64,000 nucleotides of DNA from Arcobacter sp. LA11 (GTDB lineage: Bacteria; Campylobacterota; Campylobacteria; Campylobacterales; Arcobacteraceae): positions 124,001-188,000 of the forward strand of contig NZ_BDIR01000001.1 of assembly GCF_001895145.1 (NCBI RefSeq), given 5' to 3'. The position numbers were made by a program, and so were the translations under genes. Positions 1 to 64,000 of the stretch are shown in pieces. How positions within the stretch are numbered: the first letter of the stretch is position 1; each line of letters starts with the position of its first letter. A model generated the notes under the pieces. That model was not told the origin of the DNA and did no database searches. It saw only the letters and a program-made list of their open reading frames with translations.

Positions 1-2130
1 TTCAATAATCACTTTTGCCATATAAAGCCCAAAACCTGTACCATCTTTTTTTGTAGTAAAGTATGGTTCAAATATTTTATCAATAATATTGCTATCAATA
101 TTACCACCATCATCAATAATCTCCACAACTGTGTATGATGGCCTTTTTCTAATATTAATTGTTAAATTGAATTTTTCATCAGATTTTTTTTCTACAATTT
201 TATTCTTTGCATTGTTAATAAGGTTTAATAATACTTGTTTGAACTCATTTTCGTATCCATATATTAACAATTCTTCTTCGTGTGTATCATAGTTAATACT
301 CATATTGATGTTAGAATAAAAAATTTGTTTTTCTATAATCTCAAATATATCTTCAAAAGACTTTCTAATAGAGAAAAGTTTTTTCTTTGTAGATGGTTTT
401 AAAAAGTTTCTAAAGTCACTTAATGTTTGTGACATATATTTTATTTGAACCATCGAATCATTTACAAAATCTTTTACATCAATGTCTTTTAATTCATTTA
501 AGAGAAAAGAGGTCTGAATATCCTGTACATGAGCAGACAATTCAACTAATGGTTCATTCCATTGGTGTGCAATTGCAGCAACCATATCACCCATTTCTGC
601 TAGTTTACCTTGTTGAATTAAAAATTGTTTTTGTTGTATTCGTTCAGTAATATCATCCATGATACATACAATTCCACCTATTGAACTATCATTATTTAGA
701 TAAACTGCTTTATTGATAATTATATGTTTCATATGATTATTGGATAAGTGAAGAGTAACTTCTGAAGTATTAGTACCTAAGCTTTTTAGTAATTCTTTAT
801 CTACTTCTTCATTTCTTTTTGCAATATCAGGAGCAAAAAAGTCATGAGCTGTTTTTCCTATAACATCTTTTTTTCTAATATTTAATAGGTTCGAAAATGC
901 TTTATTACATCCTAAAAACTTACCTTCTTTATTTTTATAATAAATTGGATTAGGCAGAGTATCTAATAGTACTTTATCAAACTTGATTCTATTTTGTAAA
1001 TCTTTTTCTACAATTTTTCTTCTTTGGATATTGGCTTTCATTGAAAAGACCATTATTGTTAAAACAAGAATTATTGTTATAGTTATAACTACTAATTTTG
1101 TATATTTTCTAAAAAATCCATGGGGTTCGTTTATAAGTTCATAATCTTCTAAATGTTTATCCACATCTATATTAAATCTATTTAACTCTTCATAATCAAA
1201 AAGATATTTATTTGGAGATTTTTCTAAAATGGGGATATCTTTTATTTTTTTTCCATTAAAAATTTTAAGAGCCATGTCTGAAACTGCGTTACCTTGTGCT
1301 GTGGCAGAAGTTAAGAGCCCTCCAACAATTCCAAAATCAAGATAAAAATCCCATAGCCCATAGATTGGTACGACACTTGTTTTTCTAATTTCTTCTAAAC
1401 TCTGCTTATAAGTGAAATATTTTCCAGTTTTATCTTTAAAAAGAAGTACAAAAAGAATAACAGTATCATCATCTAGTTGGGAAACTTTTTTTTGTAAATT
1501 TTTTATTTCAATATCATCCACATACTCTATTTCTACTTTTTGGGAATATTTTTCAATTATTGGACGTAAATCTCTTTTTATTGCATAACCTGTTTTGGAT
1601 CTATCATTTACAATTACAAGTTTTTTCAATGTTGGATGGAGTTTTAAAATTAACTCAAAATTTTTCTCTAAGTCTACTTGTTCTACAACTCCACTCATAT
1701 ATTTAGTCATGTAATTTTCGTCAAGTTGTGCTTTGTCAAAATTATTAATTCCCGTAAATAATACAGGAAGCCCTTTGAACAAATATTCATGATATCTAAT
1801 TGCAAAATCAAAGGCATTATTATCACTTGCTATGATTAAATCAAAATTTCTTCGTGAAAGTTGTTCTTTATAGAGTTCTGCTAGTTTATCAAGATAGATT
1901 GGACCTACAATTCTTTTTGTATCCATATACAATGTTGTAAGTTCTATATCACTATGAGGCCCAAATTTTTCTTCAATTGCTTTTGAAATATCATCACTCC
2001 ATTTATAACCTTTATGGTATGAATGAAGTAATAATACCTCTTTATTTGCAGCATATAAAAAATTTAATAGCAGTAAAAAAAAGATGAATAATTTTTTTAC
2101 TGCAAGCAAGATTCCTCTTTGTTGTATCAT
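1..2130 (-). CDS. Sensor histidine kinase with periplasmic ABC-substrate-binding-like domain (3' end outside window)
   Basis: An open frame of 710 codons runs without a stop from ATG at 2130 to the window edge, so only the extreme C-terminus is missing. AAGGG lies just upstream of the start. Order: signal/anchor helix (about 11-28), periplasmic domain resembling ABC-type substrate-binding sensors (about 30-330, with LLLHSYHKGYKW near the start), membrane helix (about 336-358), PAS domain (about 380-485, LPNPIYYKN), HisKA with H522 in AHQWNEPL, HATPase with N-box LLNLINNA and G2 motif GTGFGLYMAK. The G1 motif reads DDGGNID instead of the usual DNGGGI. It probably senses a small ligand outside the cytoplasmic membrane and phosphorylates an unlinked regulator. 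It lies just downstream of the lut operon on the same strand; a role in lactate sensing is only a guess. Confidence 0.9.
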   Translation of the reverse strand, partial: MIQQRGILLAVKKLFIFFLLLLNFLYAANKEVLLLHSYHKGYKWSDDISKAIEEKFGPHSDIELTTLYMDTKRIVGPIYLDKLAELYKEQLSRRNFDLIIASDNNAFDFAIRYHEYLFKGLPVLFTGINNFDKAQLDENYMTKYMSGVVEQVDLEKNFELILKLHPTLKKLVIVNDRSKTGYAIKRDLRPIIEKYSQKVEIEYVDDIEIKNLQKKVSQLDDDTVILFVLLFKDKTGKYFTYKQSLEEIRKTSVVPIYGLWDFYLDFGIVGGLLTSATAQGNAVSDMALKIFNGKKIKDIPILEKSPNKYLFDYEELNRFNIDVDKHLEDYELINEPHGFFRKYTKLVVITITIILVLTIMVFSMKANIQRRKIVEKDLQNRIKFDKVLLDTLPNPIYYKNKEGKFLGCNKAFSNLLNIRKKDVIGKTAHDFFAPDIAKRNEEVDKELLKSLGTNTSEVTLHLSNNHMKHIIINKAVYLNNDSSIGGIVCIMDDITERIQQKQFLIQQGKLAEMGDMVAAIAHQWNEPLVELSAHVQDIQTSFLLNELKDIDVKDFVNDSMVQIKYMSQTLSDFRNFLKPSTKKKLFSIRKSFEDIFEIIEKQIFYSNINMSINYDTHEEELLIYGYENEFKQVLLNLINNAKNKIVEKKSDEKFNLTINIRKRPSYTVVEIIDDGGNIDSNIIDKIFEPYFTTKKDGTGFGLYMAKVIIE

Positions 2131-2159
2131 TTAGACCCTTATTAGGTTAAATTATATCA

Positions 2160-2744
2160 TTATTCAACAAAAATAATATACCCCGACTTAGGTCCATGTG
2201 CACCAATAACTAAAGACTGTTCAATATCAGCAGTTTTTGATGGTCCACTTACAAATACACCATAAGTTGATTTTTCAAATGATATTAAGTCATAAGCTTC
2301 ATGCATATTATTTAATAATGAGTTTTTATTTACAACTAATACAATATTTTGTGCAATAAAATATAAGCTTCTATGTCTATTCTCCTTATTTTTTAACCAT
2401 ACTGCGCCATTTTCTGCAACTGCAAATTCGCCTTTTACAACTGCTAAGTCTATATCCTTTAAATTATGTGGATCATCTTCTTTATTTGAATCAAAATTTC
2501 CTAATCCACAAATATCAACATTTGTTGAGATAACTTTTTCATCAGGATAAATTTCTTTTATAGTTTTATCTAATTCTTCTTTTTTGATGATTAATGCTTT
2601 TCCTCCTACACTTTCTAGCATAGTTGTGAATTTTTCAAATCTATCTTCAAAGGTTAATCCAAAGTTTGAATAGTCTGGAAGAGGAGTATTTTTTACAACA
2701 TTATTAGTTCTTATATTTTGAAGTATCTGTTCTTTGCTAGTCAT
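2160..2744 (-). CDS. lutC: LutC-type lactate utilization protein (LUD domain)
   Basis: Third gene of a lutABC-type operon for oxidation of L-lactate to pyruvate. The 194-residue protein is a single LUD (DUF162) domain; the C-terminal signature GPSKTADIEQSLVIGAHGP is the family hallmark, and the middle contains AVAENGAVWL. Its start overlaps the end of lutB by 8 bases, so translation is probably coupled. In the family LutC acts with the iron-sulfur proteins LutA and LutB as a cytoplasmic or membrane-associated lactate dehydrogenase complex. Function is assigned from family and operon context; the substrate was not tested and could be another 2-hydroxyacid. Confidence 0.92.
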   Translation of the reverse strand: MTSKEQILQNIRTNNVVKNTPLPDYSNFGLTFEDRFEKFTTMLESVGGKALIIKKEELDKTIKEIYPDEKVISTNVDICGLGNFDSNKEDDPHNLKDIDLAVVKGEFAVAENGAVWLKNKENRHRSLYFIAQNIVLVVNKNSLLNNMHEAYDLISFEKSTYGVFVSGPSKTADIEQSLVIGAHGPKSGYIIFVE

Positions 2745-4110
2745 CTTTTAATCCTTCTTTATATAAATCTTTAAAACTTTTTTCTGGCATATTTGGTAAA
2801 TCTCTTTGTTTCCCCCAGACATTAAATTTATTATAAATCATTCCTTTTGGAAGTTTTGGAACAATTTTCCTTGCAACTTTTCCAACAAAATTAAATAATG
2901 CAGGTTTTGTCATTAGCCAAACAGCTGCTTGCATACCTAATCTTTTTTGATTTGAGATAATATTCTTTTCTCTTAAATCTTGTCTATGGGTATAAAGTTG
3001 TGAATCTAAATCAATTTTTACTGGACATACATTTGTACAAGAACCACAAAGAGTACAAGCAAATGATAAAGTTTTATGTTTTTTAGGTGCTCTAAAAGTA
3101 GATAATGTTGAACCAATTGGCCCTGGGATTACATACTCATAAGAATGACCACCTGATCTTCTGTATATTGGACAAGTATTCATACAAGCTCCACATCTAA
3201 TACAATTTAAAGCTTTTTTATAAGATTCTGATTGTAAAAATGGAGTTCTTTTATTATCTACAATTACAATATGCATTTGTCCACCTTCAATAGGTCCATG
3301 AAAGTGTGATGTATACGAAGTTATAGGTTGTCCTGTTGCACTACGTGCTAAAAGTCTTGTAAACACAGATAAATCTTCTAATCTTGGAATAATTTTCTCA
3401 ATTCCCATAGAAGCTATATGTAAAGGAGGAACGGAAGCTCCCATATCTGCATTTCCTTCATTTGTACAAACTACAACTCCACCAGTTTCTGCAATTGCAA
3501 AGTTTACACCCGTTAATCCAGCTTGTGCAGTTAAGAAGTCTTCTCTTAAAGAAGCTCTTGCAGCTCGTGTAAGATAAGTAGGATCATCATTTCCTTTTTG
3601 AGTTCCCAAATGCTCATGGAAAGTATCAGATACATCTGATTTTTTAAGATGTATAGCTGGAAGTACGATATGTGAGGGTGGCTCGTCTCTTAATTGAACG
3701 ATTCTTTCTCCTAAGTCTGTATCAACAACTTGAATTCCTCTACTTTCTAAGTATGGATTTAAGTGACACTCTTCTGTAAGCATAGATTTTGACTTTACAA
3801 GTTTTGTCACCTTATTTGCACTTAAAAGTTTATGTACAATCTCATTATGTTCTTGGGCATCTTTTGCCCAATGTACAGTTATCCCTCTTTTAGTTGCATT
3901 TTCTTCGAATTCTAGTAAATATGTATCTAGATTACTCATGGTATGAGTTTTAATTTGATCTGCATATTCTCTTAGTTGTTCCCATTCAGGAATACTTTTT
4001 GAAGCTTTATCTCTTTTCTCTCTAACAAACCATAGTGCCTTATCATGCCAGTGCATTCTTTCATCATTAGCTACGAATTTTGCAGCATTTTCAGGGTGTT
4101 TAATACTCAT
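2737..4110 (-). CDS. lutB: LutB-type iron-sulfur lactate utilization protein
   Basis: The 457-residue protein has an N-terminal LUD domain (about 60-300, with AETGGVVVCTNEGN) followed by two 4Fe-4S ferredoxin motifs, CIRCGACMNTCP from about residue 303 and CTLCGSCTNVCP from about residue 351. A basic C-terminal segment follows. This is the standard LutB/YkgF architecture, and the length is typical. It is the electron-transferring core of the LutABC L-lactate oxidation complex. It starts one base after the lutA stop and overlaps lutC, so the three genes form one transcription unit. Confidence 0.94.
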   Translation of the reverse strand: MSIKHPENAAKFVANDERMHWHDKALWFVREKRDKASKSIPEWEQLREYADQIKTHTMSNLDTYLLEFEENATKRGITVHWAKDAQEHNEIVHKLLSANKVTKLVKSKSMLTEECHLNPYLESRGIQVVDTDLGERIVQLRDEPPSHIVLPAIHLKKSDVSDTFHEHLGTQKGNDDPTYLTRAARASLREDFLTAQAGLTGVNFAIAETGGVVVCTNEGNADMGASVPPLHIASMGIEKIIPRLEDLSVFTRLLARSATGQPITSYTSHFHGPIEGGQMHIVIVDNKRTPFLQSESYKKALNCIRCGACMNTCPIYRRSGGHSYEYVIPGPIGSTLSTFRAPKKHKTLSFACTLCGSCTNVCPVKIDLDSQLYTHRQDLREKNIISNQKRLGMQAAVWLMTKPALFNFVGKVARKIVPKLPKGMIYNKFNVWGKQRDLPNMPEKSFKDLYKEGLKDD

Positions 4111-4111
4111 C

Positions 4112-4855
4112 TTACACCTCCCCAGCTAAAATTTCTGTGATATGCATAACTTTTAAAGGTTTTCCATCTCTATTGATTATCCCTTCCATATGCATTAAAC
4201 ATGACATGTCTGCACCTGTCATAACTTCAGCTTGTGCTTCTATATGGTCTTTAATTCTGTCTTTTCCCATTGCTACAGAAATTGCCTCTTCTGTAACACA
4301 GAATGTTCCCCCAAAACCACAACACTCATCATCTCTTTTTAAATCAACAATTTCAATATCTTTTATAAGTCCTAAAAGATTTTTTAGTTTATTTAATGGT
4401 GGTACATTTAATTCACTAGGACTGCCTAATCCTAATGATCTATGTCCATGACATGAGTTATGTACTCCAACTTTATGTGGAAATGATACATCTAGTTTTT
4501 CTACTTTTATTACATCATGTAGAAATTCACATACTTCATATATTGAAGCTTTTACTTTATTGTAATCTTTATCATCTTCATCAAAAAATGGTTCATAATG
4601 ATCTTTAACCATAGTTACACAAGAACCTGTAGGAGCGACAATATAATCGTATTTTTTAAATGTTTCAACAAAATTTATTGCTAGTGCTTTCATATCTTTT
4701 GAACATCCAGAATTTGCCATTGGTTGTCCACAACATGTTTGCTCAAGTGGATAATCAACATCTAAATCTAAGTTTTTTAGAAGTTTTAGAGTTGCTACAC
4801 AACTCTTTGGGTATAGTTCATTCATAAAACAGGGAATAAATAATCCAACTTTCAT
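4112..4855 (-). CDS. lutA: LutA-type Cys-rich (CCG-domain) lactate utilization protein
   Basis: The frame is open to 4936, but I choose the ATG at 4855 (247 residues). AGGAG lies 6 bases upstream, and the protein then begins MKVGLFIPCFMNELYP like LutA/YkgE proteins. Two cysteine-rich CCG domains are visible: CFMNELYP with TCCGQPMANSG (residues about 9-50), and NSCHGHRSLG with DDECCGFGGTFCV (about 135-200). Such domains bind iron-sulfur clusters in heterodisulfide reductase-like and lactate-oxidising complexes. First gene of lutABC. The upstream region is shared with a divergent AraC-type regulator, the likely controller. Confidence 0.93.
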   Translation of the reverse strand: MKVGLFIPCFMNELYPKSCVATLKLLKNLDLDVDYPLEQTCCGQPMANSGCSKDMKALAINFVETFKKYDYIVAPTGSCVTMVKDHYEPFFDEDDKDYNKVKASIYEVCEFLHDVIKVEKLDVSFPHKVGVHNSCHGHRSLGLGSPSELNVPPLNKLKNLLGLIKDIEIVDLKRDDECCGFGGTFCVTEEAISVAMGKDRIKDHIEAQAEVMTGADMSCLMHMEGIINRDGKPLKVMHITEILAGEV

Positions 4856-4959
4856 TTTCTCTCCTAGTCTACCATATGGTATTTTTTTCATTTCTTTTCG
4901 TCTTATATTCATTCTAATATTATTATATAAGAACAATATGATAATTTTTAATTAATTGT

Positions 4960-5000
4960 TATCTATTTTTAACATTTTTTATATCTATTTTTAATATAAT
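4960..5000 (+). promoter_or_regulatory. Direct-repeat operator and -10 element between lutA and araC-type gene
   Basis: The 12-mer ATCTATTTTTAA occurs twice in direct orientation (4960-4971 and 4983-4994), 23 bases start to start. The second copy abuts TATAAT at 4995-5000. AraC-family proteins typically bind two direct half-sites about two helical turns apart, so this is a plausible operator for the regulator transcribed rightward and for lutABC transcribed leftward. The -10 ends 9 bases before the regulator ATG, implying a very short or absent 5' leader. Confidence 0.5.
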
Positions 5001-5009
5001 AAAGCAAAA

Positions 5010-5894
5010 ATGCAAAAAAAGACAACTCAAAACAGACATACTCAAATAGCAAACTACACAATGAACTATATATATAATTATATAGATACAGATATCAATA
5101 TTGATCATCTAGCAAGTAAGTTTGAAATAAGCCGAGTATATTTTCAAAAACTATTTAAAGAACAAATAGGCAAAAATATATATGAAGCTATTAAAGATAT
5201 TAGGTTATATAAAGCTTCTAATTTATTACTTACTAATAAATCATCTACAATTAAGCAAATTGCCAATATGTGTGGGTACTCTTCTCAACCTTCTTTTATA
5301 AGGGCATTCAAATTAAGATTTAATCAAACCCCAAAAGAGTGGAGAGATGGAGGTCATAAAAAGTATTCTAATAATATCTTAAAAAATATCGATATTGATT
5401 TTAATAAAATTGAGAATTTTTTACAAATTGAACCAAAAATTGTAAAACTAGATTCAATGAAAATTTATTATCTAAGAAATAAAGGATATAGTAAAGAAAC
5501 ATTAAAAAAGACATGGCAAAAAATTCAGGCTTGGATTTTTACTAATAATATAACAAAATATAAAGAATTAGCTTTCTATCATGATAATCCTGTAATTACA
5601 CCTGCAAATGATTGTGTCTACGTCGCAGCAGTTTTCGTTGATGAAGAAGTAGATTTATCAAATACAAATCTACCTTACTTTAAAATTGCTGGTGGTTTAT
5701 ATGCTTCTTTTGAAATTAATGGAAAACACGGAGACATCTTAAGGTTTTTGCAATGGGTATATCACGATTGGCTTCCAAAAAGTGGCTTTGAAACTACAAC
5801 AAATCCTGCACATACAGTATTAAATCAAAACCATTACACTCATCCAAGTGGAGAGTTTCAAGCAACTTTATATCTTCCAATACAATATATTTAA
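5010..5894 (+). CDS. AraC-family transcriptional regulator with GyrI-like effector domain
   Basis: 294 residues. The N-terminal AraC/XylS DNA-binding domain (about 12-112) has two helix-turn-helix motifs, the second carrying IKQIANMCGYSSQPSFIRAF. The C-terminal half (about 135-294) resembles GyrI/Rob-type effector-binding domains, with DNPVITPANDCVYVAAVFV and AGGLYASFEINGKHGD. HTH first and effector domain last is the Rob/MarA-like order. It is divergent from lutA with about 150 bases between starts, so it probably controls the lactate operon and itself. No Shine-Dalgarno is visible and a -10 lies 9 bases upstream, so the mRNA may be leaderless. Confidence 0.88.
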   Translation: MQKKTTQNRHTQIANYTMNYIYNYIDTDINIDHLASKFEISRVYFQKLFKEQIGKNIYEAIKDIRLYKASNLLLTNKSSTIKQIANMCGYSSQPSFIRAFKLRFNQTPKEWRDGGHKKYSNNILKNIDIDFNKIENFLQIEPKIVKLDSMKIYYLRNKGYSKETLKKTWQKIQAWIFTNNITKYKELAFYHDNPVITPANDCVYVAAVFVDEEVDLSNTNLPYFKIAGGLYASFEINGKHGDILRFLQWVYHDWLPKSGFETTTNPAHTVLNQNHYTHPSGEFQATLYLPIQYI

Positions 5895-5909
5895 TAATTG
5901 AAGAGTAAT

Positions 5910-6479
5910 TTATTTTTCTAAAAAGATAGTAGAGTCATTTGGTAGGTAATTTTCTGAGATGGTTACTTTTTTTGTTAGTTTTTTACAAAAACCGTAGATG
6001 ATTTCAGTACTTAAATTATGTACACTATGGTTTGTTAAAAAGTTAAATATAAAACCTTTACTAGAGGCATAAAAACAGTTTTCTATTGCTTCTAAGAAAT
6101 CAATTTGAGTTAATATATTTAATGCTCCACTACATATGAGATAATCAGCTTTTGGCATTTCATCTTTTAAGATATCACATTTGATAAAAACATTTTTATC
6201 AAATTTTTTTGATGTGATATCAATAATAAATCTTTCACAATCAATTCCTAAATATATATTAGGAAAAAGATTTTCTTTTTTTAAGTAAGTAAGATATGCC
6301 CCATATCCACACCCCACATCAATTAAAGAAGAGTTTTCTAAATCATTTTTAATAAAATTTGTTAATATTTCAAACCTTTTATTTTGAGTAAATTCTGAAT
6401 CCCAATGAACACCTTGGGCTGTTGCTCCATGCTCCTTATACGAATCTTTATAAAACTTATAGTTATCTATTTTTTTCAT
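5910..6479 (-). CDS. Class I SAM-dependent methyltransferase
   Basis: 189 residues with a recognisable SAM-binding motif I, LIDVGCGYGAYL (about residues 54-65), an acidic second strand (GIDCERF) and a motif resembling post-II (KADYLICSGALNIL). The N-terminal YKEHGATAQGVHWDSEFTQNK resembles small Campylobacterota methyltransferases, but the substrate cannot be told from sequence. The stop of the upstream deaminase is only 3 bases away, so the two are probably cotranscribed. No transmembrane or signal segment. Confidence 0.8.
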   Translation of the reverse strand: MKKIDNYKFYKDSYKEHGATAQGVHWDSEFTQNKRFEILTNFIKNDLENSSLIDVGCGYGAYLTYLKKENLFPNIYLGIDCERFIIDITSKKFDKNVFIKCDILKDEMPKADYLICSGALNILTQIDFLEAIENCFYASSKGFIFNFLTNHSVHNLSTEIIYGFCKKLTKKVTISENYLPNDSTIFLEK

Positions 6480-6482
6480 ATG

Positions 6483-6917
6483 CTACTTTAATTGTTCAAT
6501 TACTACGCCATTATCTTCTATAAACTTTGATACAACATCAGAATTTGTATGTTCATAAGCTTTATCAAATACAATTCTAGTAATACCTGCTGCTATAAGG
6601 TTTTTTGAACATTCACTACAAGGCTCTAATGTAACAAAAATTGTTCCACCTTCTATACTTATACCTTTTCTTGCTGCCCAGATAATTGCATTCATTTCTG
6701 CATGAATTTCATATGTTTTTGACCAATCATGATGATCTTTTGTATATTCTCCATTCCAATGGGAACTACAATTAGTATAACCTGCTGGTGTTCCATTGTA
6801 TCCTGTTGAAAGAATTCTTCCATCTTTTACAATAACTGCTCCCACTTGTTTTGATACACATTTTGATGCACTTGCAATTTCATGTGCAATATTGATAAAA
6901 TTTCTGTCACTTATCAT
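6483..6917 (-). CDS. Deoxycytidylate deaminase (ComEB-like, zinc dependent)
   Basis: 144 residues with the cytidine/deoxycytidylate deaminase zinc signature HAEMNAI followed by PCSECSKNL; the histidine and two cysteines are the zinc ligands and the glutamate the proton shuttle. The N-terminus (NIAHEIASASKCVSKQVGAVIV) and length match dCMP deaminases, which convert dCMP to dUMP for thymidylate synthesis. It is the first gene of a two-gene unit with the methyltransferase. A cytosine or tRNA deaminase is less likely because TadA proteins carry a different surrounding sequence. Confidence 0.85.
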   Translation of the reverse strand: MISDRNFINIAHEIASASKCVSKQVGAVIVKDGRILSTGYNGTPAGYTNCSSHWNGEYTKDHHDWSKTYEIHAEMNAIIWAARKGISIEGGTIFVTLEPCSECSKNLIAAGITRIVFDKAYEHTNSDVVSKFIEDNGVVIEQLK

Positions 6918-7027
6918 AGTAATCCCTAGTATTTATTTCTTTTAATTTCAATTAATTACATAAAAGTTGCAAAAAAATAAAATTTCATATTTTTTCATAT
7001 TTTTATTGATTTTACTCAAATTTTTAG

Positions 7028-7047
7028 TAGTTTTTAGTTAAAAACTA
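7028..7047. repeat. Near-perfect palindrome upstream of accB
   Basis: TAGTTTTTA, GT, TAAAAACTA form two 9-base arms around a 2-base centre, about 90 bases before the accB start. It may be an operator for the fatty-acid gene unit. There is no T-run behind it, so it is not a convincing terminator. AT-rich DNA yields such palindromes fairly easily, so confidence is low. Confidence 0.3.
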
Positions 7048-7137
7048 TAAATTTAAGATGTTTTATTAATTTTAATAAAAGATTTTATAACAATATTTAT
7101 GGTATTATTTCCAAAATTTGATTATAAAAGGTTGAAC

Positions 7138-7602
7138 ATGGATTTTAAAGAGATAAAAGAATTAATAAGAGTATTTGATAAAAGTGAATTAAATAAATTA
7201 AAAGTAAAAGATGGAGATTTTGAAATTTCTATGCAAACTGGATTTGAAGGTGGTACTGTTGTATCTACTGCCACTCCTGTTGCTGCGCCTGTAGCAGCAC
7301 CTGCTGTTGCTGCACCAGTCGCTGTAGCACCTGCTTCAGTTGAGACTTCAGCTCCTGTAAGTGGAGATACAATTAACTCTCCAATGGTAGGTACTTATTA
7401 TGCTTCACCATCTCCTGAATCTCCTGCATTTGTAAAAGCTGGTGATACTGTTAAGAAGGGACAAACTTTATGTATCTTAGAAGCAATGAAAATTATGAAT
7501 GAAGTTGAAGCTGACTTTGATTGTAAAATTGTAAAAGTTTTAGTTGAGGATGGTAACCCTGTAGAATATGATATGCCACTTTTCGTTGTAGAAAAACAAT
7601 AA
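7138..7602 (+). CDS. accB: Biotin carboxyl carrier protein of acetyl-CoA carboxylase
   Basis: The frame opens at 7099, but I choose ATG 7138: AAGG precedes it by 6 bases and a -10-like TATTAT lies inside the upstream stretch. The resulting 154-residue protein starts MDFKEIKELIRVF as AccB proteins do. A Pro/Ala/Val-rich flexible linker (about 43-75) leads into the biotinyl domain (about 78-152) with EAMKIMNEV; K118 is the predicted biotinylated lysine. It carries CO2 from biotin carboxylase to the carboxyltransferase for malonyl-CoA synthesis. accC follows after 9 bases. Confidence 0.96.
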   Translation: MDFKEIKELIRVFDKSELNKLKVKDGDFEISMQTGFEGGTVVSTATPVAAPVAAPAVAAPVAVAPASVETSAPVSGDTINSPMVGTYYASPSPESPAFVKAGDTVKKGQTLCILEAMKIMNEVEADFDCKIVKVLVEDGNPVEYDMPLFVVEKQ

Positions 7603-7611
7603 GACATAACT

Positions 7612-8964
7612 ATGGCTGAAATTAAAAAAATACTAATTGCTAATAGGGGTGAAATAGTTCAAAGAGCTGTTCGAACTATTAGAGAAATGGGTAAAAAATC
7701 TGTTGCTGTATATTCTGCTGGGGATAAAAATGCATCATATTTAAAGCATGCTGATGAAGCAGTTTGTATTGGAGATGTTAAATCGATTGATTCGTATTTA
7801 AATATCCCTGCAATTATTACTGCTGCTGAAATGACTGGTTGTGATGCAATTTTCCCAGGATATGGTTTTCTTTCTGAAAATCAAGATTTCGTAGAAATTT
7901 GTAGACTTCACAATATTAAGTTTATTGGTCCATCTGTTGAAGTAATGGATAAAATGGCTGATAAATCAAAAGCAAAAGATGAAATGATTAAAGCTGGTGT
8001 TCCAGTTGTTCCTGGTTCTGATGGTGCTGTTCATTCATTAGAAGAAGGAAGAAAAGTAGCTCTAGAAATAGGTTATCCTATTATGGCTAAAGCATCTGCT
8101 GGTGGTGGTGGAAGAGGAATGAGGCTTATAAATGATGAGTCTGATTTTGACCAACTATTTATGGCTGCATCTTCTGAAGCATTAGCTGCATTTGGTGATG
8201 GAACTATGTACCTTGAAAGATTTATCAATAATCCAAGACATATTGAAGTTCAAGTTATTGGTGATTCTCATGGAAATGCAATCCATATTGGTGAAAGAGA
8301 TTGTTCTTTACAAAGAAGACATCAAAAAGTTATTGAAGAATCTCCTGCGATTTTATTAAATGATGAAACAAGAGCTCATTTACATGCTGTAGCAGTAAAA
8401 GCAACTAAATATTTAGAGTATGAAGGTGCTGGAACTTTTGAATTTTTAGCAGATGATAAACAAAATATCTACTTTATGGAAATGAATACAAGACTTCAAG
8501 TTGAACATCCAGTTTCAGAAATGGTATCAGGACTTGATATTGTTGAATGGATGATTAAAGTAGCTGAAGGTGATGAATTACCACCTCAAGAAAAAATTAA
8601 ATTCAGAGGTCATGCTATTGAAGTTAGAATCACAGCTGAAGACCCTAGTTCATTTTTACCTTGTCCTGGACGGGTAAAACAATGGATGGTTCCTGGTGGA
8701 AGAAATGTAAGAGTTGATTCTCATGTTTATGCCGGATATGATGTGCCTCCATATTATGACTCAATGATTGGAAAACTAATTGTTTGGGGAAGAGATAGAG
8801 AAAAAGCTATAAATATTATGAAAAGAGCTCTTAATGAATTTGAAGTAGAAGGAATTAAAACTACAATTCCTTTCCATCAAAAAATGATGGAAAACAAAGA
8901 TTTTATTTCAAACAACTACGATACAAAATACTTAGAAGGTTACAAAAGCCTTGATCAATTATAA
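7612..8964 (+). CDS. accC: Biotin carboxylase subunit of acetyl-CoA carboxylase
   Basis: 450 residues, the usual AccC length. The N-terminal domain begins KKILIANRGEIVQRAVRTI. The ATP-grasp domain has the glycine-rich loop KASAGGGGRGMR (about 160-171), and the C-terminal region has FMEMNTRLQVEHPVSE, the family signature. It catalyses ATP- and bicarbonate-dependent carboxylation of the biotin on AccB. It is 9 bases after accB and is followed by a strong intrinsic terminator, so accBC is a two-gene operon. The carboxyltransferase genes accA and accD are not in the window. Confidence 0.97.
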   Translation: MAEIKKILIANRGEIVQRAVRTIREMGKKSVAVYSAGDKNASYLKHADEAVCIGDVKSIDSYLNIPAIITAAEMTGCDAIFPGYGFLSENQDFVEICRLHNIKFIGPSVEVMDKMADKSKAKDEMIKAGVPVVPGSDGAVHSLEEGRKVALEIGYPIMAKASAGGGGRGMRLINDESDFDQLFMAASSEALAAFGDGTMYLERFINNPRHIEVQVIGDSHGNAIHIGERDCSLQRRHQKVIEESPAILLNDETRAHLHAVAVKATKYLEYEGAGTFEFLADDKQNIYFMEMNTRLQVEHPVSEMVSGLDIVEWMIKVAEGDELPPQEKIKFRGHAIEVRITAEDPSSFLPCPGRVKQWMVPGGRNVRVDSHVYAGYDVPPYYDSMIGKLIVWGRDREKAINIMKRALNEFEVEGIKTTIPFHQKMMENKDFISNNYDTKYLEGYKSLDQL

Positions 8965-8969
8965 AAAGG

Positions 8970-8992
8970 GTAGGCAGAAGCCTACTTTTTTT
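8970..8992 (+). terminator. Intrinsic terminator of accBC
   Basis: GTAGGC (8970-8975), loop AGAA, GCCTAC (8980-8985), then seven T. It lies 5 bases after the accC stop. Confidence 0.9.
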
Positions 8993-9021
8993 ATAAAAGC
9001 TTAAATTTATATTAATTTAGA

Positions 9022-9027
9022 TATAAT
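9022..9027 (+). promoter_or_regulatory. Probable -10 element for the DEAD-box helicase transcript
   Basis: TATAAT in a T-rich context, 364 bases before the helicase start and just after the accBC terminator. Transcription from here would give a leader of roughly 355 bases. No good -35 is expected or seen in this group. Confidence 0.45.
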
Positions 9028-9033
9028 CCGCGA

Positions 9034-9390
9034 AATCATACACATTTATATACTATATTTACTTTGAGTTTCGAATTTCAAAGCCTGCTTTATTAATGTA
9101 AGCAACCAGTTTTTTAACTAAAATTTATTTAGAATCAGAAGTTATAACCGTGTATTTTTTAAATCTTAATATACCGCGATGGTATAAATACACGTAAAGA
9201 GCAACTTGTTGCTCCCCTTAAGGTTACCTTTTTAAATATGTTTTAAAAAGGATACCTTCGAGTTTGTTTCTTTAAGTGGAATTTATTTCACTGTTAAAAG
9301 AAATTGAAAATATAGTCCCTTTGTAAGGTAACCTAAAAAAATGTAAATTTTTTCAGGAACCTTTTTATGGGACATTTAAAAAGGTAACAA
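9034..9390 (+). ncRNA. Long structured 5' leader of the DEAD-box helicase mRNA, candidate cis-acting RNA regulator
   Basis: No coding capacity seen. Hairpins: CGTGTATTT (9149-9157) with AAATACACG (9186-9194), enclosing ATACC/GGTAT (9171-9175/9181-9185); GAGCAA/TTGCTC (9199-9214). The last hairpin pairs ACCTTTTT (9359-9366) with AAAAAGGT (9378-9385) and buries the Shine-Dalgarno AAAGG of the helicase. The segment GTTACCTTTTT (9223-9233) is perfectly complementary to the same Shine-Dalgarno region (9378-9388). GGTTACCTT (9222-9230) is also perfectly complementary to AAGGTAACC (9325-9333). These pairings are mutually exclusive, the layout expected of an RNA switch or cold-responsive leader. Function is inference. 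Confidence 0.55.
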
Positions 9391-10899
9391 ATGACTTTTA
9401 AAGACTTTAATTTTAAAGCAAATTTACAAAAATCGATCGATGATGCAGGTTTTAAAGAACCAAGTCCTATCCAAAAAGATGCTATTCCTGTAGTTTTACA
9501 AGGTAAAGATATTGTTGGTCAAGCACAAACAGGAACTGGTAAAACAGCAGCATTTGGACTTCCTATTATTAATATGATGAAAGGAAACAAAGGTGTTGAA
9601 GCTGTAGTTATTGTTCCAACAAGAGAACTTGCTATGCAAGTATCTGACGAATTATTTAGATTTGGTAAAAACTGTGGTGTACATACAGCAACTGTTTATG
9701 GTGGGCAATCATATAATATGCAGTTAAGAAATATTGATAGGTCATCAATTATTGTTGCAACACCAGGAAGATTAATTGACCTTTTAAAAGGTAAGAAAAT
9801 TAATATTAGTCCTTCATATGTTGTTTTAGATGAAGCGGATGAGATGTTAGATATGGGATTTTTAGATGATATTAAAGAAATCTTTACATATATTCCAAAA
9901 GAGAGACAAACATTACTTTTCTCAGCAACTATGCCACAAGCAATTAAAAAACTTGCTCAAAATATTTTAGTAGAACCTGAATTTATTACAATAACTAAAT
10001 CAGAAGTTACTAACTCAAAAATTACTCAATCATTTTACGTAGTAGACGAATATGAGAGAGATGATGCGCTAATTAGATTATACGATTTTAAAAATCCTGA
10101 AAAATCTATCATTTTCTGTAGAACAAAAAAAGAAGTTGATAGATTATCTACTTATTTAGTATCTCAAGGTCATAGTGCAAAAGGTCTTCATGGTGATATG
10201 GAGCAAAGACAAAGAGAAGAAGTAATTAAATCATTTAAAAAAGGTACATTAGAAGTTCTTATTGCAACTGATGTTGCGGCACGTGGACTTGATGTAAATG
10301 ATGTATCTCACGTATTTAATTATCACTTACCTTTTGATTCAGAGTCTTATGTACATAGAATTGGAAGAACTGGACGTGCAGGAAAAGAAGGTGTTGCAGT
10401 TTCAATTGTAACTCCACATGAATTTAGAATGATTCAAAAAATTCAAAAAACAACTGGTGGAAAATTAGAAGCAAAAGTTGTTCCAAATATTAACTCTGTA
10501 AAAGAGAAAAAAACAAATACATTAAAATCAAAAATTGGTAATCAAAAAGTTTATGATTCTGGAATTGATTTAGTAGAATCTTTAAAAGAAGATTTTGATT
10601 TATCAACTATTGCTCATAAATTAGCATCAATTTTAACAAACGCTACTTATGTAAAAGGTAGCAATTATATTGGTAAGTCAGAAACAGATATTGAAAGATT
10701 ATTTGAAAGATTAAAAAATGATTCTGGCGGAGATAGAGATTCAAGAGGTCGAGGTCGTGGCCGAGGTGGATATAGAGGCGGAAACAGAAATGGTGGTCGA
10801 GGTGGAAACAGAGGCGGTAGATCTGGTGGAAGTCGTGATGGAAACAGAGGTGGTAGATCTGGTAATCGAAACGGTAACAGAGATAATAGAAGAGGTTAA
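9391..10899 (+). CDS. DEAD-box ATP-dependent RNA helicase with RGG-rich tail
   Basis: 502 residues. Helicase domain 1 (about 1-205) has the Q-motif FKEPSPIQKDAIP, Walker A AQTGTGKT, PTRELA, DEAD and SAT. Domain 2 (about 215-370) has the conserved ARGLDVNDVSHV and HRIGRTGRAG. A low-complexity Arg/Gly/Asn tail (about 446-502) probably binds RNA. Such proteins remodel ribosomal precursors and structured mRNA, often in the cold. It resembles DeaD/RhlE-type helicases; I do not choose between them. The Shine-Dalgarno AAAGG sits in a leader hairpin, suggesting control of translation, possibly by the helicase itself. A short antisense gene follows convergently. Confidence 0.95.
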   Translation: MTFKDFNFKANLQKSIDDAGFKEPSPIQKDAIPVVLQGKDIVGQAQTGTGKTAAFGLPIINMMKGNKGVEAVVIVPTRELAMQVSDELFRFGKNCGVHTATVYGGQSYNMQLRNIDRSSIIVATPGRLIDLLKGKKINISPSYVVLDEADEMLDMGFLDDIKEIFTYIPKERQTLLFSATMPQAIKKLAQNILVEPEFITITKSEVTNSKITQSFYVVDEYERDDALIRLYDFKNPEKSIIFCRTKKEVDRLSTYLVSQGHSAKGLHGDMEQRQREEVIKSFKKGTLEVLIATDVAARGLDVNDVSHVFNYHLPFDSESYVHRIGRTGRAGKEGVAVSIVTPHEFRMIQKIQKTTGGKLEAKVVPNINSVKEKKTNTLKSKIGNQKVYDSGIDLVESLKEDFDLSTIAHKLASILTNATYVKGSNYIGKSETDIERLFERLKNDSGGDRDSRGRGRGRGGYRGGNRNGGRGGNRGGRSGGSRDGNRGGRSGNRNGNRDNRRG

Positions 10900-10916
10900 T
10901 CCCTCTTCGTCATCTA

Positions 10917-11126
10917 CTATTTGTAGTGTTTTTTTAAAGCTTTCTTAGCTTTTTTATATGCTGCTTTTGTGTCTCTTCCAAATCCTCTAAAGGCACCATC
11001 TTTATTAAAAAACTCAACAATTTTTAAATTCCCTTTTTTTATATGTAGAACTCTAAAAACATCAAACTCTTTTTTTATTTTGGCAATCTTTGGAAAATCA
11101 TCAGTAGTTAAAATATGAATACTCAT
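10917..11126 (-). CDS. Small basic protein of unknown function
   Basis: 69 residues starting MSIHILTTDDFPKIAKIKKEF and ending in a Lys/Ala-rich helix (AAYKKAKKALKKHYK). It has a good Shine-Dalgarno (AGGAG, 8 bases upstream of ATG). It is convergent with the helicase gene, with 17 bases between the stops. No domain recognised; the basic amphipathic tail could touch nucleic acid, but that is only an impression. Codon usage and base composition resemble its neighbours. Confidence 0.6.
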   Translation of the reverse strand: MSIHILTTDDFPKIAKIKKEFDVFRVLHIKKGNLKIVEFFNKDGAFRGFGRDTKAAYKKAKKALKKHYK

Positions 11127-11231
11127 TTTTACTCCTTTTATATATTTTCTCTATAATTTATAGGTATTCTATAGAAAAAAAATAAAAATGTCAAGAAAGT
11201 TTTTAAATTAATCAAATTTTTTATGAAAAAT

Positions 11232-11247
11232 TTTACAAATTTGTAAA
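11232..11247. repeat. 16-bp perfect palindrome upstream of the PiT gene
   Basis: TTTACAAATTTGTAAA lies between the divergent small gene and the phosphate transporter. It could be an operator. It consists mainly of A and T, so a chance origin is possible. Confidence 0.25.
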
Positions 11248-11393
11248 TTTACAGAGAATATAATATAGAGAATTTAAATAATTTAACTATTTTAGTAATA
11301 AATAGTTTAAGCTTACTTAAAGGTTTTGTAAATAAAAACCCAATATAATCCTACGAAATTTAGATTACAAATCGGTTACAAAAAAGGGATATT

Positions 11394-12974
11394 TTGGATA
11401 TAAATACGATTGACACAATTGATAAGGCAACTGAGAAAACACTTCCTGGTTTTGCAAAACTTTCACTTGGATTACTTTTTGTTGTATTAGTTTTTTTATG
11501 GAGCTATACTTCTCATGGAGATGTACCTAATAATACATTTCTAATTATTGGTGCAGTATTTGGTGCATATATGGCAATGAATATTGGTGCAAATGATGTT
11601 GCGAATAATGTAGGACCTGCAGTTGGTTCAAAAGCAATGACTCTTATGTGGGCAATTATTATTGCTGCAATATTTGAAGCTTTAGGTGCATTTATCGCTG
11701 GTGGAGATGTTGTAAAAACAATTAAAAAAGGAATTATTGATCCTGCTTTGATTACAAATCCTGATATATTTATTTGGGCTATGACAGCTGCTTTATTATC
11801 TGCTGCATTATGGCTTAACTTTGCTACTTCTGTTGGTGCACCTGTATCAACTACTCATTCAATTGTTGGAGGAGTTATGGGAGCAGGTATTGCTTCTGCT
11901 GGCTTTGCAATTGTAAACTGGGGAACAATGGCTAAAATTGCTGCTTCTTGGGTGATATCTCCTGTTCTTGGTGGTATTATTGCTGCTGCTTTTCTTTTCT
12001 TTATTAAAAAGAAAATCATGTTTAAAAAAGATATGGTCACATCTGCAAAAGTATTCGTTCCTGTTTTAATCTCTTTTATGACTTGGGCTTTTTCTACTTA
12101 TCTTATTTTAAAAGGTATTAAGAAAATTATTAAATTAGACTTTTTTACTGCTGCTGGTATTGCTTTAATAATCGCAATAATTGCTTATATTCTTGTTAAA
12201 CCTTTAGTTGCAAAAGCTGCTGATAAAATTGAAAATACAAGAGTTGGTGTAAATTCACTATTTACTATTCCTTTAATTTTTGCAGCGGCACTTCTTTCTT
12301 TTGCTCATGGTGCAAATGATGTTGCGAATGCAATTGGACCTCTTGCTGCTATTAATGATGCAGTTATGAGTTCTGAAATTTCAAAAAAAGTTGATATTCC
12401 ATTTTGGGTTATGGCAGTTGGGGCTGTTGGTATTGCAGTAGGACTTGCTTTATATGGACCAAAACTTATTAAAACTGTAGGTTCTGAAATTACAGAGCTT
12501 GATCAGGTTAGAGCTTTCTCTATTGCGATGGCTGCTTCTATTACAGTAATTATTGCTTCTCAACTTGGACTTCCTGTTTCTTCAACTCATATTGCAGTTG
12601 GTGGAGTATTTGGTGTTGGATTTTTAAGAGAGTATTTAGATTCAACAGAAGCAAAATTCATTTCTGATACTAGAAAAAGATTCAAGAAAAACAAAAAAGA
12701 ATTAGATGAATATGAAGATGAACTTAAAAATTTAGAATCTTTAGAAAAAAAATCAAAATCAAACTATATTAGAATTGCAGAATTATATAAAAAGATTGAA
12801 GATAAAGTTGAAAGAGTTAAACAAGAGAAAAAAGATTTTAAATCTGCTAAGAGAGTTAAATATGTAAAAAGAGATGCAGTTAAGAAAATTATTGCTGCAT
12901 GGGTAATTACAGTTCCTGCGGCAGCTTGTTTATCTGCTTGTATTTTCTTTATGATTAAAGGTATTATGGCTTAA
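11394..12974 (+). CDS. PiT-family inorganic phosphate transporter
   Basis: 526 residues with start TTG at 11394 preceded by AAAAGGGA; a -10 TATAAT lies near 11344. Two copies of the PiT signature are present, IGANDVANNVGPAVG (about 61-75) and HGANDVANAIGPLAA (about 304-318). About 11-12 hydrophobic helices are visible. It imports phosphate, probably with a cation. Between the last two helices there is a long highly charged, coiled-coil-like cytoplasmic insertion (about 418-505, rich in Lys/Glu), also found in some bacterial PiT proteins. The gene ends in a strong hairpin at 13001-13026. Sulfate permeation, known for some relatives, cannot be excluded. Confidence 0.93.
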   Translation: MDINTIDTIDKATEKTLPGFAKLSLGLLFVVLVFLWSYTSHGDVPNNTFLIIGAVFGAYMAMNIGANDVANNVGPAVGSKAMTLMWAIIIAAIFEALGAFIAGGDVVKTIKKGIIDPALITNPDIFIWAMTAALLSAALWLNFATSVGAPVSTTHSIVGGVMGAGIASAGFAIVNWGTMAKIAASWVISPVLGGIIAAAFLFFIKKKIMFKKDMVTSAKVFVPVLISFMTWAFSTYLILKGIKKIIKLDFFTAAGIALIIAIIAYILVKPLVAKAADKIENTRVGVNSLFTIPLIFAAALLSFAHGANDVANAIGPLAAINDAVMSSEISKKVDIPFWVMAVGAVGIAVGLALYGPKLIKTVGSEITELDQVRAFSIAMAASITVIIASQLGLPVSSTHIAVGGVFGVGFLREYLDSTEAKFISDTRKRFKKNKKELDEYEDELKNLESLEKKSKSNYIRIAELYKKIEDKVERVKQEKKDFKSAKRVKYVKRDAVKKIIAAWVITVPAAACLSACIFFMIKGIMA

Positions 12975-13000
12975 AAGCTAACCTACTATAACAATATGAT

Positions 13001-13026
13001 AAAATTCCTTTTTTTAAAGGAATTTT
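13001..13026 (+). terminator. Perfect 11-bp hairpin after PiT gene, also holding the ribosome-binding site of the next gene
   Basis: AAAATTCCTTT (13001-13011), loop TTTT, AAAGGAATTTT (13016-13026). It sits 26 bases after the PiT stop and could end that transcript, although only four T close the stem. The same stem contains AAAGGA, the only Shine-Dalgarno candidate for the downstream AEC transporter. Confidence 0.55.
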
Positions 13027-13027
13027 C

Positions 13028-13942
13028 ATAGAAGCTTTAATCTCCGTTGCAACAATCTATCTTTTTATTATTATTGGATTTACCTTTAAAAGAGTTTTTA
13101 AAGACCAAGTAAATGAAAAGAGTTTTGTTCTATTAAACTTATATTTTTTACAACCTATTCTTATTTTTTGGGGATTAACAAGAGCTCCTATAAATGCAGA
13201 GTTTATTACTTCCCCTTTAATTTACTTTGTTGCAATATTTATTTCTCTTTTTATAGCTTTCTTTTATGCTAAAAATGTATTTAAAGATAAAGAAGACAAT
13301 TCTATATTTATGGCTTCATCATTAGTTGGAAATACGGGAAATCTTGGAATTCCTCTTGGAATTGCTCTTTTTGGTGTAGCCTCTGTTCCTTACACTTCTA
13401 TTTTAAATATTGCAAATGTTTTCTTTATTTATATTTTTTCAGTCTATTTTTTTGCAGGAGATAAATTTAAATTTACTGATGCTTTAAAAGAGATATTTAA
13501 AATACCTGCTATGTGGTTCGCAATTGCTGCTCTAAGCTTTAATTACTTTGGCTTTAAGCTAGGAGATGATTTTGATAAAGTTTTCACTATGGGGGCTTAT
13601 GCTTCGATTGTAATGCAACTTGTGATTTTTGGTATATTTATGTCTCAAGTAAAAGTTAAAACGGCAAATTGGAAACTATCATTAAATATTTCATTGTTTA
13701 AACATATTGTTTTACCTATAATTGGTTTATATACTATTTTATATTTTGATATTGACCCTTTTATAGGCTCTATTATATTTTTAGAACTAATAGTTCCTCT
13801 TGCTGTAAATAATGTAAACCTTGCTTCTTTATACAATTGTAAGCCAATTGATACAACTTTTTCTGTTTTAGTTAGTTCTTTTGTATTTGTAGGTTTTATT
13901 TACTTTTATATATTAATAATAAATAGATTTTTTGGAATATAG
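13028..13942 (+). CDS. AEC-family (auxin efflux carrier-like) permease, apparent AUA start
   Basis: Homology-like membrane sequence begins well before the first ATG in frame (13310). Between the in-frame stop at 12989 and 13310 there is no ATG, GTG or TTG. The frame reads IEALISVATIYLFIIIGF from ATA at 13028, exactly where AEC proteins start, and AAAGGA lies 6 bases before it. From there the protein has 304 residues and about ten hydrophobic segments, normal for AEC carriers of organic acids. GNTGNLGIPLGIALFG is the conserved mid-region. A small reading frame (ATG 12996) ends in TAG at 13029-13031, overlapping the ATA. Either AUA is used, or the start was lost by mutation or a base-call error. 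asnB follows 2 bases later. Confidence 0.75.
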   Translation: MEALISVATIYLFIIIGFTFKRVFKDQVNEKSFVLLNLYFLQPILIFWGLTRAPINAEFITSPLIYFVAIFISLFIAFFYAKNVFKDKEDNSIFMASSLVGNTGNLGIPLGIALFGVASVPYTSILNIANVFFIYIFSVYFFAGDKFKFTDALKEIFKIPAMWFAIAALSFNYFGFKLGDDFDKVFTMGAYASIVMQLVIFGIFMSQVKVKTANWKLSLNISLFKHIVLPIIGLYTILYFDIDPFIGSIIFLELIVPLAVNNVNLASLYNCKPIDTTFSVLVSSFVFVGFIYFYILIINRFFGI

Positions 13943-13944
13943 AA

Positions 13945-15723
13945 ATGTGTGGAATTTTAGGGACAAATTTTTTATCATCTAATTTTGATGAAGCATTAAA
14001 ACATCTAAATAATAGAGGTCCAGATTTTAATCATGCAGTTAAAATTGATAATAAAGAGTTTGGACATACAAGACTTGCAATTATTGATTTAGATGAAGAA
14101 GCAAATCAGCCTATGATATTTGATAATATCTTAATAGTTTTTAATGGCGAAATTTATAATTTTAAAGAACTAAATATAGAAGAAAATTTAAATTGTGTAA
14201 CTGCTTCAGATACTGAGGTTATCATAAGACTTTATCAAAAATATCAAGAGAACTTTTTAAATAAATTAAATGGTATGTTCTCTTTTTGTCTTTATGATAT
14301 GAAAAAAAATTTATACTTTTGTGCTAGGGATAGATATGGTAAAAAGCCATTTTTTTATTACCTTAAAGATGATAAATTCATTTTTTCAAGTTCTATTACT
14401 TCAATTATAAAAATATTAGGAACAACTCCTTCTTTAAATAAAGTAGCTTTATCCCAATATATGCAATATTTTGTCTCTTTAGGAGAAAATACTTTTTATA
14501 AAGATATAGAGGCTTTGGAAGCTTCAACTTATTTTATTTTAAAAGGTAATGAATTAAAAAAGAAAAAGTTTTATAAGATAAATACTTATAAAAAGATAAA
14601 AGATGAAGAGACTGCTTTAGAAGGTATTGAAGATATTCTTATTAAAAGTGTAGATAGTAGGCTTATTGGCGATGTAGAAGTTGGAAGTTTGCTTAGTGGA
14701 GGGATTGATAGTTCTTTAATCTCTGCTCTTTATTCAAAAGTTAGTGGAAAAAAAATAAATACTTTTTCTGTAGGATATGATGAATATAAAAACTATTGTG
14801 AGCTTGATTTTGCGCAAATTACAGCAAAATATATAAATTCTAATCATAATCCTGTAACAATAGGAAAAAAAGATTTTATAGAGTATTTTGAGGATACTTT
14901 AACTGCTTTAGAACAACCCCATGCTGATAGTGCAGCAATTCCTTTAAATATTTTAACAAAAAAGATTCACAAAAGTGGAATAAAAACTGTTTTAAGTGGA
15001 GAAGGAAGTGATGAACTTTTTCTAGGCTATGATAATTATGCTAAGTTTTTGGGTTATTATGATTTTGAAAAAACTTTATCAAGTGGACAAAATGATTTTC
15101 TAAATTCTATTATAAGTGCTTTACAAAATAATACAAAAGAGAGTGAATATCTAAGACGAATAGTAAAAAAACAGACTTTATATAACTCTTTTGGAGAAGT
15201 TTATTCTGATATTCAGAAGAAAAAACTATTTAAAAAAGTTCCTACTTTTAAAAGTGAAAAGCCCAAAAAAGATCCTGTAGATTGGATGAGTTATATTGAT
15301 TTAAAAATATGGTTAGGAGAAGCTTTATTAAGTAAGGTTGATAGAGTTTCTATGCATAACTCTTTAGAGGTTAGAACACCATTTTTAGATTTTAATTTAG
15401 TTGATTATGTTTTTTCAATTGATTCAAAAGTAAAAGTTGGAAATACAAACAAATATCTTCTTAAAAAAGTCGCATCAAAATATATTCCTGAAACAATAAT
15501 AAATAGAACAAAAAAAGGCTTTAATAGCCCTTTTAATGAATGGATTCATGAAGAATACAAAGATTCTATTTTAAATACTATTTTAAAAGTAAATAGTGAA
15601 ACGAATCTATTTAATGAAGAGTATTTAAAACAGATTTATACTTTATCAAAGAGTAGAAAATTTAAACAGCATTTATGGTCTGTTTTTATATTTTCAAAAT
15701 GGTATGAAAAGAACTATCTCTAA
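13945..15723 (+). CDS. asnB: Asparagine synthase, glutamine-hydrolysing
   Basis: 592 residues. It starts MCGILG, so Cys2 becomes the N-terminal nucleophile of the class II glutaminase domain (about 1-190, with NNRGPD and FNGEIYNF). The synthetase domain (about 210-590) has the pyrophosphate-binding loop LLSGGIDSSLISAL and SGEGSDELFLGYDNY. It makes asparagine from aspartate, glutamine and ATP. The start is 2 bases after the AEC gene, suggesting cotranscription. The 3' end overlaps the opposite-strand DUF2628-type gene by 4 bases. Some AsnB-like proteins amidate surface polysaccharides; no such genes are adjacent here. Confidence 0.93.
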   Translation: MCGILGTNFLSSNFDEALKHLNNRGPDFNHAVKIDNKEFGHTRLAIIDLDEEANQPMIFDNILIVFNGEIYNFKELNIEENLNCVTASDTEVIIRLYQKYQENFLNKLNGMFSFCLYDMKKNLYFCARDRYGKKPFFYYLKDDKFIFSSSITSIIKILGTTPSLNKVALSQYMQYFVSLGENTFYKDIEALEASTYFILKGNELKKKKFYKINTYKKIKDEETALEGIEDILIKSVDSRLIGDVEVGSLLSGGIDSSLISALYSKVSGKKINTFSVGYDEYKNYCELDFAQITAKYINSNHNPVTIGKKDFIEYFEDTLTALEQPHADSAAIPLNILTKKIHKSGIKTVLSGEGSDELFLGYDNYAKFLGYYDFEKTLSSGQNDFLNSIISALQNNTKESEYLRRIVKKQTLYNSFGEVYSDIQKKKLFKKVPTFKSEKPKKDPVDWMSYIDLKIWLGEALLSKVDRVSMHNSLEVRTPFLDFNLVDYVFSIDSKVKVGNTNKYLLKKVASKYIPETIINRTKKGFNSPFNEWIHEEYKDSILNTILKVNSETNLFNEEYLKQIYTLSKSRKFKQHLWSVFIFSKWYEKNYL

Positions 15724-16211
15724 TTAATCATATATAGTGAAAATGCAAATACACCAGGAACTATAGAGAAAAAGAAAAGTATAAATGCATAAAATAAAAT
15801 AGCAAATATCGTAACCCAACTATGATAACCACCTAGCTTTGCTAAATCCTTTTTAACTTCCTCAATATCTCTTGTTTCATAACCAGCTTTTTCTAAATCA
15901 TCACATAACTTAATAGTATAAAAATAAAATCCTGATATTCCAGAAGCAATTGCTAATATTATCCCTCCAAAAGGTATTGCATTTGATAATATACTTAATA
16001 CAAAAAATATTGCAGCAACTAAATACATTTTTCTATAAAGAAAGAAAGCCCAACCTCCAAAAAATGCCCACCATGACCAAGTAGCATTGAATAAAGCCTT
16101 CCCATTTACTAAGTTTGCATCTACTCTTGGATAATAAATATTTACTTTATTCTCTTTTTGTAAGTGTGCTGATAATAGATCTCTTAATTTATAGTAATCA
16201 AATTTTTCCAT
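15720..16211 (-). CDS. DUF2628-type small membrane protein
   Basis: The frame is open from 16232, but I prefer ATG 16211 (163 residues), which has AAGGG 5 bases upstream. A soluble N-terminus (MEKFDYYKLRDLL) is followed by WSWWAFFGGWAFFLYRK and two to three hydrophobic helices, then a charged stretch and a final hydrophobic hairpin. The Trp/Phe-rich entry into the first helix is typical of DUF2628 proteins, whose function is unknown. It is convergent with asnB (4-base overlap). Confidence 0.7.
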   Translation of the reverse strand: MEKFDYYKLRDLLSAHLQKENKVNIYYPRVDANLVNGKALFNATWSWWAFFGGWAFFLYRKMYLVAAIFFVLSILSNAIPFGGIILAIASGISGFYFYTIKLCDDLEKAGYETRDIEEVKKDLAKLGGYHSWVTIFAILFYAFILFFFSIVPGVFAFSLYMIN

Positions 16212-16367
16212 ATTAACCCTTCGTTTATTCATTGTATTATAATCTATTTTAATAATTTGTCAATTACATATTTATAAATAAGATGTTAAAATACACAAGT
16301 ATAAATTGTTTTAAAGATTATCAAAGTCAAAAAAGATATCATTCAAAAAACTCTAAAAAGGAATAGG

Positions 16368-16670
16368 ATGAATTTATTAATCCCAGTAGATTGTAATAAA
16401 AGACATGAAGCACTTTTAACTACTCTTGATAGCTCAAATGATTGGGCTTTTGTTGAATTAGAAGAGGGACAAATTTCTAATTGTACTTTTTATAAAGATA
16501 GAAATGATATTGATTGTTGGGTTGAAACAGTTGTTGTTATAAATGAACAGGAATATGTTTGGCAATTTATTGAAGAAAATATCATGGTACTTGTAGCTCC
16601 TACTCAAAGAAGTATTGATGAAGTTGTTGAAGCTTATTTATTTAGAGAACTTCATGATTTAAATGTTTAG
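16368..16670 (+). CDS. Conserved-looking small soluble protein of unknown function
   Basis: 100 residues, starting MNLLIPVDCNKRHEALLTTL, with AAGGAATAGG directly before the ATG. Composition is acidic, with no signal or membrane segment. The opening strand and VDCN/ISNCTFYKDR pattern vaguely resemble NifX/dinitrogenase cofactor-type folds, but I cannot support that assignment. The tRNA-Val gene starts 16 bases after its stop, so the two may be cotranscribed. Confidence 0.65.
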   Translation: MNLLIPVDCNKRHEALLTTLDSSNDWAFVELEEGQISNCTFYKDRNDIDCWVETVVVINEQEYVWQFIEENIMVLVAPTQRSIDEVVEAYLFRELHDLNV

Positions 16671-16685
16671 TTATTCTTTTATTTA

Positions 16686-16761
16686 GACCGTGTAACTCAG
16701 TTGGTAGAGTGCTTCGTTGACATCGAAGTTGTCGTTGGTTCAAGTCCAATCATGGTCACCA
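16686..16761 (+). tRNA. tRNA-Val (anticodon GAC)
   Basis: Acceptor arm GACCGTG (16686-16692) pairs with CATGGTC (16751-16757) with one G-U pair. The D-arm contains AGTTGGTAGAG. The anticodon stem-loop CTTCG-TTGACAT-CGAAG gives anticodon GAC. The T-loop is GTTCAAGTC. Discriminator A and CCA (16759-16761) are encoded. Confidence 0.96.
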
Positions 16762-16793
16762 CTTTCAAATAAAAATCACATAAAAGGGAAAAG

Positions 16794-17852
16794 ATGAAAT
16801 TTTTATTAAAACTTACGTTATTAGCCTCGCTAATATTATCTTCTTCATTTGCAGCACAAAAAGTTTATAAACTAAAAATGGCTACAACATGGGGACCTAC
16901 TGCCTCTCCACTTATTGATTCGGCAAAAAATATGGCAATGCTTGCAGAAACAATGTCAAATGGTCAAATCAAGATTAGAGTTGATGCAGCTAATAAACAT
17001 AAGGCACCACTTGGTATTTTAGATATGGTTAAAGGTGGACAGTATGATATGGGTCATTCTGCTTCATATTATTGGAAAGGGAAAGATATTGCAACTTTAC
17101 CTTTTACTTCTATGCCATTTGGAATGACTGCTCCTGAGCAGTATGCTTGGTTTTATCAAGGTGGTGGATTAGAATTAATGCAAAAAGTTTACTCTAAACA
17201 TGGACTTATGTCATTTCCTGGCGGAAGCACTGGTGTTCAAATGGGTGGATGGTTTAGAAATGAAATTAAAACTTTAGATGACTTAAAAGGTCTTAAGATG
17301 AGAATCCCTGGATTTGCTGGTGAAATTATGGCAAAACTTGGTGTTCAAGTAACTAATATGGCTCCTGGTGAATTATATACTGCTTTAGATAGAAATACTA
17401 TTGATGCTTTAGAATGGGTTGGCCCTTCAATGGATATTAATATGGGATTCCATAAAATAGCACCTTTTTATTATACAGGTTGGCATGAACCAGCTTCTGA
17501 AATGCAATTTTTAATTAGTAAAAAAACTTTTGATAAACTACCAAAACATTTACAAGAGATTATGATTGTTTCTATGAGAATTGCAGCATATGACATGTAT
17601 ACACAAAATTATGATATGAATGCAAATGCATGGGATAAAATGAGTTCTGAATATCCAAATATTCAAGTTAAAACATTTCCAAAAGAGATTATGAATGCTA
17701 TGAAAAAGGCTAATTCTGAACTTAGAACGGAATTATCTGCAAAGTCTCCTGAATTAAGAGAAGTTTTAAATCATCAAGATGCTTATATGAAAAAAGTTAG
17801 AGAATGGACAAGAATGTCAGATTTTTTATATTTAAAAGATAATTTAAAATAA
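16794..17852 (+). CDS. TRAP-type (DctP-like) periplasmic solute-binding protein
   Basis: 352 residues with a signal peptide (about 1-20, ending SSSFAA) and GGGAA upstream. The mature protein has DctP/DctP-like family features: LKMATTWGPTASPLI, a central LKGLKMRIPGFAGEIMAKLG, and DALEWVGPSMDINMGFHKIAPFYY, where the Arg of KMRIP is the usual carboxylate-binding residue. It should bind an organic acid in the periplasm. No DctQ or DctM membrane subunit lies next to it, so it is an orphan here; the partner may be elsewhere. It ends in a hairpin shared with the convergent fumarate reductase-like operon. Confidence 0.88.
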   Translation: MKFLLKLTLLASLILSSSFAAQKVYKLKMATTWGPTASPLIDSAKNMAMLAETMSNGQIKIRVDAANKHKAPLGILDMVKGGQYDMGHSASYYWKGKDIATLPFTSMPFGMTAPEQYAWFYQGGGLELMQKVYSKHGLMSFPGGSTGVQMGGWFRNEIKTLDDLKGLKMRIPGFAGEIMAKLGVQVTNMAPGELYTALDRNTIDALEWVGPSMDINMGFHKIAPFYYTGWHEPASEMQFLISKKTFDKLPKHLQEIMIVSMRIAAYDMYTQNYDMNANAWDKMSSEYPNIQVKTFPKEIMNAMKKANSELRTELSAKSPELREVLNHQDAYMKKVREWTRMSDFLYLKDNLK

Positions 17853-17875
17853 GGTTTTCTCTTTTTGAGAAAACC
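17853..17875. terminator. Bidirectional hairpin between dctP-like gene and frdB-like gene
   Basis: GGTTTTCTC (17853-17861), loop TTTTT, GAGAAAACC (17867-17875), directly between two convergent stops. The T-rich tail (TTATTTTA) is on the minus strand, so it acts most convincingly for the frdAB-like unit. Confidence 0.7.
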
Positions 17876-18639
17876 TAAAATCCATTTGGATTAAAGCCTC
17901 CAGATGGATTGAACCCTGTATCAAATCCACTATCAAAACCTGAATCAAACCCTTGATTAAATTGTGCAAAACTTTTATCTTCAAATCCTGCTTGTACTGA
18001 TTTCATTCTTAAATTCATAATATCTGTCTTAGGATCTATAAATTGTGGACAAACTAGAGTACAATTTCCACATAGGGTACAATCCCATACGCCATTATCT
18101 TGTATAGAATTGATTATATCAAGTGTATTAGCTTCTTTCTTATCATTAACATATCTTAGAGCTCTAGTTAGTGCATATGGTCCTAAAAACTCTTTATTTA
18201 CTTCATATACTGGACAAGAACTAAAACAGTTCTGACATAAAATACAATTACTCTGTACATCAATTAATTTTACATCTTTTGATGTGACTTTTTCATTGCT
18301 TTGTTTTTTTAAATAGGTTTTACTATTTTTTAAAAATTTTTCTTCGTGGGATAAATCGACAACTAAGTCTCTTAGTACTTTTGAGTTATTAATTGCTTCA
18401 ATTAAATCATTTTCATTTAATTGTGTTTTGCAGGCTAATTTTTCTACTCCATTTACTTTTATTGCACAACTTCCACAAACACCTGTTCTACAGCCACATC
18501 TATATGTAAGAGTATTATCTTGTTGTGTTTTTATTTCTATTAGCGAATCTAGTATTGTTTCATTATGAGTTACTTTAAATTCTTCTGTTTTTTGATGAGG
18601 ATTTTTCTCTAAATCAAATCTTTTAATTTTAATTTTCAT
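17875..18639 (-). CDS. Succinate dehydrogenase/fumarate reductase-like iron-sulfur subunit with unusual Gly-Phe-Asp tail
   Basis: 254 residues. An N-terminal 2Fe-2S plant-type ferredoxin domain has CRTGVCGSC and a later LAC. A helical domain has CILCQNCFSSCP and CTLCGNCTLVCP for the 4Fe-4S and 3Fe-4S or 4Fe-4S clusters. This is the SdhB/FrdB layout. The last about 27 residues are low-complexity repeats (GFDSGFDSGFDTGF and similar), not part of the usual family. Its start overlaps the flavoprotein stop by 4 bases. It transfers electrons between flavin and an unknown partner; no membrane-anchor gene is present beside it. Confidence 0.88.
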   Translation of the reverse strand: MKIKIKRFDLEKNPHQKTEEFKVTHNETILDSLIEIKTQQDNTLTYRCGCRTGVCGSCAIKVNGVEKLACKTQLNENDLIEAINNSKVLRDLVVDLSHEEKFLKNSKTYLKKQSNEKVTSKDVKLIDVQSNCILCQNCFSSCPVYEVNKEFLGPYALTRALRYVNDKKEANTLDIINSIQDNGVWDCTLCGNCTLVCPQFIDPKTDIMNLRMKSVQAGFEDKSFAQFNQGFDSGFDSGFDTGFNPSGGFNPNGF

Positions 18640-20243
18640 TGTATTTCCTCAAGTTTTATATGTATTGAGTCATTTTCTAGAAAAAGTATGCTGTTTTTAT
18701 CATAGTTTTCTAGTTCATCTTTAAAATCAATTCTAAAGTGAGCTCCTCTACTCTCTTGTCTATTTAAAGCACTGATTAAAATAGTATGGGCTAGTTCTAT
18801 CATATTTTTGTATTCAATTAAATCTGTTAGATTTTTATTAAATATTTTGCTTTTATCGTTTAGCCCTATTAAATTTAATTCTTTTTTCCATTCTAATATT
18901 TTTTCTAAAGAATTTTTCATACTTTTTTCTTCTCTAAAAAGTCCAACATTTTTAAATAATAGTTTTCCTAGCTCTTTTTTTCTTTTATAAAAGTCTATTT
19001 CTGAATCTTTTGTAAATATACCTTCGATATAGTTTTTATCAATTAAGAATTGTTCTGAATCTGTATTTTCTATTATCTTTACTTTTTTAGCTTTTTTTGC
19101 AGCATTTTCCCCTGCTATTTTTCCAAAAGTTACTATTTCTAATAAAGAGTTTCCTCCTAATCTATTTGCTCCATGAATGCCACTTTGACTACATTCTCCA
19201 CAGGCATATAAATTCTCTATAGAACTTTTTGCTTCAATATCAGTGATTATTCCACCCATACTATAATGAGCTGATGGATTTATTGGAATTAAATCTTTTT
19301 CCATCTTTAATTGCATGAATTCTTGTACAAGTCTTCTTTCTTGTGGCATTGCTTCATTTATTTTATCAAGTCCTAAATGTCTTAAGTCAAGGTAGACTTT
19401 TTCCCCTTCTTCATATTTTTTATAAATAGCACGTGCAACTTCATCTCTTGGTTTTAATTCATCAATAAATCTATTCCCTTGATTATCAACTAAATATCCA
19501 CCTTCTCCTCTAGCACTTTCGCTTATTAGTATATTTTTGTTTTCTAGTGCGGTTGGGTGAAATTGCATAAATTCCATATTTGATATTTTTGCTCCTGCAT
19601 TTAATGCACTTGCTATGCCATCTCCTGTTGATGAATAAGAGTTTGTTGTAAATCCATAATATAATCCTGCGTATCCACCTGTCGCTAAGATTATGGTTTT
19701 AGCTTTTATTTGTTTTACTTGACTTGTTTCTATATCAAGAGCAGTTATACCTATTGCTTTGTTGTTTTCTATAATTAAGTTAAGAAGCTGATATTCATTA
19801 TAAAATTCGATATTTTCTTTTAAACATTGGTCATAAAGAGTGTGCAAAATTTTAAGACCTGTATAATCTGAACTATAACATGTTCTCTTAGCTTTAGTTC
19901 CTCCAAATTTTCTTTGTGAGATATTATCTTTAATATTTTTACTAAATGGAACGCCAATTGAATCTAACCAGCTTATTGTATTTTCTGAATTACTACAGAA
20001 GTAGTTTATATATTCTTTATTTCCTAGTTTATGTGATGCTTTATAGGTATCTTCTATATATTTTTGTATAGAATCGTTTTCAGTCTCTTTTAAAACTGCA
20101 TTTATTCCACCTTGAGCTTGACAAGTTTGGGAGTGGGTTGGATATGTTTTTGAAACAACAAGGACTTTTGCTCCTTCTTTTTTTGCATTTAATGCAGCTG
20201 TTAATCCAGCACCACCGGAACCTATTATTAATACATCAATCAT
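18636..20243 (-). CDS. Succinate dehydrogenase/fumarate reductase-like flavoprotein subunit
   Basis: 535 residues. An FAD-binding GSGGAGLTAAL motif (8-18) opens the protein. Catalytic-type segments follow: FHPTAL, SESARGEGG, RDEVARAI, HYSMGGI and GANRLGGNSLLE, all seen in FrdA/SdhA and L-aspartate oxidase. The attached FrdB-like gene favours fumarate reductase or succinate dehydrogenase over NadB. At the place of the histidine that binds FAD covalently in FrdA/SdhA (SHT...AQGG) this protein has Q39 (SQTCQAQGG), so FAD is probably non-covalent. No Tat signal is present, so it is cytoplasmic. It starts one base after the Phd-like gene. Confidence 0.88.
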   Translation of the reverse strand: MIDVLIIGSGGAGLTAALNAKKEGAKVLVVSKTYPTHSQTCQAQGGINAVLKETENDSIQKYIEDTYKASHKLGNKEYINYFCSNSENTISWLDSIGVPFSKNIKDNISQRKFGGTKAKRTCYSSDYTGLKILHTLYDQCLKENIEFYNEYQLLNLIIENNKAIGITALDIETSQVKQIKAKTIILATGGYAGLYYGFTTNSYSSTGDGIASALNAGAKISNMEFMQFHPTALENKNILISESARGEGGYLVDNQGNRFIDELKPRDEVARAIYKKYEEGEKVYLDLRHLGLDKINEAMPQERRLVQEFMQLKMEKDLIPINPSAHYSMGGIITDIEAKSSIENLYACGECSQSGIHGANRLGGNSLLEIVTFGKIAGENAAKKAKKVKIIENTDSEQFLIDKNYIEGIFTKDSEIDFYKRKKELGKLLFKNVGLFREEKSMKNSLEKILEWKKELNLIGLNDKSKIFNKNLTDLIEYKNMIELAHTILISALNRQESRGAHFRIDFKDELENYDKNSILFLENDSIHIKLEEIQ

Positions 20244-20244
20244 T

Positions 20245-20667
20245 TTATTCCCAAAATTCTTTTAATGCTTCCTTTGAAGTATCTTCTTCAGATTTTTTAT
20301 CTTCTTCTAAAGTTTCTAAATCTAATTCATCTATTTGCGCTAAGGCTGTTTCAAAATCATCTTCATCTAAATTTGTATCTTCTATATTTTCATCTTGCTT
20401 GGGAATTGGATTATTTACAACTTCTTTTGGTGACGTATTTGTTTTTTTATTAGGTTGTTTACCTAACATTTCTTTTAATGCCATATATTCACTCATGATT
20501 TCTTCATACTGTGCAAAACCTAGAAGCATGAAGCTAGGCTTCCCATCTCTTAAAATGATAGCTTTTTCTATATCATCTTTTTGAAGCTTATCAAATACCA
20601 TTTTACTCTTTCTTATAAGCTCTGTTGAGGAAAACATCTCTTCAGATGTATATTGTAGTGGATTCAT
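20245..20667 (-). CDS. Phd/YefM antitoxin-like protein with acidic tail, first gene of the frdAB-like unit
   Basis: 140 residues. The N-terminal about 65 residues resemble Phd/YefM antitoxins (MFSSTELIRKS, then IEKAIILRDGKPSFMLLGFAQYEEIM), a DNA-binding fold. The C-terminal half is low-complexity and very acidic (DLETLEEDKKSEED), ending KEFWE. No toxin gene follows; the next genes are the frdAB-like pair, one base away. It is therefore better read as a regulator or accessory protein of that unit than as half of a toxin-antitoxin pair, but this is inference. Start ATG 20667 has AGGAGTA upstream and a candidate operator just beyond. Confidence 0.75.
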   Translation of the reverse strand: MNPLQYTSEEMFSSTELIRKSKMVFDKLQKDDIEKAIILRDGKPSFMLLGFAQYEEIMSEYMALKEMLGKQPNKKTNTSPKEVVNNPIPKQDENIEDTNLDEDDFETALAQIDELDLETLEEDKKSEEDTSKEALKEFWE

Positions 20668-20675
20668 ATTTACTC

Positions 20676-20700
20676 CTATACGTATTATAGTATGTATTAT
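20676..20700 (-). promoter_or_regulatory. Candidate operator and -10 elements of the Phd-like/frdAB unit
   Basis: CTATA-CGTAT-TATAG (20676-20690) is an inverted repeat just upstream of the Shine-Dalgarno. On the plus strand GTATTATA occurs twice in tandem here, giving two TATAAT-like hexamers on the minus strand. Autoregulation by the Phd-like product would fit, as is known for Phd/YefM proteins. Confidence 0.35.
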
Positions 20701-21384
20701 AATATGATTTTAATATGTTTGTCAATAGCTAAATATTTTTAATGCAATTTTATATTTATAAAATATAATAGAATACTATATGATATAAATTTAGCTCTAT
20801 ATGTACTGTTAAATAGGCTTTATTAAATTATATATCTTAAATATAAACCATATGTAAATATGTTTAATATTATGTATTAAAATTTAAAAAATAAATTTAT
20901 TTATATTTAGTATCTAAATTATAATTTATCTATCGACTATAATATATTATCATTTATAAGACATATTTTAATACTCTTTTTAATTTGTATTTAAAAAAGA
21001 ATTTTCTGTCTATTTTTTTATTTATGTATTCAAATGAAATTTATTTATAAATATATTTCATTACTTTTTATTTTCAAATAATAATTTGTTTATATAGATG
21101 TATTAAATTACTATTATAAATATTAAGATTTTTAAATCTATTACTTTTTAGTATAACTAGAAAACTATTAAATGCCTTCATCTTAGGGATTCGTTTCAAG
21201 TTATAATAAAAATTAGTATTTAATTATGTATTTAGTCGAGCTTTTTATTTCATGTTTTATTTGAATATTAATATACTATTTTTTTGTTTTATTATATTAA
21301 TTGATATGTTTACTATCTACAAGTTTTACAATCATCTTTACATATTTTAATATGTAAAGATAATAAAGTATTAAAAAACAGTAT
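20701..21384. other. About 0.7 kb of extremely AT-rich DNA without a recognisable gene
   Basis: I read both strands and found only frames of a few codons. GC content is visibly below that of the neighbouring genes. A 12-bp inverted repeat, ATCTTTACATAT/ATATGTAAAGAT (21334-21361), lies about 25 bases after the PhoH-like stop and may be a weak terminator for it. Nothing else was recognised. It could be decayed coding DNA or an upstream control region of the Phd-like/frdAB unit. Confidence 0.5.
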
Positions 21385-22800
21385 TTATTTGTTTTTTGTT
21401 GTAAATATTTGTTCGGCCCATTCAGTAATTGGACCTCTTAATACTTTTTGTAATTTTATCGCAAAGCTATTTACTAACTCACTTTTTTCTTTTGTAGATT
21501 TTAGTAATGTTGTTAATGAGTTTGTATGTTTATTTACATAGAAGTTATCTATTTGTTTATTACTTCCAAGGATTACGACTTTACATGTATTATCAATTCT
21601 AGATAGAACCATTTGCATTGTTTTATTTGACATATTTTGGGCTTCATCAATTATAACAAATGCATTTGAAAGTGTTCTTCCTCTCATCTCTCCTACCCAC
21701 ATAGTTTCTATTCCGAAATTTTGAATCATTTGTTCAATTCTTTGAGTAACTTCTTGATCATCAAGTTCTGAGATATTTTCAACATTCTTTTTATTAGCTC
21801 TTTTTTTCTTATATTCACTTCTAATTATATATTCTAAACTATCCATTAGTGGATGATTATATATTTTGAACTTTTCTTCAAATCCTGGTAAATATCCTAC
21901 ATCTTCACCTTTATCTAGGGATTCAATAGAATTTCTAATATATATGATTTTTTGAAAGCTTTTTTGTTTTACCAGTTTTAATGCACCACTTAAGGCTAGT
22001 AAAGTCTTTCCTGAACCAGCCTTAGCTTCTATTATTAGTACATTAAAAAAGTGAGATAAAATTGCATTTGAGAAGAATAGCTGTTCTTTATTTAAAGGAA
22101 CAATTACTTGATTTCTAATCTCTCCTTCATCTAAGACGTAGATTCTCTCATTTTGTATTGAGGCAAGTATTACTTGATCTGAACTTTTAACTTTAAAACA
22201 ATAACAATAGTTATAGGGTTTATATTCTTTATCATAGTCTGTAATTAAAGCATTTTCTAAAAACTCTATTTGTTCAAATTTAACTTCTATTGTTTTAATA
22301 AATTCATAGTTGAATTCATCTTTATCTGAACCTATAAGAGAATCTGTTTTTAAATCAAGCGATACGGCTCTTGTTCTAGCCATAATATCCAATGAAAGAA
22401 AAGTAGTTTCACTTTCATAATACTCTTTTGCAAAACTTGCTATTTCAAGAATTTTTCTATCGTTTATAATATTTGTTGCAATGTTTTTAGTATTTATTTT
22501 ATATTCTTCTTTTGAGATTACATCAATTATTGCATTTTGAGTTCCAAATAATTCTAATCTAATAACTTTTGCATCTTGCTCTTTTTTAGAGTTTAATATA
22601 TTTGAGTTTTCAAAAATCCTTGCAAATTCTCTTGCTTGAAAATTTATTTCGTCAAATCCACTCTTTTTTGTATCTATTTCATCTAAAACAGTTTCAGGAA
22701 GAACTATAAGGTTTTTGGACTCATCACTTAGTTTAAAAATATTTGTTGCATCTTCTAATAAGATGTTTGTATCTAGCACGTATGTTTTTTCAAATGTCAT
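21385..22800 (-). CDS. PIN-PhoH domain protein (PhoH2-like ATPase/ribonuclease)
   Basis: 471 residues. The N-terminal PIN nuclease domain (about 1-140) begins YVLDTNILLED with conserved acidic residues. The C-terminal PhoH ATPase domain (about 225-460) has Walker A AKAGSGKTLLAL, FVIIDEAQNM (Walker B) and VVILGSNKQID. The PIN-PhoH fusion is typical of PhoH2 proteins, which in mycobacteria unwind and cut RNA. The start overlaps the hemJ stop by 4 bases, placing it at the end of a long unit running from rsmA through kdsD, rarA and hemJ. Confidence 0.9.
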   Translation of the reverse strand: MTFEKTYVLDTNILLEDATNIFKLSDESKNLIVLPETVLDEIDTKKSGFDEINFQAREFARIFENSNILNSKKEQDAKVIRLELFGTQNAIIDVISKEEYKINTKNIATNIINDRKILEIASFAKEYYESETTFLSLDIMARTRAVSLDLKTDSLIGSDKDEFNYEFIKTIEVKFEQIEFLENALITDYDKEYKPYNYCYCFKVKSSDQVILASIQNERIYVLDEGEIRNQVIVPLNKEQLFFSNAILSHFFNVLIIEAKAGSGKTLLALSGALKLVKQKSFQKIIYIRNSIESLDKGEDVGYLPGFEEKFKIYNHPLMDSLEYIIRSEYKKKRANKKNVENISELDDQEVTQRIEQMIQNFGIETMWVGEMRGRTLSNAFVIIDEAQNMSNKTMQMVLSRIDNTCKVVILGSNKQIDNFYVNKHTNSLTTLLKSTKEKSELVNSFAIKLQKVLRGPITEWAEQIFTTKNK

Positions 22801-23327
22801 TTGGCATCTTTTTGTTTTTGGTTTAGTACTTTATATATTATATATGCACCTACTACTAAAGTAATAAGTGTAAAAGCTATAGAAAATGTTTTTGTAATTA
22901 CATAACCTACGATTAAAAGTGATAATACTGTAGGTACTTCATTATAAGCTCTAAAGAAGTTTCCACTTTTTGGATATTTCTCTTCTTCAAGTCTTTTTCT
23001 AAAATATTCTAATGAAAATGAATAAACCATTAATAAAACTACAAAAAATATTTTTGCATGCATCCACCCATCACCTTGTAATAAATCAGGTCTTAGTATT
23101 AACATTAATATTCCACTTAGAACAGTAGCTATTTTTGCAGGGAATCCAATAACTCTATACATTTTATCTTCTTGTATTTTAACAACTTCAACAAATTCTT
23201 TTTTATTTTTATGCTCTGTATGATAAACAAAAAGTCTTGGTTGGTAAAATAGCATTGCCATCCATGACATCATAGCCATTATGTGAAAAATTAGTATCCA
23301 TGTATAATACTCTAAGAGAAAATCCAT
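22797..23327 (-). CDS. hemJ: HemJ-type protoporphyrinogen IX oxidase (CopD-like membrane protein)
   Basis: 176 residues with about four to five membrane helices. Motifs WILIFHIMAMMSWMAMLFYQPRLFVYH (only partly quoted here as two halves in the family: W-x6-H near 15-20 and LFYxPRLFVYH near 26-36) and W-x-H-x-K before the fourth helix match HemJ, whose conserved His and Lys are needed for activity. It oxidises protoporphyrinogen IX to protoporphyrin IX in haem synthesis. It sits between rarA (1-base overlap) and the PhoH-like gene (4-base overlap). The C-terminal helix is slightly longer than in many HemJ proteins. Confidence 0.82.
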   Translation of the reverse strand: MDFLLEYYTWILIFHIMAMMSWMAMLFYQPRLFVYHTEHKNKKEFVEVVKIQEDKMYRVIGFPAKIATVLSGILMLILRPDLLQGDGWMHAKIFFVVLLMVYSFSLEYFRKRLEEEKYPKSGNFFRAYNEVPTVLSLLIVGYVITKTFSIAFTLITLVVGAYIIYKVLNQKQKDAK

Positions 23328-24511
23328 TATTGTCCTTTTATTTTTTTAACCCATTCACTTAAGGTCTTTTCATATCCTATATTAAGAGTTGAATAAAGAT
23401 TTAAATCTTCTTTTAAATACTCTTGTTCTACCCAACCACCAAAATCATGTGGGTATTTGTACCCTACGTGTTGATTATCAATATGTTTAGGTATATCTAA
23501 AATTTTACCATTTTTAACTTCACTTAGTGCTTTATTGATTGCCATATAGGAACTATTAGATTTAGGACTTGAGGCTAAATATATTGCACATTGTCCTAAA
23601 AGTATTCTACTTTCGGGATATCCAATTTTTGATGTTGCTGTCATTGTACTTACTGCTAAGTTCAATGCATTTGGATTTGCATTACCTATATCTTCACTAG
23701 CAAAAATTACAAGACGTCTAGTTATAAACTCTACAGATTCTCCACCATTTATTAATCTTGCTAAATAATATAATGCAGCATCAATATCAGAACCTCTTAA
23801 AGATTTTATCATTGCACTTGCTAAGTCATAGTGTGAATCTGAAGAACTTACTCCATCGCCAATTACATTTGCTCTTAATTCTTTTAATAATTCTATTGAT
23901 ATAGTATTATCGATTTTAGATGCGAAATTAAGTAGATTTAGCATTGCCCTTGCATCTCCACTACTTGAGATGATTAAATACTCTCTGGCCTCTGTACTTA
24001 ACTTTATTTCACTATTATTTGTTGCTGTATCTATAATAGTAGAAAGTTCATCTTTTGTAAGTGGCAAAAACTCATAAAGAAAAGATCTTGATCTAATTGC
24101 ATTTGTAAGGGTGAAAAATGGATTTTCTGTGCTAGCACCAATAATTATTGCATCGTAGTTTTCCATTATTGGTAATAAAACTTCTTGTTGGTTCTTTGAT
24201 AACCTATGTACTTCATCAATAAATATTAAAGGTTTAATTAAAGCATTTTTATATCGTTCGAATACTTTACGTAAATCTTCAACTTTAATAGATGTTGCAT
24301 TAAAGTAATAATAGTCTGTGTTTATCTGATTTGCAATGATTTTTGCAAGTGTTGTTTTTCCAGTTCCTGGTTTCCCATAAAAAAAGAGATGTGGAATCTC
24401 CTTTTTTTGAATAAGTTTATATAGAGCTTTATCTTCACCTATTATATGTGACTGCCCTATAAAGTTAGTTAATGTTTTTGGTCTTAATTGATTTGATAAA
24501 TCAGTCATCAT
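23327..24511 (-). CDS. rarA: Replication-associated recombination protein A (RarA/MgsA), AAA+ ATPase
   Basis: 394 residues. It starts LRPKTLTNFIGQSHIIG, has Walker A FYGKPGTGKTTLAK, Walker B LIFIDEVHRLSKNQQ, and sensor-type IIGASTENPFFTL, which is characteristic of RarA/WRNIP1. The C-terminal part includes RGSDIDAALYYLARLI and SEDIGNANP. RarA acts at stalled replication forks. The start overlaps the rluB-like stop by 11 bases. Length is slightly under E. coli RarA (447), as in other Campylobacterota. Confidence 0.94.
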   Translation of the reverse strand: MMTDLSNQLRPKTLTNFIGQSHIIGEDKALYKLIQKKEIPHLFFYGKPGTGKTTLAKIIANQINTDYYYFNATSIKVEDLRKVFERYKNALIKPLIFIDEVHRLSKNQQEVLLPIMENYDAIIIGASTENPFFTLTNAIRSRSFLYEFLPLTKDELSTIIDTATNNSEIKLSTEAREYLIISSSGDARAMLNLLNFASKIDNTISIELLKELRANVIGDGVSSSDSHYDLASAMIKSLRGSDIDAALYYLARLINGGESVEFITRRLVIFASEDIGNANPNALNLAVSTMTATSKIGYPESRILLGQCAIYLASSPKSNSSYMAINKALSEVKNGKILDIPKHIDNQHVGYKYPHDFGGWVEQEYLKEDLNLYSTLNIGYEKTLSEWVKKIKGQ

Positions 24512-25346
24512 CTCTGTAGTTATTGTTGCTTTTGTAAATTTCTGTATTGTTTACAAAGTGTCTTAAATCTCTATATTCATCTCTTGTTAAATATCTACTT
24601 TTACCTGTTGGCAAATTATTAAGTGATATCCCACCAAATTCAAATCTTTTTAAATCCATCACTTCTAATCCAAAGTGTCCAAAGAATCTTCTTAATTCTC
24701 TATTTTTACCTTCTGAAATTCCAACTTTAATTTTTGAAAAATTATCGCCATTTGTTAAAATTTGATATGCAATAAAAGGTTCAAATGACATAGATTTGAT
24801 TTTAGATTTTTCATGAGCTCCACTTGTAGCATCTTCTAGTTCCAAACCATTTTGCATTGCTTCTTCAACTTTAGGATGGATTTTACCATCTACTTTTATT
24901 TTGTACACTCTTTCTAAATTTGAGTGCATAAGTTTATTTGCTACATCAACAGAATCTGTTAGTAATACTAGTCCTTCACTTGCATAGTCAAGTCTTCCTA
25001 TTGGCATAAAGTGTTTAAACTTACTATCTAATGAATCAAAAATTACTTTACGACCTTGTGGGTCATGTTTTGTTACTAGTTCACCTTTTGGTTTATTATA
25101 GATGATTACTGTATACATTCTATTTTTGTCTTCTTTGATAATTCTTTTACCAATTTTTACTTCATCTGTTTCACTTACTTTTGTTGCTAAGTTTGTAACA
25201 ACTTTTCCATTTATATAAACTTTACCCTCTTCTATAATTTTATCTGCTTCTCTTCTTGAGTAATTACTGTTATGTGAAATAAATTTATTAAGTCTAATTG
25301 GTTCTGACTGTTCTTCTAAGTTTTCTTTATTTGTATTTTGCTTCAT
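24501..25346 (-). CDS. Large-subunit rRNA pseudouridine synthase, RluB/RsuA family
   Basis: 281 residues. An N-terminal S4 RNA-binding domain (IRLNKFISHNSNYSRREADK, about 17-65) precedes the RsuA/RluB/RluE catalytic domain, with GRLDYASEGLVLLT where D is the catalytic residue, and EGKNRELRRFFGHFGLEV. It isomerises a uridine in rRNA, most likely 23S (RluB type). Start and stop overlap neighbouring kdsD and rarA, supporting one operon. RsuA (16S) cannot be excluded from sequence alone. Confidence 0.88.
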   Translation of the reverse strand: MKQNTNKENLEEQSEPIRLNKFISHNSNYSRREADKIIEEGKVYINGKVVTNLATKVSETDEVKIGKRIIKEDKNRMYTVIIYNKPKGELVTKHDPQGRKVIFDSLDSKFKHFMPIGRLDYASEGLVLLTDSVDVANKLMHSNLERVYKIKVDGKIHPKVEEAMQNGLELEDATSGAHEKSKIKSMSFEPFIAYQILTNGDNFSKIKVGISEGKNRELRRFFGHFGLEVMDLKRFEFGGISLNNLPTGKSRYLTRDEYRDLRHFVNNTEIYKSNNNYRDDD

Positions 25347-26311
25347 TATTTTATACCTGCTTCAATTAAATCGTGAATATGAATTACTCCGACAAGTTTG
25401 TTTTTTTCATCTACAACAACTAATAGTTGTATTTTATAATCTTCAATTATTTTTAATGCATCACTTGCTAATAGATTTCTATTATTTATTGTTCTAGGAT
25501 TTTTAGTCGCAATTGACTCTACTTCGCAATCAATTGAAAAATTAGAGTTCATCAATGCTCTTCTTAAATCTCCATCACTTAAAACTGATGTAAGTGTACC
25601 ATTTTCATCTGTAATTAATACATTTCCTAATCTACCTTCACTCATAACTACAATTGCATCTTTTAGTTTTGTTTCACGTGAAACAATAGGTAGATTTTCT
25701 TTTTTTAATAAATCATCAACTTTTATAAAGAGTTTTTTACCAAGACTTCCTCCTGGATGAAATGATGCAAAATCTTCTTTTTGAAAATCTCTTTTTTTCA
25801 TTAAGCAAACTGCTAGTGCATCTCCCATTGCCATTGTTAGTGTTGTTGATGATGTTGGTGCAGTGTCTAAGGGACAGGCTTCTTTTGTAACTGAGATATT
25901 TATAAAGAAATCAGAATATTTTCCAAGAGTTGAATTTTCATCTTTTGCCATAGCAATAAGAGGAATATCAAATCTTTTTAGATGAGGGAGAAGTTGAATT
26001 AACTCTTCACTCTCTCCACTGTATGAAATTCCAAGAACAACATCATCTTTACCAATCATACCTAAATCACCATGCATAGCTTCAGTAGGATGAAGGAAGA
26101 AAGATGAAGTTCCAGTACTTGCTAAAGTTGCTGCAATTTTTGCACCAACAAGTCCAGATTTACCAACACCTGTGATAATAAGTTTACCTTTACAAGAGAT
26201 GATTAAATCAACTGCTTTTTCTAAATCAAATGATGAAATATTTTTAGCAGCTAATTTTAATTCGTTTGCCTCTGTATCTAAGACTTCTTTAGCAATTTCA
26301 TTGAAGTTCAT
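25346..26311 (-). CDS. kdsD: Arabinose-5-phosphate isomerase (KpsF/GutQ family)
   Basis: 321 residues. The SIS domain (about 30-170) contains GVGKSGLVGAKIAATLASTG and LHPTEAMHGDLGMIG. Two CBS domains follow (about 205-320). This is the KdsD architecture; it makes D-arabinose 5-phosphate for KDO in lipopolysaccharide. Downstream rluB-like starts on its last base. A perfect 16-bp parS-like palindrome lies inside the coding sequence at 25670-25685. Confidence 0.93.
   Translation of the reverse strand: MNFNEIAKEVLDTEANELKLAAKNISSFDLEKAVDLIISCKGKLIITGVGKSGLVGAKIAATLASTGTSSFFLHPTEAMHGDLGMIGKDDVVLGISYSGESEELIQLLPHLKRFDIPLIAMAKDENSTLGKYSDFFINISVTKEACPLDTAPTSSTTLTMAMGDALAVCLMKKRDFQKEDFASFHPGGSLGKKLFIKVDDLLKKENLPIVSRETKLKDAIVVMSEGRLGNVLITDENGTLTSVLSDGDLRRALMNSNFSIDCEVESIATKNPRTINNRNLLASDALKIIEDYKIQLLVVVDEKNKLVGVIHIHDLIEAGIK
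25670..25685. other. parS-like centromere site, perfect consensus
   Basis: TGTTTCACGTGAAACA, identical to the canonical 16-bp chromosomal parS recognised by ParB/Spo0J. It lies inside kdsD between the SIS and CBS parts. A second site lies 5.5 kb away at 31221. Two such sites in so AT-rich a stretch are very unlikely by chance. ParA/ParB genes are not in the window. Confidence 0.8.
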
Positions 26312-26320
26312 TTATCTTCC

Positions 26321-28276
26321 TTATTGAACAAAAAGTGTTGGTACAATCATTGGATATTTTTTATATTTTCTAATACAATGTTTTCTAACAACTTTTCTAA
26401 TTTCATCTTCTAATACTCTGTTGTTTTTAAAGATACCCTCTTTTGCATTTTGTAAGAAAGTAACTAATAAATCTTCAATTTCTTTTGAAAATGCTTTATC
26501 TAATTTATCAGGTACAAGTCCAAAAGACGATACTCTTGGTCTTTGATCCATTTTTCTATCATCAGAGTTTACTTGTGCAACTATCATCACAACACCTTCA
26601 TTTGCCATAGTTTGTCTATCCATAACTATATCATCTGAGATTTTGTTGTTTAATTGGTTATCAATATAAACTTTTCCAGTTTTAACTGTTTTTACTTTTT
26701 TAAGATACTTAGGCGTAACTTCAATTTGCTCTCCATCACTCATGATGTATGTATTTCTTTCTAATACACCACAATCAATACCAGTTTTAGCATGTCTTAC
26801 TGCATGATTGTATTCTCCATGAATTGGCATAAAGAATTTAGGTTTAACAAGTCTTAACATTAATTTTTGTTCTTCTTGTGCAGCATGTCCAGATACGTGA
26901 ATTTCACTAAAGTCTTGATACGCAACCTTTGCACCAGCTTTTAATAAGTGGTTAATTATTCCAGATACACTTGCTTCATTTCCAGGAATTGCTTTTGCCG
27001 AAAGAATGATTTGATCACCTGGCTTAATTTTAATGTGTCTATGCTCATGAATTGACATTCTATAAAGTGCAGACATTGATTCCCCTTGAGAACCAGTTGT
27101 AATAATCAGAACTTCTTTATCTTGATATTTATTTACTTCATGTGCATCAATAAATTGATCTTTTGGAAATTTTATATATCCTAGGCTCATTGCTAAATCT
27201 AAGTTTTTCTCCATTGATCTACCAATAACACATACTTTTCTTCCATATTTGATACCATGTTCAATTGCTTGTGCAACTCTATGAATATTTGAAGAGAATG
27301 TTGACATAATAACTCTTCCTTTTGCAGTAGAGAATATTCTATCAAAAGTAGGACCTACAGTTTTTTCAGATTTAGTAAAACCTGGAGAGTGTGAGTTTGT
27401 TGAATCAGACATTAATAGTAAAACACCCTCTTCTCCGTAATGTGCAAATCTATGTAAATCTGTTGGGAATCCATCAATTGGAGTATGGTCAATTTTAAAA
27501 TCACCAGTGTGAATGATCGTTCCAGCATCTGTTTTAATAGCTAAAGATGAAGCATCAATAATAGAGTGTGTAATATGAATCCATTCTACTTCAAAGTCCC
27601 CTATTTTGATTGGAACTCTTTTTTCTACAGGTCTAAATAAATTTCTATGTTGTTTTATTTTGTGTTCATCAAATTTAGAACCAATCATTTCTAATGGTAA
27701 TGAAGTTCCGTAAATTGGAAATTGTAATTCTTTAAATAAATAAGGCATTGCACCAATATGATCTTCATGACCATGTGTAATAACTACTGCTTCAATTTTA
27801 TCTTTAATTTGTCTAAGATATGTAAAATCTGGAATTAAGATATCTACACCATGCATATCTTCGTCTGGGAAACTCATCCCAACATCAACTACAATGGCAC
27901 TTTTTTCAGTTTCAATAACCATCATATTTCCACCAATCTCACCTAATCCTCCAAGTGGAGTAATTCTAACTTTTGAATTAGTAGATAAGTTTAATTTGTG
28001 ATGAGGGTTTAATCTATCTTTATGAGATTTTTCATTAACAATATGAGCTTTCTTTAAATCATTTATCCATGTAGAGTTTGTTTTACTATTATGTGCTCTT
28101 GCCCTACTGTTATTTGGTTTTCTTTTTTTGTTATAAGGTTTCTTCTCTCCAGCTGGTTTACCTTGGTTAGGTTTATTATTTGCAGGAGCTTGTGTATTCT
28201 TATTTTCAGTTGTATTTGGAGTCTTTTGTGACTCTGTCTTTTTCTCTTGAGGCTTTTTAGCTTCGTTGTTTTCCAT
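26321..28276 (-). CDS. rnj: Ribonuclease J
   Basis: 651 residues. A low-complexity Lys/Asn/Pro-rich N-terminal extension (about 1-95) precedes the metallo-beta-lactamase/beta-CASP core, with the metal-binding HGHEDHIGAMPYL, SLAIKTDAGTIIHTGDFKID, ITTGSQGESMSAL and HVSGHAAQEEQKLM. The extension is a known peculiarity of the H. pylori enzyme and relatives. RNase J degrades mRNA and works with an RNA helicase in that group; the DEAD-box helicase at 9391 is a possible partner but unproven. The 5' end overlaps rsmA by 20 bases. Confidence 0.95.
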   Translation of the reverse strand: MENNEAKKPQEKKTESQKTPNTTENKNTQAPANNKPNQGKPAGEKKPYNKKRKPNNSRARAHNSKTNSTWINDLKKAHIVNEKSHKDRLNPHHKLNLSTNSKVRITPLGGLGEIGGNMMVIETEKSAIVVDVGMSFPDEDMHGVDILIPDFTYLRQIKDKIEAVVITHGHEDHIGAMPYLFKELQFPIYGTSLPLEMIGSKFDEHKIKQHRNLFRPVEKRVPIKIGDFEVEWIHITHSIIDASSLAIKTDAGTIIHTGDFKIDHTPIDGFPTDLHRFAHYGEEGVLLLMSDSTNSHSPGFTKSEKTVGPTFDRIFSTAKGRVIMSTFSSNIHRVAQAIEHGIKYGRKVCVIGRSMEKNLDLAMSLGYIKFPKDQFIDAHEVNKYQDKEVLIITTGSQGESMSALYRMSIHEHRHIKIKPGDQIILSAKAIPGNEASVSGIINHLLKAGAKVAYQDFSEIHVSGHAAQEEQKLMLRLVKPKFFMPIHGEYNHAVRHAKTGIDCGVLERNTYIMSDGEQIEVTPKYLKKVKTVKTGKVYIDNQLNNKISDDIVMDRQTMANEGVVMIVAQVNSDDRKMDQRPRVSSFGLVPDKLDKAFSKEIEDLLVTFLQNAKEGIFKNNRVLEDEIRKVVRKHCIRKYKKYPMIVPTLFVQ

Positions 28277-29060
28277 ATTTTACCTTTGTATACATTTGGC
28301 TATACAAAGATGCGCTAACTTCATGAGGTCGAAGAGTCTCTTTTAAATTAAGTTCATTATAGATATTAGATAAAGTTTCTTTATCAATTAAGGATGACAT
28401 ATTTTTTGAAAGTTTTTTTCTTGGTTGAGAAAAACAAACTTTTAAAAATTTATTAAAATCCTTATCTAATGCTACATTAGTATCTTTTGATACGTATAAT
28501 ATCGAAGACATAACTTTTGGTGGAGGATCAAAAGATTCTGGCGGTACGTCAAATAGTATCCGTGATTCTTTTGATATCAATTCAGTAATTACTCCAAGTG
28601 AAGAGTACTCTTTATCCCCTACCTTAGCAGAGAATTTTTGAGCCACTTCTTTTTGAATCATTACTATAATGTTCTCACAATTAATATCTTCAAATGCTCT
28701 TAATATAATATTTGTTGCAATATAATACGGCAGATTTGCTATCAAATCGTATTTGCTGTCGTGCAAAGTACCCTTATTATCCCAAGCTTCTAAAACATCT
28801 GTGTGGATAAGTTTAAAACGCTCGTTTTCTATTTCTGTTGCAAATTTTGACTCTAATATACTGATTAGATCAGTATCGACTTCATATGCAGTCGTATCTT
28901 TGTATTTGACTAAATTTTGTGTCAAATCACCTAAGCCAGGCCCAATTTCCACAATATGATTTTTATTGTTGGGCATCGATTGGATGATTCTTGTTAAAAT
29001 ACTGCTGTCTTTTAAGAAATTTTGTCCAAATTTCTTCTTCGCTTTTATATTGTTTTCCAT
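28257..29060 (-). CDS. rsmA: 16S rRNA dimethyladenosine transferase (RsmA/KsgA)
   Basis: The frame is open to 29105, but I choose ATG 29060 (267 residues): the protein then starts MENNIKAKKKFGQNFLKD, the family N-terminus, and TATACT (minus strand, 29071-29076) ends 10 bases upstream. SAM-binding motif I is VEIGPGLGDLT, and motif IV is LIANLPYYIATNI. It dimethylates two adjacent adenosines near the 3' end of 16S rRNA. First gene of the unit continuing into RNase J; divergent from hisF. Confidence 0.92.
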   Translation of the reverse strand: MENNIKAKKKFGQNFLKDSSILTRIIQSMPNNKNHIVEIGPGLGDLTQNLVKYKDTTAYEVDTDLISILESKFATEIENERFKLIHTDVLEAWDNKGTLHDSKYDLIANLPYYIATNIILRAFEDINCENIIVMIQKEVAQKFSAKVGDKEYSSLGVITELISKESRILFDVPPESFDPPPKVMSSILYVSKDTNVALDKDFNKFLKVCFSQPRKKLSKNMSSLIDKETLSNIYNELNLKETLRPHEVSASLYSQMYTKVKYGKQRS

Positions 29061-29137
29061 AAGAGCAAAGAGTATATCTGCTTTTAACTTACAATTAGAT
29101 AACATATCTGCTTAATTAAACGCAATAAGGATATATA

Positions 29138-29899
29138 TTGAGTAGTTTTGCAAAAAGAATTATTCCATGTCTTGATGTTAAAGATGGTCGAGTTGTTAAG
29201 GGTGTAAATTTTGTTGGTCTTCGTGATGCAGGTAATCCAGTAGAGGTTGCTAAAAGATACAATAACGAAGGTGCTGATGAGATTACATTTCTAGATATTA
29301 CAGCAAGCCATGAAAATAGGGATACTATAGTTGACATTGTTAAAGATGTTGCAAAAGAAGTTTTTATTCCACTTACTGTTGGTGGAGGAATTAGAAAACT
29401 TGAAGATATTTATAAATTACTAAATGTAGGATGCGATAAAGTATCAGTAAATTCTTCAGCTGTAGTAAATCCAGACTTTATTGACGAAGGTGCAAAAAGA
29501 TTTGGTAGTCAATGTATAGTTGTGGCAATTGATGTTAAAAAAGTTGAAGATGGTTCATATCATGTTTTTGTAAAAGGTGGTAGGGAAGATACTGGACTAG
29601 ACGCAGTAGAATGGGCCAAAGAAGTATACAATAGAGGAGCAGGAGAAATTCTTTTAACTTCTATGGATACAGATGGCGCTAAAACTGGATTCGAACTTAA
29701 TATTACTGAAAAAATTTCATCAATTATTGATATTCCAGTTATTGCAAGTGGTGGAGCAGGGACTATGGAGCATATGAAAGAAGCCTTCGAACATGGTGCT
29801 AGTGCTGCATTGGCAGCTTCAATTTTCCATTTTAAAGAGATTGATATTATGGAATTAAAACATTACCTAAAAGATAATAATATACCTGTAAGGATATAA
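29138..29899 (+). CDS. hisF: Imidazole glycerol phosphate synthase cyclase subunit
   Basis: 253 residues, the usual length. TTG start at 29138 with AATAAGG 7 bases upstream; the product reads (M)[21 protein letters not shown]. The catalytic aspartates are in PCLDVKDG and [11 protein letters not shown]. The half-barrel phosphate sites are in [13 protein letters not shown] and [12 protein letters not shown]. It closes the imidazole ring in histidine synthesis with HisH, which is not in the window. The next gene follows one base after the stop. Confidence 0.97.
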
Positions 29900-29900
29900 A

Positions 29901-30572
29901 ATGAAATTTTTAAAGCTATTTTTACTTATACCAATTTTTGCTTTTTCATTTGAAGTAGAATTCAATAAAAAGTTTTCTCATGAACTTCCACATGATACTT
30001 TGACAACATATTTAATTATAACAATTCAAGATGATACAGAACTTATAGTAGGAGAAAGACTTGAAGTTTTCAACAAGAAGATTAAGAGTTATGATAAAGT
30101 AGAAAGAAAATTAGGAACATTTAATATAAGACCTAAATATAAGTACTCTAGTAATACTCCAAAGATAGTTGGTTATCTTGGAGAATTAAGATATAAAGTA
30201 AACTCTCGTAAAGCTAGATTTATGGATGAGTTCATTTCTGAGATAACAAAATTAAAGAAAAATAGAGATACTACTGTTGCAGTAAATAACCTTTCATGGA
30301 CAGTAAGAGAAGATACATATAATGTAACTTTAGATCTTTTAAGACTTGAAGCAATAACTTGGGGACAAAGATATGCAAATACTTTATCTTCTGATATTGA
30401 TAAAGATTGTAAAGTAAAAAAAATCAATATAAATACTACAAATCAAACTATGAATATGAGAGAAAAAGCAATTTATGCAAGTGCTTCGATTTCAAACAAA
30501 TCGATACCTGTACCTGAAGCTAATCAGGAAAAGATAAAAATAAATCCTAATTATGTTTTGGAGTGTGAATGA
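29901..30572 (+). CDS. Periplasmic SIMPL-domain (DUF541-like) protein
   Basis: 223 residues with an N-terminal signal sequence (MKFLKLFLLIPIFAFSF). The body resembles SIMPL/YggE-type proteins: an early strand region (LPHDTLTTYLIITIQDDTE), a middle WTVREDTYNVTLDLLRLEAI with helices bearing AITWGQRYANTLSSDI, and a C-terminal strand pair. Function unknown in this family, although some members are linked to oxidative stress. It follows hisF after one base and overlaps the next gene by 4 bases, so the three are cotranscribed. Confidence 0.7.
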   Translation: MKFLKLFLLIPIFAFSFEVEFNKKFSHELPHDTLTTYLIITIQDDTELIVGERLEVFNKKIKSYDKVERKLGTFNIRPKYKYSSNTPKIVGYLGELRYKVNSRKARFMDEFISEITKLKKNRDTTVAVNNLSWTVREDTYNVTLDLLRLEAITWGQRYANTLSSDIDKDCKVKKININTTNQTMNMREKAIYASASISNKSIPVPEANQEKIKINPNYVLECE

Positions 30573-31105
30573 TAGTTTGTGCAGGAAGAAGTGAAACTTT
30601 TAGCTTCGCAGAAACAATTGGAGTAGGCCTAATTGAGTCATCTATTAATTTAACAAGACAATGTCTTTTTAATAAACCAGATTTTATTTTGTTTATAGGA
30701 AGTGCAGGTAGTTATGGTGAATACGAAGTTTTTGATATTATCGAATCAAAAAGAGCTGCTAATTTAGAGTTGTCTTTTTTAACAGAAGATTCTTATACTC
30801 CTCTTGACAATGTATTAGAATCTGAAAATAAAATGACAAGAAATGATACTATCGTAAATAGTTCAAATTATATATCTACAAATTTTGAACTTACTAAGCA
30901 ATATAATCAATATGGTATTGGTATTGAAAATATGGAATTTTTTTCGGTCTTGCAAGTTGCACGTGAGTTTGAAATTCCAGTTGCTGGGATATTTGTTGTT
31001 ACAAATTATACTAATAAAAATGCACATAATGATTTTATAAAAAATCATAAAGAAGCAATGTTAAAGTTAAGAGAATATTTAGTTGAGAAACAAATTATTA
31101 AATAA
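30569..31105 (+). CDS. Small purine-nucleoside phosphorylase-superfamily protein
   Basis: 178 residues. FILFIGSAGSYGEYEVFDIIES resembles the GSAG(G) phosphate/ribose region of nucleoside phosphorylases and MTA/SAH nucleosidases. IGIENMEFFSVLQVAREFEIPVAGIFVVTN resembles the purine-binding ME(F)-type motif and following strand. The protein is shorter than typical (about 230), and the usual N-terminal strand is brief. It could be a nucleosidase such as a futalosine hydrolase-like enzyme, which would suit a futalosine-pathway organism, but I cannot assign the substrate. Confidence 0.65.
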   Translation: MIVCAGRSETFSFAETIGVGLIESSINLTRQCLFNKPDFILFIGSAGSYGEYEVFDIIESKRAANLELSFLTEDSYTPLDNVLESENKMTRNDTIVNSSNYISTNFELTKQYNQYGIGIENMEFFSVLQVAREFEIPVAGIFVVTNYTNKNAHNDFIKNHKEAMLKLREYLVEKQIIK

Positions 31106-31115
31106 AAAGGAAATG

Positions 31116-31318
31116 TTTCTCTAACTTTGTAGGTGTTTTATATTAATTTGTTTTCAACGTCTGTTGTGTAAATGTATACTCTGTGAGAAAAACATAAAAC
31201 AATTTACGTTTTCTTTACAACGTTTCACGTGAAACATTGTAAAGAAGATATGAACAGCTTAACATTTTTAGATATTGAAAGCGAAGTGGTATGTAAAGCA
31301 TCCACAAAGTTAGAGAAA
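31116..31318 (+). other. Non-coding interval closed by a long inverted repeat; candidate structured RNA
   Basis: TTTCTCTAACTTTGT (31116-31130) and ACAAAGTTAGAGAAA (31304-31318) are perfect 15-base complements. The helix can continue inward with GG/CC and TGTTTTA/TAAAGCA. It encloses about 170 bases holding smaller hairpins and the 36-bp palindrome with the parS-like core. A single long closing stem around a looped centre recalls 6S-type RNAs, but I cannot confirm any family. It lies between a nucleosidase-like gene and rlmN. Confidence 0.4.
31211..31246. other. parS-like centromere site within an extended 36-bp palindrome
   Basis: The core CGTTTCACGTGAAACA (31221-31236) differs from the canonical parS at one position. 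Arms extend it: TTCTTTACAA (31211-31220) and TTGTAAAGAA (31237-31246) are perfect complements. Only the base pair 31221/31236 breaks the symmetry. The site is intergenic. Confidence 0.7.
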
Positions 31319-31347
31319 TATGATTGAAAAACAATGAAAGGAAAAGA

Positions 31348-32415
31348 TTGAATTCAATATATGATTACACTTTAAATGAATTAAAATCTCAATTAAAACC
31401 AAGTTTTAGAGCAAAGCAAGTTTACAATTGGATTTATAAGAAGTATGTGACATCTTATGATGATATGAAAAATATACCAAATGATTTAAAAGAAAATCTA
31501 AAAGAAAACTATGCAATTAATATTTTGAAAATTGTAAAAAAAGAGAAAAGCTCTGATGGGAGTATAAAATATCTTTTTAAACTTCATGATGGGCATACAG
31601 TTGAAGCTGTATTACTTTTAATGAAAAAGAAAAAAATAAAAGAAGATGGAACAGTTGAACGAAGTGAAAAATTCACTGTTTGTATCTCAACTCAAGTTGG
31701 ATGTAAAGTAGGGTGTACATTTTGTTTAACTGCAAAAGGTGGATTTGTAAGAAATTTATCAGTTGGAGAAGTAGTAGATCAAATAGTTCAAATCAAAAGA
31801 GATAATGAAATTGCAGAAAATAAATCTGTAAATATTGTTTATATGGGAATGGGCGAACCTCTTGATAATTACAACAATTTTGTTCATTCTGTTAAAGTAT
31901 TTTCAGAAGAAGAAGGTCTATCAATAAACAGAAGAAGAATGACTGTATCAACGTCTGGGATATCTTCTAAAATAGAAAAGTTAGGGAATGAAGATTTAGG
32001 TATACAGTTAGCTATTTCTTTACATGCAGTTGATGATGGTTTAAGAAGTGAATTGATTCCTATGAATAAAGCATACAATATCAAATCAATTATTGATGCA
32101 GTAAAAAAGTTTCCAGTTGATGCAAGAAAAAAAGTTATGTTTGAATATCTTGTTATAAAAGATAAAAATGATGATATTGCTTCTGCTAAAAAACTTTTAC
32201 AATTGCTTGATGGAATTAAAGCAAAAGTAAATTTGATTTATTTTAATCCATATCCAGGTACTTCATATCAAAGACCACAAAGCAGTGATATGGTAAAATT
32301 CCAAGAATATTTAACAAGCAAAGGCCTCTTATGCACAATAAGAGAATCAAAAGGTCTTGATATCTCTGCGGCATGTGGACAACTTAAAGAGAAGGAAACA
32401 AATGGAAGCTCTTGA
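31348..32415 (+). CDS. rlmN: 23S rRNA/tRNA adenine-C2 methyltransferase (radical SAM)
   Basis: The frame is open from TTG 31324, but I choose TTG 31348 because AAAGG lies 6 bases before it and the product then starts (M)NSIYDYTLNELKSQL, like RlmN (355 residues). The radical-SAM motif CxxxCxxC appears as CKVGCTFCLTAKGG. SAM-binding VYMGMGEPLDNY is present, and the C-terminal ISAACGQL carries the second catalytic cysteine. It methylates A2503 of 23S rRNA and A37 of some tRNAs. A 33-codon gene overlaps its end. Confidence 0.95.
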   Translation: MNSIYDYTLNELKSQLKPSFRAKQVYNWIYKKYVTSYDDMKNIPNDLKENLKENYAINILKIVKKEKSSDGSIKYLFKLHDGHTVEAVLLLMKKKKIKEDGTVERSEKFTVCISTQVGCKVGCTFCLTAKGGFVRNLSVGEVVDQIVQIKRDNEIAENKSVNIVYMGMGEPLDNYNNFVHSVKVFSEEEGLSINRRRMTVSTSGISSKIEKLGNEDLGIQLAISLHAVDDGLRSELIPMNKAYNIKSIIDAVKKFPVDARKKVMFEYLVIKDKNDDIASAKKLLQLLDGIKAKVNLIYFNPYPGTSYQRPQSSDMVKFQEYLTSKGLLCTIRESKGLDISAACGQLKEKETNGSS

Positions 32416-32503
32416 TTTAGCAATGGTTATATTCATTGCAGCAGTTGCTATTTTTTCAGCAATTGGATTTTTTAAAAGTTATAAAGATAAAGAAGATAAA
32501 TAA
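32402..32503 (+). CDS. 33-residue single-helix membrane peptide between rlmN and gltX
   Basis: ATG at 32402 has AAGGA upstream and overlaps the last 14 bases of rlmN in another frame. The product begins MEALDLAMVIFIAAVAIF, forms one hydrophobic helix (about 7-24) and ends in a charged tail KSYKDKEDK. gltX starts 8 bases after its stop. The Shine-Dalgarno, hydrophobic composition and tight packing support a real gene. Topologically it resembles small oxidase or CcoQ-like subunits, but no such genes are nearby. Confidence 0.6.
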   Translation: MEALDLAMVIFIAAVAIFSAIGFFKSYKDKEDK

Positions 32504-32511
32504 GGAATAAT

Positions 32512-33918
32512 ATGGCAGTTACTAGATTTGCTCCAAGCCCAACAGGATATTTACATATAGGTGGTTTACGAACAGCACTTTATAGTTATCTTTGGGCAAG
32601 GAAAACTAATGGTGAGTTTAAATTAAGAATTGAAGATACAGATACTCAAAGAAATAATGATGCAGCAATGGAAGCAATTATTAAAGCTTTTGATTGGGTT
32701 GGATTAAATTATGACGGTGTTGTAGAATATCAATCAAAAAGATTAGATATTTATAAAAAGTATATAAATCAACTTCTTGATGAAGGAAAAGCTTATTATT
32801 GTTATATGAGTAGAGAAGAACTAGATGCTTTAAGAGAATCTCAAATGGCTAATAAAGAGACTCCAAGATATGATGGAACATGGAGACCAGAAGATGGGAA
32901 AGTATTACCATCTATCCCTGAAGGTGTAGAACCAGTAGTTAGAATTAAATCTCCAGATGAAGGAATCATTACTTTTATTGATGGTGTAAAATCTATTATG
33001 AATTTTGATTGTTCTGAAGTAGATGATTTTGTAATTGCAAGAAGTAATGGAATGCCAACTTATAATTTTGTTGTAGCAATTGATGATGCATTAATGGGTA
33101 TGACTGATGTAATAAGAGGTGATGATCATTTAACGAATACTCCAAAACAAATTGTAATTTATGAAGCATTAGGATTCACTGTTCCTAAGTTCTACCATGT
33201 ACCAATGATTAATAATCCTCAAGGGAAAAAACTATCAAAAAGAGATGGTGCTTTAGATGTTATGGATTATAAAAGACAAGGTTATTTACCAGAAGCACTA
33301 TTAAACTTCTTAGTAAGACTTGGATGGTCAAATGGTGATCAAGAGATATTTTCAATGAAAGAAATGTTAGAACTTTTTAATCCAGAAAATATTAATAAAT
33401 CTGCTTCATCATATAATGAAGAAAAACTATTATGGTTAAATTCTCACTATATTAAGAATGTTTCAAATGATAGACTTGCAAGTGAATTAGAGTTCTATGA
33501 TTGTCATTTAGATGGACATGATAAAAAAGAGATGCTTTTAGATTTATCAAAAGAGAGAGCACAAACTTTAGTTGAATTAAAAGATGCTATCAATAAAATC
33601 TTAAACACACCAACAGAATATGAAGCAAAAGGTTCTAAGAAGTTTGTAAAAGAAGAGACACCAAAGATATTAAAATATTATCTAAATACATTAGAAGAGA
33701 AAAAAGAAACTCTTCATTTAGCGTGTGATTATGAGATAATAACTAAACCTTTTATAGAAGAGTTTGAGTTAAAGTTTCCTCAACTTTTTCAACCAATTAG
33801 AATAGCATTAACAGGAGGTACACAAGCACCTTCTGTATACGATATTATGGCTATATTAGGTTTTGATGAAGTTAAGACGAGAATAAATAGAGCACTTGAA
33901 GTAAATTTTAATAAATAA
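32512..33918 (+). CDS. gltX: Glutamyl-tRNA synthetase
   Basis: 468 residues. Class I signatures: HIGH-type SPTGYLHIGGLRTALYSYLWAR (here YLHIGG, near residue 12) and KMSKS-type GKKLSKRDGAL (near 241). GDDHLTNTPKQI is also conserved. The C-terminal anticodon-binding region (about 330-468) is complete. Many Campylobacterota have two GltX paralogues, one charging mainly tRNA-Gln in the indirect pathway; which one this is cannot be decided without comparison. A promoter and short gene for an RNA-binding protein follow. Confidence 0.95.
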   Translation: MAVTRFAPSPTGYLHIGGLRTALYSYLWARKTNGEFKLRIEDTDTQRNNDAAMEAIIKAFDWVGLNYDGVVEYQSKRLDIYKKYINQLLDEGKAYYCYMSREELDALRESQMANKETPRYDGTWRPEDGKVLPSIPEGVEPVVRIKSPDEGIITFIDGVKSIMNFDCSEVDDFVIARSNGMPTYNFVVAIDDALMGMTDVIRGDDHLTNTPKQIVIYEALGFTVPKFYHVPMINNPQGKKLSKRDGALDVMDYKRQGYLPEALLNFLVRLGWSNGDQEIFSMKEMLELFNPENINKSASSYNEEKLLWLNSHYIKNVSNDRLASELEFYDCHLDGHDKKEMLLDLSKERAQTLVELKDAINKILNTPTEYEAKGSKKFVKEETPKILKYYLNTLEEKKETLHLACDYEIITKPFIEEFELKFPQLFQPIRIALTGGTQAPSVYDIMAILGFDEVKTRINRALEVNFNK

Positions 33919-33931
33919 TACTAAAATCTAC

Positions 33932-33960
33932 TTGATTATTATAAAATAATCTGGCATAAT
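33932..33960 (+). promoter_or_regulatory. Promoter of the RRM protein gene
   Basis: TTGATT (33932-33937), a 17-base spacer and CATAAT (33955-33960), about 30 bases before the start codon. The spacer contains a small hairpin (ATTATAAAATAAT). Confidence 0.5.
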
Positions 33961-33991
33961 TATTGCTACTTATAAAAAAGGAAAAAGAGTA

Positions 33992-34258
33992 ATGAACATT
34001 TATGTAGGAAATCTGTCATATAGAATGGGTGATAGTGAATTAGAAGCTGTATTCGCTAAATTTGGTGAAGTTAAAAGTGCTAAAGTTATCATGGACAGAG
34101 AGACAGGAAGATCTAAAGGTTTTGGTTTTGTTGAAATGGAAACAGCAATTGCTGGAAATGAAGCTATCGAAGCGCTTAATGGGAATGACTGCGAAGGTAG
34201 AAGCTTAAGAGTTAACGAAGCTAGACCAAGAGAAGAAAGACCAAGAAGACAATACTAA
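33992..34258 (+). CDS. RRM-domain RNA-binding protein
   Basis: 88 residues forming a single RRM: RNP2 is IYVGNLSYRM (2-11), RNP1 is KGFGFVEM (about 46-53), followed by ALNGNDCEGRSLRVNEA and an Arg-rich tail (ARPREERPRRQ). Such small bacterial RRM proteins, known best from cyanobacteria, bind RNA and are often cold induced. It has AAAGGAAAAAG upstream and its own promoter and terminator, so it is monocistronic. Confidence 0.93.
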   Translation: MNIYVGNLSYRMGDSELEAVFAKFGEVKSAKVIMDRETGRSKGFGFVEMETAIAGNEAIEALNGNDCEGRSLRVNEARPREERPRRQY

Positions 34259-34278
34259 TCTTTCTATTGTAAATTAAT

Positions 34279-34306
34279 AAAAAAAGATCTTTCAAAGATC
34301 TTTTTT
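34279..34306 (+). terminator. Intrinsic terminator of the RRM gene
   Basis: AAAAAAGATC (34280-34289), loop TTTCAAA, GATCTTTTTT (34297-34306). It lies 20 bases after the stop. Confidence 0.8.
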
Positions 34307-34384
34307 ATTAATACTTATTTAAATCTATTCAAATAAAACATTCAAACTTATATTATCAATTTTTTTAAACTTTTAGTTAGTTTT

Positions 34385-34464
34385 ATATAATGAAACTTGA
34401 TTAGGAGGAGAAGTTAAAAATGTTGAATTATTTAACAAGTTTCATTATATGTCATATGATGTAA
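34385..34464 (+). other. 15-bp inverted repeat enclosing a strong ribosome-binding site and a 14-codon reading frame
   Basis: ATATAATGAAACTTG (34385-34399) and CAAGTTTCATTATAT (34436-34450) are perfect inverted repeats. The left arm includes a TATAAT-like -10. Between them lie AGGAGGAG and ATG 34420, opening MLNYLTSFIICHMM and stopping at 34464. No longer gene uses this ribosome-binding site. It may be a leader peptide, a type I toxin-like peptide or a remnant; coding is unproven. Confidence 0.4.
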
Positions 34465-34510
34465 ACGTATTATATATCTTTTTTGTGTAGTAACCGTGTA
34501 TTTTAAATTT

Positions 34511-37500
34511 TTAATGAGATAAATCGCAATCTACCATTTTCCCTTTTTGTTTTAATGCCAAGATATAAAATATTGCAGGTATTATGACTAAGGTTAAGAA
34601 CGCAGAAGATATCATCCCTCCTATCATCGGAGCAGCAATTCTTTGCATAACTTCACTTCCTACTCCATTTATATACATAATAGGAATTAGACCACCAAGT
34701 ATTGCAAACAGTGTCATAAGTTTTGGACGTAGTCTTAGAACAGCTCCTTTATATATAGCATGGAAGATATGTGCTTTTTCTGCTTTAATACATTTATTTT
34801 TTAGTTCAACCATTGCTTCATGTAGATAAACTATCATTACAATAGAAGTTTCCGCAGCAATTCCAAGTAGGGCAAGAAAACCAACAATAACAGCAATTGA
34901 TATATTAAAGTTTAAATATTCAAGATAAAAGATTCCACCTGTTAGTGCAAATGGAAGAGTAAAGAATATTATCATTGTGTATGTAATATTTCTTAGTGCA
35001 AAATATATTAGAATAAATATAATTACGAAGGTTAAAGGAATAATATAAATCAATCTTTGCATTGCTGATTCTAGATATTCACTTTGTCCAGCCCATTCAT
35101 AATAGAAGCCTTCAGGAAGTTTTATATCCTTTAAAAGTTCTTTAGCTTCATCTTTATATTGTTTTGCAGAGATACCATTCTTAGGTGTAATATAGATAAA
35201 GTTAACATTTAAAGCTTTTTCTGATTTAATAACAGAAGGTCCTTCTTCATATATTAATTTTGCAAACATTTCAAGAGGTTGAAATCCAAGTTTTGTTTTT
35301 ATTTGTAAGTTATTTAAAACTGTTATATCTTCTCTTTGTGTTGTCTCAAATCGTAAACTTATAGGGTATCTTTCAAGACCATCTAAATAAGTAGATATCT
35401 TTGCTCCTGCAACTCCTAGTGAGATAGTAGAAAGTACATCGTTTTTAGTAATTCCAAATCTTGCAAGCATCTCTTCTTTTACTTCAATATTTAAATAGTA
35501 TCCTGAGTTAATTTTATCAGTTGATACCGAAAGTGTTTTATCAAATTTTTTTAACTTCTGTTCAATTTCTCCAGCAGTTACTTCTAATTTTTCATGATTA
35601 TTACCATATAATTTTATTCCTAAAGGAGTTCTAATTCCAGTAAGAAGCATATCAATTCTTCCTCTAATTGGATATGTCCAAGAGTTTATAAGACCAGCTA
35701 CTTGAAGCTTTTGATCCATCTCATGCATAAGCTTTTTATAGGTCATTCCTTCTCGCCATTGATCTTCTGGTTTAAATGTAACAATAGTTTCAATCATAGC
35801 AAGTGGAGCAGGGTCAGTTGCTGTTTGGGCTCGTCCTGCTTTTCCAAAAACTGTATCAACTTCGGGGAATGATTTTAAAACTTTATCTGTTTTTTGTGTT
35901 AACTCTTTTGCTAAATCAATACCAAGTCCATAGGGAGTTACTGGCATATACATAAAAGTCTGTTCATTCATCATTGGCATAAATTCCCAGTTCTGTTTTT
36001 TATAAACTGGATATGCAAGAATTATTGTTCCTATAAAAATCAAAACAATAAGATATCTAAGTTTCAATGACAATTTTAAAATAGGAGAATAAAGAAAAAT
36101 GAAAAACTTATTTAATAGGTTTTTATCTTCTCTTAAAAGTCTGCCACGAATAAGAAAAACCATAAGTATTGGTACTACTGTAATAGATAGAATTGCTCCA
36201 CTAATCATCGCAAAAGATTTAGTAAATGCTAAAGGAGTAAATAATCTTCCTTCTTGTCCTGTTAAGGCAAAGATTGGTAAAAAAGACACAACTACAAGAA
36301 TAAGTGCAAAAAATATAGGACGTCCTACTTGTTTTGCAGATTTGATTATAATTTTTATTCGTTCTTCATTTGAAATATTTTCTTTTCCTTGAAGATATTT
36401 GTGTGCATTTTCGACCATGACAATAGTTGCATCAACCATTGCACCAATTGCAATTGCAATTCCTCCAAGACTCATAATATTTGAACCTATTCCAAAAACT
36501 TTCATAAGTAAAAATGTAAATAAAACTGTTATTGGAAGAGTTATGATAATAATAAGTGCAGATCTAAAGTGAAATAGAAATAAGGCTGTAACAATCATAA
36601 CAATAATAGACTCTTCTATAAGAGTATTTTTAAGAGTATCTATTGCTTTATCAATCAAAGAAGTTCTATCATATGTCTCAACTACTTCAACTCCATCTAC
36701 ATTTAATGTTTTAATTTTTTCTTTTACTGCTTTTATAACCGCATATGGATTTTCTCCATATCTTACAATAACAATTCCTCCGACCGTTTCCCCTTGGCCA
36801 TTTAAATCAACCATACCTCGTCTATTTGTAGAAGTGATATTTACTTCTGCTATATCTTTTATTTTAAGTGGAATTGAACTATTTGTTTTAATAGTAATAT
36901 TCTCAATATCTACAATACTTTTTAGATAACCTTTAGCTTGAATCATGTGTTCAAAACCATTTTCTAAAATGATTCGTCCACCTTTTTCATCATTATTAAA
37001 AGTAAGTGCTTTTTTAACATCTTGAATAGAAATATTGTATTGAACTAATTTATCTTGATTTAGTGTAATCTCATAGTTTTTTATAAAGCCACCAATAGAT
37101 GCAATTTCACTTACTCCATCTACTCCAAGTAAAGCATACTTGTAGTAATAGTCTTGTAATGTTCTTAACTCATCTAAAGATTTAGTATCTGATTTTAAAG
37201 CATATTCATAAGCCCAACCCACACCTGTTGCATCTGGACCAATTGCAACATTTGCACCATCTGGAAAAGTTCCTTGAAGTTGTGAAAGTTGTTCTAAGAT
37301 TCTATTTCTAGAATCATAAAGATCAGTTCCATCTTTAAATATAATATATATCAAAGCATTTTGAAAAGAACTCATAGCTCTTACTGTATCTATGTTTGGC
37401 AAAGACATCAAGTTTGATATTAGTGGATATGATACTTGTTCTTCAATTGTTTTTGGACTCTGACCTGCCCACTTAACTTGAACAATTACTTGAGGAGGTG

Positions 37501-37627
37501 AAAGATCAGGTAAGGCATCAAGGCTTGTATTTTTTACTGCCCAAAATGATGCAACTGTTAAAACGATAACAGAGAAAAGAATTAGGAATTTATTTCTAAT
37601 ACTATATGAGATTATACTTTCTACCAT
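34511..37627 (-). CDS. CusA/CzcA-type heavy-metal efflux RND pump
   Basis: 1038 residues with 12 expected membrane helices and two large periplasmic loops. Family markers: SLPNIDTVRAMSSF, GGIAIAIGAMVDATIVMVENAHK (quoted region near 390-412, the helix-4 motif with its Asp and Glu) and EFMPMMNEQTFMYMP. Methionines in the periplasmic part and the YtkA-like first gene favour Cu(I)/Ag(I) over Zn/Co, but this is inference. It is the last gene of a four-gene unit with the fusion protein 9 bases upstream. The pump moves metal across the envelope using the proton gradient. Confidence 0.92.
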   Translation of the reverse strand: MVESIISYSIRNKFLILFSVIVLTVASFWAVKNTSLDALPDLSPPQVIVQVKWAGQSPKTIEEQVSYPLISNLMSLPNIDTVRAMSSFQNALIYIIFKDGTDLYDSRNRILEQLSQLQGTFPDGANVAIGPDATGVGWAYEYALKSDTKSLDELRTLQDYYYKYALLGVDGVSEIASIGGFIKNYEITLNQDKLVQYNISIQDVKKALTFNNDEKGGRIILENGFEHMIQAKGYLKSIVDIENITIKTNSSIPLKIKDIAEVNITSTNRRGMVDLNGQGETVGGIVIVRYGENPYAVIKAVKEKIKTLNVDGVEVVETYDRTSLIDKAIDTLKNTLIEESIIVMIVTALFLFHFRSALIIIITLPITVLFTFLLMKVFGIGSNIMSLGGIAIAIGAMVDATIVMVENAHKYLQGKENISNEERIKIIIKSAKQVGRPIFFALILVVVSFLPIFALTGQEGRLFTPLAFTKSFAMISGAILSITVVPILMVFLIRGRLLREDKNLLNKFFIFLYSPILKLSLKLRYLIVLIFIGTIILAYPVYKKQNWEFMPMMNEQTFMYMPVTPYGLGIDLAKELTQKTDKVLKSFPEVDTVFGKAGRAQTATDPAPLAMIETIVTFKPEDQWREGMTYKKLMHEMDQKLQVAGLINSWTYPIRGRIDMLLTGIRTPLGIKLYGNNHEKLEVTAGEIEQKLKKFDKTLSVSTDKINSGYYLNIEVKEEMLARFGITKNDVLSTISLGVAGAKISTYLDGLERYPISLRFETTQREDITVLNNLQIKTKLGFQPLEMFAKLIYEEGPSVIKSEKALNVNFIYITPKNGISAKQYKDEAKELLKDIKLPEGFYYEWAGQSEYLESAMQRLIYIIPLTFVIIFILIYFALRNITYTMIIFFTLPFALTGGIFYLEYLNFNISIAVIVGFLALLGIAAETSIVMIVYLHEAMVELKNKCIKAEKAHIFHAIYKGAVLRLRPKLMTLFAILGGLIPIMYINGVGSEVMQRIAAPMIGGMISSAFLTLVIIPAIFYILALKQKGKMVDCDLSH

Positions 37628-37636
37628 AAGACTTTC

Positions 37637-38638
37637 CTACCAGTCATCGTCATCTGAACTGTAAAGTCCATTTGTAATAGCATCAGAATCAAGTAAGAAC
37701 AGAGCATTGTTTATTACTTGTTGTCCTTCTTCTATCCCGTCTAATATTTCATATTTATTTGAAGCTATTCTTTTTGCTTTTATTTCTATTGGTTCAAACT
37801 CTGTTTTTGAAAGGTATTGAAAAACAAAGTACTTATCCCCTTTTCTAAGAACTGCAGTTTTAGGCAAGGTTAACATCTCTTTTTTGACTGCTTTTAGATT
37901 TACTTTTCCAAACATATTTGCATAAAGTTTTAAATCTTTATTTGGTATCACAAATCTAACATCAACAGTTTTTGTTTTTAAATCAAGTGTTGGGTAAATC
38001 ATATCAACTTTTGAATCTATAGGATTTTTGATTCCATCTATATATATTTTTGCCTTCATATCTTTTTTTATAAATGATAAATCTTTTTGATATATTGAAG
38101 CAATAAACCAAAGTTCATCTAAAGATGCAAGTTGAAGTAAAAGTTTTCCTTTTTTTGCGAAACTTCCTTTATTTATATTTTTTTGTAAAACTATAGAATT
38201 TGTTGGAGAATAAAATGAAATATTTTTTATAGGTTTTTTTGATGTTTTAATTTTTCTTATAGTTGAAGAACTTATATCTAATGATTTTAATTTTTCAATA
38301 TTACTATTTACTAAAGATTTATTAAATTTTTTAGCAATTTGAATTTCTTGTTGAATTGAAGTTATTTCATCAGAATAGATTGAAAAAAGTGGATTTCCTT
38401 TTTTTATAGTTTTATATTGTTCGTTTGCATTCAAATTTGTAATATATCCATCAAATCTAGTGACGATATCATAAATTTTTGTCTCATTTAAAGCAGTAGT
38501 TCCATAAAAGCTTTTTAAAGTACCTATTTGCTCTTTTTGTACTTTGATGAGCTTTTTATTGAATAACTGTGAAACTTCAAGAATTTGAGCATTTGCTATT
38601 GTAAAGCCCAATAGTAGGGTACTAAATATTAGTTTCAT
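37637..38638 (-). CDS. CusB-like periplasmic membrane fusion protein
   Basis: 333 residues with a signal peptide (MKLIFSTLLLGFTIANA). A barrel-sandwich hybrid is suggested by YDIVTRFDGYITNLNANEQY (about 57-76) and SFYSPTNSIVLQKNINKGSF, with a helical hairpin between them and beta-barrel segments after. It links the RND pump to the outer-membrane channel. The C-terminus is an unusual acidic SSDDDDW. It overlaps the outer-membrane factor stop by one base. Shorter than E. coli CusB (407), lacking an N-terminal metal-binding extension. Confidence 0.85.
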   Translation of the reverse strand: MKLIFSTLLLGFTIANAQILEVSQLFNKKLIKVQKEQIGTLKSFYGTTALNETKIYDIVTRFDGYITNLNANEQYKTIKKGNPLFSIYSDEITSIQQEIQIAKKFNKSLVNSNIEKLKSLDISSSTIRKIKTSKKPIKNISFYSPTNSIVLQKNINKGSFAKKGKLLLQLASLDELWFIASIYQKDLSFIKKDMKAKIYIDGIKNPIDSKVDMIYPTLDLKTKTVDVRFVIPNKDLKLYANMFGKVNLKAVKKEMLTLPKTAVLRKGDKYFVFQYLSKTEFEPIEIKAKRIASNKYEILDGIEEGQQVINNALFLLDSDAITNGLYSSDDDDW

Positions 38639-39852
38639 TATATTTCCTTAGTAAAATAGATAGATTTTGCAAGTGCCGAGAAATATTTCTCTTTTTCATC
38701 GACAGCTTTTAATCTATATTTTATAATTTCATTAAAATTGTTTATTAAAGATTTTGAGTCAACTTTTTTATAAGAGTTAAAACTATTATAAGTTTCTAAC
38801 ACTTTTTGAAGCTGTTTAATTTTTGGTATAATATTTTTATTAATAATATTTAAAGTTATTATTGAGTCATTGATGTTTTGTTGATAAGTTTTAATCTGAT
38901 TTTTAAAAGTTAATTTCATATCTTTTAATTTATTGTTAATCTCCAAAGTTTTGAATTTTGCTTTTCTAGATTTTATATCTTCACTTCCATAAACTGATAA
39001 TGGAATTGCAAAAGCAACATTTACATAATCTTCAAACTTTTCATCTCTTTGAACATATGTTAAAGAGACTTTTATATCAGAATTTTTTTTCTCTTTTTCA
39101 AGAATAGAAATATTTTCTTGTTTTTTTGATACTTGCGTTAGTGATAAAATTTTTGGATGAGATTCTATATCTTTAGAAAGTATAATCTCATTTATATTTG
39201 TATGGATATTTATATCTTCTATTTTTTTATATGTAATTTGTTCTAATTTTAGATTAATTGTATTTAACATAGTTTTTAATTTTTGTGATTTTAAATTTAA
39301 TTCTTGGTACATAATTTGAGTATTTAGAATTTGTGTTTGTGATGCTTTGTTATATTTATAAAGCTCTGTTAATAAGTTTTCAAGTTTTGAAGTGTTTGAT
39401 TTAAACTCTTCAAAAAGAGATAACCTCTCTTCTAATAATTTTATTTTGTAAATATATTCATATATCTTTGATTTATATTGTAGCTTTTTATCTTCAATAG
39501 AATATTTTGATATTTGATAATCATTTGTTGCAATTTTTTTTTCAATCTCAAGTTTATCTCCCATAGGAATAACTTGTGAAAAACCTATAAATTGACCTTG
39601 CATGGGTTCTAAATCTCTTCTTGTTATATCATCAAATTGTATATCTGTAGCTCCAAAAGTAAGAGTTGGATTTTTCCACTTTGAAGAAAGATTTATTTGT
39701 TCTTTTGCACTTTTTATTGATTCTTCTAATGCTTTTAATGTATAGTTATTACTGTAAGTGGTTTCTACAATATTATCTATAGTGATATTTTGGGCATTAA
39801 TCAATGATAAGTTTGCAATTAAAACTGATATAAGAAGAGATTTTTTAAACAT
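38638..39852 (-). CDS. TolC/CusC-family outer-membrane efflux channel
   Basis: 404 residues with a signal peptide (ending SLINA). Long amphipathic helices with two repeats of the outer-membrane factor fold are visible: SNYTLKALEESIKSAKEQI in the first half, and SHPKILSLTQVSKKQENI in the second. PTLTFGATDIQ and DVKVSLTY-like strands would form the barrel. It completes the tripartite metal-efflux complex. Gene order (YtkA-like, channel, fusion protein, pump) supports joint export function. Confidence 0.82.
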   Translation of the reverse strand: MFKKSLLISVLIANLSLINAQNITIDNIVETTYSNNYTLKALEESIKSAKEQINLSSKWKNPTLTFGATDIQFDDITRRDLEPMQGQFIGFSQVIPMGDKLEIEKKIATNDYQISKYSIEDKKLQYKSKIYEYIYKIKLLEERLSLFEEFKSNTSKLENLLTELYKYNKASQTQILNTQIMYQELNLKSQKLKTMLNTINLKLEQITYKKIEDINIHTNINEIILSKDIESHPKILSLTQVSKKQENISILEKEKKNSDIKVSLTYVQRDEKFEDYVNVAFAIPLSVYGSEDIKSRKAKFKTLEINNKLKDMKLTFKNQIKTYQQNINDSIITLNIINKNIIPKIKQLQKVLETYNSFNSYKKVDSKSLINNFNEIIKYRLKAVDEKEKYFSALAKSIYFTKEI

Positions 39853-39860
39853 AATATTGC

Positions 39861-40241
39861 CTATAGATTTACACTAGATCTAACTTTATGCACTTTTCCA
39901 TCTGCTGTTTTAAACATAAGATGATATTGCCAAGTTCCACCCATTGAAAAATTAATCATGAATTTATATTTTCCATCAATTAGTTTTGCTTTATCCTTAT
40001 ATTCCATATATGGCATACCTGGCATTTCAGGCATAAAGAATTTTGCTTTTACTTTTGCATCTGTTACTGCTTTGCCATCTTTCTGCAATGTTGCAAAGAA
40101 AATGTTATCTCCTACAACTAAAGATTTTTCAGATTTCAGTTTAACTGTATATCCATTTTTCTCACCTGTTTGAGCTACGGGCTCTGCATTTAAAAGACCA
40201 AATGTCAACGCTAAAATAGAAATTATTTTTAATAACTTCAT
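39861..40241 (-). CDS. YtkA/FixH-like periplasmic protein, first gene of the metal-efflux operon
   Basis: 126 residues with a signal peptide ([19 protein letters not shown]). The mature part resembles YtkA-like immunoglobulin-type domains: [16 protein letters not shown], then [15 protein letters not shown], where a Met/Pro cluster resembles copper-binding sites, and [17 protein letters not shown]. Found in many Cus-type operons. It might receive periplasmic copper or help the pump, as CusF does, but the fold differs. Start ATG 40241 has AAGGAG upstream, held in the loop of an 11-bp hairpin. Confidence 0.78.
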
Positions 40242-40270
40242 AAAGACTCCTTTTTTAGTTTTATGAAGTT
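40234..40270 (-). promoter_or_regulatory. Hairpin embracing the start codon and Shine-Dalgarno of the metal-efflux operon
   Basis: AACTTCATAAA (40234-40244) and TTTATGAAGTT (40260-40270) are perfect 11-bp inverted repeats with a 15-base loop. On the minus strand the loop holds AAGGAG, and the distal arm holds the ATG. It could regulate translation or be a DNA operator. Confidence 0.4.
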
Positions 40271-40385
40271 TATTTATCTAATGAGGAGGGAGTGTGGAAA
40301 ACAAGGTAAAGATTTTTTTTCTACATTTTTTTGCTTCTTTTTTTTATTATTATTATTTAAAAAATATCATGGGATGGAGTGTTAT

Positions 40386-42743
40386 ATGATTAAAAAGGGT
40401 TCAATTAAAAATAAATTAATGGCAATATTTACTATTGCTATAGTTATCATTTCTGTGGGGTTTATTACAGAATCAATATCAAGCTTAAATGCAATTTCTA
40501 AAAGTTTTATAGATAGGACATCAGTATTTGCCTATAAAACAAAAGAAAAAGAAGTTAAGAACTATGTCTCTTTAGCTTATAAAACAATGGAAAACTATTA
40601 TTCAAGAACTTCAAAAGAAAAAATCCAAAAAGAAGTAGAAAATTATTTACAAGAACAAACAGAATATTTATTTTCAATCCTAAATTCAGAATATGAAGCA
40701 AATAAAGATTTATTAACAAAAGAAGAACTTCAAAATAGATTGAAGTCTATTATTCGAGCTAGCAAATTTGGTAAAGCAGGGTACTTTTTTGGTTATGACA
40801 ATAAAGGAACATCGGTAGTTCATGGATCTAATCAATCATATGAAGGGAAAAACTTAATACATATAAAAGATAAAAATGGTGTTTATATTGTAAAAAATAT
40901 TGTTAAAGCTGGTACCTCTTCAAAAGGGGAAGGATTTGTCACTTATCATTGGGAAAAACCAGGATATAAAGAACTGCAATTAAAAGTTACTTTTGTAAAA
41001 ACATTTAAGCCTTATGGATGGATTTTAGTTACTGGTTCTTATGTAAATGATGTAAGTGAAAAAATAAAGCAAGAAGCATTAGCTGCTATATCTAAAATGG
41101 GATATGGTCAAAATGGCTATTTTTGGGTTAATGATTCAAAACATATTGTAAAAGCACATGGAAAAGATCCTTCTATTGTTGGAAAAAATATGATTGATTT
41201 CAAAGATAAAAAAGGAATTTATATTTATAGAGAGATAGTTAACATTGCTAATAAAAATAAAGAAGGTGGCATTTTAAATTATCATTGGAGTAAATTAAAT
41301 GAAAAAGGGGTACATAAAAAAATATCATATGTAAAAAAGTTTGAACCTTGGGATTTGATTATTGGTACAGGTGTATATGCTGATGATATTGAACAAGAAG
41401 TTTTGATAATGGAAGAAGAAACTTCAAAAGATGTTAGTTCAAAAATAGTAACTTTTATAATAATGTTAGTACTTATGTTAATAGTTATTCTTTTTATAAT
41501 ATTAATTGTAATGAATAAAATCATTTTTAAACCTTTAAATAGGTTTCAAGATGGATTGTTAAACTTCTTTAAATATGTAAATAAAGAACAAGATGATATT
41601 GATTTATTAAAAGTTGAATCAAACGATGAAATTGGAAATATGACTTCATTAATTAATGATAATATTTCTAAAACAAAAGCAATTACGGATCAAGATGATA
41701 CTTTAATAGATAATGTAAAAGAAATTGTAAATCATGTTGGGAATGGATTTTTAGATAAAAGAATTACTAGTTCCACAAATAATGAATCATTAGAAGAGTT
41801 AAAAAGTTTATTAAATACTATGCTTGATAATTTAAATGGATTAGTTGGAAATAATATTAATGCACTAAGTGATGTTTTAGAAAAATATGCGAACAGAGAT
41901 TTTACTTATAAAATAGATAAATCAAATAGTGGAAAAATTGGTGTAGATATTGTTAATATGAATAGAATGATTACTAAAATATTGCAAGATAATCAAAAAG
42001 ATGGTTTATCTTTACAAACAAGATCAAATGAGCTTACAACAAATGTACAAATCTTAAATGAGAATGCAAATTCACAAGCAGTTTCATTAGAAGAAACAGC
42101 AGCTTCTATTGAAGAAATAACTAGTAATATTAGACAGACAAGTGAAAAAGCACAAGTAATGTTAGATATTTCTACTCAAACTCAGAAATCTTCTAGTATG
42201 GGTAAAGACTTAGCAACAAAAACAGCTACATCTATGGATGAAATTAATGAAACGGTTGTAAATATCAATGAAGCAATTACTGTAATTGATCAAATTGCTT
42301 TCCAAACAAATATTCTTTCATTAAATGCAGCAGTAGAAGCTGCAACTGCAGGAGAATCTGGAAAAGGTTTTGCAGTTGTTGCTCAAGAAGTAAGAAATCT
42401 TGCATCTAGATCAGCAGAAGCAGCTAAAGAGATTAAAGCTTTAGTTGAAATGGCTACAGTTAGAGCAAATGAGGGTAAAGAAGTAAGCTCTGCTATGATT
42501 GAAGGCTTTAATGAACTTGAAAATAATATCTCAGAAACAAGTAACCTTATTGATGATGTTTCTAATGCAGCAAAAGAACAAAGTACAGGGATTAGCCAAA
42601 TTAGTGATGCCGTAAATCAATTAGATAAATTTACACAGCAAAATGCAGCAGTTGCCGATAAAACTAATAGTATTGCTATGGAAACTAATAATATTGCGAT
42701 TGATATTGTTGATAATGTAAATAAAAATAAATTTGATAATTAA
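40386..42743 (+). CDS. Methyl-accepting chemotaxis protein with double Cache sensor
   Basis: The frame opens at 40263, but I choose ATG 40386 (785 residues): GGAG lies 6 bases upstream and the product then begins [15 protein letters not shown], the usual N-in membrane start. First helix about 12-32; two Cache_2-like periplasmic units, marked by [19 protein letters not shown] (about 133) and [19 protein letters not shown] (about 240); second helix about 355-380; HAMP-like region; signalling domain with hairpin tip [19 protein letters not shown] (about 635). No C-terminal CheR/CheB pentapeptide is present. Ligand unknown. A hairpin terminator follows. Confidence 0.93.
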
Positions 42744-42746
42744 AAT

Positions 42747-42774
42747 AAATAAGAAGAGTTAAATCTCTTATTTT
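42747..42774 (+). terminator. Likely terminator of the chemotaxis receptor gene
   Basis: AAATAAGAAGAG pairs with CTCTTATTT allowing one bulge, followed by a T-rich end (TTTTG). Immediately after the stop. Confidence 0.5.
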
Positions 42775-42851
42775 GATTGTTAATATGCGGATTATATGAA
42801 ATAAGTATATTTATTATATAATCCTGATAATTTTTATGAGGAGAAGCATAT

Positions 42852-44261
42852 ATGTTTGTATCAATTGTAGTTATATTGGTGATGTTAATATTAATTCTAT
42901 TTAAAAATAGGATTTTTGAGTTTAAGTTTGGAAAACAAATTTTTACAGTTTTAATGATTGTATTTTCAGGAGTTTTAATAAAAGGTGCATTTTTTATTGC
43001 AGATGCAAAATATTCTTATGTTGTTCAATTCCCTTGGGGTGGTAAAACAACATATACAACAAATGGATTCCATTTTAGTGGTTGGGGAATTATTAGAGAT
43101 TATCCTAAAACAATTGCATTAAGTACAAAAAATTTTAATAGTGAAAAAGGTAAAACAGATTATGATGATACGAGTACGGTATCAGGTATTATTTCTCCTC
43201 AATTAATTAGATTTTCTGATGCTGCTCAAGCAAATTTATATTTTATGACTAGATTTCAACTTCCAATGGAAGAAGTTGCATTGTTAAATATTGACCAACA
43301 GTTTGGTAGTAGAGAAGCTCTAATTAATAACCTTTTTAAACCAAGTGTCAAATCTGCAGGAATTAATAGTGCAAGGTTAATGTCTATCCAAGAGTATATA
43401 ACAAAAAGAGGTAGTGATTTTGATGCTTTTTTTTATGATCAGTTAGCAAATGGACTTTTTAAGACACATGTTGAAGAAAAAAGAATTTATGGTGAAGCTA
43501 CAAGTCCTGCTAAAGTTTTAGGTACAGATGGAGAGCTTGTAATTTCAAAAGAGAGTGTTTCTAATCGTTCTGAAATGAGGATTATTGAAGTTGTTAAACC
43601 TCTTGAAAAAGATGGAAAATATGTAAGACAAGGAACAAATGATTTATCAAGATATAGTATTGATGTTGTTACTGCAAAAGTTACTTATGTAGACCCTTCG
43701 GCAAAAGTAAAAAATTTAATATCAAAACAAAGAGATGCCGAAGCAAATGCTGCCCTTGCAGAAAATAGAGTTAGAACAGCAGTCTTAGAAAGTAAAGCGG
43801 TAAAAGCTGAAGGTGCAAAGAAAGTAGAAGAAACAAGGGCTAAAATGCTTGCTGCACAAACTGAAAAAATTATTGCTGCTGAAACTATAAAAGAAGAATC
43901 TATTATTGAAAATCAAAGACTTTTAGAAAATAAAAGACTTGAAAGAGAAACAGCAATAATTGATTTAGAAAAAGCAAAACTTGAAGCAAAAGCTATAAAA
44001 GAAAGAGCAGATGCTGAAGCATATAGAAAAGCAGAAATTTTAAAAGCCGATAATGCCTTAAAAGAGAAGCTAGAAGCTTGGAAATATGCACAAAATGTTT
44101 GGGCTCATGCTTATTCTAAAAGAGCAGTTCCTTCAACTGTATTCGGTAGTTCTGGTAGTAGTAATGAAGCATATGGCGGTATTTCTGCAAGTGATTTTAT
44201 GAATATATTAACTGTTAAAGCTGCAAAAGATTTAAGTTTAGACTTAAATGTTAAAAAATAA
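42852..44261 (+). CDS. SPFH/band-7 domain membrane protein
   Basis: 469 residues with GAGGAG before the ATG. Two N-terminal hydrophobic segments (about 1-17 and 28-48) precede an SPFH-type domain (about 55-300; GFHFSGWGIIRDYPKT, ISPQLIRFSDAAQANLYFMTRF). A long Ala/Glu/Lys coiled coil follows (about 290-410; AKVKNLISKQRDAEANAALAE start). Flotillin-like proteins of this type form membrane scaffolds. No NfeD partner lies beside it. Some phage-like prohibitin proteins have a similar plan. It ends in a hairpin shared with the convergent kinase. Confidence 0.85.
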   Translation: MFVSIVVILVMLILILFKNRIFEFKFGKQIFTVLMIVFSGVLIKGAFFIADAKYSYVVQFPWGGKTTYTTNGFHFSGWGIIRDYPKTIALSTKNFNSEKGKTDYDDTSTVSGIISPQLIRFSDAAQANLYFMTRFQLPMEEVALLNIDQQFGSREALINNLFKPSVKSAGINSARLMSIQEYITKRGSDFDAFFYDQLANGLFKTHVEEKRIYGEATSPAKVLGTDGELVISKESVSNRSEMRIIEVVKPLEKDGKYVRQGTNDLSRYSIDVVTAKVTYVDPSAKVKNLISKQRDAEANAALAENRVRTAVLESKAVKAEGAKKVEETRAKMLAAQTEKIIAAETIKEESIIENQRLLENKRLERETAIIDLEKAKLEAKAIKERADAEAYRKAEILKADNALKEKLEAWKYAQNVWAHAYSKRAVPSTVFGSSGSSNEAYGGISASDFMNILTVKAAKDLSLDLNVKK

Positions 44262-44263
44262 TT

Positions 44264-44290
44264 AGGAAGATAATCTATCTTTCATATTTT
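44264..44290. terminator. Hairpin between the SPFH gene and the convergent histidine kinase
   Basis: GAAGATA-ATC-TATCTTTC in the 29-base gap between stops, followed on the plus strand by ATTTTTTA. Confidence 0.45.
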
Positions 44291-45439
44291 TTAGAAATCA
44301 AAACTAAAAGTACTACCTTCTTTTAGTTTTGATTGAACATTAAATTTTATATTGTATTTCAAGCAAATATTTTGAACAATATTTAATCCAATACCAAAGC
44401 CGCCACTATCTTTTGTAGCTCTATAGTATCTATTAAATATATCTTTTATTTTTTTATCTTCTATTCCAATACCATTATCTTTTATTATTAATTTTTTATT
44501 TTTTAATGTAATCTCTACAAATCCAGATTTTTTATTGTATTTGATTGCATTTGATACTATGTTGTTAAATAGTCTTGTAAAATCATTTTCATCTATTTTA
44601 AATTTTGTATCTTCTAAATCAGTGATTAGTTTAATCTTCTTTTTCTCGGCAAGTACTTCAAAATATTTTAGTTGTTGAGTTATTACTTGGTTTAGAGATA
44701 TCTCTTTCAAATCAATTTCTTCGTCTCTTTCTTCTAAAAATGTATAGGTTAAGTCTTTATATATTTCTGATATCTTTTGAGCTGCTAATTTGATTCTAGT
44801 AACTTGTTTATTTGAAAGTTCTTCTGTTTCAGAAGACATTAAAATAGCACTAATAGGAGTATTTAGTTCATGTGTTGTATCTTTTATAAAGGTATTTAGT
44901 TTTTCTCTCTCATCTTTTATTGGTTTTAAAAATAGTTTTGCTAAATAAAAACCAACGAGTGCTAAAATAGAGTATATAATTAGAAATATAAGAATGATAT
45001 TTGTTTTTAATTCATTAAGTGTCTTATAAAATGAGTTGTCTTTTATGGCAATATAGGATACTCCTAAGTGACCATATGTTGAGTTATCAGTTAAGATAAA
45101 GTATTTATCCTTTTCTATAATCTTTTTTGAAAAATCTAATTTATCTTGAATTTTTCCATAAATTTTTGTTTTATTTGAATCATATAGTGAAAAGTTATAA
45201 TCATCTTCAAAGAGCAGGTCTTCTATAGGAGTTTTTTTACCACTCATATGAACAAGAATAATTCTAGATGATATATTTGAAGCTACATTTTGCATTTTTG
45301 TTTTTGTTAAATCAAAATATAGTTTTTTTTCATTTTGATAATAAAGAAGAGCAACTAGTATCATTAGAACGAGTGAACTTCCTAAATAAAGGCCAAAAAA
45401 TCTAAGAAAAGTTCTTTTTTCACTTTGTGTTAAATCTAT
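44291..45439 (-). CDS. Sensor histidine kinase (paralogue 1), apparent AUA start
   Basis: The first in-frame ATG (45364) falls inside the first membrane helix. Upstream the frame reads IDLTQSEKRTFLRFFGLYLG, matching the paralogue at 46190 (VIDLTRSEKNTFFRFLGLYLG), but contains no ATG, GTG or TTG before the stop at 45449-45451. An ATA at 45437-45439 lies 6 bases after AAGGA and would give 382 residues. Two membrane helices flank a short periplasmic sensor; the H-box is DTTHELNTPISAIL; HATPase has NNIVSNAIKYN and GGFGIGLNIV. It is divergent from response regulator 1. Alternatives: truncated or dead gene, or a base-call error. Confidence 0.8.
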   Translation of the reverse strand: MDLTQSEKRTFLRFFGLYLGSSLVLMILVALLYYQNEKKLYFDLTKTKMQNVASNISSRIILVHMSGKKTPIEDLLFEDDYNFSLYDSNKTKIYGKIQDKLDFSKKIIEKDKYFILTDNSTYGHLGVSYIAIKDNSFYKTLNELKTNIILIFLIIYSILALVGFYLAKLFLKPIKDEREKLNTFIKDTTHELNTPISAILMSSETEELSNKQVTRIKLAAQKISEIYKDLTYTFLEERDEEIDLKEISLNQVITQQLKYFEVLAEKKKIKLITDLEDTKFKIDENDFTRLFNNIVSNAIKYNKKSGFVEITLKNKKLIIKDNGIGIEDKKIKDIFNRYYRATKDSGGFGIGLNIVQNICLKYNIKFNVQSKLKEGSTFSFDF

Positions 45440-45521
45440 TTTATATCCTTATTTTTAAGTTTTATATTTTGGGATTATATCATAAACTATTTTTTCCATA
45501 TACAATACACAGAAAATTTAC

Positions 45522-45527
45522 TATACT
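45522..45527 (+). promoter_or_regulatory. -10 element of response regulator 1, leaderless-type spacing
   Basis: TATACT ends 6 bases before ATG 45534, and no Shine-Dalgarno is visible. The same hexamer precedes response regulator 2 with a 7-base gap. Confidence 0.5.
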
Positions 45528-45533
45528 TACAAT

Positions 45534-46193
45534 ATGAAAATATTATTACTTGAAGATGATACTTTATTAAATGAAATCATAGAAGAATTTTTAACTGATT
45601 TAGATTATGATGTTATTTCAACTTATGATGGAGAAGAGGCTTTAGAAACTATCTATGATAACTCTTTTGACTTGTTAATACTTGATGTAAATGTTCCATC
45701 TTTAAGTGGTTTTGATCTATTAAAAGGGCTAAAAGACAATAGTATTAATATCCCTACAATTTTTATAACTTCACTTCATACTTCAAAAGATATGGAAAAA
45801 GGTTTTAATTCTGGTGCTGATGATTATATAAAAAAACCTTTTCATTTAAGTGAATTAAAATTACGAATAAACAATATAAAAAGACTTCGTCAAATTGAAA
45901 GTTCAGGGTTTGTAAAATTGAATATGGATATTTCATATAATTATGATACGAAAGTTATTACTGTAGAAGAGATAGAAACTTATTTATCAAAAACAGAATC
46001 AAAGGTTTTTGAATACTTTATAAAAAATCAAAATAAATCAATCTCAATTGAAGAGATATCTTTAAATAACTGGATATATGATGATGTACCTACTGCTACA
46101 ACTATTAGAACATATATAAAGAACTTACGAAAAGTATTAGGAAAAGATAGAATCACTACTATTAAAGGAATAGGATATAAACTAAATCTTTAA
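45534..46193 (+). CDS. OmpR-family response regulator (paralogue 1)
   Basis: 219 residues. Receiver domain (1-118): acidic pair EDD (7-9), phosphoacceptor Asp in LLILDVNVPSLSGF, and conserved Lys in DYIKKPF. The C-terminal winged-helix domain (about 125-219) ends in VPTATTIRTYIKNLRKVLG and GIGYKLNL. It is nearly the same length as paralogue 2 and clearly a duplicate. It runs opposite to kinase 1 (divergent) and converges with kinase 2, overlapping its stop by 4 bases. Cognate kinase is probably kinase 1, kinase 2 or both. Confidence 0.93.
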   Translation: MKILLLEDDTLLNEIIEEFLTDLDYDVISTYDGEEALETIYDNSFDLLILDVNVPSLSGFDLLKGLKDNSINIPTIFITSLHTSKDMEKGFNSGADDYIKKPFHLSELKLRINNIKRLRQIESSGFVKLNMDISYNYDTKVITVEEIETYLSKTESKVFEYFIKNQNKSISIEEISLNNWIYDDVPTATTIRTYIKNLRKVLGKDRITTIKGIGYKLNL

Positions 46194-47377
46194 AATGTTA
46201 GAGTAAAAGTTGTTCCTATTTTTTCTTCAGATTCTACTTCTATTTTTATATTATACTCTTGACAAATATGATAAACAATATTTAATCCAATACCAAAACC
46301 ACCTTGATCTTTAGTTGCTCTATAGTAACGGTTGAAAATATCTTTTAAGAGTTCTTTTTTTATTCCTATTCCGGTATCTTCTATTGAAAGCGTATTATCT
46401 TTAAGTTTTATATTTATTGTTCCACCAATATTATTGTATTTGATAGCATTTGATATGATATTGTTAACAAGTCTAATAAAGTTTTCTTTATCTATTAAAA
46501 ATGTGCTGGGTTCTAAGTGTGATATTATTTTAAGTTGTTTCTTTGAAGCAAAAGATTCAAAATATTCTATTTGTTCTTTAAGTATTTTATCTAGCTGTAG
46601 ATTTGATGGAGTTGTTTTTTTTGAACTATCTTGTAAAAAGAGATAGACTAAATCTTTATATATCTCTGATATTCTTTTTGCACTTAGATTGATTCTTTGC
46701 ATATTTTTTTCTGTAGGAATAGCATCTTTACTTGTACTCATCAAAATTGCAGTAATAGGAGTATTTAGTTCATGGGTTGTATCTTTTATAAAGTTATTTA
46801 GCTTTCTTCTTTCATTTATTATAGGAGTAATAAATAAATTTGCTAAATAGTAACCAATTATTGCAATAATAGAATAGATAATTACAAAATAGAGAATAAT
46901 ATCTTCTATAAGTTTTGTGATTTTGTCTTTAAAGAAATTTTCTTTTATAGCTATATGATAAACTCCAAGATGTCCTCTAGGCGTTCCATCTACTAGGATA
47001 TAGTTTTCATCAATTTTTTGAAGTCTTTCTCCTAGGTTTATTCTATCATCAATATTTCCAGCTAGTCTTCGATGATTTTTATCATATAAAGCATAATCAT
47101 ATTTTATAAACTTTGCAAGTTTTGTTGTGTTTATAGTAAGTTCAGACATATGTGCATAGATAATACTTGATGAAACTTTTGAAGCAACATTTTGCATATT
47201 TGAAGTGATCAAATCATAGTGAAGTTTTGATTCTATTTTATAAAAAAGATAGAAGATAACTGACAATAATATAAAAGAAGAACCAAGATATAATCCTAGA
47301 AATCTAAAAAAAGTATTTTTTTCACTTCTTGTTAAATCGATAACCAACCCCTTTGATTGTTTCAATGTATTCATCAC
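46190..47377 (-). CDS. Sensor histidine kinase (paralogue 2)
   Basis: 395 residues from ATG 47377, which overlaps the response-regulator 2 coding sequence by 56 bases; no good Shine-Dalgarno precedes that ATG. By comparison with paralogue 1, translation might instead begin nearer the IDLTRSEK segment, after AAAGGGG. Two membrane helices (about 28-48 and 150-172) flank a short periplasmic sensor. H-box DTTHELNTPITAIL, N-box NNIISNAIKYN, G2 GGFGIGLNIV. It is an ArsS-like kinase with no PAS or HAMP evident. Cotranscribed with response regulator 2. Confidence 0.9.
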   Translation of the reverse strand: MMNTLKQSKGLVIDLTRSEKNTFFRFLGLYLGSSFILLSVIFYLFYKIESKLHYDLITSNMQNVASKVSSSIIYAHMSELTINTTKLAKFIKYDYALYDKNHRRLAGNIDDRINLGERLQKIDENYILVDGTPRGHLGVYHIAIKENFFKDKITKLIEDIILYFVIIYSIIAIIGYYLANLFITPIINERRKLNNFIKDTTHELNTPITAILMSTSKDAIPTEKNMQRINLSAKRISEIYKDLVYLFLQDSSKKTTPSNLQLDKILKEQIEYFESFASKKQLKIISHLEPSTFLIDKENFIRLVNNIISNAIKYNNIGGTINIKLKDNTLSIEDTGIGIKKELLKDIFNRYYRATKDQGGFGIGLNIVYHICQEYNIKIEVESEEKIGTTFTLTF

Positions 47378-47981
47378 CTATAATTTTTCGAATATTCTTT
47401 ATATATGTTCTAATAGTTGATGAAGTTGGTGCACCTTCATAAGTCCAAATATTTGAAGATAATTCATCTTGTGATACGCATCTATTTGTATTGTTTGCAA
47501 GATATTTTAAAATTTGTGCTTCTTTTAGGGGAAGTTTTGTTTTTATTGAGTCATTATCTATAAAATTTAGTTTAGTATTAAACTTTATATTATCATCGAT
47601 AATTATTTCATCTTCTTCTAAATGTAGAAGTCTTTTTATATTGTTTATTCTAAGTTCTAACTCTTTTAATTCAAAGGGTTTTTTTAAATAATCATCTGCT
47701 CCAGCTTTGAACCCTTCTTCCATATCATCAACAGAATTAAGTGAGGTAATAAATATTGCAGGAGTAGTTATATTGTTTTCTCTTAAATTTTTTAAAAATT
47801 CAAAACCTGTTATACTTGGGACGTTTACATCTAATATAAGTAAGTCAAAATGTTCATCATATATATACTCACTAGCTTTTAAACCATCGTATACTGAGAT
47901 TACTTCATATTCTAAAGAGTCTAAAAACTCTTCTATTATTTCATTTAAAATTAAATCATCTTCTAATAGTAATATCTTCAT
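47322..47981 (-). CDS. OmpR-family response regulator (paralogue 2)
   Basis: The frame is open to 48023, but ATG 47981 gives MKILLLEDDLILNEI, the same start and same 219-residue length as paralogue 1. TATACT (minus strand, 47989-47994) ends 7 bases before this ATG, suggesting a leaderless mRNA. Receiver motifs EDD, LLILDVNVPSITGF and DYLKKPF are intact. The winged-helix domain ends TIRTYIKNIRKIIG and GVGYRFNKK. It shares an operon with kinase 2 and is divergent from yceI, a possible target. Confidence 0.92.
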   Translation of the reverse strand: MKILLLEDDLILNEIIEEFLDSLEYEVISVYDGLKASEYIYDEHFDLLILDVNVPSITGFEFLKNLRENNITTPAIFITSLNSVDDMEEGFKAGADDYLKKPFELKELELRINNIKRLLHLEEDEIIIDDNIKFNTKLNFIDNDSIKTKLPLKEAQILKYLANNTNRCVSQDELSSNIWTYEGAPTSSTIRTYIKNIRKIIGDEYIETIKGVGYRFNKK

Positions 47982-48078
47982 AAAAAGAAGTATAACATAT
48001 AATAAAAATTTATATCTACACATTGACTACACAGAACTTTATTAAAATTCAATTATCAAACAAATCAAGGAGTGAAAA

Positions 48079-48657
48079 ATGAAACTATTAACTAGTGTAA
48101 TTGCAGCGACAGTTTTATCTTTTAGTTTAGCTAATGCTACGCCTCATTCATTAGATGCAGGTCATTCAGAAGTTGGATTTTCTGTAAAACATTTAATGAT
48201 TACTAATGTAAAGGGTGAATTTAACGAATTTGATGCGACTATTGATTTCGATTATAAAACTAAAACATTTAACAAGTTAAATGCAGTTATTCAAACAAAG
48301 TCAGTTGATACGGGAATAGTAAAAAGAGACAATCACTTAAGAAGTGAGGACTTTTTTCTAGCAGATAAACATCCTCAGATTACTTTTAATATGAAGTCAT
48401 ATAAAGGTGATGGTGAAGAAGGTGTTATGATTGGTGATTTAACAATTAGAGGTATTTCTAAAGAAGTAAAACTAAATGTTGAAGAAATAGGTACAATTAA
48501 AGATCTTCAGGGTAATAACCGTGTTGGATTTACTTTAAAAGGGAAAATTAATAGAGGTGATTTTGATCTTAAATGGAATAAAGCCTTAGAACTAGGTGGT
48601 TTTGCAGTAGGTGAAAAAGTAAAACTTGAAGTTGAAGTTCAAGCTATTGAACAATAA
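48079..48657 (+). CDS. YceI-family periplasmic protein
   Basis: 192 residues with a signal peptide (MKLLTSVIAATVLSFSLANA) and AAGGAG upstream. The mature lipocalin-like YceI domain begins HSLDAGHSEVGFSVKHLM and has DNHLRSEDFFLADKHPQITF and LTIRGISKEVKL, all family hallmarks. YceI proteins bind isoprenoid-type lipids in the periplasm and respond to base or acid stress. It is divergent from the response regulator 2 operon and upstream of the metal-peptide operon, but has its own spacing of 70 bases from it. Confidence 0.94.
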   Translation: MKLLTSVIAATVLSFSLANATPHSLDAGHSEVGFSVKHLMITNVKGEFNEFDATIDFDYKTKTFNKLNAVIQTKSVDTGIVKRDNHLRSEDFFLADKHPQITFNMKSYKGDGEEGVMIGDLTIRGISKEVKLNVEEIGTIKDLQGNNRVGFTLKGKINRGDFDLKWNKALELGGFAVGEKVKLEVEVQAIEQ

Positions 48658-48690
48658 TTTTTATTTAAAATAGTTTTAAACAAAAAAAAA

Positions 48691-48696
48691 TATAAT
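48691..48696 (+). promoter_or_regulatory. Probable -10 of the Cys-rich peptide operon
   Basis: TATAAT 30 bases before ATG 48727; the Shine-Dalgarno AAAGGGA lies between. Confidence 0.45.
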
Positions 48697-48726
48697 AACC
48701 AAACTTATAAAAAAAGGGAAAATAAA

Positions 48727-49038
48727 ATGAAAAATACAAAAATTAAATTAGCAGGTATTCTTTTAGGAGCTGCATTGGCAAGTACAGGTGCATATGCAGG
48801 TGAAAAAAGTGGTTCTTGTGGTGCTGGTAAATGTGGTGGTGACATGAAGAAAACTGAAAAGAAAATGGATGGTTCTTGTGGTGCTGGTAAATGTGGTGGC
48901 GACATGAAAAAAGACGGTAAGAAAATGGATGGTAAAAAAATGGACGGTTCTTGCGGTGCTGGTAAATGTGGTGGCGATATGAAAAAAGATGGTAAGAAAA
49001 AAATGTCAGGTTCTTGTGGCGCTGGTAAATGTGGGTGA
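48727..49038 (+). CDS. Cys-rich repetitive precursor peptide (HvfA/bufferin-like RiPP substrate)
   Basis: 103 residues with a signal peptide (1-24, ending STGAYA). The mature part has four copies of GSCGAGKCG separated by MKK/KKMDG spacers. Eight Cys lie in Gly-rich settings close to the EGKCG-type motifs of HvfA and bufferins. Known members are modified by a DUF692 (MNIO) enzyme to give copper-binding groups. The next two genes are exactly such an enzyme and a DUF2063 partner, so this is very probably their substrate. The stop falls directly after KCG; removing one G of GGG (49033-49035) would add EMAKNRN before a stop at 49058-49060, so the end may be frameshifted. Confidence 0.85.
   Translation: MKNTKIKLAGILLGAALASTGAYAGEKSGSCGAGKCGGDMKKTEKKMDGSCGAGKCGGDMKKDGKKMDGKKMDGSCGAGKCGGDMKKDGKKKMSGSCGAGKCG
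48811..49038 (+). repeat. Four tandem coding repeats in the precursor peptide gene
   Basis: Units starting GGTTCTTG(T/C)GG(T/C)GCTGG begin at 48811, 48871, 48946 and 49009 (spacing 60, 75 and 63 bases). The last unit is cut short by the stop. Confidence 0.9.
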
Positions 49039-49086
49039 AATGGCGAAGAATCGTAATTAAGTAAAAAATAAAAGGCAAAAAAATTA

Positions 49087-49908
49087 ATGATAAATATTGA
49101 AGGATGTGGTTTAGGATTAAGAAGTGATTTTCTTTTAGATGTAAAAAAGAGTAATTTTCAACCTGATTGGTGGGAAGTTACTCCAGAAAATTGGATGCAT
49201 ATGCCAAAACTTTTTGAGAAAGCATTTGAAGAAGCAGTTTTTTCTAGACCTACAATAGCTCATGGTTTATCATTATCAATAGGATCTGTTGACAAACTCA
49301 ATCGTAAGTTTGTTAAACAGGTCAAAGAATTTTTAGATAGATACAATATAGAATACTATTCTGAACATCTTTCTTTTTCATCATTTGATGGAAAACAATC
49401 TTATGAACTTCTACCTGTTCCAATGACTAAAAAAATGGTAAATCATATTAGTGATAGAGTAAAAGAAGTTGAGGATATTATTCAAAGAAACTTAATACTT
49501 GAAAATGCTACATATTATTATGTACCTTATTCTGAGATGAGAGAAGTTGATTTTATAAACGAAGTACTTGAAAAGTCAGGTGCAAAAATGCTTCTTGATG
49601 TAAACAACGTTTTTGTAAATTCAGTAAATCATACTTTTAAAGCTAGAAAATTTATAGATGAAATTGATAAAAGTAAAGTAGCGTACATGCATATGGCAGG
49701 ACATTTTCATGATGAAGATTCAAATATGAAAATAGACTCTCATGGTATGCCTATAAACTCTGGAACTTGGAAGTTATTAGAATATACTTTAAAACAAATA
49801 AACGCTCCTGTTATGATAGAAAGAGATAACAATATCCCTCCTTTAGAAACTTTAGCAGATGAGTATAAGCAGATGAAAAAGATTGTTAAAAGAGTTCAAA
49901 ATGGCTAA
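49087..49908 (+). CDS. DUF692 multinuclear iron oxidase (MNIO; HvfB/BufB-like)
   Basis: 273 residues forming a TIM-barrel-type MNIO domain. Likely metal ligands are visible: AHGLSLS (His near 60), YYSEHLSF (Glu, His), LENATYY, MLLDVNNVFVN, HMAGHFHDE, DSHGMPI and MIERDNNIP. These correspond to the conserved His/Asp/Glu/Asn set of DUF692 enzymes such as MbnB. The expected role is oxidative modification of cysteines in the upstream peptide, producing thiol-derived copper ligands. It starts 48 bases after the peptide stop; the DUF2063 gene overlaps its end. Confidence 0.92.
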   Translation: MINIEGCGLGLRSDFLLDVKKSNFQPDWWEVTPENWMHMPKLFEKAFEEAVFSRPTIAHGLSLSIGSVDKLNRKFVKQVKEFLDRYNIEYYSEHLSFSSFDGKQSYELLPVPMTKKMVNHISDRVKEVEDIIQRNLILENATYYYVPYSEMREVDFINEVLEKSGAKMLLDVNNVFVNSVNHTFKARKFIDEIDKSKVAYMHMAGHFHDEDSNMKIDSHGMPINSGTWKLLEYTLKQINAPVMIERDNNIPPLETLADEYKQMKKIVKRVQNG

Positions 49909-50596
49909 ATCTAATATGATAGAAAAAGATATTCAAGGTAGATTTTTTGATATTTTAATAGACCAAAAAGATGGCTTTGATGGTACAGTTTTGAATGTGT
50001 ACCAAAAACTTGTTTTTATGAGATTTGATGAGGTTATTAGAAACTCTATGCCTTTATTTGTTGAATATATATCAAATGCCGAAATAGAAAAAGCTATCAT
50101 ACTTTTTATGAAAAATACGCCTGAAACTCCTTTTGTTTGGCAGGTTCCCAATGATTTTAGAAAGTTTGTAAAAAAAGCAAAACTATTCCATGATAGAAAA
50201 TATTTATATGAACTTTTATATTATGATTGGATAGAAGTTGAAATTTATATGAGAGAGTATAAATTAAAAAAGTTAGACAAGTTCAAGTGGAAAAATAGTT
50301 ATACTTTTTCAAAATCTGCAAGAATTAAAAAATTTCAATATGATTTGATAAACTCAGATTATCAAACAAAAAGAGAAAATTATGTATTGATTTATTATGA
50401 TTTTGATGAAAATACAGTTGTATATAGGGAAATTAACCCTTTAATTTTTTATCTATTAAAATCTTTAGATAATAAAGATACAATTGAATCTAAACTAAAA
50501 ATATTATGTAAAGAGAATGAAATAGATTTAAAAGAAGCAAAAACACTTTTAAAGGCTTCTTTTGAAGAGTTATATAAAAAGAGAGTTTTCTTTTAA
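49901..50596 (+). CDS. DUF2063-type partner of the MNIO enzyme (HvfC/BufC-like)
   Basis: The frame opens at 49883, but ATG 49901, overlapping the DUF692 stop (ATGGCTAA), is the better start; 231 residues. The N-terminal helical part (VLNVYQKLVFMRFDEVIRNSMPLFVEYI, about 30-57, seen as a DUF2063-like helical bundle) and YELLYYDWIEVEIYMRE fit the family. The C-terminal half (about 150-231) resembles a winged-helix/PqqD-like peptide-recognition region (LIYYDFDENTVVYREINPL). In related systems this protein assists the MNIO enzyme in binding precursor. No DoxX-type fourth gene follows. Confidence 0.82.
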   Translation: MAKSNMIEKDIQGRFFDILIDQKDGFDGTVLNVYQKLVFMRFDEVIRNSMPLFVEYISNAEIEKAIILFMKNTPETPFVWQVPNDFRKFVKKAKLFHDRKYLYELLYYDWIEVEIYMREYKLKKLDKFKWKNSYTFSKSARIKKFQYDLINSDYQTKRENYVLIYYDFDENTVVYREINPLIFYLLKSLDNKDTIESKLKILCKENEIDLKEAKTLLKASFEELYKKRVFF

Positions 50597-50603
50597 TCCT
50601 TTC

Positions 50604-50644
50604 GCAATCTAGTACAATACAGAGAATCTTTTCTGTGATATAAT
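50604..50644 (+). promoter_or_regulatory. Putative activator box and -10 of the azl regulator gene
   Basis: GCAATCTAGTACAA (50604-50617), 21 bases, then TATAAT (50639-50644), 5 bases before ATG 50650. A 14-bp box with 12 identities lies at exactly the same distance from the -10 of azlC. Confidence 0.5.
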
Positions 50645-50649
50645 CTTTT

Positions 50650-51471
50650 ATGGAAAAAAATATTATTCATTCTGCAAAATTTTGGAAACCCGATATCCAA
50701 GAAGATGTTATATTATATAAAGGTCATTTTAATACTTTTGAATTTGATAAACACGTCCATGAAGAGTATACAATTACTTTAGTTCAAGAAGGTAGGATGA
50801 AAGCCTTTTTAGATGGCTTTTCCCATAGTTTTAACAAATCAGCAATATTAACTCTAAATCCTGATGAAGTTCATGCTTGTAAAACTTCAAATAATGAAGG
50901 ATATAAGTATAATTCTATTTATTTTAAGTCCTCTATTTTTGAGAAAATATTTGAAGATTCTTCTTCTAAAAATATATATTTTAAAAAGAATACTTTAGAA
51001 AATAAAGAGATATATAGAAAATTGTCTTTTTTAGTTTCTCAAAATGAAAAGGATTCTATTTCTAAGTTAGATTTTGAGTGTCAATTTATTGACATTTTAA
51101 AAGACATTGTGTATTTAAATACGAATAAAAATACGCAAAGTAATACATCTGGTAATTCATCACTTATCCTAAAAGCAAAAGAATTTATGAATGATAACTT
51201 CTCCCTAGATTTAAGTTTAGATGATATTGCAAATGAATTAAATGTTTCAAAATACCATCTACTAAGGCTTTTTAAGGAAAAAACATATCTTTCTCCTCAT
51301 ACGTATTTGATGTTAAGAAGAGTAGAAAAAGCAAAACAAGCTTTACAAAATGGTGAATCAATTATAAATACAGCATACCTTTGTGGATTTACTGACCAAA
51401 GTCATTTAAATAAAAGATTTAAAGCTATAACTGGACTTACCCCAGGCTCATATAAAAGTTTCTTTAATTAG
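50650..51471 (+). CDS. AraC-family regulator with N-terminal cupin domain
   Basis: 273 residues. An N-terminal AraC-binding cupin-like region (about 10-150; HVHEEYTITLVQEGRMKAFLDG and LTLNPDEVHACKT) is followed by the AraC DNA-binding domain (about 170-273) with LSLDDIANELNVSKYHLLRLF and AYLCGFTDQSHLNKRFKAI. It precedes azlCD by 46 bases on the same strand; a shared promoter box suggests it controls both itself and azlCD, probably in response to an amino acid. No Shine-Dalgarno and a -10 only 5 bases upstream suggest leaderless translation. Confidence 0.9.
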   Translation: MEKNIIHSAKFWKPDIQEDVILYKGHFNTFEFDKHVHEEYTITLVQEGRMKAFLDGFSHSFNKSAILTLNPDEVHACKTSNNEGYKYNSIYFKSSIFEKIFEDSSSKNIYFKKNTLENKEIYRKLSFLVSQNEKDSISKLDFECQFIDILKDIVYLNTNKNTQSNTSGNSSLILKAKEFMNDNFSLDLSLDDIANELNVSKYHLLRLFKEKTYLSPHTYLMLRRVEKAKQALQNGESIINTAYLCGFTDQSHLNKRFKAITGLTPGSYKSFFN

Positions 51472-51511
51472 CAATATTGTACAAGATTTTTTTTCTTTTT
51501 ATAGCTAAAAT
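51471..51511 (+). promoter_or_regulatory. Putative activator box and -10 of azlCD
   Basis: GCAATATTGTACAA (51471-51484), 21 bases, TAAAAT (51506-51511), then ATG after 6 bases. It mirrors the regulator's own promoter. Confidence 0.5.
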
Positions 51512-51517
51512 ATTGTT

Positions 51518-52201
51518 ATGAAAAATGATTTTAGAAATGGTTTTATAGCTAATATCCCAATAGGTTTTAGTGTTTTTGCATATGGTTCAGTATTAGGAAT
51601 ATTATGTACTCAAAAAGGTGTTGAGTTTCATGAATTGATATTAATGAACTTTTTTATTTTTGCAGGTTCTGCACAATTTGTTATGGTAGATATGTGGAGT
51701 AATACTTTAGATATTTTAGGAATAATTCTTGCTGCACTTATGATAAATCTTAGATATTTTTTAGTTGGAGCTTCTTTAAACTCTTTATTTATCTCAAGTA
51801 ATAAAAAAGACAAATTTAAATATATGCATCTTGTTGCAGATGAGAACTGGGCTATTACTATGGGTAAATTAAAAACAGAAGAACTTACTCCTCTTTTTTT
51901 ATTTGGTGGTGGAGTATCTATATTATTTACTTGGTCTTTAGGAACTATTAGTGGATATACCTTAGGAGAGTTTATAACACAGCCTTCAAAATATGGCTTA
52001 GACTTTGCTTTTGTTGCTATCTTTACTGCACTTGCATTTAATATGTATAAAGGAAGAGAGGATTTAATTCCTTGGCTTATAACAGCACTTTGTGCAGTAA
52101 TATGTGAGTATTTTATTCCTGGAAAGTTTTATATAGTTATAGGTGCTGTTTGTGGTTCAATTAGTGCTGTGTACTTACATAAAAGGCAAATAAGTGAATG
52201 A
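51518..52201 (+). CDS. azlC: AzlC-type branched-chain amino acid exporter, large subunit
   Basis: 227 residues with six to seven hydrophobic helices. NIPIGFSVFAYGSVLGILC, NFFIFAGSAQFVMVDMW and LMINLRYFLVGASL are typical AzlC/YgaZ motifs. With AzlD it exports branched-chain amino acids (azaleucine resistance). azlD overlaps its end by 8 bases. The upstream AraC-type gene is the likely regulator. Confidence 0.93.
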   Translation: MKNDFRNGFIANIPIGFSVFAYGSVLGILCTQKGVEFHELILMNFFIFAGSAQFVMVDMWSNTLDILGIILAALMINLRYFLVGASLNSLFISSNKKDKFKYMHLVADENWAITMGKLKTEELTPLFLFGGGVSILFTWSLGTISGYTLGEFITQPSKYGLDFAFVAIFTALAFNMYKGREDLIPWLITALCAVICEYFIPGKFYIVIGAVCGSISAVYLHKRQISE

Positions 52202-52499
52202 CATAGATTTAACTGCATTATTTGTAATATTTTGTGTTGCAATAGGAACTTATAGTTTAAGAGTTTCAGGATTACTTCTTTCTAATAAATTAGTAAAACA
52301 TGAGAATATAAAAATATTTTTGGACTATTTACCAGCTACTTTACTTTTATCTCTTGTTGTCCCTTCTATTTTAAAAGAAGGAGTTATAGGAGTCGTTGCG
52401 ATACTTTTTATTGCTTTATTTATGTATAAAACACGAAGTATTCTATTATCAATGGTTATAGGTGTTTTAATTGTAGCAATTAGTAGGAATTTCCTATAA
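52194..52499 (+). CDS. azlD: AzlD-type branched-chain amino acid exporter, small subunit
   Basis: 101 residues with three to four hydrophobic helices; IGTYSLRVSGLLL and LDYLPATLLLSLVVPSIL match AzlD/YgaH. It overlaps azlC by 8 bases. The last 20 bases overlap the 3' end of the convergent DUF1835-type gene. Confidence 0.9.
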   Translation: MNDIDLTALFVIFCVAIGTYSLRVSGLLLSNKLVKHENIKIFLDYLPATLLLSLVVPSILKEGVIGVVAILFIALFMYKTRSILLSMVIGVLIVAISRNFL

Positions 52500-53181
52500 T
52501 ATACATAACTTGCATATCTCCATATCCATAGATACTGTATTTTTTAGATATTTTCTGAAAAAGTTTTTTGAAATCATTCTCTTCAATACTTAGTTCAATC
52601 AACTCTTTTTCAACTTCTTGCATATTTATAATAGCTTCTATTGTTTTTAATATAAAAGGGTAGTTACTTTCTAAAGCTTTTCCCTCTTGTCTCATCTTAG
52701 TATATTGCTTTTTAGTGAATAAATCCCATAGCTTACAAAATATTTTAACATCTTCTTTTGAAATAGTGATTTTCTTTTTGAAAGATTCTTCTCTTTGTTC
52801 TTTATTAGAAAAAGAACAGTTTTGATTTTCATTAGGTATGACTAGATAGAAGTCATTAGTATCTATTTTATTTTTTAAAAGATTTAGTAAAAACCAAAAG
52901 TTAACTTGACAGAAAACATCTTTTCCAAACCAAAGGTTTATGATTGATTTTTTTTCAATGGCTTTTATTTTTTCAAATTCACTTAGACCTTTAAGGTAGT
53001 CTTCTTTTGAGCAAGCTTTGTATTTTTCACTTATAAAATTTGCTCTTTTTTCAAAAAAAGAAGTTTCATCTTTTTCTTCAATAGGACCTTGTATTAGAGC
53101 TTCTCTCATAATTAAAAGATTTGAATATTCATTTTCTAAAGTTTCTTTTAGACAATCACCATTTAAAATATGATATTCCAT
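52480..53181 (-). CDS. DUF1835-type protein of unknown function
   Basis: 233 residues, soluble. The N-terminus YHILNGDCLKETL and IMREALIQGPI match DUF1835 proteins. A central helical region and a C-terminal part of DUF3658-like character (NYPFILKTIEAIINMQEVEKEL is the recognisable stretch, near 175-195) follow. No enzymatic function is established. Convergent with azlD (20-base overlap) and 10 bases after the MATE pump start, running in the same direction as the MATE and hom genes only in strand, upstream of neither. Confidence 0.75.
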   Translation of the reverse strand: MEYHILNGDCLKETLENEYSNLLIMREALIQGPIEEKDETSFFEKRANFISEKYKACSKEDYLKGLSEFEKIKAIEKKSIINLWFGKDVFCQVNFWFLLNLLKNKIDTNDFYLVIPNENQNCSFSNKEQREESFKKKITISKEDVKIFCKLWDLFTKKQYTKMRQEGKALESNYPFILKTIEAIINMQEVEKELIELSIEENDFKKLFQKISKKYSIYGYGDMQVMYIIGNSY

Positions 53182-53190
53182 TTTTATCCT

Positions 53191-54549
53191 TTATACGCAG
53201 AGTTTTTTCAACATTCTTTGAGTGTAGATATATGCAAATATAGCTGCAGTATAAATCATGATTAAAACTCCAACCCATAAATAGATATAATCTAAGGCTA
53301 ACCATATCACAAAGATATAAGCTACTAAAAATTTAGCAATTATTTGTCTATAAAGGGCAATGTATAAAATCATTTTTGGTTTTTTAATTGCTTGTAAAGT
53401 GGATACACAGATAAATAAAATTACATAAGCGTAGAAAATCCAAACTTCTACTAATATATAATCAAATCCATATGCAATAACTTCTAAATCATTATCAAAC
53501 TGTTGGATTATTATTTTTCCAAAGATATATAGAAAAACAATTCCAAAGGTTGATATATAAAAACCATATTTTAAAGCCTTATTAAGCGTCTCCTGAACTC
53601 TATCGTACTTTTTAGCACCAAAGTTATTAGAAACTATAGAAAGTACTGCTGAGCTTAATCCTAGAGCTGGTAAAAGCATAAGTTGTTCAACTCTAAATCC
53701 TATTCCATAACCTGCAACTGCTTTTACACCATATAAAGAAACAAAATACATTAAGATAATAGAACCAAGAGCCATAATTAGCATGTTCATACTAGATGGT
53801 ATTCCTTGTGTTATCAAGTCTTTATATATCTTTTTATGCGGTAAAAAATATCTTAGATTATCAAAGTGTATCATCTTTGTTTGCATTACTTTATAGAGCA
53901 TATATACAATATTTATTAGTTGAATTAAAACTGTTGCAAGAGCAATTCCTTTTATTCCCATTGCAGGAATAAATAAGAATCCATAAATAAATATTGGGTT
54001 TAAAATTAAGTTTGCAAAAAATCCAAATATCAAAGTATTTCTATATGTTTTAGTATCACCCTTTGACATTAAAATTGCATTTAAAGCAAAGTTAGTCATA
54101 AAAAATATTGTTCCTGCTAATATCACATTCATATAATCTAATGCAGTATCCAAATAAGCTCCACTAGCTCCAAGGAGTTTAAAAAGATAGGGAGAGGTAA
54201 TAAAACCTACTATTGTTAGTACAACAGCAAGCATTTGCATAAAGAATATACCTTTATGTGCGTATAATGAAGCTAGAAAGTGTTTATTTTTTCCATTTGC
54301 ATTTCCAATTAAAGCAGTAATAGCTGAAGAAAAACCATAACCTAATCCAATAACTGTAAAGAAAATCATAAAAGATAAAGATAAAGCTGAAATAGCTTCT
54401 GTAGAAATAAGACCTGCGTAGAAAGTATCTACAACATTGTACATAGTGTTAAAAAACATACCTGTACTTGCAGGTATTGCTATTTGTTTTATAAGTTTAG
54501 GAATATCATCTGTTATTAAGTGTTTTGAGTTTTTTATTCTTCTACTCAT
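53191..54549 (-). CDS. MATE-family multidrug/Na+ efflux transporter
   Basis: 452 residues with twelve hydrophobic helices. It starts SKHLITDDIPKLIKQIAIPA and has STGMFFNTMYNVVDTFYAG, the MATE N-terminal motif. The repeat in the second half includes GYGIGFRVEQLMLLPALGL. These pumps expel cationic drugs or metabolites against Na+ or H+. A 16-base gap separates it from hom, located upstream on the same strand, so cotranscription is possible. Substrate unknown. Confidence 0.92.
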   Translation of the reverse strand: MSRRIKNSKHLITDDIPKLIKQIAIPASTGMFFNTMYNVVDTFYAGLISTEAISALSLSFMIFFTVIGLGYGFSSAITALIGNANGKNKHFLASLYAHKGIFFMQMLAVVLTIVGFITSPYLFKLLGASGAYLDTALDYMNVILAGTIFFMTNFALNAILMSKGDTKTYRNTLIFGFFANLILNPIFIYGFLFIPAMGIKGIALATVLIQLINIVYMLYKVMQTKMIHFDNLRYFLPHKKIYKDLITQGIPSSMNMLIMALGSIILMYFVSLYGVKAVAGYGIGFRVEQLMLLPALGLSSAVLSIVSNNFGAKKYDRVQETLNKALKYGFYISTFGIVFLYIFGKIIIQQFDNDLEVIAYGFDYILVEVWIFYAYVILFICVSTLQAIKKPKMILYIALYRQIIAKFLVAYIFVIWLALDYIYLWVGVLIMIYTAAIFAYIYTQRMLKKLCV

Positions 54550-54565
54550 AATTTAGAACTGAGGG

Positions 54566-55825
54566 TTAGTCCTCAATTCTAATCATTACTGGTTTAGCAG
54601 TAACTACACCAGCTTCTTCGATTGCATTTAAAGCATCAACGATGTCTTTTTCAATTGAAGTATGTGTAGAAAGTAAAAGATGTGCACAAGTTCTATTTAG
54701 TGGCTTTTGAATCATCTTTTCGATTGAGATATTTTTATCTCCTAAAATAGTTGCAACACGTGCTAAAACTCCAACTTTATCTTCAACTCTAAGTCTTAAA
54801 TAGTATTTTGTTTGGATGTCATCTTTTGACATTAGTGTTAAATCTTCACCATGTGATGATTCAAAACCAAGCATTGGTGAACCTTTTCCACGTCTTGCAA
54901 TATCAACAATATTTGCAATAACAGCTGAAGCTGTAGCATCACCACCTGCTCCTGGACCATAATACATAGTTTCTCCAACTTTGTCTCCTATTACAGAAAC
55001 ACCGTTCATAACACCATCAACTTTAGATATCATTTCATTATTTGGAATAAATACAGGATGAACTCTAAGTTCAATTTCTGAACCTATTTTTTTAGCAATT
55101 GTTAGAAGTTTGATTGAATAATCAAACTCATTTGCAAAATCAATATCTTCAGGTGCAATATCTTGGATACCTTCAATTAAAATATCTTCAGGTTTCGCAT
55201 CAATTCCATATGCAATAGAACCAAGAATTAAAAGTTTGTGTGCAGCATCAAATCCACCAACATCAAATGTTGGATCAGCTTCTGCATAACCTAACTCTTG
55301 AGACTCTTTTAAAATAGTTTCGTAATCTACACCTTCATTTATCATTTTTGTAAGCATATAGTTACAAGTACCATTCATGATACCTCTGATAGATTGGATG
55401 TGATTTGCTGTTAAACCTTCTCTTAAAGCATTAATAATTGGAATACCACCAGCAACTGCTGCTTCGTATTCAAATGGAGTTTCACCTGCAAGTTCTTGTA
55501 ATTCATATCTATGATATGCAAGAAGTGCTTTATTTGCTGTAACAACTGCTTTACCATTCGCTAAAGCTTTTTTTACAACTTCGAAAGGCTTTTCAACTCC
55601 ACCCATAAGTTCAACAATAATATCAATTGAATCATCGTTTAAAACTTTTTCAATATCATCCGTTAATTCAACTGTTACACCTCTATCTTTAGAAAGATTA
55701 TTAACAACCCCAATTGCTGGTGTTATTTCACATCCAGCACGTGCAGTGATAATATCCTTATTATCTCTTAAGATGTTTGCAACACTTGCTCCAACAGTAC
55801 CAACTCCAATTATTCCTACTTTCAT
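54566..55825 (-). CDS. hom: Homoserine dehydrogenase with ACT domain
   Basis: I choose ATG 55825 (419 residues): AGGA lies 7 bases upstream and the product starts MKVGIIGVGTVGASV, the NAD(P)-binding motif. The catalytic domain has NGTCNYMLTKM and EADPTFDVGGFDAAHKLLIL. A C-terminal ACT domain (about 345-415; YYLRLRVEDKVGVLARVATI) allows threonine feedback. It reduces aspartate semialdehyde to homoserine. The aminotransferase gene is 9 bases upstream, so they form one unit. Confidence 0.96.
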   Translation of the reverse strand: MKVGIIGVGTVGASVANILRDNKDIITARAGCEITPAIGVVNNLSKDRGVTVELTDDIEKVLNDDSIDIIVELMGGVEKPFEVVKKALANGKAVVTANKALLAYHRYELQELAGETPFEYEAAVAGGIPIINALREGLTANHIQSIRGIMNGTCNYMLTKMINEGVDYETILKESQELGYAEADPTFDVGGFDAAHKLLILGSIAYGIDAKPEDILIEGIQDIAPEDIDFANEFDYSIKLLTIAKKIGSEIELRVHPVFIPNNEMISKVDGVMNGVSVIGDKVGETMYYGPGAGGDATASAVIANIVDIARRGKGSPMLGFESSHGEDLTLMSKDDIQTKYYLRLRVEDKVGVLARVATILGDKNISIEKMIQKPLNRTCAHLLLSTHTSIEKDIVDALNAIEEAGVVTAKPVMIRIED

Positions 55826-55834
55826 TATCAATTC

Positions 55835-57043
55835 CTATAAACTATTTAAATATTTCTTTATATTTTTTGCTGCTTGTCTAATTCTTTTTTCATTTTCAAT
55901 TAAAGCAATTCTCACATACTCATCACCATAGTGACCAAATCCAATTCCTGGACTTACCGCTACTTTTGCTTCGGTTAGAAGTTGTTTTGAGAATTCCATA
56001 CTTCCAAGATGTCTAGCTTTTTCAGGAATTCTTGCCCAAATAAACATAGAGGCATTTGGTTTATTCATTTCCCAACCAGCTTCTTTAAATGCTTCAAGCA
56101 TTACATCTCTTCTATAATTATATTTTTCAATGTGTTCTTGAACACATTCTTGTGGTCCATCAAGTGCAACCGTAGCTGCAACTTGAATTGGTGTAAACAT
56201 ACCATAGTCAAGCCATGATTTGATTCTTTTTAATGCACCAATTAGTCTTTCATTTCCAACCATGAAACCAACTCTCCATCCTGCCATATTGTATGACTTA
56301 GATAGAGTAAATGATTCAACAGCAACATCAAGTGCACCTTCTGCCTCAAAAATTGATGGCGTTTTATAACCATCAAAAGTAATATCAGCATAAGCAATAT
56401 CAGAGATGATATAAAATCTCTCTTTTTTAGCTAAATCAACTAATCTTTGGTAAAACTCTGGCGTAACTGTAGCACACGATGGATTGTGTGGAAAGTTAAC
56501 AAGTACATATTTTACTTTTGGAATAGATTCATCAAGTGTTGTCTGAAGTCTTTTAAAGAATAAATCTTCATCAACTCTAAAATCATCACCAAATGACAAT
56601 TCAAACTTATGAATTGCTGCACCACTTAGCATAAATGCATATGAGTGGATTGGATAAGTTGGGTCTGGAACAACTGCTACATCTCCAACATTTACAATAG
56701 CTTGAACTAAGTGAACATATCCCTCTTTTGAACCCATAGTTGCACAAGCATGTTTATTTGGGTCTAAATAGTCAACCCCATATTTTCTTTTATACCAATT
56801 ACAAATTGCTAATCTCAATTTGTAAATACCAGCAGATGCCGAATAACCATGATTTTTTGGTTTATCTGCTGTCTCTTTTAATTTATCTATAATATGTTGT
56901 GGCGCTGGACCATCAGGGTTTCCCATTGAGAAGTCTATAATATCCTCACCCTCACGTCTAGCTTCCATTTTGATGTTATTTACTTCTGCAAACACATAGT
57001 TTGGAAGCCTTTTCATTCTTTCAAATTCTATTTCTGGAAACAT
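55835..57043 (-). CDS. PLP-dependent class I/II aminotransferase
   Basis: 402 residues. The PLP lysine lies in TLSKSYNMAGWRVGF (about 235). DFSMGNPDGPAP, NFPHNPSCATV and SDIAYADITFDG are further fold type I landmarks. It resembles the alanine/aspartate or LL-diaminopimelate aminotransferase-like enzymes annotated before hom in this group. Adjacent hom suggests amino-acid synthesis from aspartate. I cannot choose the substrate. Confidence 0.92.
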   Translation of the reverse strand: MFPEIEFERMKRLPNYVFAEVNNIKMEARREGEDIIDFSMGNPDGPAPQHIIDKLKETADKPKNHGYSASAGIYKLRLAICNWYKRKYGVDYLDPNKHACATMGSKEGYVHLVQAIVNVGDVAVVPDPTYPIHSYAFMLSGAAIHKFELSFGDDFRVDEDLFFKRLQTTLDESIPKVKYVLVNFPHNPSCATVTPEFYQRLVDLAKKERFYIISDIAYADITFDGYKTPSIFEAEGALDVAVESFTLSKSYNMAGWRVGFMVGNERLIGALKRIKSWLDYGMFTPIQVAATVALDGPQECVQEHIEKYNYRRDVMLEAFKEAGWEMNKPNASMFIWARIPEKARHLGSMEFSKQLLTEAKVAVSPGIGFGHYGDEYVRIALIENEKRIRQAAKNIKKYLNSL

Positions 57044-57050
57044 TTTTCTC

Positions 57051-57869
57051 TCACTCCTTAATAATTACACTTAGACCACGTTTTATATTCGCTAATGTGT
57101 ATATATCATTTATTTTTATATATTTCGTTTCTTCTGGCACTTCTAAGTTAATACTTTTATGTGCTTTATCTTCTTTTACAATATCTAAAATATTTAGATG
57201 TCTATCATAAAATACTACCGATGGAAACCATTGATTCCCTGGTCTAGATAAAATATTTATACTATTTGCTTTGTTTATTTTCACAAAGTATGGTTTCAAT
57301 GGCTTTCTAAATCTAACTTCTTCACCAGCTGTAATCAATCTAGCTTTTGACAAAGTAGAATTTGATGTATTAATCGTATACATCCACTTTGTATATCCCT
57401 CTTTTTTGATATCAACGATTAAGGAGTTGTGTTTAAATAACTCTTTTGATAACATAAGAGGGTCGATGGCGGCTTCGGTTTTTAGCGTTATTGTCCATTT
57501 TAGATTTGTATTTTCATCATAGATTAATTGTTTTGTAAAATAATGGTAATACCCTAACGCTTTTAATGAGTCAGAAATAATTTTAAGTGATTTTATAGGA
57601 TCGTGACTTACATTAAAAGTAATAACTACATTTTGGGGAGAGTTAAATCCTACTCTTAGTAGACCATTATGCTTTAATTTCTCAATTACAGGTATATAAT
57701 TTAGTGAACCATTTTTATAATAAGCACCTTTATTTGAGAACAAATGATCGATAAGACCTTTATTTACTCGATATTCATCGTAACCAATTATATTAATTAT
57801 TTTTTCATTAAAACTGTTTGCCTTTAGTGATACAAGTAATATTATTGTGCTTATAAATATTTTTAACAT
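57051..57869 (-). CDS. Periplasmic protein of unknown function
   Basis: 272 residues with a signal peptide (MLKIFISTIILLVSLKANS). No known domain is recognised. Alternating beta-rich segments include LLRVGFNSPQNVVITFNVS and LKWTITLKTEAAIDP. The C-terminal part (NQWFPSVVFYDRHLNILDIV) looks like a beta-sandwich. It sits 7 bases upstream of the aminotransferase and 13 bases downstream of the rRNA methyltransferase gene, so it probably belongs to a long unit from rpmE or rsmI to hom or the MATE gene. Confidence 0.75.
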   Translation of the reverse strand: MLKIFISTIILLVSLKANSFNEKIINIIGYDEYRVNKGLIDHLFSNKGAYYKNGSLNYIPVIEKLKHNGLLRVGFNSPQNVVITFNVSHDPIKSLKIISDSLKALGYYHYFTKQLIYDENTNLKWTITLKTEAAIDPLMLSKELFKHNSLIVDIKKEGYTKWMYTINTSNSTLSKARLITAGEEVRFRKPLKPYFVKINKANSINILSRPGNQWFPSVVFYDRHLNILDIVKEDKAHKSINLEVPEETKYIKINDIYTLANIKRGLSVIIKE

Positions 57870-57882
57870 GGTTCTTTTATCT

Positions 57883-58572
57883 TTATTTTTTTAGTGTATA
57901 CATCAAGATTGCAGCTGCTACAGATGCATTTAGTGAGTCAAAATTATTTGACATGCCAATAGATACTTTCAAATCAAGTTTTTTTATAACTTTATTTGAA
58001 ATTCCTTCTCCTTCATTTCCTATTACTAAAGCAACTTTATCTGTTTGCTCTACTTTTCCATATTTTTTTAAATCAATTCCATCCATTGTTGCACCAATAA
58101 GTGCAAAACCATATTGTTTTAATTCATTTGCAACATCAAGTGTATTTTCTGTTTTACAAAATGGAATATCTAACATAGCCCCAGAACTTGTCCTTATAAG
58201 ACCTGATTCTTTTAGTGTTTTAACACCAGAAGCGATAACTCCATCAACACCTAATGCATGTGCAGATCTTAAAATTGCACCGATATTTCCAACATCAGTT
58301 AGTCCATCAAGTACAACAACAAAGTTTAATTTTTTCATTTCTTTAAAGTCTGTATATTCAAAAATAGAAATTTTTAAAAAATAACCTTGGTGATTTCCAC
58401 CTTTTGCTAAAGCTTGTGCTTTTTGGTTATCAAGTTTATGTATTTTCTTTCCAAGTTTTAAAAACTTTGAAAATAACTTTTTTTCTATCTCTTTTGAAAA
58501 AAATACTTCTTCAATTATTTCTGGGTGATTTTCGAGTACATACTGTACTACTTGTTTGCCATATATTATCAT
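57883..58572 (-). CDS. rlmB: SpoU/TrmH-family rRNA 2'-O-methyltransferase (RlmB-like)
   Basis: 229 residues. A short N-terminal substrate-binding domain (IYGKQVVQYVLENHPEII) precedes the SPOUT knot with the three family motifs: VVLDGLTDVGNIGAILRSA, LVIGNEGEGIS and SLNASVAAAILMY. RlmB methylates G2251 of 23S rRNA. The start is 2 bases from the rsmI stop. A closely related TrmH-type target is possible. Confidence 0.9.
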   Translation of the reverse strand: MIIYGKQVVQYVLENHPEIIEEVFFSKEIEKKLFSKFLKLGKKIHKLDNQKAQALAKGGNHQGYFLKISIFEYTDFKEMKKLNFVVVLDGLTDVGNIGAILRSAHALGVDGVIASGVKTLKESGLIRTSSGAMLDIPFCKTENTLDVANELKQYGFALIGATMDGIDLKKYGKVEQTDKVALVIGNEGEGISNKVIKKLDLKVSIGMSNNFDSLNASVAAAILMYTLKK

Positions 58573-58574
58573 GG

Positions 58575-59390
58575 CTAGATTTTATCTAAATATTGTTGAT
58601 AAATCTCTTTCACGTTTTTGCCAGTCATTTTGGCTATTAGTTTAGCTTTTACTTTAGGTGCTATATCAAGGCTTTCTATGTCAGAAAGTGTAAGTTGTTG
58701 ACCTTCAAAATTTGTAGGTTCAATAACAATAACCCACTCCCCTCGAATGTTCTCTTTTTTAAAAATTTCAAAAAGATTTGAAGCTTTATTTTTATAAGTT
58801 TTTTGATGAAGTTTAGTTATTTCTTTTGCTAAAAAAACAGTTCTATTTTCATCAATATTTTTTATCTCTTCAATCGTTTTTAGCAGTCTATGTGGTGACT
58901 CGTAAAGTATTGGTAAGATTGAACTTTCCATAACTTGTGCTAGTTTTTCTTTTCTTTCTTTCCCTTTATGAGCTAAAAATCCAAAAAATGTAAATTCTGT
59001 ATGTTCAAATCCACTCATTGCAAAAGCAGTTAGTACAGCATTTGCACCAGGAATTACATCATAAGTTAAATCATTTTCAATACAGTATTGTACTAATGAA
59101 GCACCAGGATCTGAGACACAAGGCATACCTGCATCACTTACATATACAACATTTTTTTCAAAATCTTCTTTTGTTAGTGTTTTTAAAACTTGTTTTTCAT
59201 TATGTGAATGAAATGATTTAAAATCATTACAGTTAAATTCTAGATTTTCTCTTTGGGATAAAAGTTGAAGTAGTTTTTTTGTGACTCTTGTATCTTCACA
59301 AAAAATAAGTTCTGCCTCCAATAGGGCATTTATAGCACGCTTAGAGATATCCTCTAAGTTTCCTATCGGAGTTGGAACTAGTGTTAACAC
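58575..59390 (-). CDS. rsmI: 16S rRNA cytidine-1402 2'-O-methyltransferase
   Basis: 271 residues. The tetrapyrrole-methylase fold starts LTLVPTPIGNLEDISKRA and contains ICEDTR-type FCEDTRVTKKLL, VSDAGMPCVSDPGASLV and PGANAVLTAFAMSG, all RsmI signatures. FYGFLAHK-like FFGFLAHKGKERKE is also present. Together with RsmH it modifies C1402 of 16S rRNA. rpmE lies 18 bases upstream on the same strand. Confidence 0.95.
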   Translation of the reverse strand: MLTLVPTPIGNLEDISKRAINALLEAELIFCEDTRVTKKLLQLLSQRENLEFNCNDFKSFHSHNEKQVLKTLTKEDFEKNVVYVSDAGMPCVSDPGASLVQYCIENDLTYDVIPGANAVLTAFAMSGFEHTEFTFFGFLAHKGKERKEKLAQVMESSILPILYESPHRLLKTIEEIKNIDENRTVFLAKEITKLHQKTYKNKASNLFEIFKKENIRGEWVIVIEPTNFEGQQLTLSDIESLDIAPKVKAKLIAKMTGKNVKEIYQQYLDKI

Positions 59391-59408
59391 AATACTAAAT
59401 AAAAAAGA

Positions 59409-59609
59409 TTATTTAGCTGCGTATTTAGCTTTGAATTTCTCAACTCTACCAGCAGCATCAACAATTTTGTGCTCTCCAGTAAAGAATGGGTGACAAGCAT
59501 TACAGATATCTATTTTCATAGTTTCAACATTTGATTTAGTTTCAAATGAATTTCCACAAGCACAAGAAACTGTACAAGTTTTATAATCTGGGTGTATATC
59601 TTTTCTCAC
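59409..59609 (-). CDS. rpmE: 50S ribosomal protein L31, GTG start
   Basis: The frame opens at 59642, but the family begins [11 protein letters not shown] 59609 gives (M)[15 protein letters not shown] with AAGGA 7 bases upstream, 66 residues, the normal length. Cysteines in SCACG and CNACHPFF (four in all with the first) indicate the zinc-binding C+ form. [18 protein letters not shown] is the conserved C-terminal part. Confidence 0.93.
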
Positions 59610-59694
59610 TTCATTTTCCTTAAAATAATTAATGTCTAACAAAAGGTCGAATCTTTGTCGCCCTTTATTAAACTCTTTTAAAAATGGACGCGTA

Positions 59695-60570
59695 TTATAC
59701 TGAAAAATACTTAATTATATCTGAATTTAAGTTATTTATTATATTTGAAGTTTTATTTTGAAATTGACTTTTATTGAAAGTATTTTGTCTTTTTGCTAGT
59801 TTTGCAGTGTTTAAAGAGATTTTATCTTCTAATTGTTCTTTTGTTAATTTACCATCAAGATATTCAAGTGTTTCAATAATTCCTATTGAACTCATACAAT
59901 TAGGACTTCTTCTATAAAGTTTCTCTAGAAATATTACTTCATCAATGATACCTTCTTTTATCATTAGATTTGTACGAAGAGCTATTCTTTCTCTTAGTTT
60001 TTCCCTATCCCATAGTATTTCAAAAATTTTTAAATCTTTAGTTATAGGTTCTTTGGGATTGAGTTCAAAGTATTCTGAAGGAGTTTGTTTTGTCTGTTTG
60101 TAAATAGAATAAGCTTTTTCTATTCTATATTTATCATTTGATGCAATTTTACTCATATACTTTTTATCCAGTGAATATAGAAGTTCATAGGCTTTATCTA
60201 AAGGAATATCTAGTTTAATATTTTCTTTTATTCCTGTTGATAAACCATCTATTAAAGCTTTTAAATAAAATCCTGTTCCTCCCACAATAATCAAGTTTTT
60301 ATCATTTGTTTTGGCATATTCTTTTGCTTTTTTATAACAATCAATAAACTGTATTACATCAAAGTTTTCATTTGGAAAAATCTCATCAATCCCAAAATGA
60401 AGAATATCTCCTCTTTCTTCTTTTGTAGGTTTAGCAGAAGCTATATCTATTTGTTTATAAACAGATAAAGAATCTAGAGATAGTATTATTGAGTTTGTTT
60501 TTTGAGCTATTTCTAAAGATAATCCAGTTTTACCTGAAGCAGTAGAGCCAATGATTGCAATTTCTTTCAT
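59695..60570 (-). CDS. miaA: tRNA dimethylallyltransferase
   Basis: 291 residues. P-loop [17 protein letters not shown] (about 5-21), [36 protein letters not shown] and C-terminal [13 protein letters not shown] are MiaA hallmarks. It adds the dimethylallyl group to A37 of tRNAs reading U-initial codons. It lies between a terminator for the repeat lipoprotein gene and rpmE, on the same strand as both. Confidence 0.95.
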
Positions 60571-60608
60571 AAAAAAGATTGTATCAAAAAAAAGATTTTA
60601 AAGAGTCT

Positions 60609-60633
60609 AAAAAACGGGAGAGACCCGTTTTTT
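60609..60633 (-). terminator. Intrinsic terminator of the repeat lipoprotein gene
   Basis: AAAAAACGGG, loop AGAGA, CCCGTTTTTT. It lies 11 bases beyond the stop at 60644 and has a T-run in the leftward direction. Confidence 0.85.
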
Positions 60634-60643
60634 ATTTTTGTTA

Positions 60644-62149
60644 TTATAATCCTAAAGATTCTAATGTTTTAAGTGTTAATGCACCTTGATTTAAGTTTTT
60701 ATCTTTTTGGTATGCATTTACAGCAGCTTTAGTTTCAGAACCATATACACCATCAATCATAGTGATGTTGTATTTTTTATTTTGTAAAGCTCTTTGTAAT
60801 TTAGCAACTACATCAGGAGTTGTATTTGTTTCACATAAGATTTCTTGCCATCTTAAGTAAGGCTCAGCATTTTTTACTTTTGTTTGGTATGTTTCATAAA
60901 CTGCTGGAACAGCTACTTTATTCTCACGTGCAGGAGTATCTATAACTCTTGTTTTTACCATTTTACAAATTGCAGGAATTTTAACTTCTTTAGTTGTTGC
61001 AGGAGTTGCAAGAACTTTTTTAGCTACAGTTTTGTAAACAGCAGGAATTTTAACTTCTCTTGTTGTTGCAGGAGTAGCTAGAACTTTTTTAGCAATTGTT
61101 TTGTAAACAGCAGGAGTTTTAATCTCTTTAGTAGTAGTTTCTGTTGCAAGAACTTTTTTTGTAATAGTTTTGTAAACAGCAGGAGTTTTAACTTCTTTTG
61201 ATGTAGGAGCATTATTAAGTGCTCTAGTTTTAACTACTTTGTAAACAGCAGGAATTTTAATCTCTTTAGTATAAGCATCTTTATCTAAAACTTTTTTAGT
61301 AACAGTTTTATAAACAGCAGGAACTTCAACTAAACACATGATATCTCCAGTAGAGTTATCAACTTTTTCAATTTCACCTCTACCTTTTTTCCATGTAGTA
61401 TATGCTGGAGATACTAAAACTTTTTCAGTAACAGTTTTATAAGTAGCTGGCATAGTAACTAATTTTGTTTTTTCAGGTTCTACCATAATTTTTTCACTAT
61501 CAAGTTTATAAGTAGCTGGCATAGTAACTAACTTAGTTTTTTCAGGCTCAACCATAATTTTTTCAGTAACAGTTTTATATGTAGCTGGAACAGTTACTAA
61601 TTTAGTCTTTTCAGGTTCTACCATAATTCTTTCAGTAACAGTTTTGTATGTAGCAGCAACTGGAATTAACTTAGTTTTTTCAGGCTCAACCATAATTTTT
61701 TCAGTAACAGTTTTATATGTAGCTGGAACTGGTACTAACTTAGTGCTAGCTTCTCTAATTGTTACTTTCTTTTCTACAACTTTATATGTTGCAGGTGTAA
61801 TTGTAATATTAGATTTAGCTTCTTTAATTAGTCTTTTCATTGGTTTAGTTTCATATTTAGCTGGAACTAAAACTTTTGCGTAACACTCTCCTGCTTGGGC
61901 ATTTGGTGGTACAAGTGAATTTGCAACCGCATTACCATCTTTAGTCTCAACTTTTGACATCATTGGTTTAGAAGCAGAGTTTTCAAGAGATGCGATTCTC
62001 TGTTCTTTTGTTTCTAACTGTTGAGTTAACTTTTTAATTTCTTGTTCTTTTTGCATTAACGCTTCACTTGAATTGTTAGTAAAAGAACAACCTGTAACAC
62101 TGATCATAAGTGCAGCAGCTACTGCAGATATTTTTAAATATTGAGTCAT
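60644..62149 (-). CDS. Repeat-rich lipoprotein with C-terminal peptidoglycan-binding domain
   Basis: I choose ATG 62149 (501 residues), which has AAAGGG upstream. A lipoprotein signal ends at SVTGC. A short coiled-coil (KEQEIKKLTQQLETKEQ) follows, then about 14 repeats of some 22 residues around P-A-x-Y-K. The first block repeats TEKIMVEPEKTKLV; the second repeats KKVLATPATTKEVK. Each block opens with a Cys (GECYAKV, DIMCLVEV) and closes near a Trp segment (YTTWKKG, YLRWQEI). The last about 60 residues (KLQRALQNKKYNITMIDGVYG) are a PG_binding_1 domain. It probably links outer membrane to cell wall. Divergent from the OmpA-like gene. Confidence 0.85.
   Translation of the reverse strand: MTQYLKISAVAAALMISVTGCSFTNNSSEALMQKEQEIKKLTQQLETKEQRIASLENSASKPMMSKVETKDGNAVANSLVPPNAQAGECYAKVLVPAKYETKPMKRLIKEAKSNITITPATYKVVEKKVTIREASTKLVPVPATYKTVTEKIMVEPEKTKLIPVAATYKTVTERIMVEPEKTKLVTVPATYKTVTEKIMVEPEKTKLVTMPATYKLDSEKIMVEPEKTKLVTMPATYKTVTEKVLVSPAYTTWKKGRGEIEKVDNSTGDIMCLVEVPAVYKTVTKKVLDKDAYTKEIKIPAVYKVVKTRALNNAPTSKEVKTPAVYKTITKKVLATETTTKEIKTPAVYKTIAKKVLATPATTREVKIPAVYKTVAKKVLATPATTKEVKIPAICKMVKTRVIDTPARENKVAVPAVYETYQTKVKNAEPYLRWQEILCETNTTPDVVAKLQRALQNKKYNITMIDGVYGSETKAAVNAYQKDKNLNQGALTLKTLESLGL
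60870..61830 (-). repeat. Array of about 66-bp coding repeats in the lipoprotein gene
   Basis: Near-identical DNA units encode PATYKTVTEKIMVEPEKTKL (upstream half) and PAVYKT-KKVLATPATTKEVK (downstream half). Identity is highest among the central copies, which could recombine and vary in number. Confidence 0.8.
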
Positions 62150-62276
62150 TGTTTCCCTTTTCTTTAATATGTGAGAGTATATTATCATAAAAATAATAAA
62201 ATAATTGTGTAATTAGTAATAAAATTGGTAATTTTATGATATAATTTTCAAAATTTATAAAAATTAGGAGTGAAAA

Positions 62277-62756
62277 TTGAAAAAGTTAATAGCATCTTCA
62301 ATTATTGGATTAGGGTTAGCAAGTAGTTTATCTGCTGCAGATTGTATTATGGTTCCAGATTTAAATGTAGAATTTAAAAATGATTCAACAGTATATATGA
62401 ATAATGAAGAGAGACAAGAAGTTGTTGAATTCGCAAAGTTCTTAAAGAAATCAGGTCTTTATGCAATAGTAGAAGGTCATACAAGTAAGTTTGCATCGGC
62501 AATGTATAACTATGATTTATCTCAAAGAAGAGCAGTTAAAGTAAGAACAGAACTTATTGCTTTAGGTGTAAATCCAAAGCAAATAAAAGGTATGGGATTT
62601 GGTGAAAGTTCACCTTTATATGATAATAATACTGAAATTGGAGCACAAAAAAATAGAAGAGTTATAGCTGAGGTTTTTAATAATTCATCTGAGTTAATTA
62701 GCTATGCTTCATCTGAAAAAGCAAGAATTTCTAAAATTAAATATCAAGAACAATAA
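62277..62756 (+). CDS. OmpA-like peptidoglycan-associated protein
   Basis: 159 residues from TTG 62277, with AGGAG 6 bases upstream. Signal peptide (ending SSLSAA), then an OmpA-C-type domain: IVEGHTSKFASAMYNYDLSQ, RRAVKVRTELIALGV and GFGESSPLYDN...KNRRVIAEV carry the peptidoglycan (diaminopimelate) binding pattern. It has no lipobox and no barrel, so it is a free periplasmic wall-binding protein. Divergent from the wall-binding repeat lipoprotein, with about 130 bases between. Confidence 0.9.
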   Translation: MKKLIASSIIGLGLASSLSAADCIMVPDLNVEFKNDSTVYMNNEERQEVVEFAKFLKKSGLYAIVEGHTSKFASAMYNYDLSQRRAVKVRTELIALGVNPKQIKGMGFGESSPLYDNNTEIGAQKNRRVIAEVFNNSSELISYASSEKARISKIKYQEQ

Positions 62757-62890
62757 TAATAAGTAGATAATTATTTTATTATTAAATGTAACAAAAAAAT
62801 AATTATAAAACATTATTTTTAAACTAAAATTAAGATATAAACCTATAAAAGTTTTTTAGAAGTTTGTATCTTAATTTATTTCTTTTTTGA

Positions 62891-62896
62891 TATACT
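62891..62896 (+). promoter_or_regulatory. -10 element of mqnP, leaderless-type spacing
   Basis: TATACT ends 7 bases before ATG 62904; no Shine-Dalgarno is seen. Confidence 0.5.
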
Positions 62897-62903
62897 TCAA
62901 TTT

Positions 62904-63773
62904 ATGAATAAATTATCAAAACTTTTAAATGACTTCAACGAACTAGTAATGTTCAAACACTCAATTTTTTCTTTACCATTTATTTTTATTGCAATGGTCG
63001 TCTCTTCTGTTCAGATAAATGGAACAGGATGGTTTGGATTTAAATTATTAGTATTAGGAATACTAGCTGCAATAAGTGCACGAAACTTTGCAATGGGTTT
63101 TAATAGATATATGGATAGAGATATCGATGCTTTAAATCCTAGAACAGTAAATAGGCCAAATGTAGATGGTAGAATCTCTGCAAAACAAATGTTGATTTTT
63201 ACAATAGGAAATGCACTGTTATTTATAGTAGTTGCTTTTTTTGTAAATGATTTAGCTTTATATTTATCAATACCAATACTTTTTATTATTGGCTCTTATT
63301 CGTATTTTAAAAGATTCTCTTATTTAGCACATATTATTTTAGGTATTTCTTTAGCCCTTGCTCCAATTGCTGGAGTTGTAGCAGTAAGCGAAACTATTCC
63401 TTTATGGTCTATTCTTTTAAGTATAGGAGTTATGTTTTGGGTTGCGGGATTTGATTTATTATATTCTTTACAAGATATTGAAGTTGATAAAAAATTAGGT
63501 TTACATTCAATCCCTAGTAAGTTTGGCGCAAAAAAAACAATGAATATTTCAAAAGTTTTTCATTTTTTTACTGTGGTATTTTGGTTACTATTTGTAATTA
63601 GTTCTGAAGGTGGATTATTTGCATATATTGCAGTACTAGTTGGGGCTATTATGCTTACTTATGAACATATTATTGTAAATAGAGATTTTACTAAAATTGA
63701 TAAAGCTTTTTTTACTGTAAATGGTTACTTAGGAATAATATTTTTCATATTAATCATAATTGATTCAATTTGA
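62904..63773 (+). CDS. mqnP: UbiA-type prenyltransferase of menaquinone synthesis (MqnP-like)
   Basis: 289 residues with about eight membrane helices. The two prenyl-diphosphate motifs are NRYMDRDIDALNPRTVNRP (about 68-86) and SLQDIEVDKKLG (about 190-201). The opening LVMFKHSIFSLPFIFIAMV is typical of the UbiA/MqnP branch. In futalosine-pathway bacteria MqnP attaches the prenyl chain to the naphthoate ring. A UbiA acting on 4-hydroxybenzoate is less likely in this group, which uses menaquinone. Confidence 0.87.
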   Translation: MNKLSKLLNDFNELVMFKHSIFSLPFIFIAMVVSSVQINGTGWFGFKLLVLGILAAISARNFAMGFNRYMDRDIDALNPRTVNRPNVDGRISAKQMLIFTIGNALLFIVVAFFVNDLALYLSIPILFIIGSYSYFKRFSYLAHIILGISLALAPIAGVVAVSETIPLWSILLSIGVMFWVAGFDLLYSLQDIEVDKKLGLHSIPSKFGAKKTMNISKVFHFFTVVFWLLFVISSEGGLFAYIAVLVGAIMLTYEHIIVNRDFTKIDKAFFTVNGYLGIIFFILIIIDSI

Positions 63774-63853
63774 GACATTTCTGTTACAATTATTAAACCT
63801 CTCTTAAAATATTTTTGACTATAATTAAATAATTTATTTTCGGAGATTCTAAA

Positions 63854-64000
63854 ATGGGAAACAAACTTAAAGAGGTAACTTATCTAACCGTCAAAGACTT
63901 AAAAAAACATGATATTATACTTCCAGGAACTTACTCTAATACATTTGAAGGGATAGCAAAAAAATTAGAAGTAAATTTTGATAAAGAAAATATAATACTA
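63854..64000 (+). CDS. Start of an unidentified protein, cut by window end
   Basis: ATG 63854 with GGAG 9 bases upstream; 49 codons are visible, starting MGNKLKEVTYLTVKDLKKHD and continuing IILPGTYSNTFEGIAKKLEV. It reads like the N-terminus of a cytoplasmic signalling or regulatory protein found in this group, but too little is present to name a family. Confidence 0.6.
   Translation, partial: MGNKLKEVTYLTVKDLKKHDIILPGTYSNTFEGIAKKLEVNFDKENIIL

Follow-up and report, generated by a model that had tools for sequence, protein, structure and literature searches.

Captophorins are among the commonest RiPPs. The characterised products of an MNIO and its PME1 partner all carry a 5-thiooxazole and generally bind copper (PMC13097082). 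In the HvfABC system of Haemophilus influenzae (oxazolin), the precursor HvfA carries AEGKCGEGKCG, and residues N175, D242 and H244 of HvfB are each essential (PMC13419390). In the FonABC system of Fontimonas thermophila (fontiphorin), which is of the captophorin class, the catalytic base of FonB is D249, and FonBC accepts alanine at repeat position 1 and alanine, arginine or threonine at position 3, and requires a small residue after the cysteine (PMC13097082). Clusters of this kind are covered by a landscape paper (PMC12452194) and by the captophorin paper (PMC13097082); in a word search, neither of them proved to mention Arcobacter or Campylobacterota, and the former does not mention Campylobacter. 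The locus described here lies in the window, that is, the whole stretch of 64,000 nucleotides from the marine bacterium Arcobacter sp. LA11 that was analysed. In our judgement it is likely to be an HvfABC-type captophorin cluster (a captophorin being a Cu-associated peptidic thiooxazole metallophore) that works with the Cus copper efflux pump.

The precursor, the enzyme and its partner

The locus contains, on the + strand, an hvfA-like precursor gene (48727..49038; 103 aa, stop TGA), an HvfB-like (DUF692) MNIO gene (49087..49908; 273 aa; PF05114, 291.7 bits) and a PME1/HvfC-like partner gene (49901..50596). The reading frame of the partner was listed from a TTG at 49883; the likely start is the ATG at 49901, which overlaps the MNIO stop. 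The original prediction of a 103-residue peptide with four GSCGAGKCG units, a DUF692 enzyme and an overlapping DUF2063 gene is borne out in full between 48727 and 50596, and its core reading, an HvfABC/bufferin-like and probably copper-related system, holds. Judging from synteny, a gene for a YceI-family periplasmic protein (48079..48657, +; PF04264, 145 bits) is likely to be the first gene of the operon. The locus is not a product of chance, because about 35 Arcobacteraceae genomes show the order precursor-MNIO-partner, and because the repeats are conserved.

No DoxX gene was found 3' of the partner, where the next gene encodes an AraC regulator (50650). The original prediction had noted this absence from the operon correctly, but as a distinguishing feature it fails, since the characterised fon cluster also lacks a DoxX gene (PMC13097082) and since HvfX is encoded on another contig of the window's genome (G000:C7:43834-44196; 122.5 bits, cut-off 80). 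HvfX adjoins hvfABC in more distant relatives (L046 and L047). At another locus (L157), which belongs to a genome lacking both MNIO and partner (G085), an HvfA-like precursor gene has HvfX directly after it, and then a gluconate-dehydrogenase-subunit-3-like gene and one for a GMC oxidoreductase.

The precursor begins with a probable Sec signal peptide, MKNTKIKLAGILLGAALASTGAYA (48727..48798, +), which was judged by eye and is conserved in relatives. Its eight cysteines are arranged in four pairs, all inside four exact GSCGAGKCG units (48811..48837, 48871..48897, 48946..48972 and 49009..49035, +), such that a Sec-signal precursor with repeated GKCG-type motifs stands directly 5' of the MNIO gene. 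The NCBIfam model of HvfA-type repeats, NF050137, is passed (32.2 bits against a cut-off of 19.5); a Pfam search of the precursor gave no match, and hence no DUF2282, and structure prediction rendered it disordered (pLDDT 43). There is no exact EGKCG with an acidic position 1, which FonBC does not need in vitro: in each pair, position 1 holds S or D for the first cysteine and A for the second, and position 3 is serine rather than lysine at half of the cysteines. The repeats of other Campylobacterota are DGKCG or KGKCG. Two cysteines per repeat had been taken originally as a departure from known systems, which was wrong given the doubled motif of HvfA itself (PMC13419390). Nor is the chemically different product that had been suggested indicated, in view of the tolerance of FonBC at positions 1 and 3 (PMC13097082). 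SCG and AGKCG both satisfy the FonBC rules, although serine at position 3 is not among the FonBC variants reported.

After the TGA of the precursor gene, there is an in-frame tail, N-G-E-(D/E/Q) (window 49036-49056), after which there is, as a rule, one free codon and then a stop. It is conserved in 12 genomes from three genera (that of the window, G064, G063, G057, G036, G055, G056, G058, G061, G062, G083 and G065), in which four out of four third positions of the tail codons vary as against one out of eight other positions (p=0.01), and in which every precursor gene ends in TGA. The tail might be explained by readthrough, by selenocysteine or as a ribosome-binding site of the MNIO gene. This last role does not suit the window, where the tail is too far from the MNIO start. 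Selenocysteine was rejected: there are tRNA-Sec candidates, with scores near the gathering score, but three folds gave no SECIS-like hairpin.

The MNIO was aligned with 3BWW and about 60 relatives, the reference sequences being 3BWW (PDB) and an environmental Moraxella plasmid. Its ligand-type residues are kept (H59, H94, E139, D171, N173, H206, D217, H219 and E245), as is the catalytic base, D247. The alignment conserves the equivalents of N175, D242 and H244 of HvfB and of D249 of FonB, these equivalences having been mapped via the RRD, LDVNN, DTHG and ERDFN motifs of 3BWW and not via the FonB or HvfB sequences. The loss of metal ligands from such an alignment had been named at the outset as a finding that would count against the reading; every ligand is present, and the reading stands. 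The best NCBIfam model for the enzyme is HvfB, and the equivalog cut-offs of NCBI are reached neither by HvfB (313.8 bits, cut-off 360) nor by HvfA over its whole length (17.1, cut-off 95) nor by HvfC (76, cut-off 142), so that the proteins of the window can be classed, on these scores, as members of the HvfA, HvfB and HvfC families and not as strict equivalogs.

Two positions in the substrate pocket differ from the Lys-Cys type, with Ser13 standing for Arg16 of FonB and Asn248 for Phe250. Such changes, together with the fact that half of the cysteines follow serine and not lysine, might be taken to mean that, with motif and pocket both drifted, the MNIO installs a group other than a 5-thiooxazole (e.g., an oxazolone/thioamide or another cysteine rearrangement). 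We consider this very unlikely: alanine variants of FonB at Arg16 and at Phe250, as well as F250D, still yield the 5-thiooxazole (PMC13097082), asparagine occupies the Phe250 position in all the Campylobacterota enzymes examined (with the exception of one histidine), including those with KCG repeats, and the match to the MbnB model is weak (50.5 bits, cut-off 325).

The residue at the Arg16 position varies with the repeats. It is arginine (once lysine, once threonine) in most lineages with D/E-x-KCG repeats, aspartate, glutamate or asparagine in a lineage rich in K-G-KCG, and serine or alanine where the repeats are mostly neutral. This pattern fits the published model, according to which Arg16 meets the repeat residue Glu1, but it is a suggestion. 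The MNIOs with aspartate, glutamate or asparagine belong to genus g23 (L060-L064, L067 and L079) and pair with KGKCG-rich precursors, which suggests a possible charge swap between enzyme and substrate there. Across lineages, the raw correlation of charge between position 16 of the MNIO and the first position of the repeat is suggestive (Spearman 0.61, n=57), but a phylogenetically corrected test had only four independent pairs, which showed nothing, and a general pairing is not claimed here.

The partner matches PF22106 (NGO1945_C) with 32 bits (cut-off 27), falls just below the cut-off for PF09836 (DUF2063; 25.3 bits against 27.2), and has HvfC as its only NCBIfam model. The best Foldseek match of its AlphaFold model (pLDDT 87.8) is 3DEE (the PME1 protein NGO1945), with a TM of 0.77 by target; 3DEE and TglI are the only matches with an E-value under 0.001, and the RRE proteins PqqD and TbiB1 match more weakly. 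The Foldseek matches therefore point to an architecture with a DUF2063-like N-terminal domain and an RRE-type C-terminal domain. If the modelled fold is a guide, the RRE-type domain would present the precursor to the MNIO, which, with its two-iron site and O2, would convert the eight cysteines of the four SCGAGKCG units into 5-thiooxazoles, as FonBC and HvfBC do with theirs. The sub-equivalog scores, the changes to Ser13 and Asn248 in the pocket, and the serine at repeat position 3 would all count against such a captophorin reading.

The copper efflux neighbourhood and its proposed regulation

That a Cus-like efflux operon lies 8 kb away was correct: some 8 kb separate ytkA-cusCBA (34511-40241, -) from yceI-hvfABC, and the intervening genes include two two-component systems. 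The operon starts with a gene for a YtkA-like protein (39861..40241, -; PF13115, 91 bits), followed by those for a CusC-type outer-membrane protein (38638..39852, -; PF02321, 78 bits), a CusB-type adaptor (37637..38638, -; PF16576, 168 bits) and a CusA-type RND pump of the Cu/Ag type (34511..37627, -; TIGR00914, 1003 bits). The pump scores 941 bits with CusA as against 448 with ZneA, and methionines are kept in its alignment to CusA, which we take to correspond to M573, M623 and M672. Relatives have the two sets closer together: among those MNIO-bearing loci for which the flanking genes were read, cusA is directly before (yceI-)precursor-MNIO-partner in genera g2, g5, g13, g16 and g19, and one locus (L012) has the order cusC-cusB-cusA-yceI-precursor-MNIO-partner.

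A direct repeat, YACACA-N5-YACACA, with a period of 11 bp, is found upstream of yceI, of the precursor gene or of the cus operon in Arcobacteraceae. In the scanned loci, 19 of its 20 copies are 26-89 nt before yceI, the precursor gene or ytkA and on the right strand, and in one genome (G072) it precedes both the hvf and the ytkA-cusC operons. In the window, the repeat CTACACATTGACTACACA (48016..48033, +) is the single exact match and is a probable operator for an OmpR-type response regulator; the region upstream of ytkA there has only a degenerate version. Tandem half-sites of this sort are typical of OmpR-family regulators. A response regulator of this family (47322..47981, -; PF00072/PF00486), which is encoded divergently to yceI at a conserved position, is the candidate regulator, and it is paired with a sensor histidine kinase (46190..47377, -; PF02518/PF00512). 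Under copper stress, this neighbouring two-component system would bind the direct repeat before yceI and turn on yceI-hvfA-hvfB-hvfC, and the peptide, having left via Sec, would bind Cu(I) in the periplasm and hold the copper safely for the Cus pump to expel. An observation that counts against such a scheme, by analogy, comes from Nitratiruptor, which also belongs to the Campylobacterota: its cusA and cusB were not induced by copper (PMC10092412).

The peptide repeat of the precursor also occurs in a PCuAC copper chaperone in a relative (G035, L168:4478-5074, -; PF04314, 130 bits), which ends in three C-terminal MSCGQGKCG repeats and is in an operon with SCO1. This fusion ties the peptide repeat to copper independently of MNIO. 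The copper role, originally an inference, is now much better supported than by an operon 8 kb away because of the cus synteny, the shared direct repeat and the PCuAC fusion. That the system serves another metal (silver, zinc or cadmium) or oxidative stress instead seems to us extremely unlikely: silver is also moved by RND pumps of this class, and captophorin loci elsewhere respond to gold and to oxidative stress (PMC13097082), but the pump here is nearest to CusA and far from ZneA, and the same repeats are associated with PCuAC and SCO1.

Precursors without the enzyme pair

An MNIO match is present in 37 of the 104 Arcobacteraceae genomes, and most of these 37 also have precursor-type sequences. 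Seventeen genomes have a precursor and no HvfB-type MNIO, one of them (G049) being marginal, so that there are at least 16. In these 17, PF05114 gave nothing but a remote partial match inside a sugar-biosynthesis-like cluster (in G034), and a partner alignment search showed the partner gene to be absent from all of them; seven of the 17 assemblies consist of one or two contigs. The precursor of 15 of the 17 is at the syntenic site between cus/yceI and MATE, with the MATE, homoserine dehydrogenase and aminotransferase genes after it; that of G085 lies elsewhere, next to HvfX. According to the landscape paper, it is rare for such precursors to occur when the genes for MNIO and partner are missing, and modification may be unnecessary in these cases (PMC12452194); within the Arcobacteraceae, this situation is common.

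On the flanking-gene tree, the MNIO switches between present and absent at least four times (three of these forced by starred branches), and in genus g2 two MNIO-bearing genomes are nested among MNIO-less ones; the tree of MNIO plus partner did not clearly point to a recent donor from outside for these two. Repeated loss of the MNIO would be the simplest reading, and one loss plus one re-gain in g2 may be an alternative.

In the MNIO-less precursors, cysteine codons show 15 synonymous as against 4 replacing changes and other codons 72 as against 92 (Fisher p=0.006), a comparison based on few, related sequence pairs that gives support to, but not proof of, purifying selection on the cysteine codons. 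Two of these precursors (in G004 and G020) have gained CxC-rich stretches. Moreover, the window's genome encodes a second, secreted protein of 171 aa (C20; L087:1285-1800, -), which has two GSCGAGKCG units between metallothionein-like cysteine stretches and a relative with 77% identity in G065. The genome has one MNIO, for which this protein is a possible second substrate. Within the window, at 60644-62188 (-), is the gene for a 514-aa protein with many VPATYKTVTEKIMVEPEKTKL-type repeats and a peptidoglycan-binding-like end.

The unmodified peptide probably has a function of its own, because enzyme-less precursors appear to be under selection and because of this second, metallothionein-like repeat protein; in the enzyme-less relatives, the same peptide would probably bind copper via free thiols. 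These observations could be taken further, to the effect that the peptide works mainly in unmodified form, as a periplasmic thiol peptide that resembles a metallothionein and belongs to the Cus system, with MNIO and partner being optional, repeatedly lost, and serving only to tune affinity or redox stability. The precursors left at the syntenic site without the pair, the selection on their cysteine codons, the gained CxC-type stretches and the composite protein would all agree with this, but we regard it as unlikely, as the MNIO, in the genomes that have it, keeps an intact active site and is found, with its partner, beside the precursor. Modification is therefore under selection in the MNIO-bearing lineages; this reading and the captophorin reading preferred here are not opposed and can hold together. 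For the Arcobacteraceae as a whole, it is a tentative proposition, which we would entertain but not yet favour, that the secreted SCGxGKCG peptide is primarily an unmodified copper-binding part of the cus operon, with thiooxazoles an option that was lost several times while the peptide was still selected.

If the peptide did act unmodified first, the Arcobacteraceae would constitute a natural experiment on what modification adds. Close species with and without the modifying pair have the same peptide at the same site beside a copper pump, and the biological contribution of the thiooxazole is therefore directly testable by moving one gene pair. Caution is also called for with the database name "oxazolone/thioamide-modified RiPP metallophore", which is given to precursors in genomes without a modifying enzyme.

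Comparison with known systems

The locus is best seen, by analogy, as a Campylobacterota variant of the HvfABC/captophorin kind and not as the source of a new product, and 5-thiooxazole chemistry is to be expected of it. It resembles the oxazolin system in having a secreted precursor with paired GKCG repeats, followed by an MNIO with conserved ligands and by a DUF2063/RRE partner; it differs in having SCGAGKCG where oxazolin has EGKCGEGKCG, in lacking an adjacent HvfX, in its tie to cusCBA, yceI and a two-component system, and in scores that are under the equivalog cut-offs. With fontiphorin, it shares three genes without DoxX, repeats of the Lys-Cys type and the catalytic aspartate, whereas serine and asparagine replace Arg16 and Phe250 and the acidic position 1 is mostly lost from the repeats.

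Bufferins 1 and 2 (BufABC) have in common with it an MNIO with a DUF2063 partner, a Sec signal and a copper role. However, the precursor has neither a DUF2282 match nor the 6/12-Cys layout, and the BufB score is 249 bits as against a cut-off of 310, so of the original HvfABC/bufferin-like label, the HvfA/EGKCG-like half is retained and the bufferin-like half has to be dropped. Methanobactin (MbnABC) is similar in its MNIO chemistry on cysteine, but the window has no leader-type MbnA and no MbnC, the partner being PME1, the MbnB score is weak, and the biology of methanobactin is the opposite one of copper uptake. Clusters of this type were known already, and the locus is one of their variants; what is new is the link to cus, the probable operator and the precursors that lack the enzymes.
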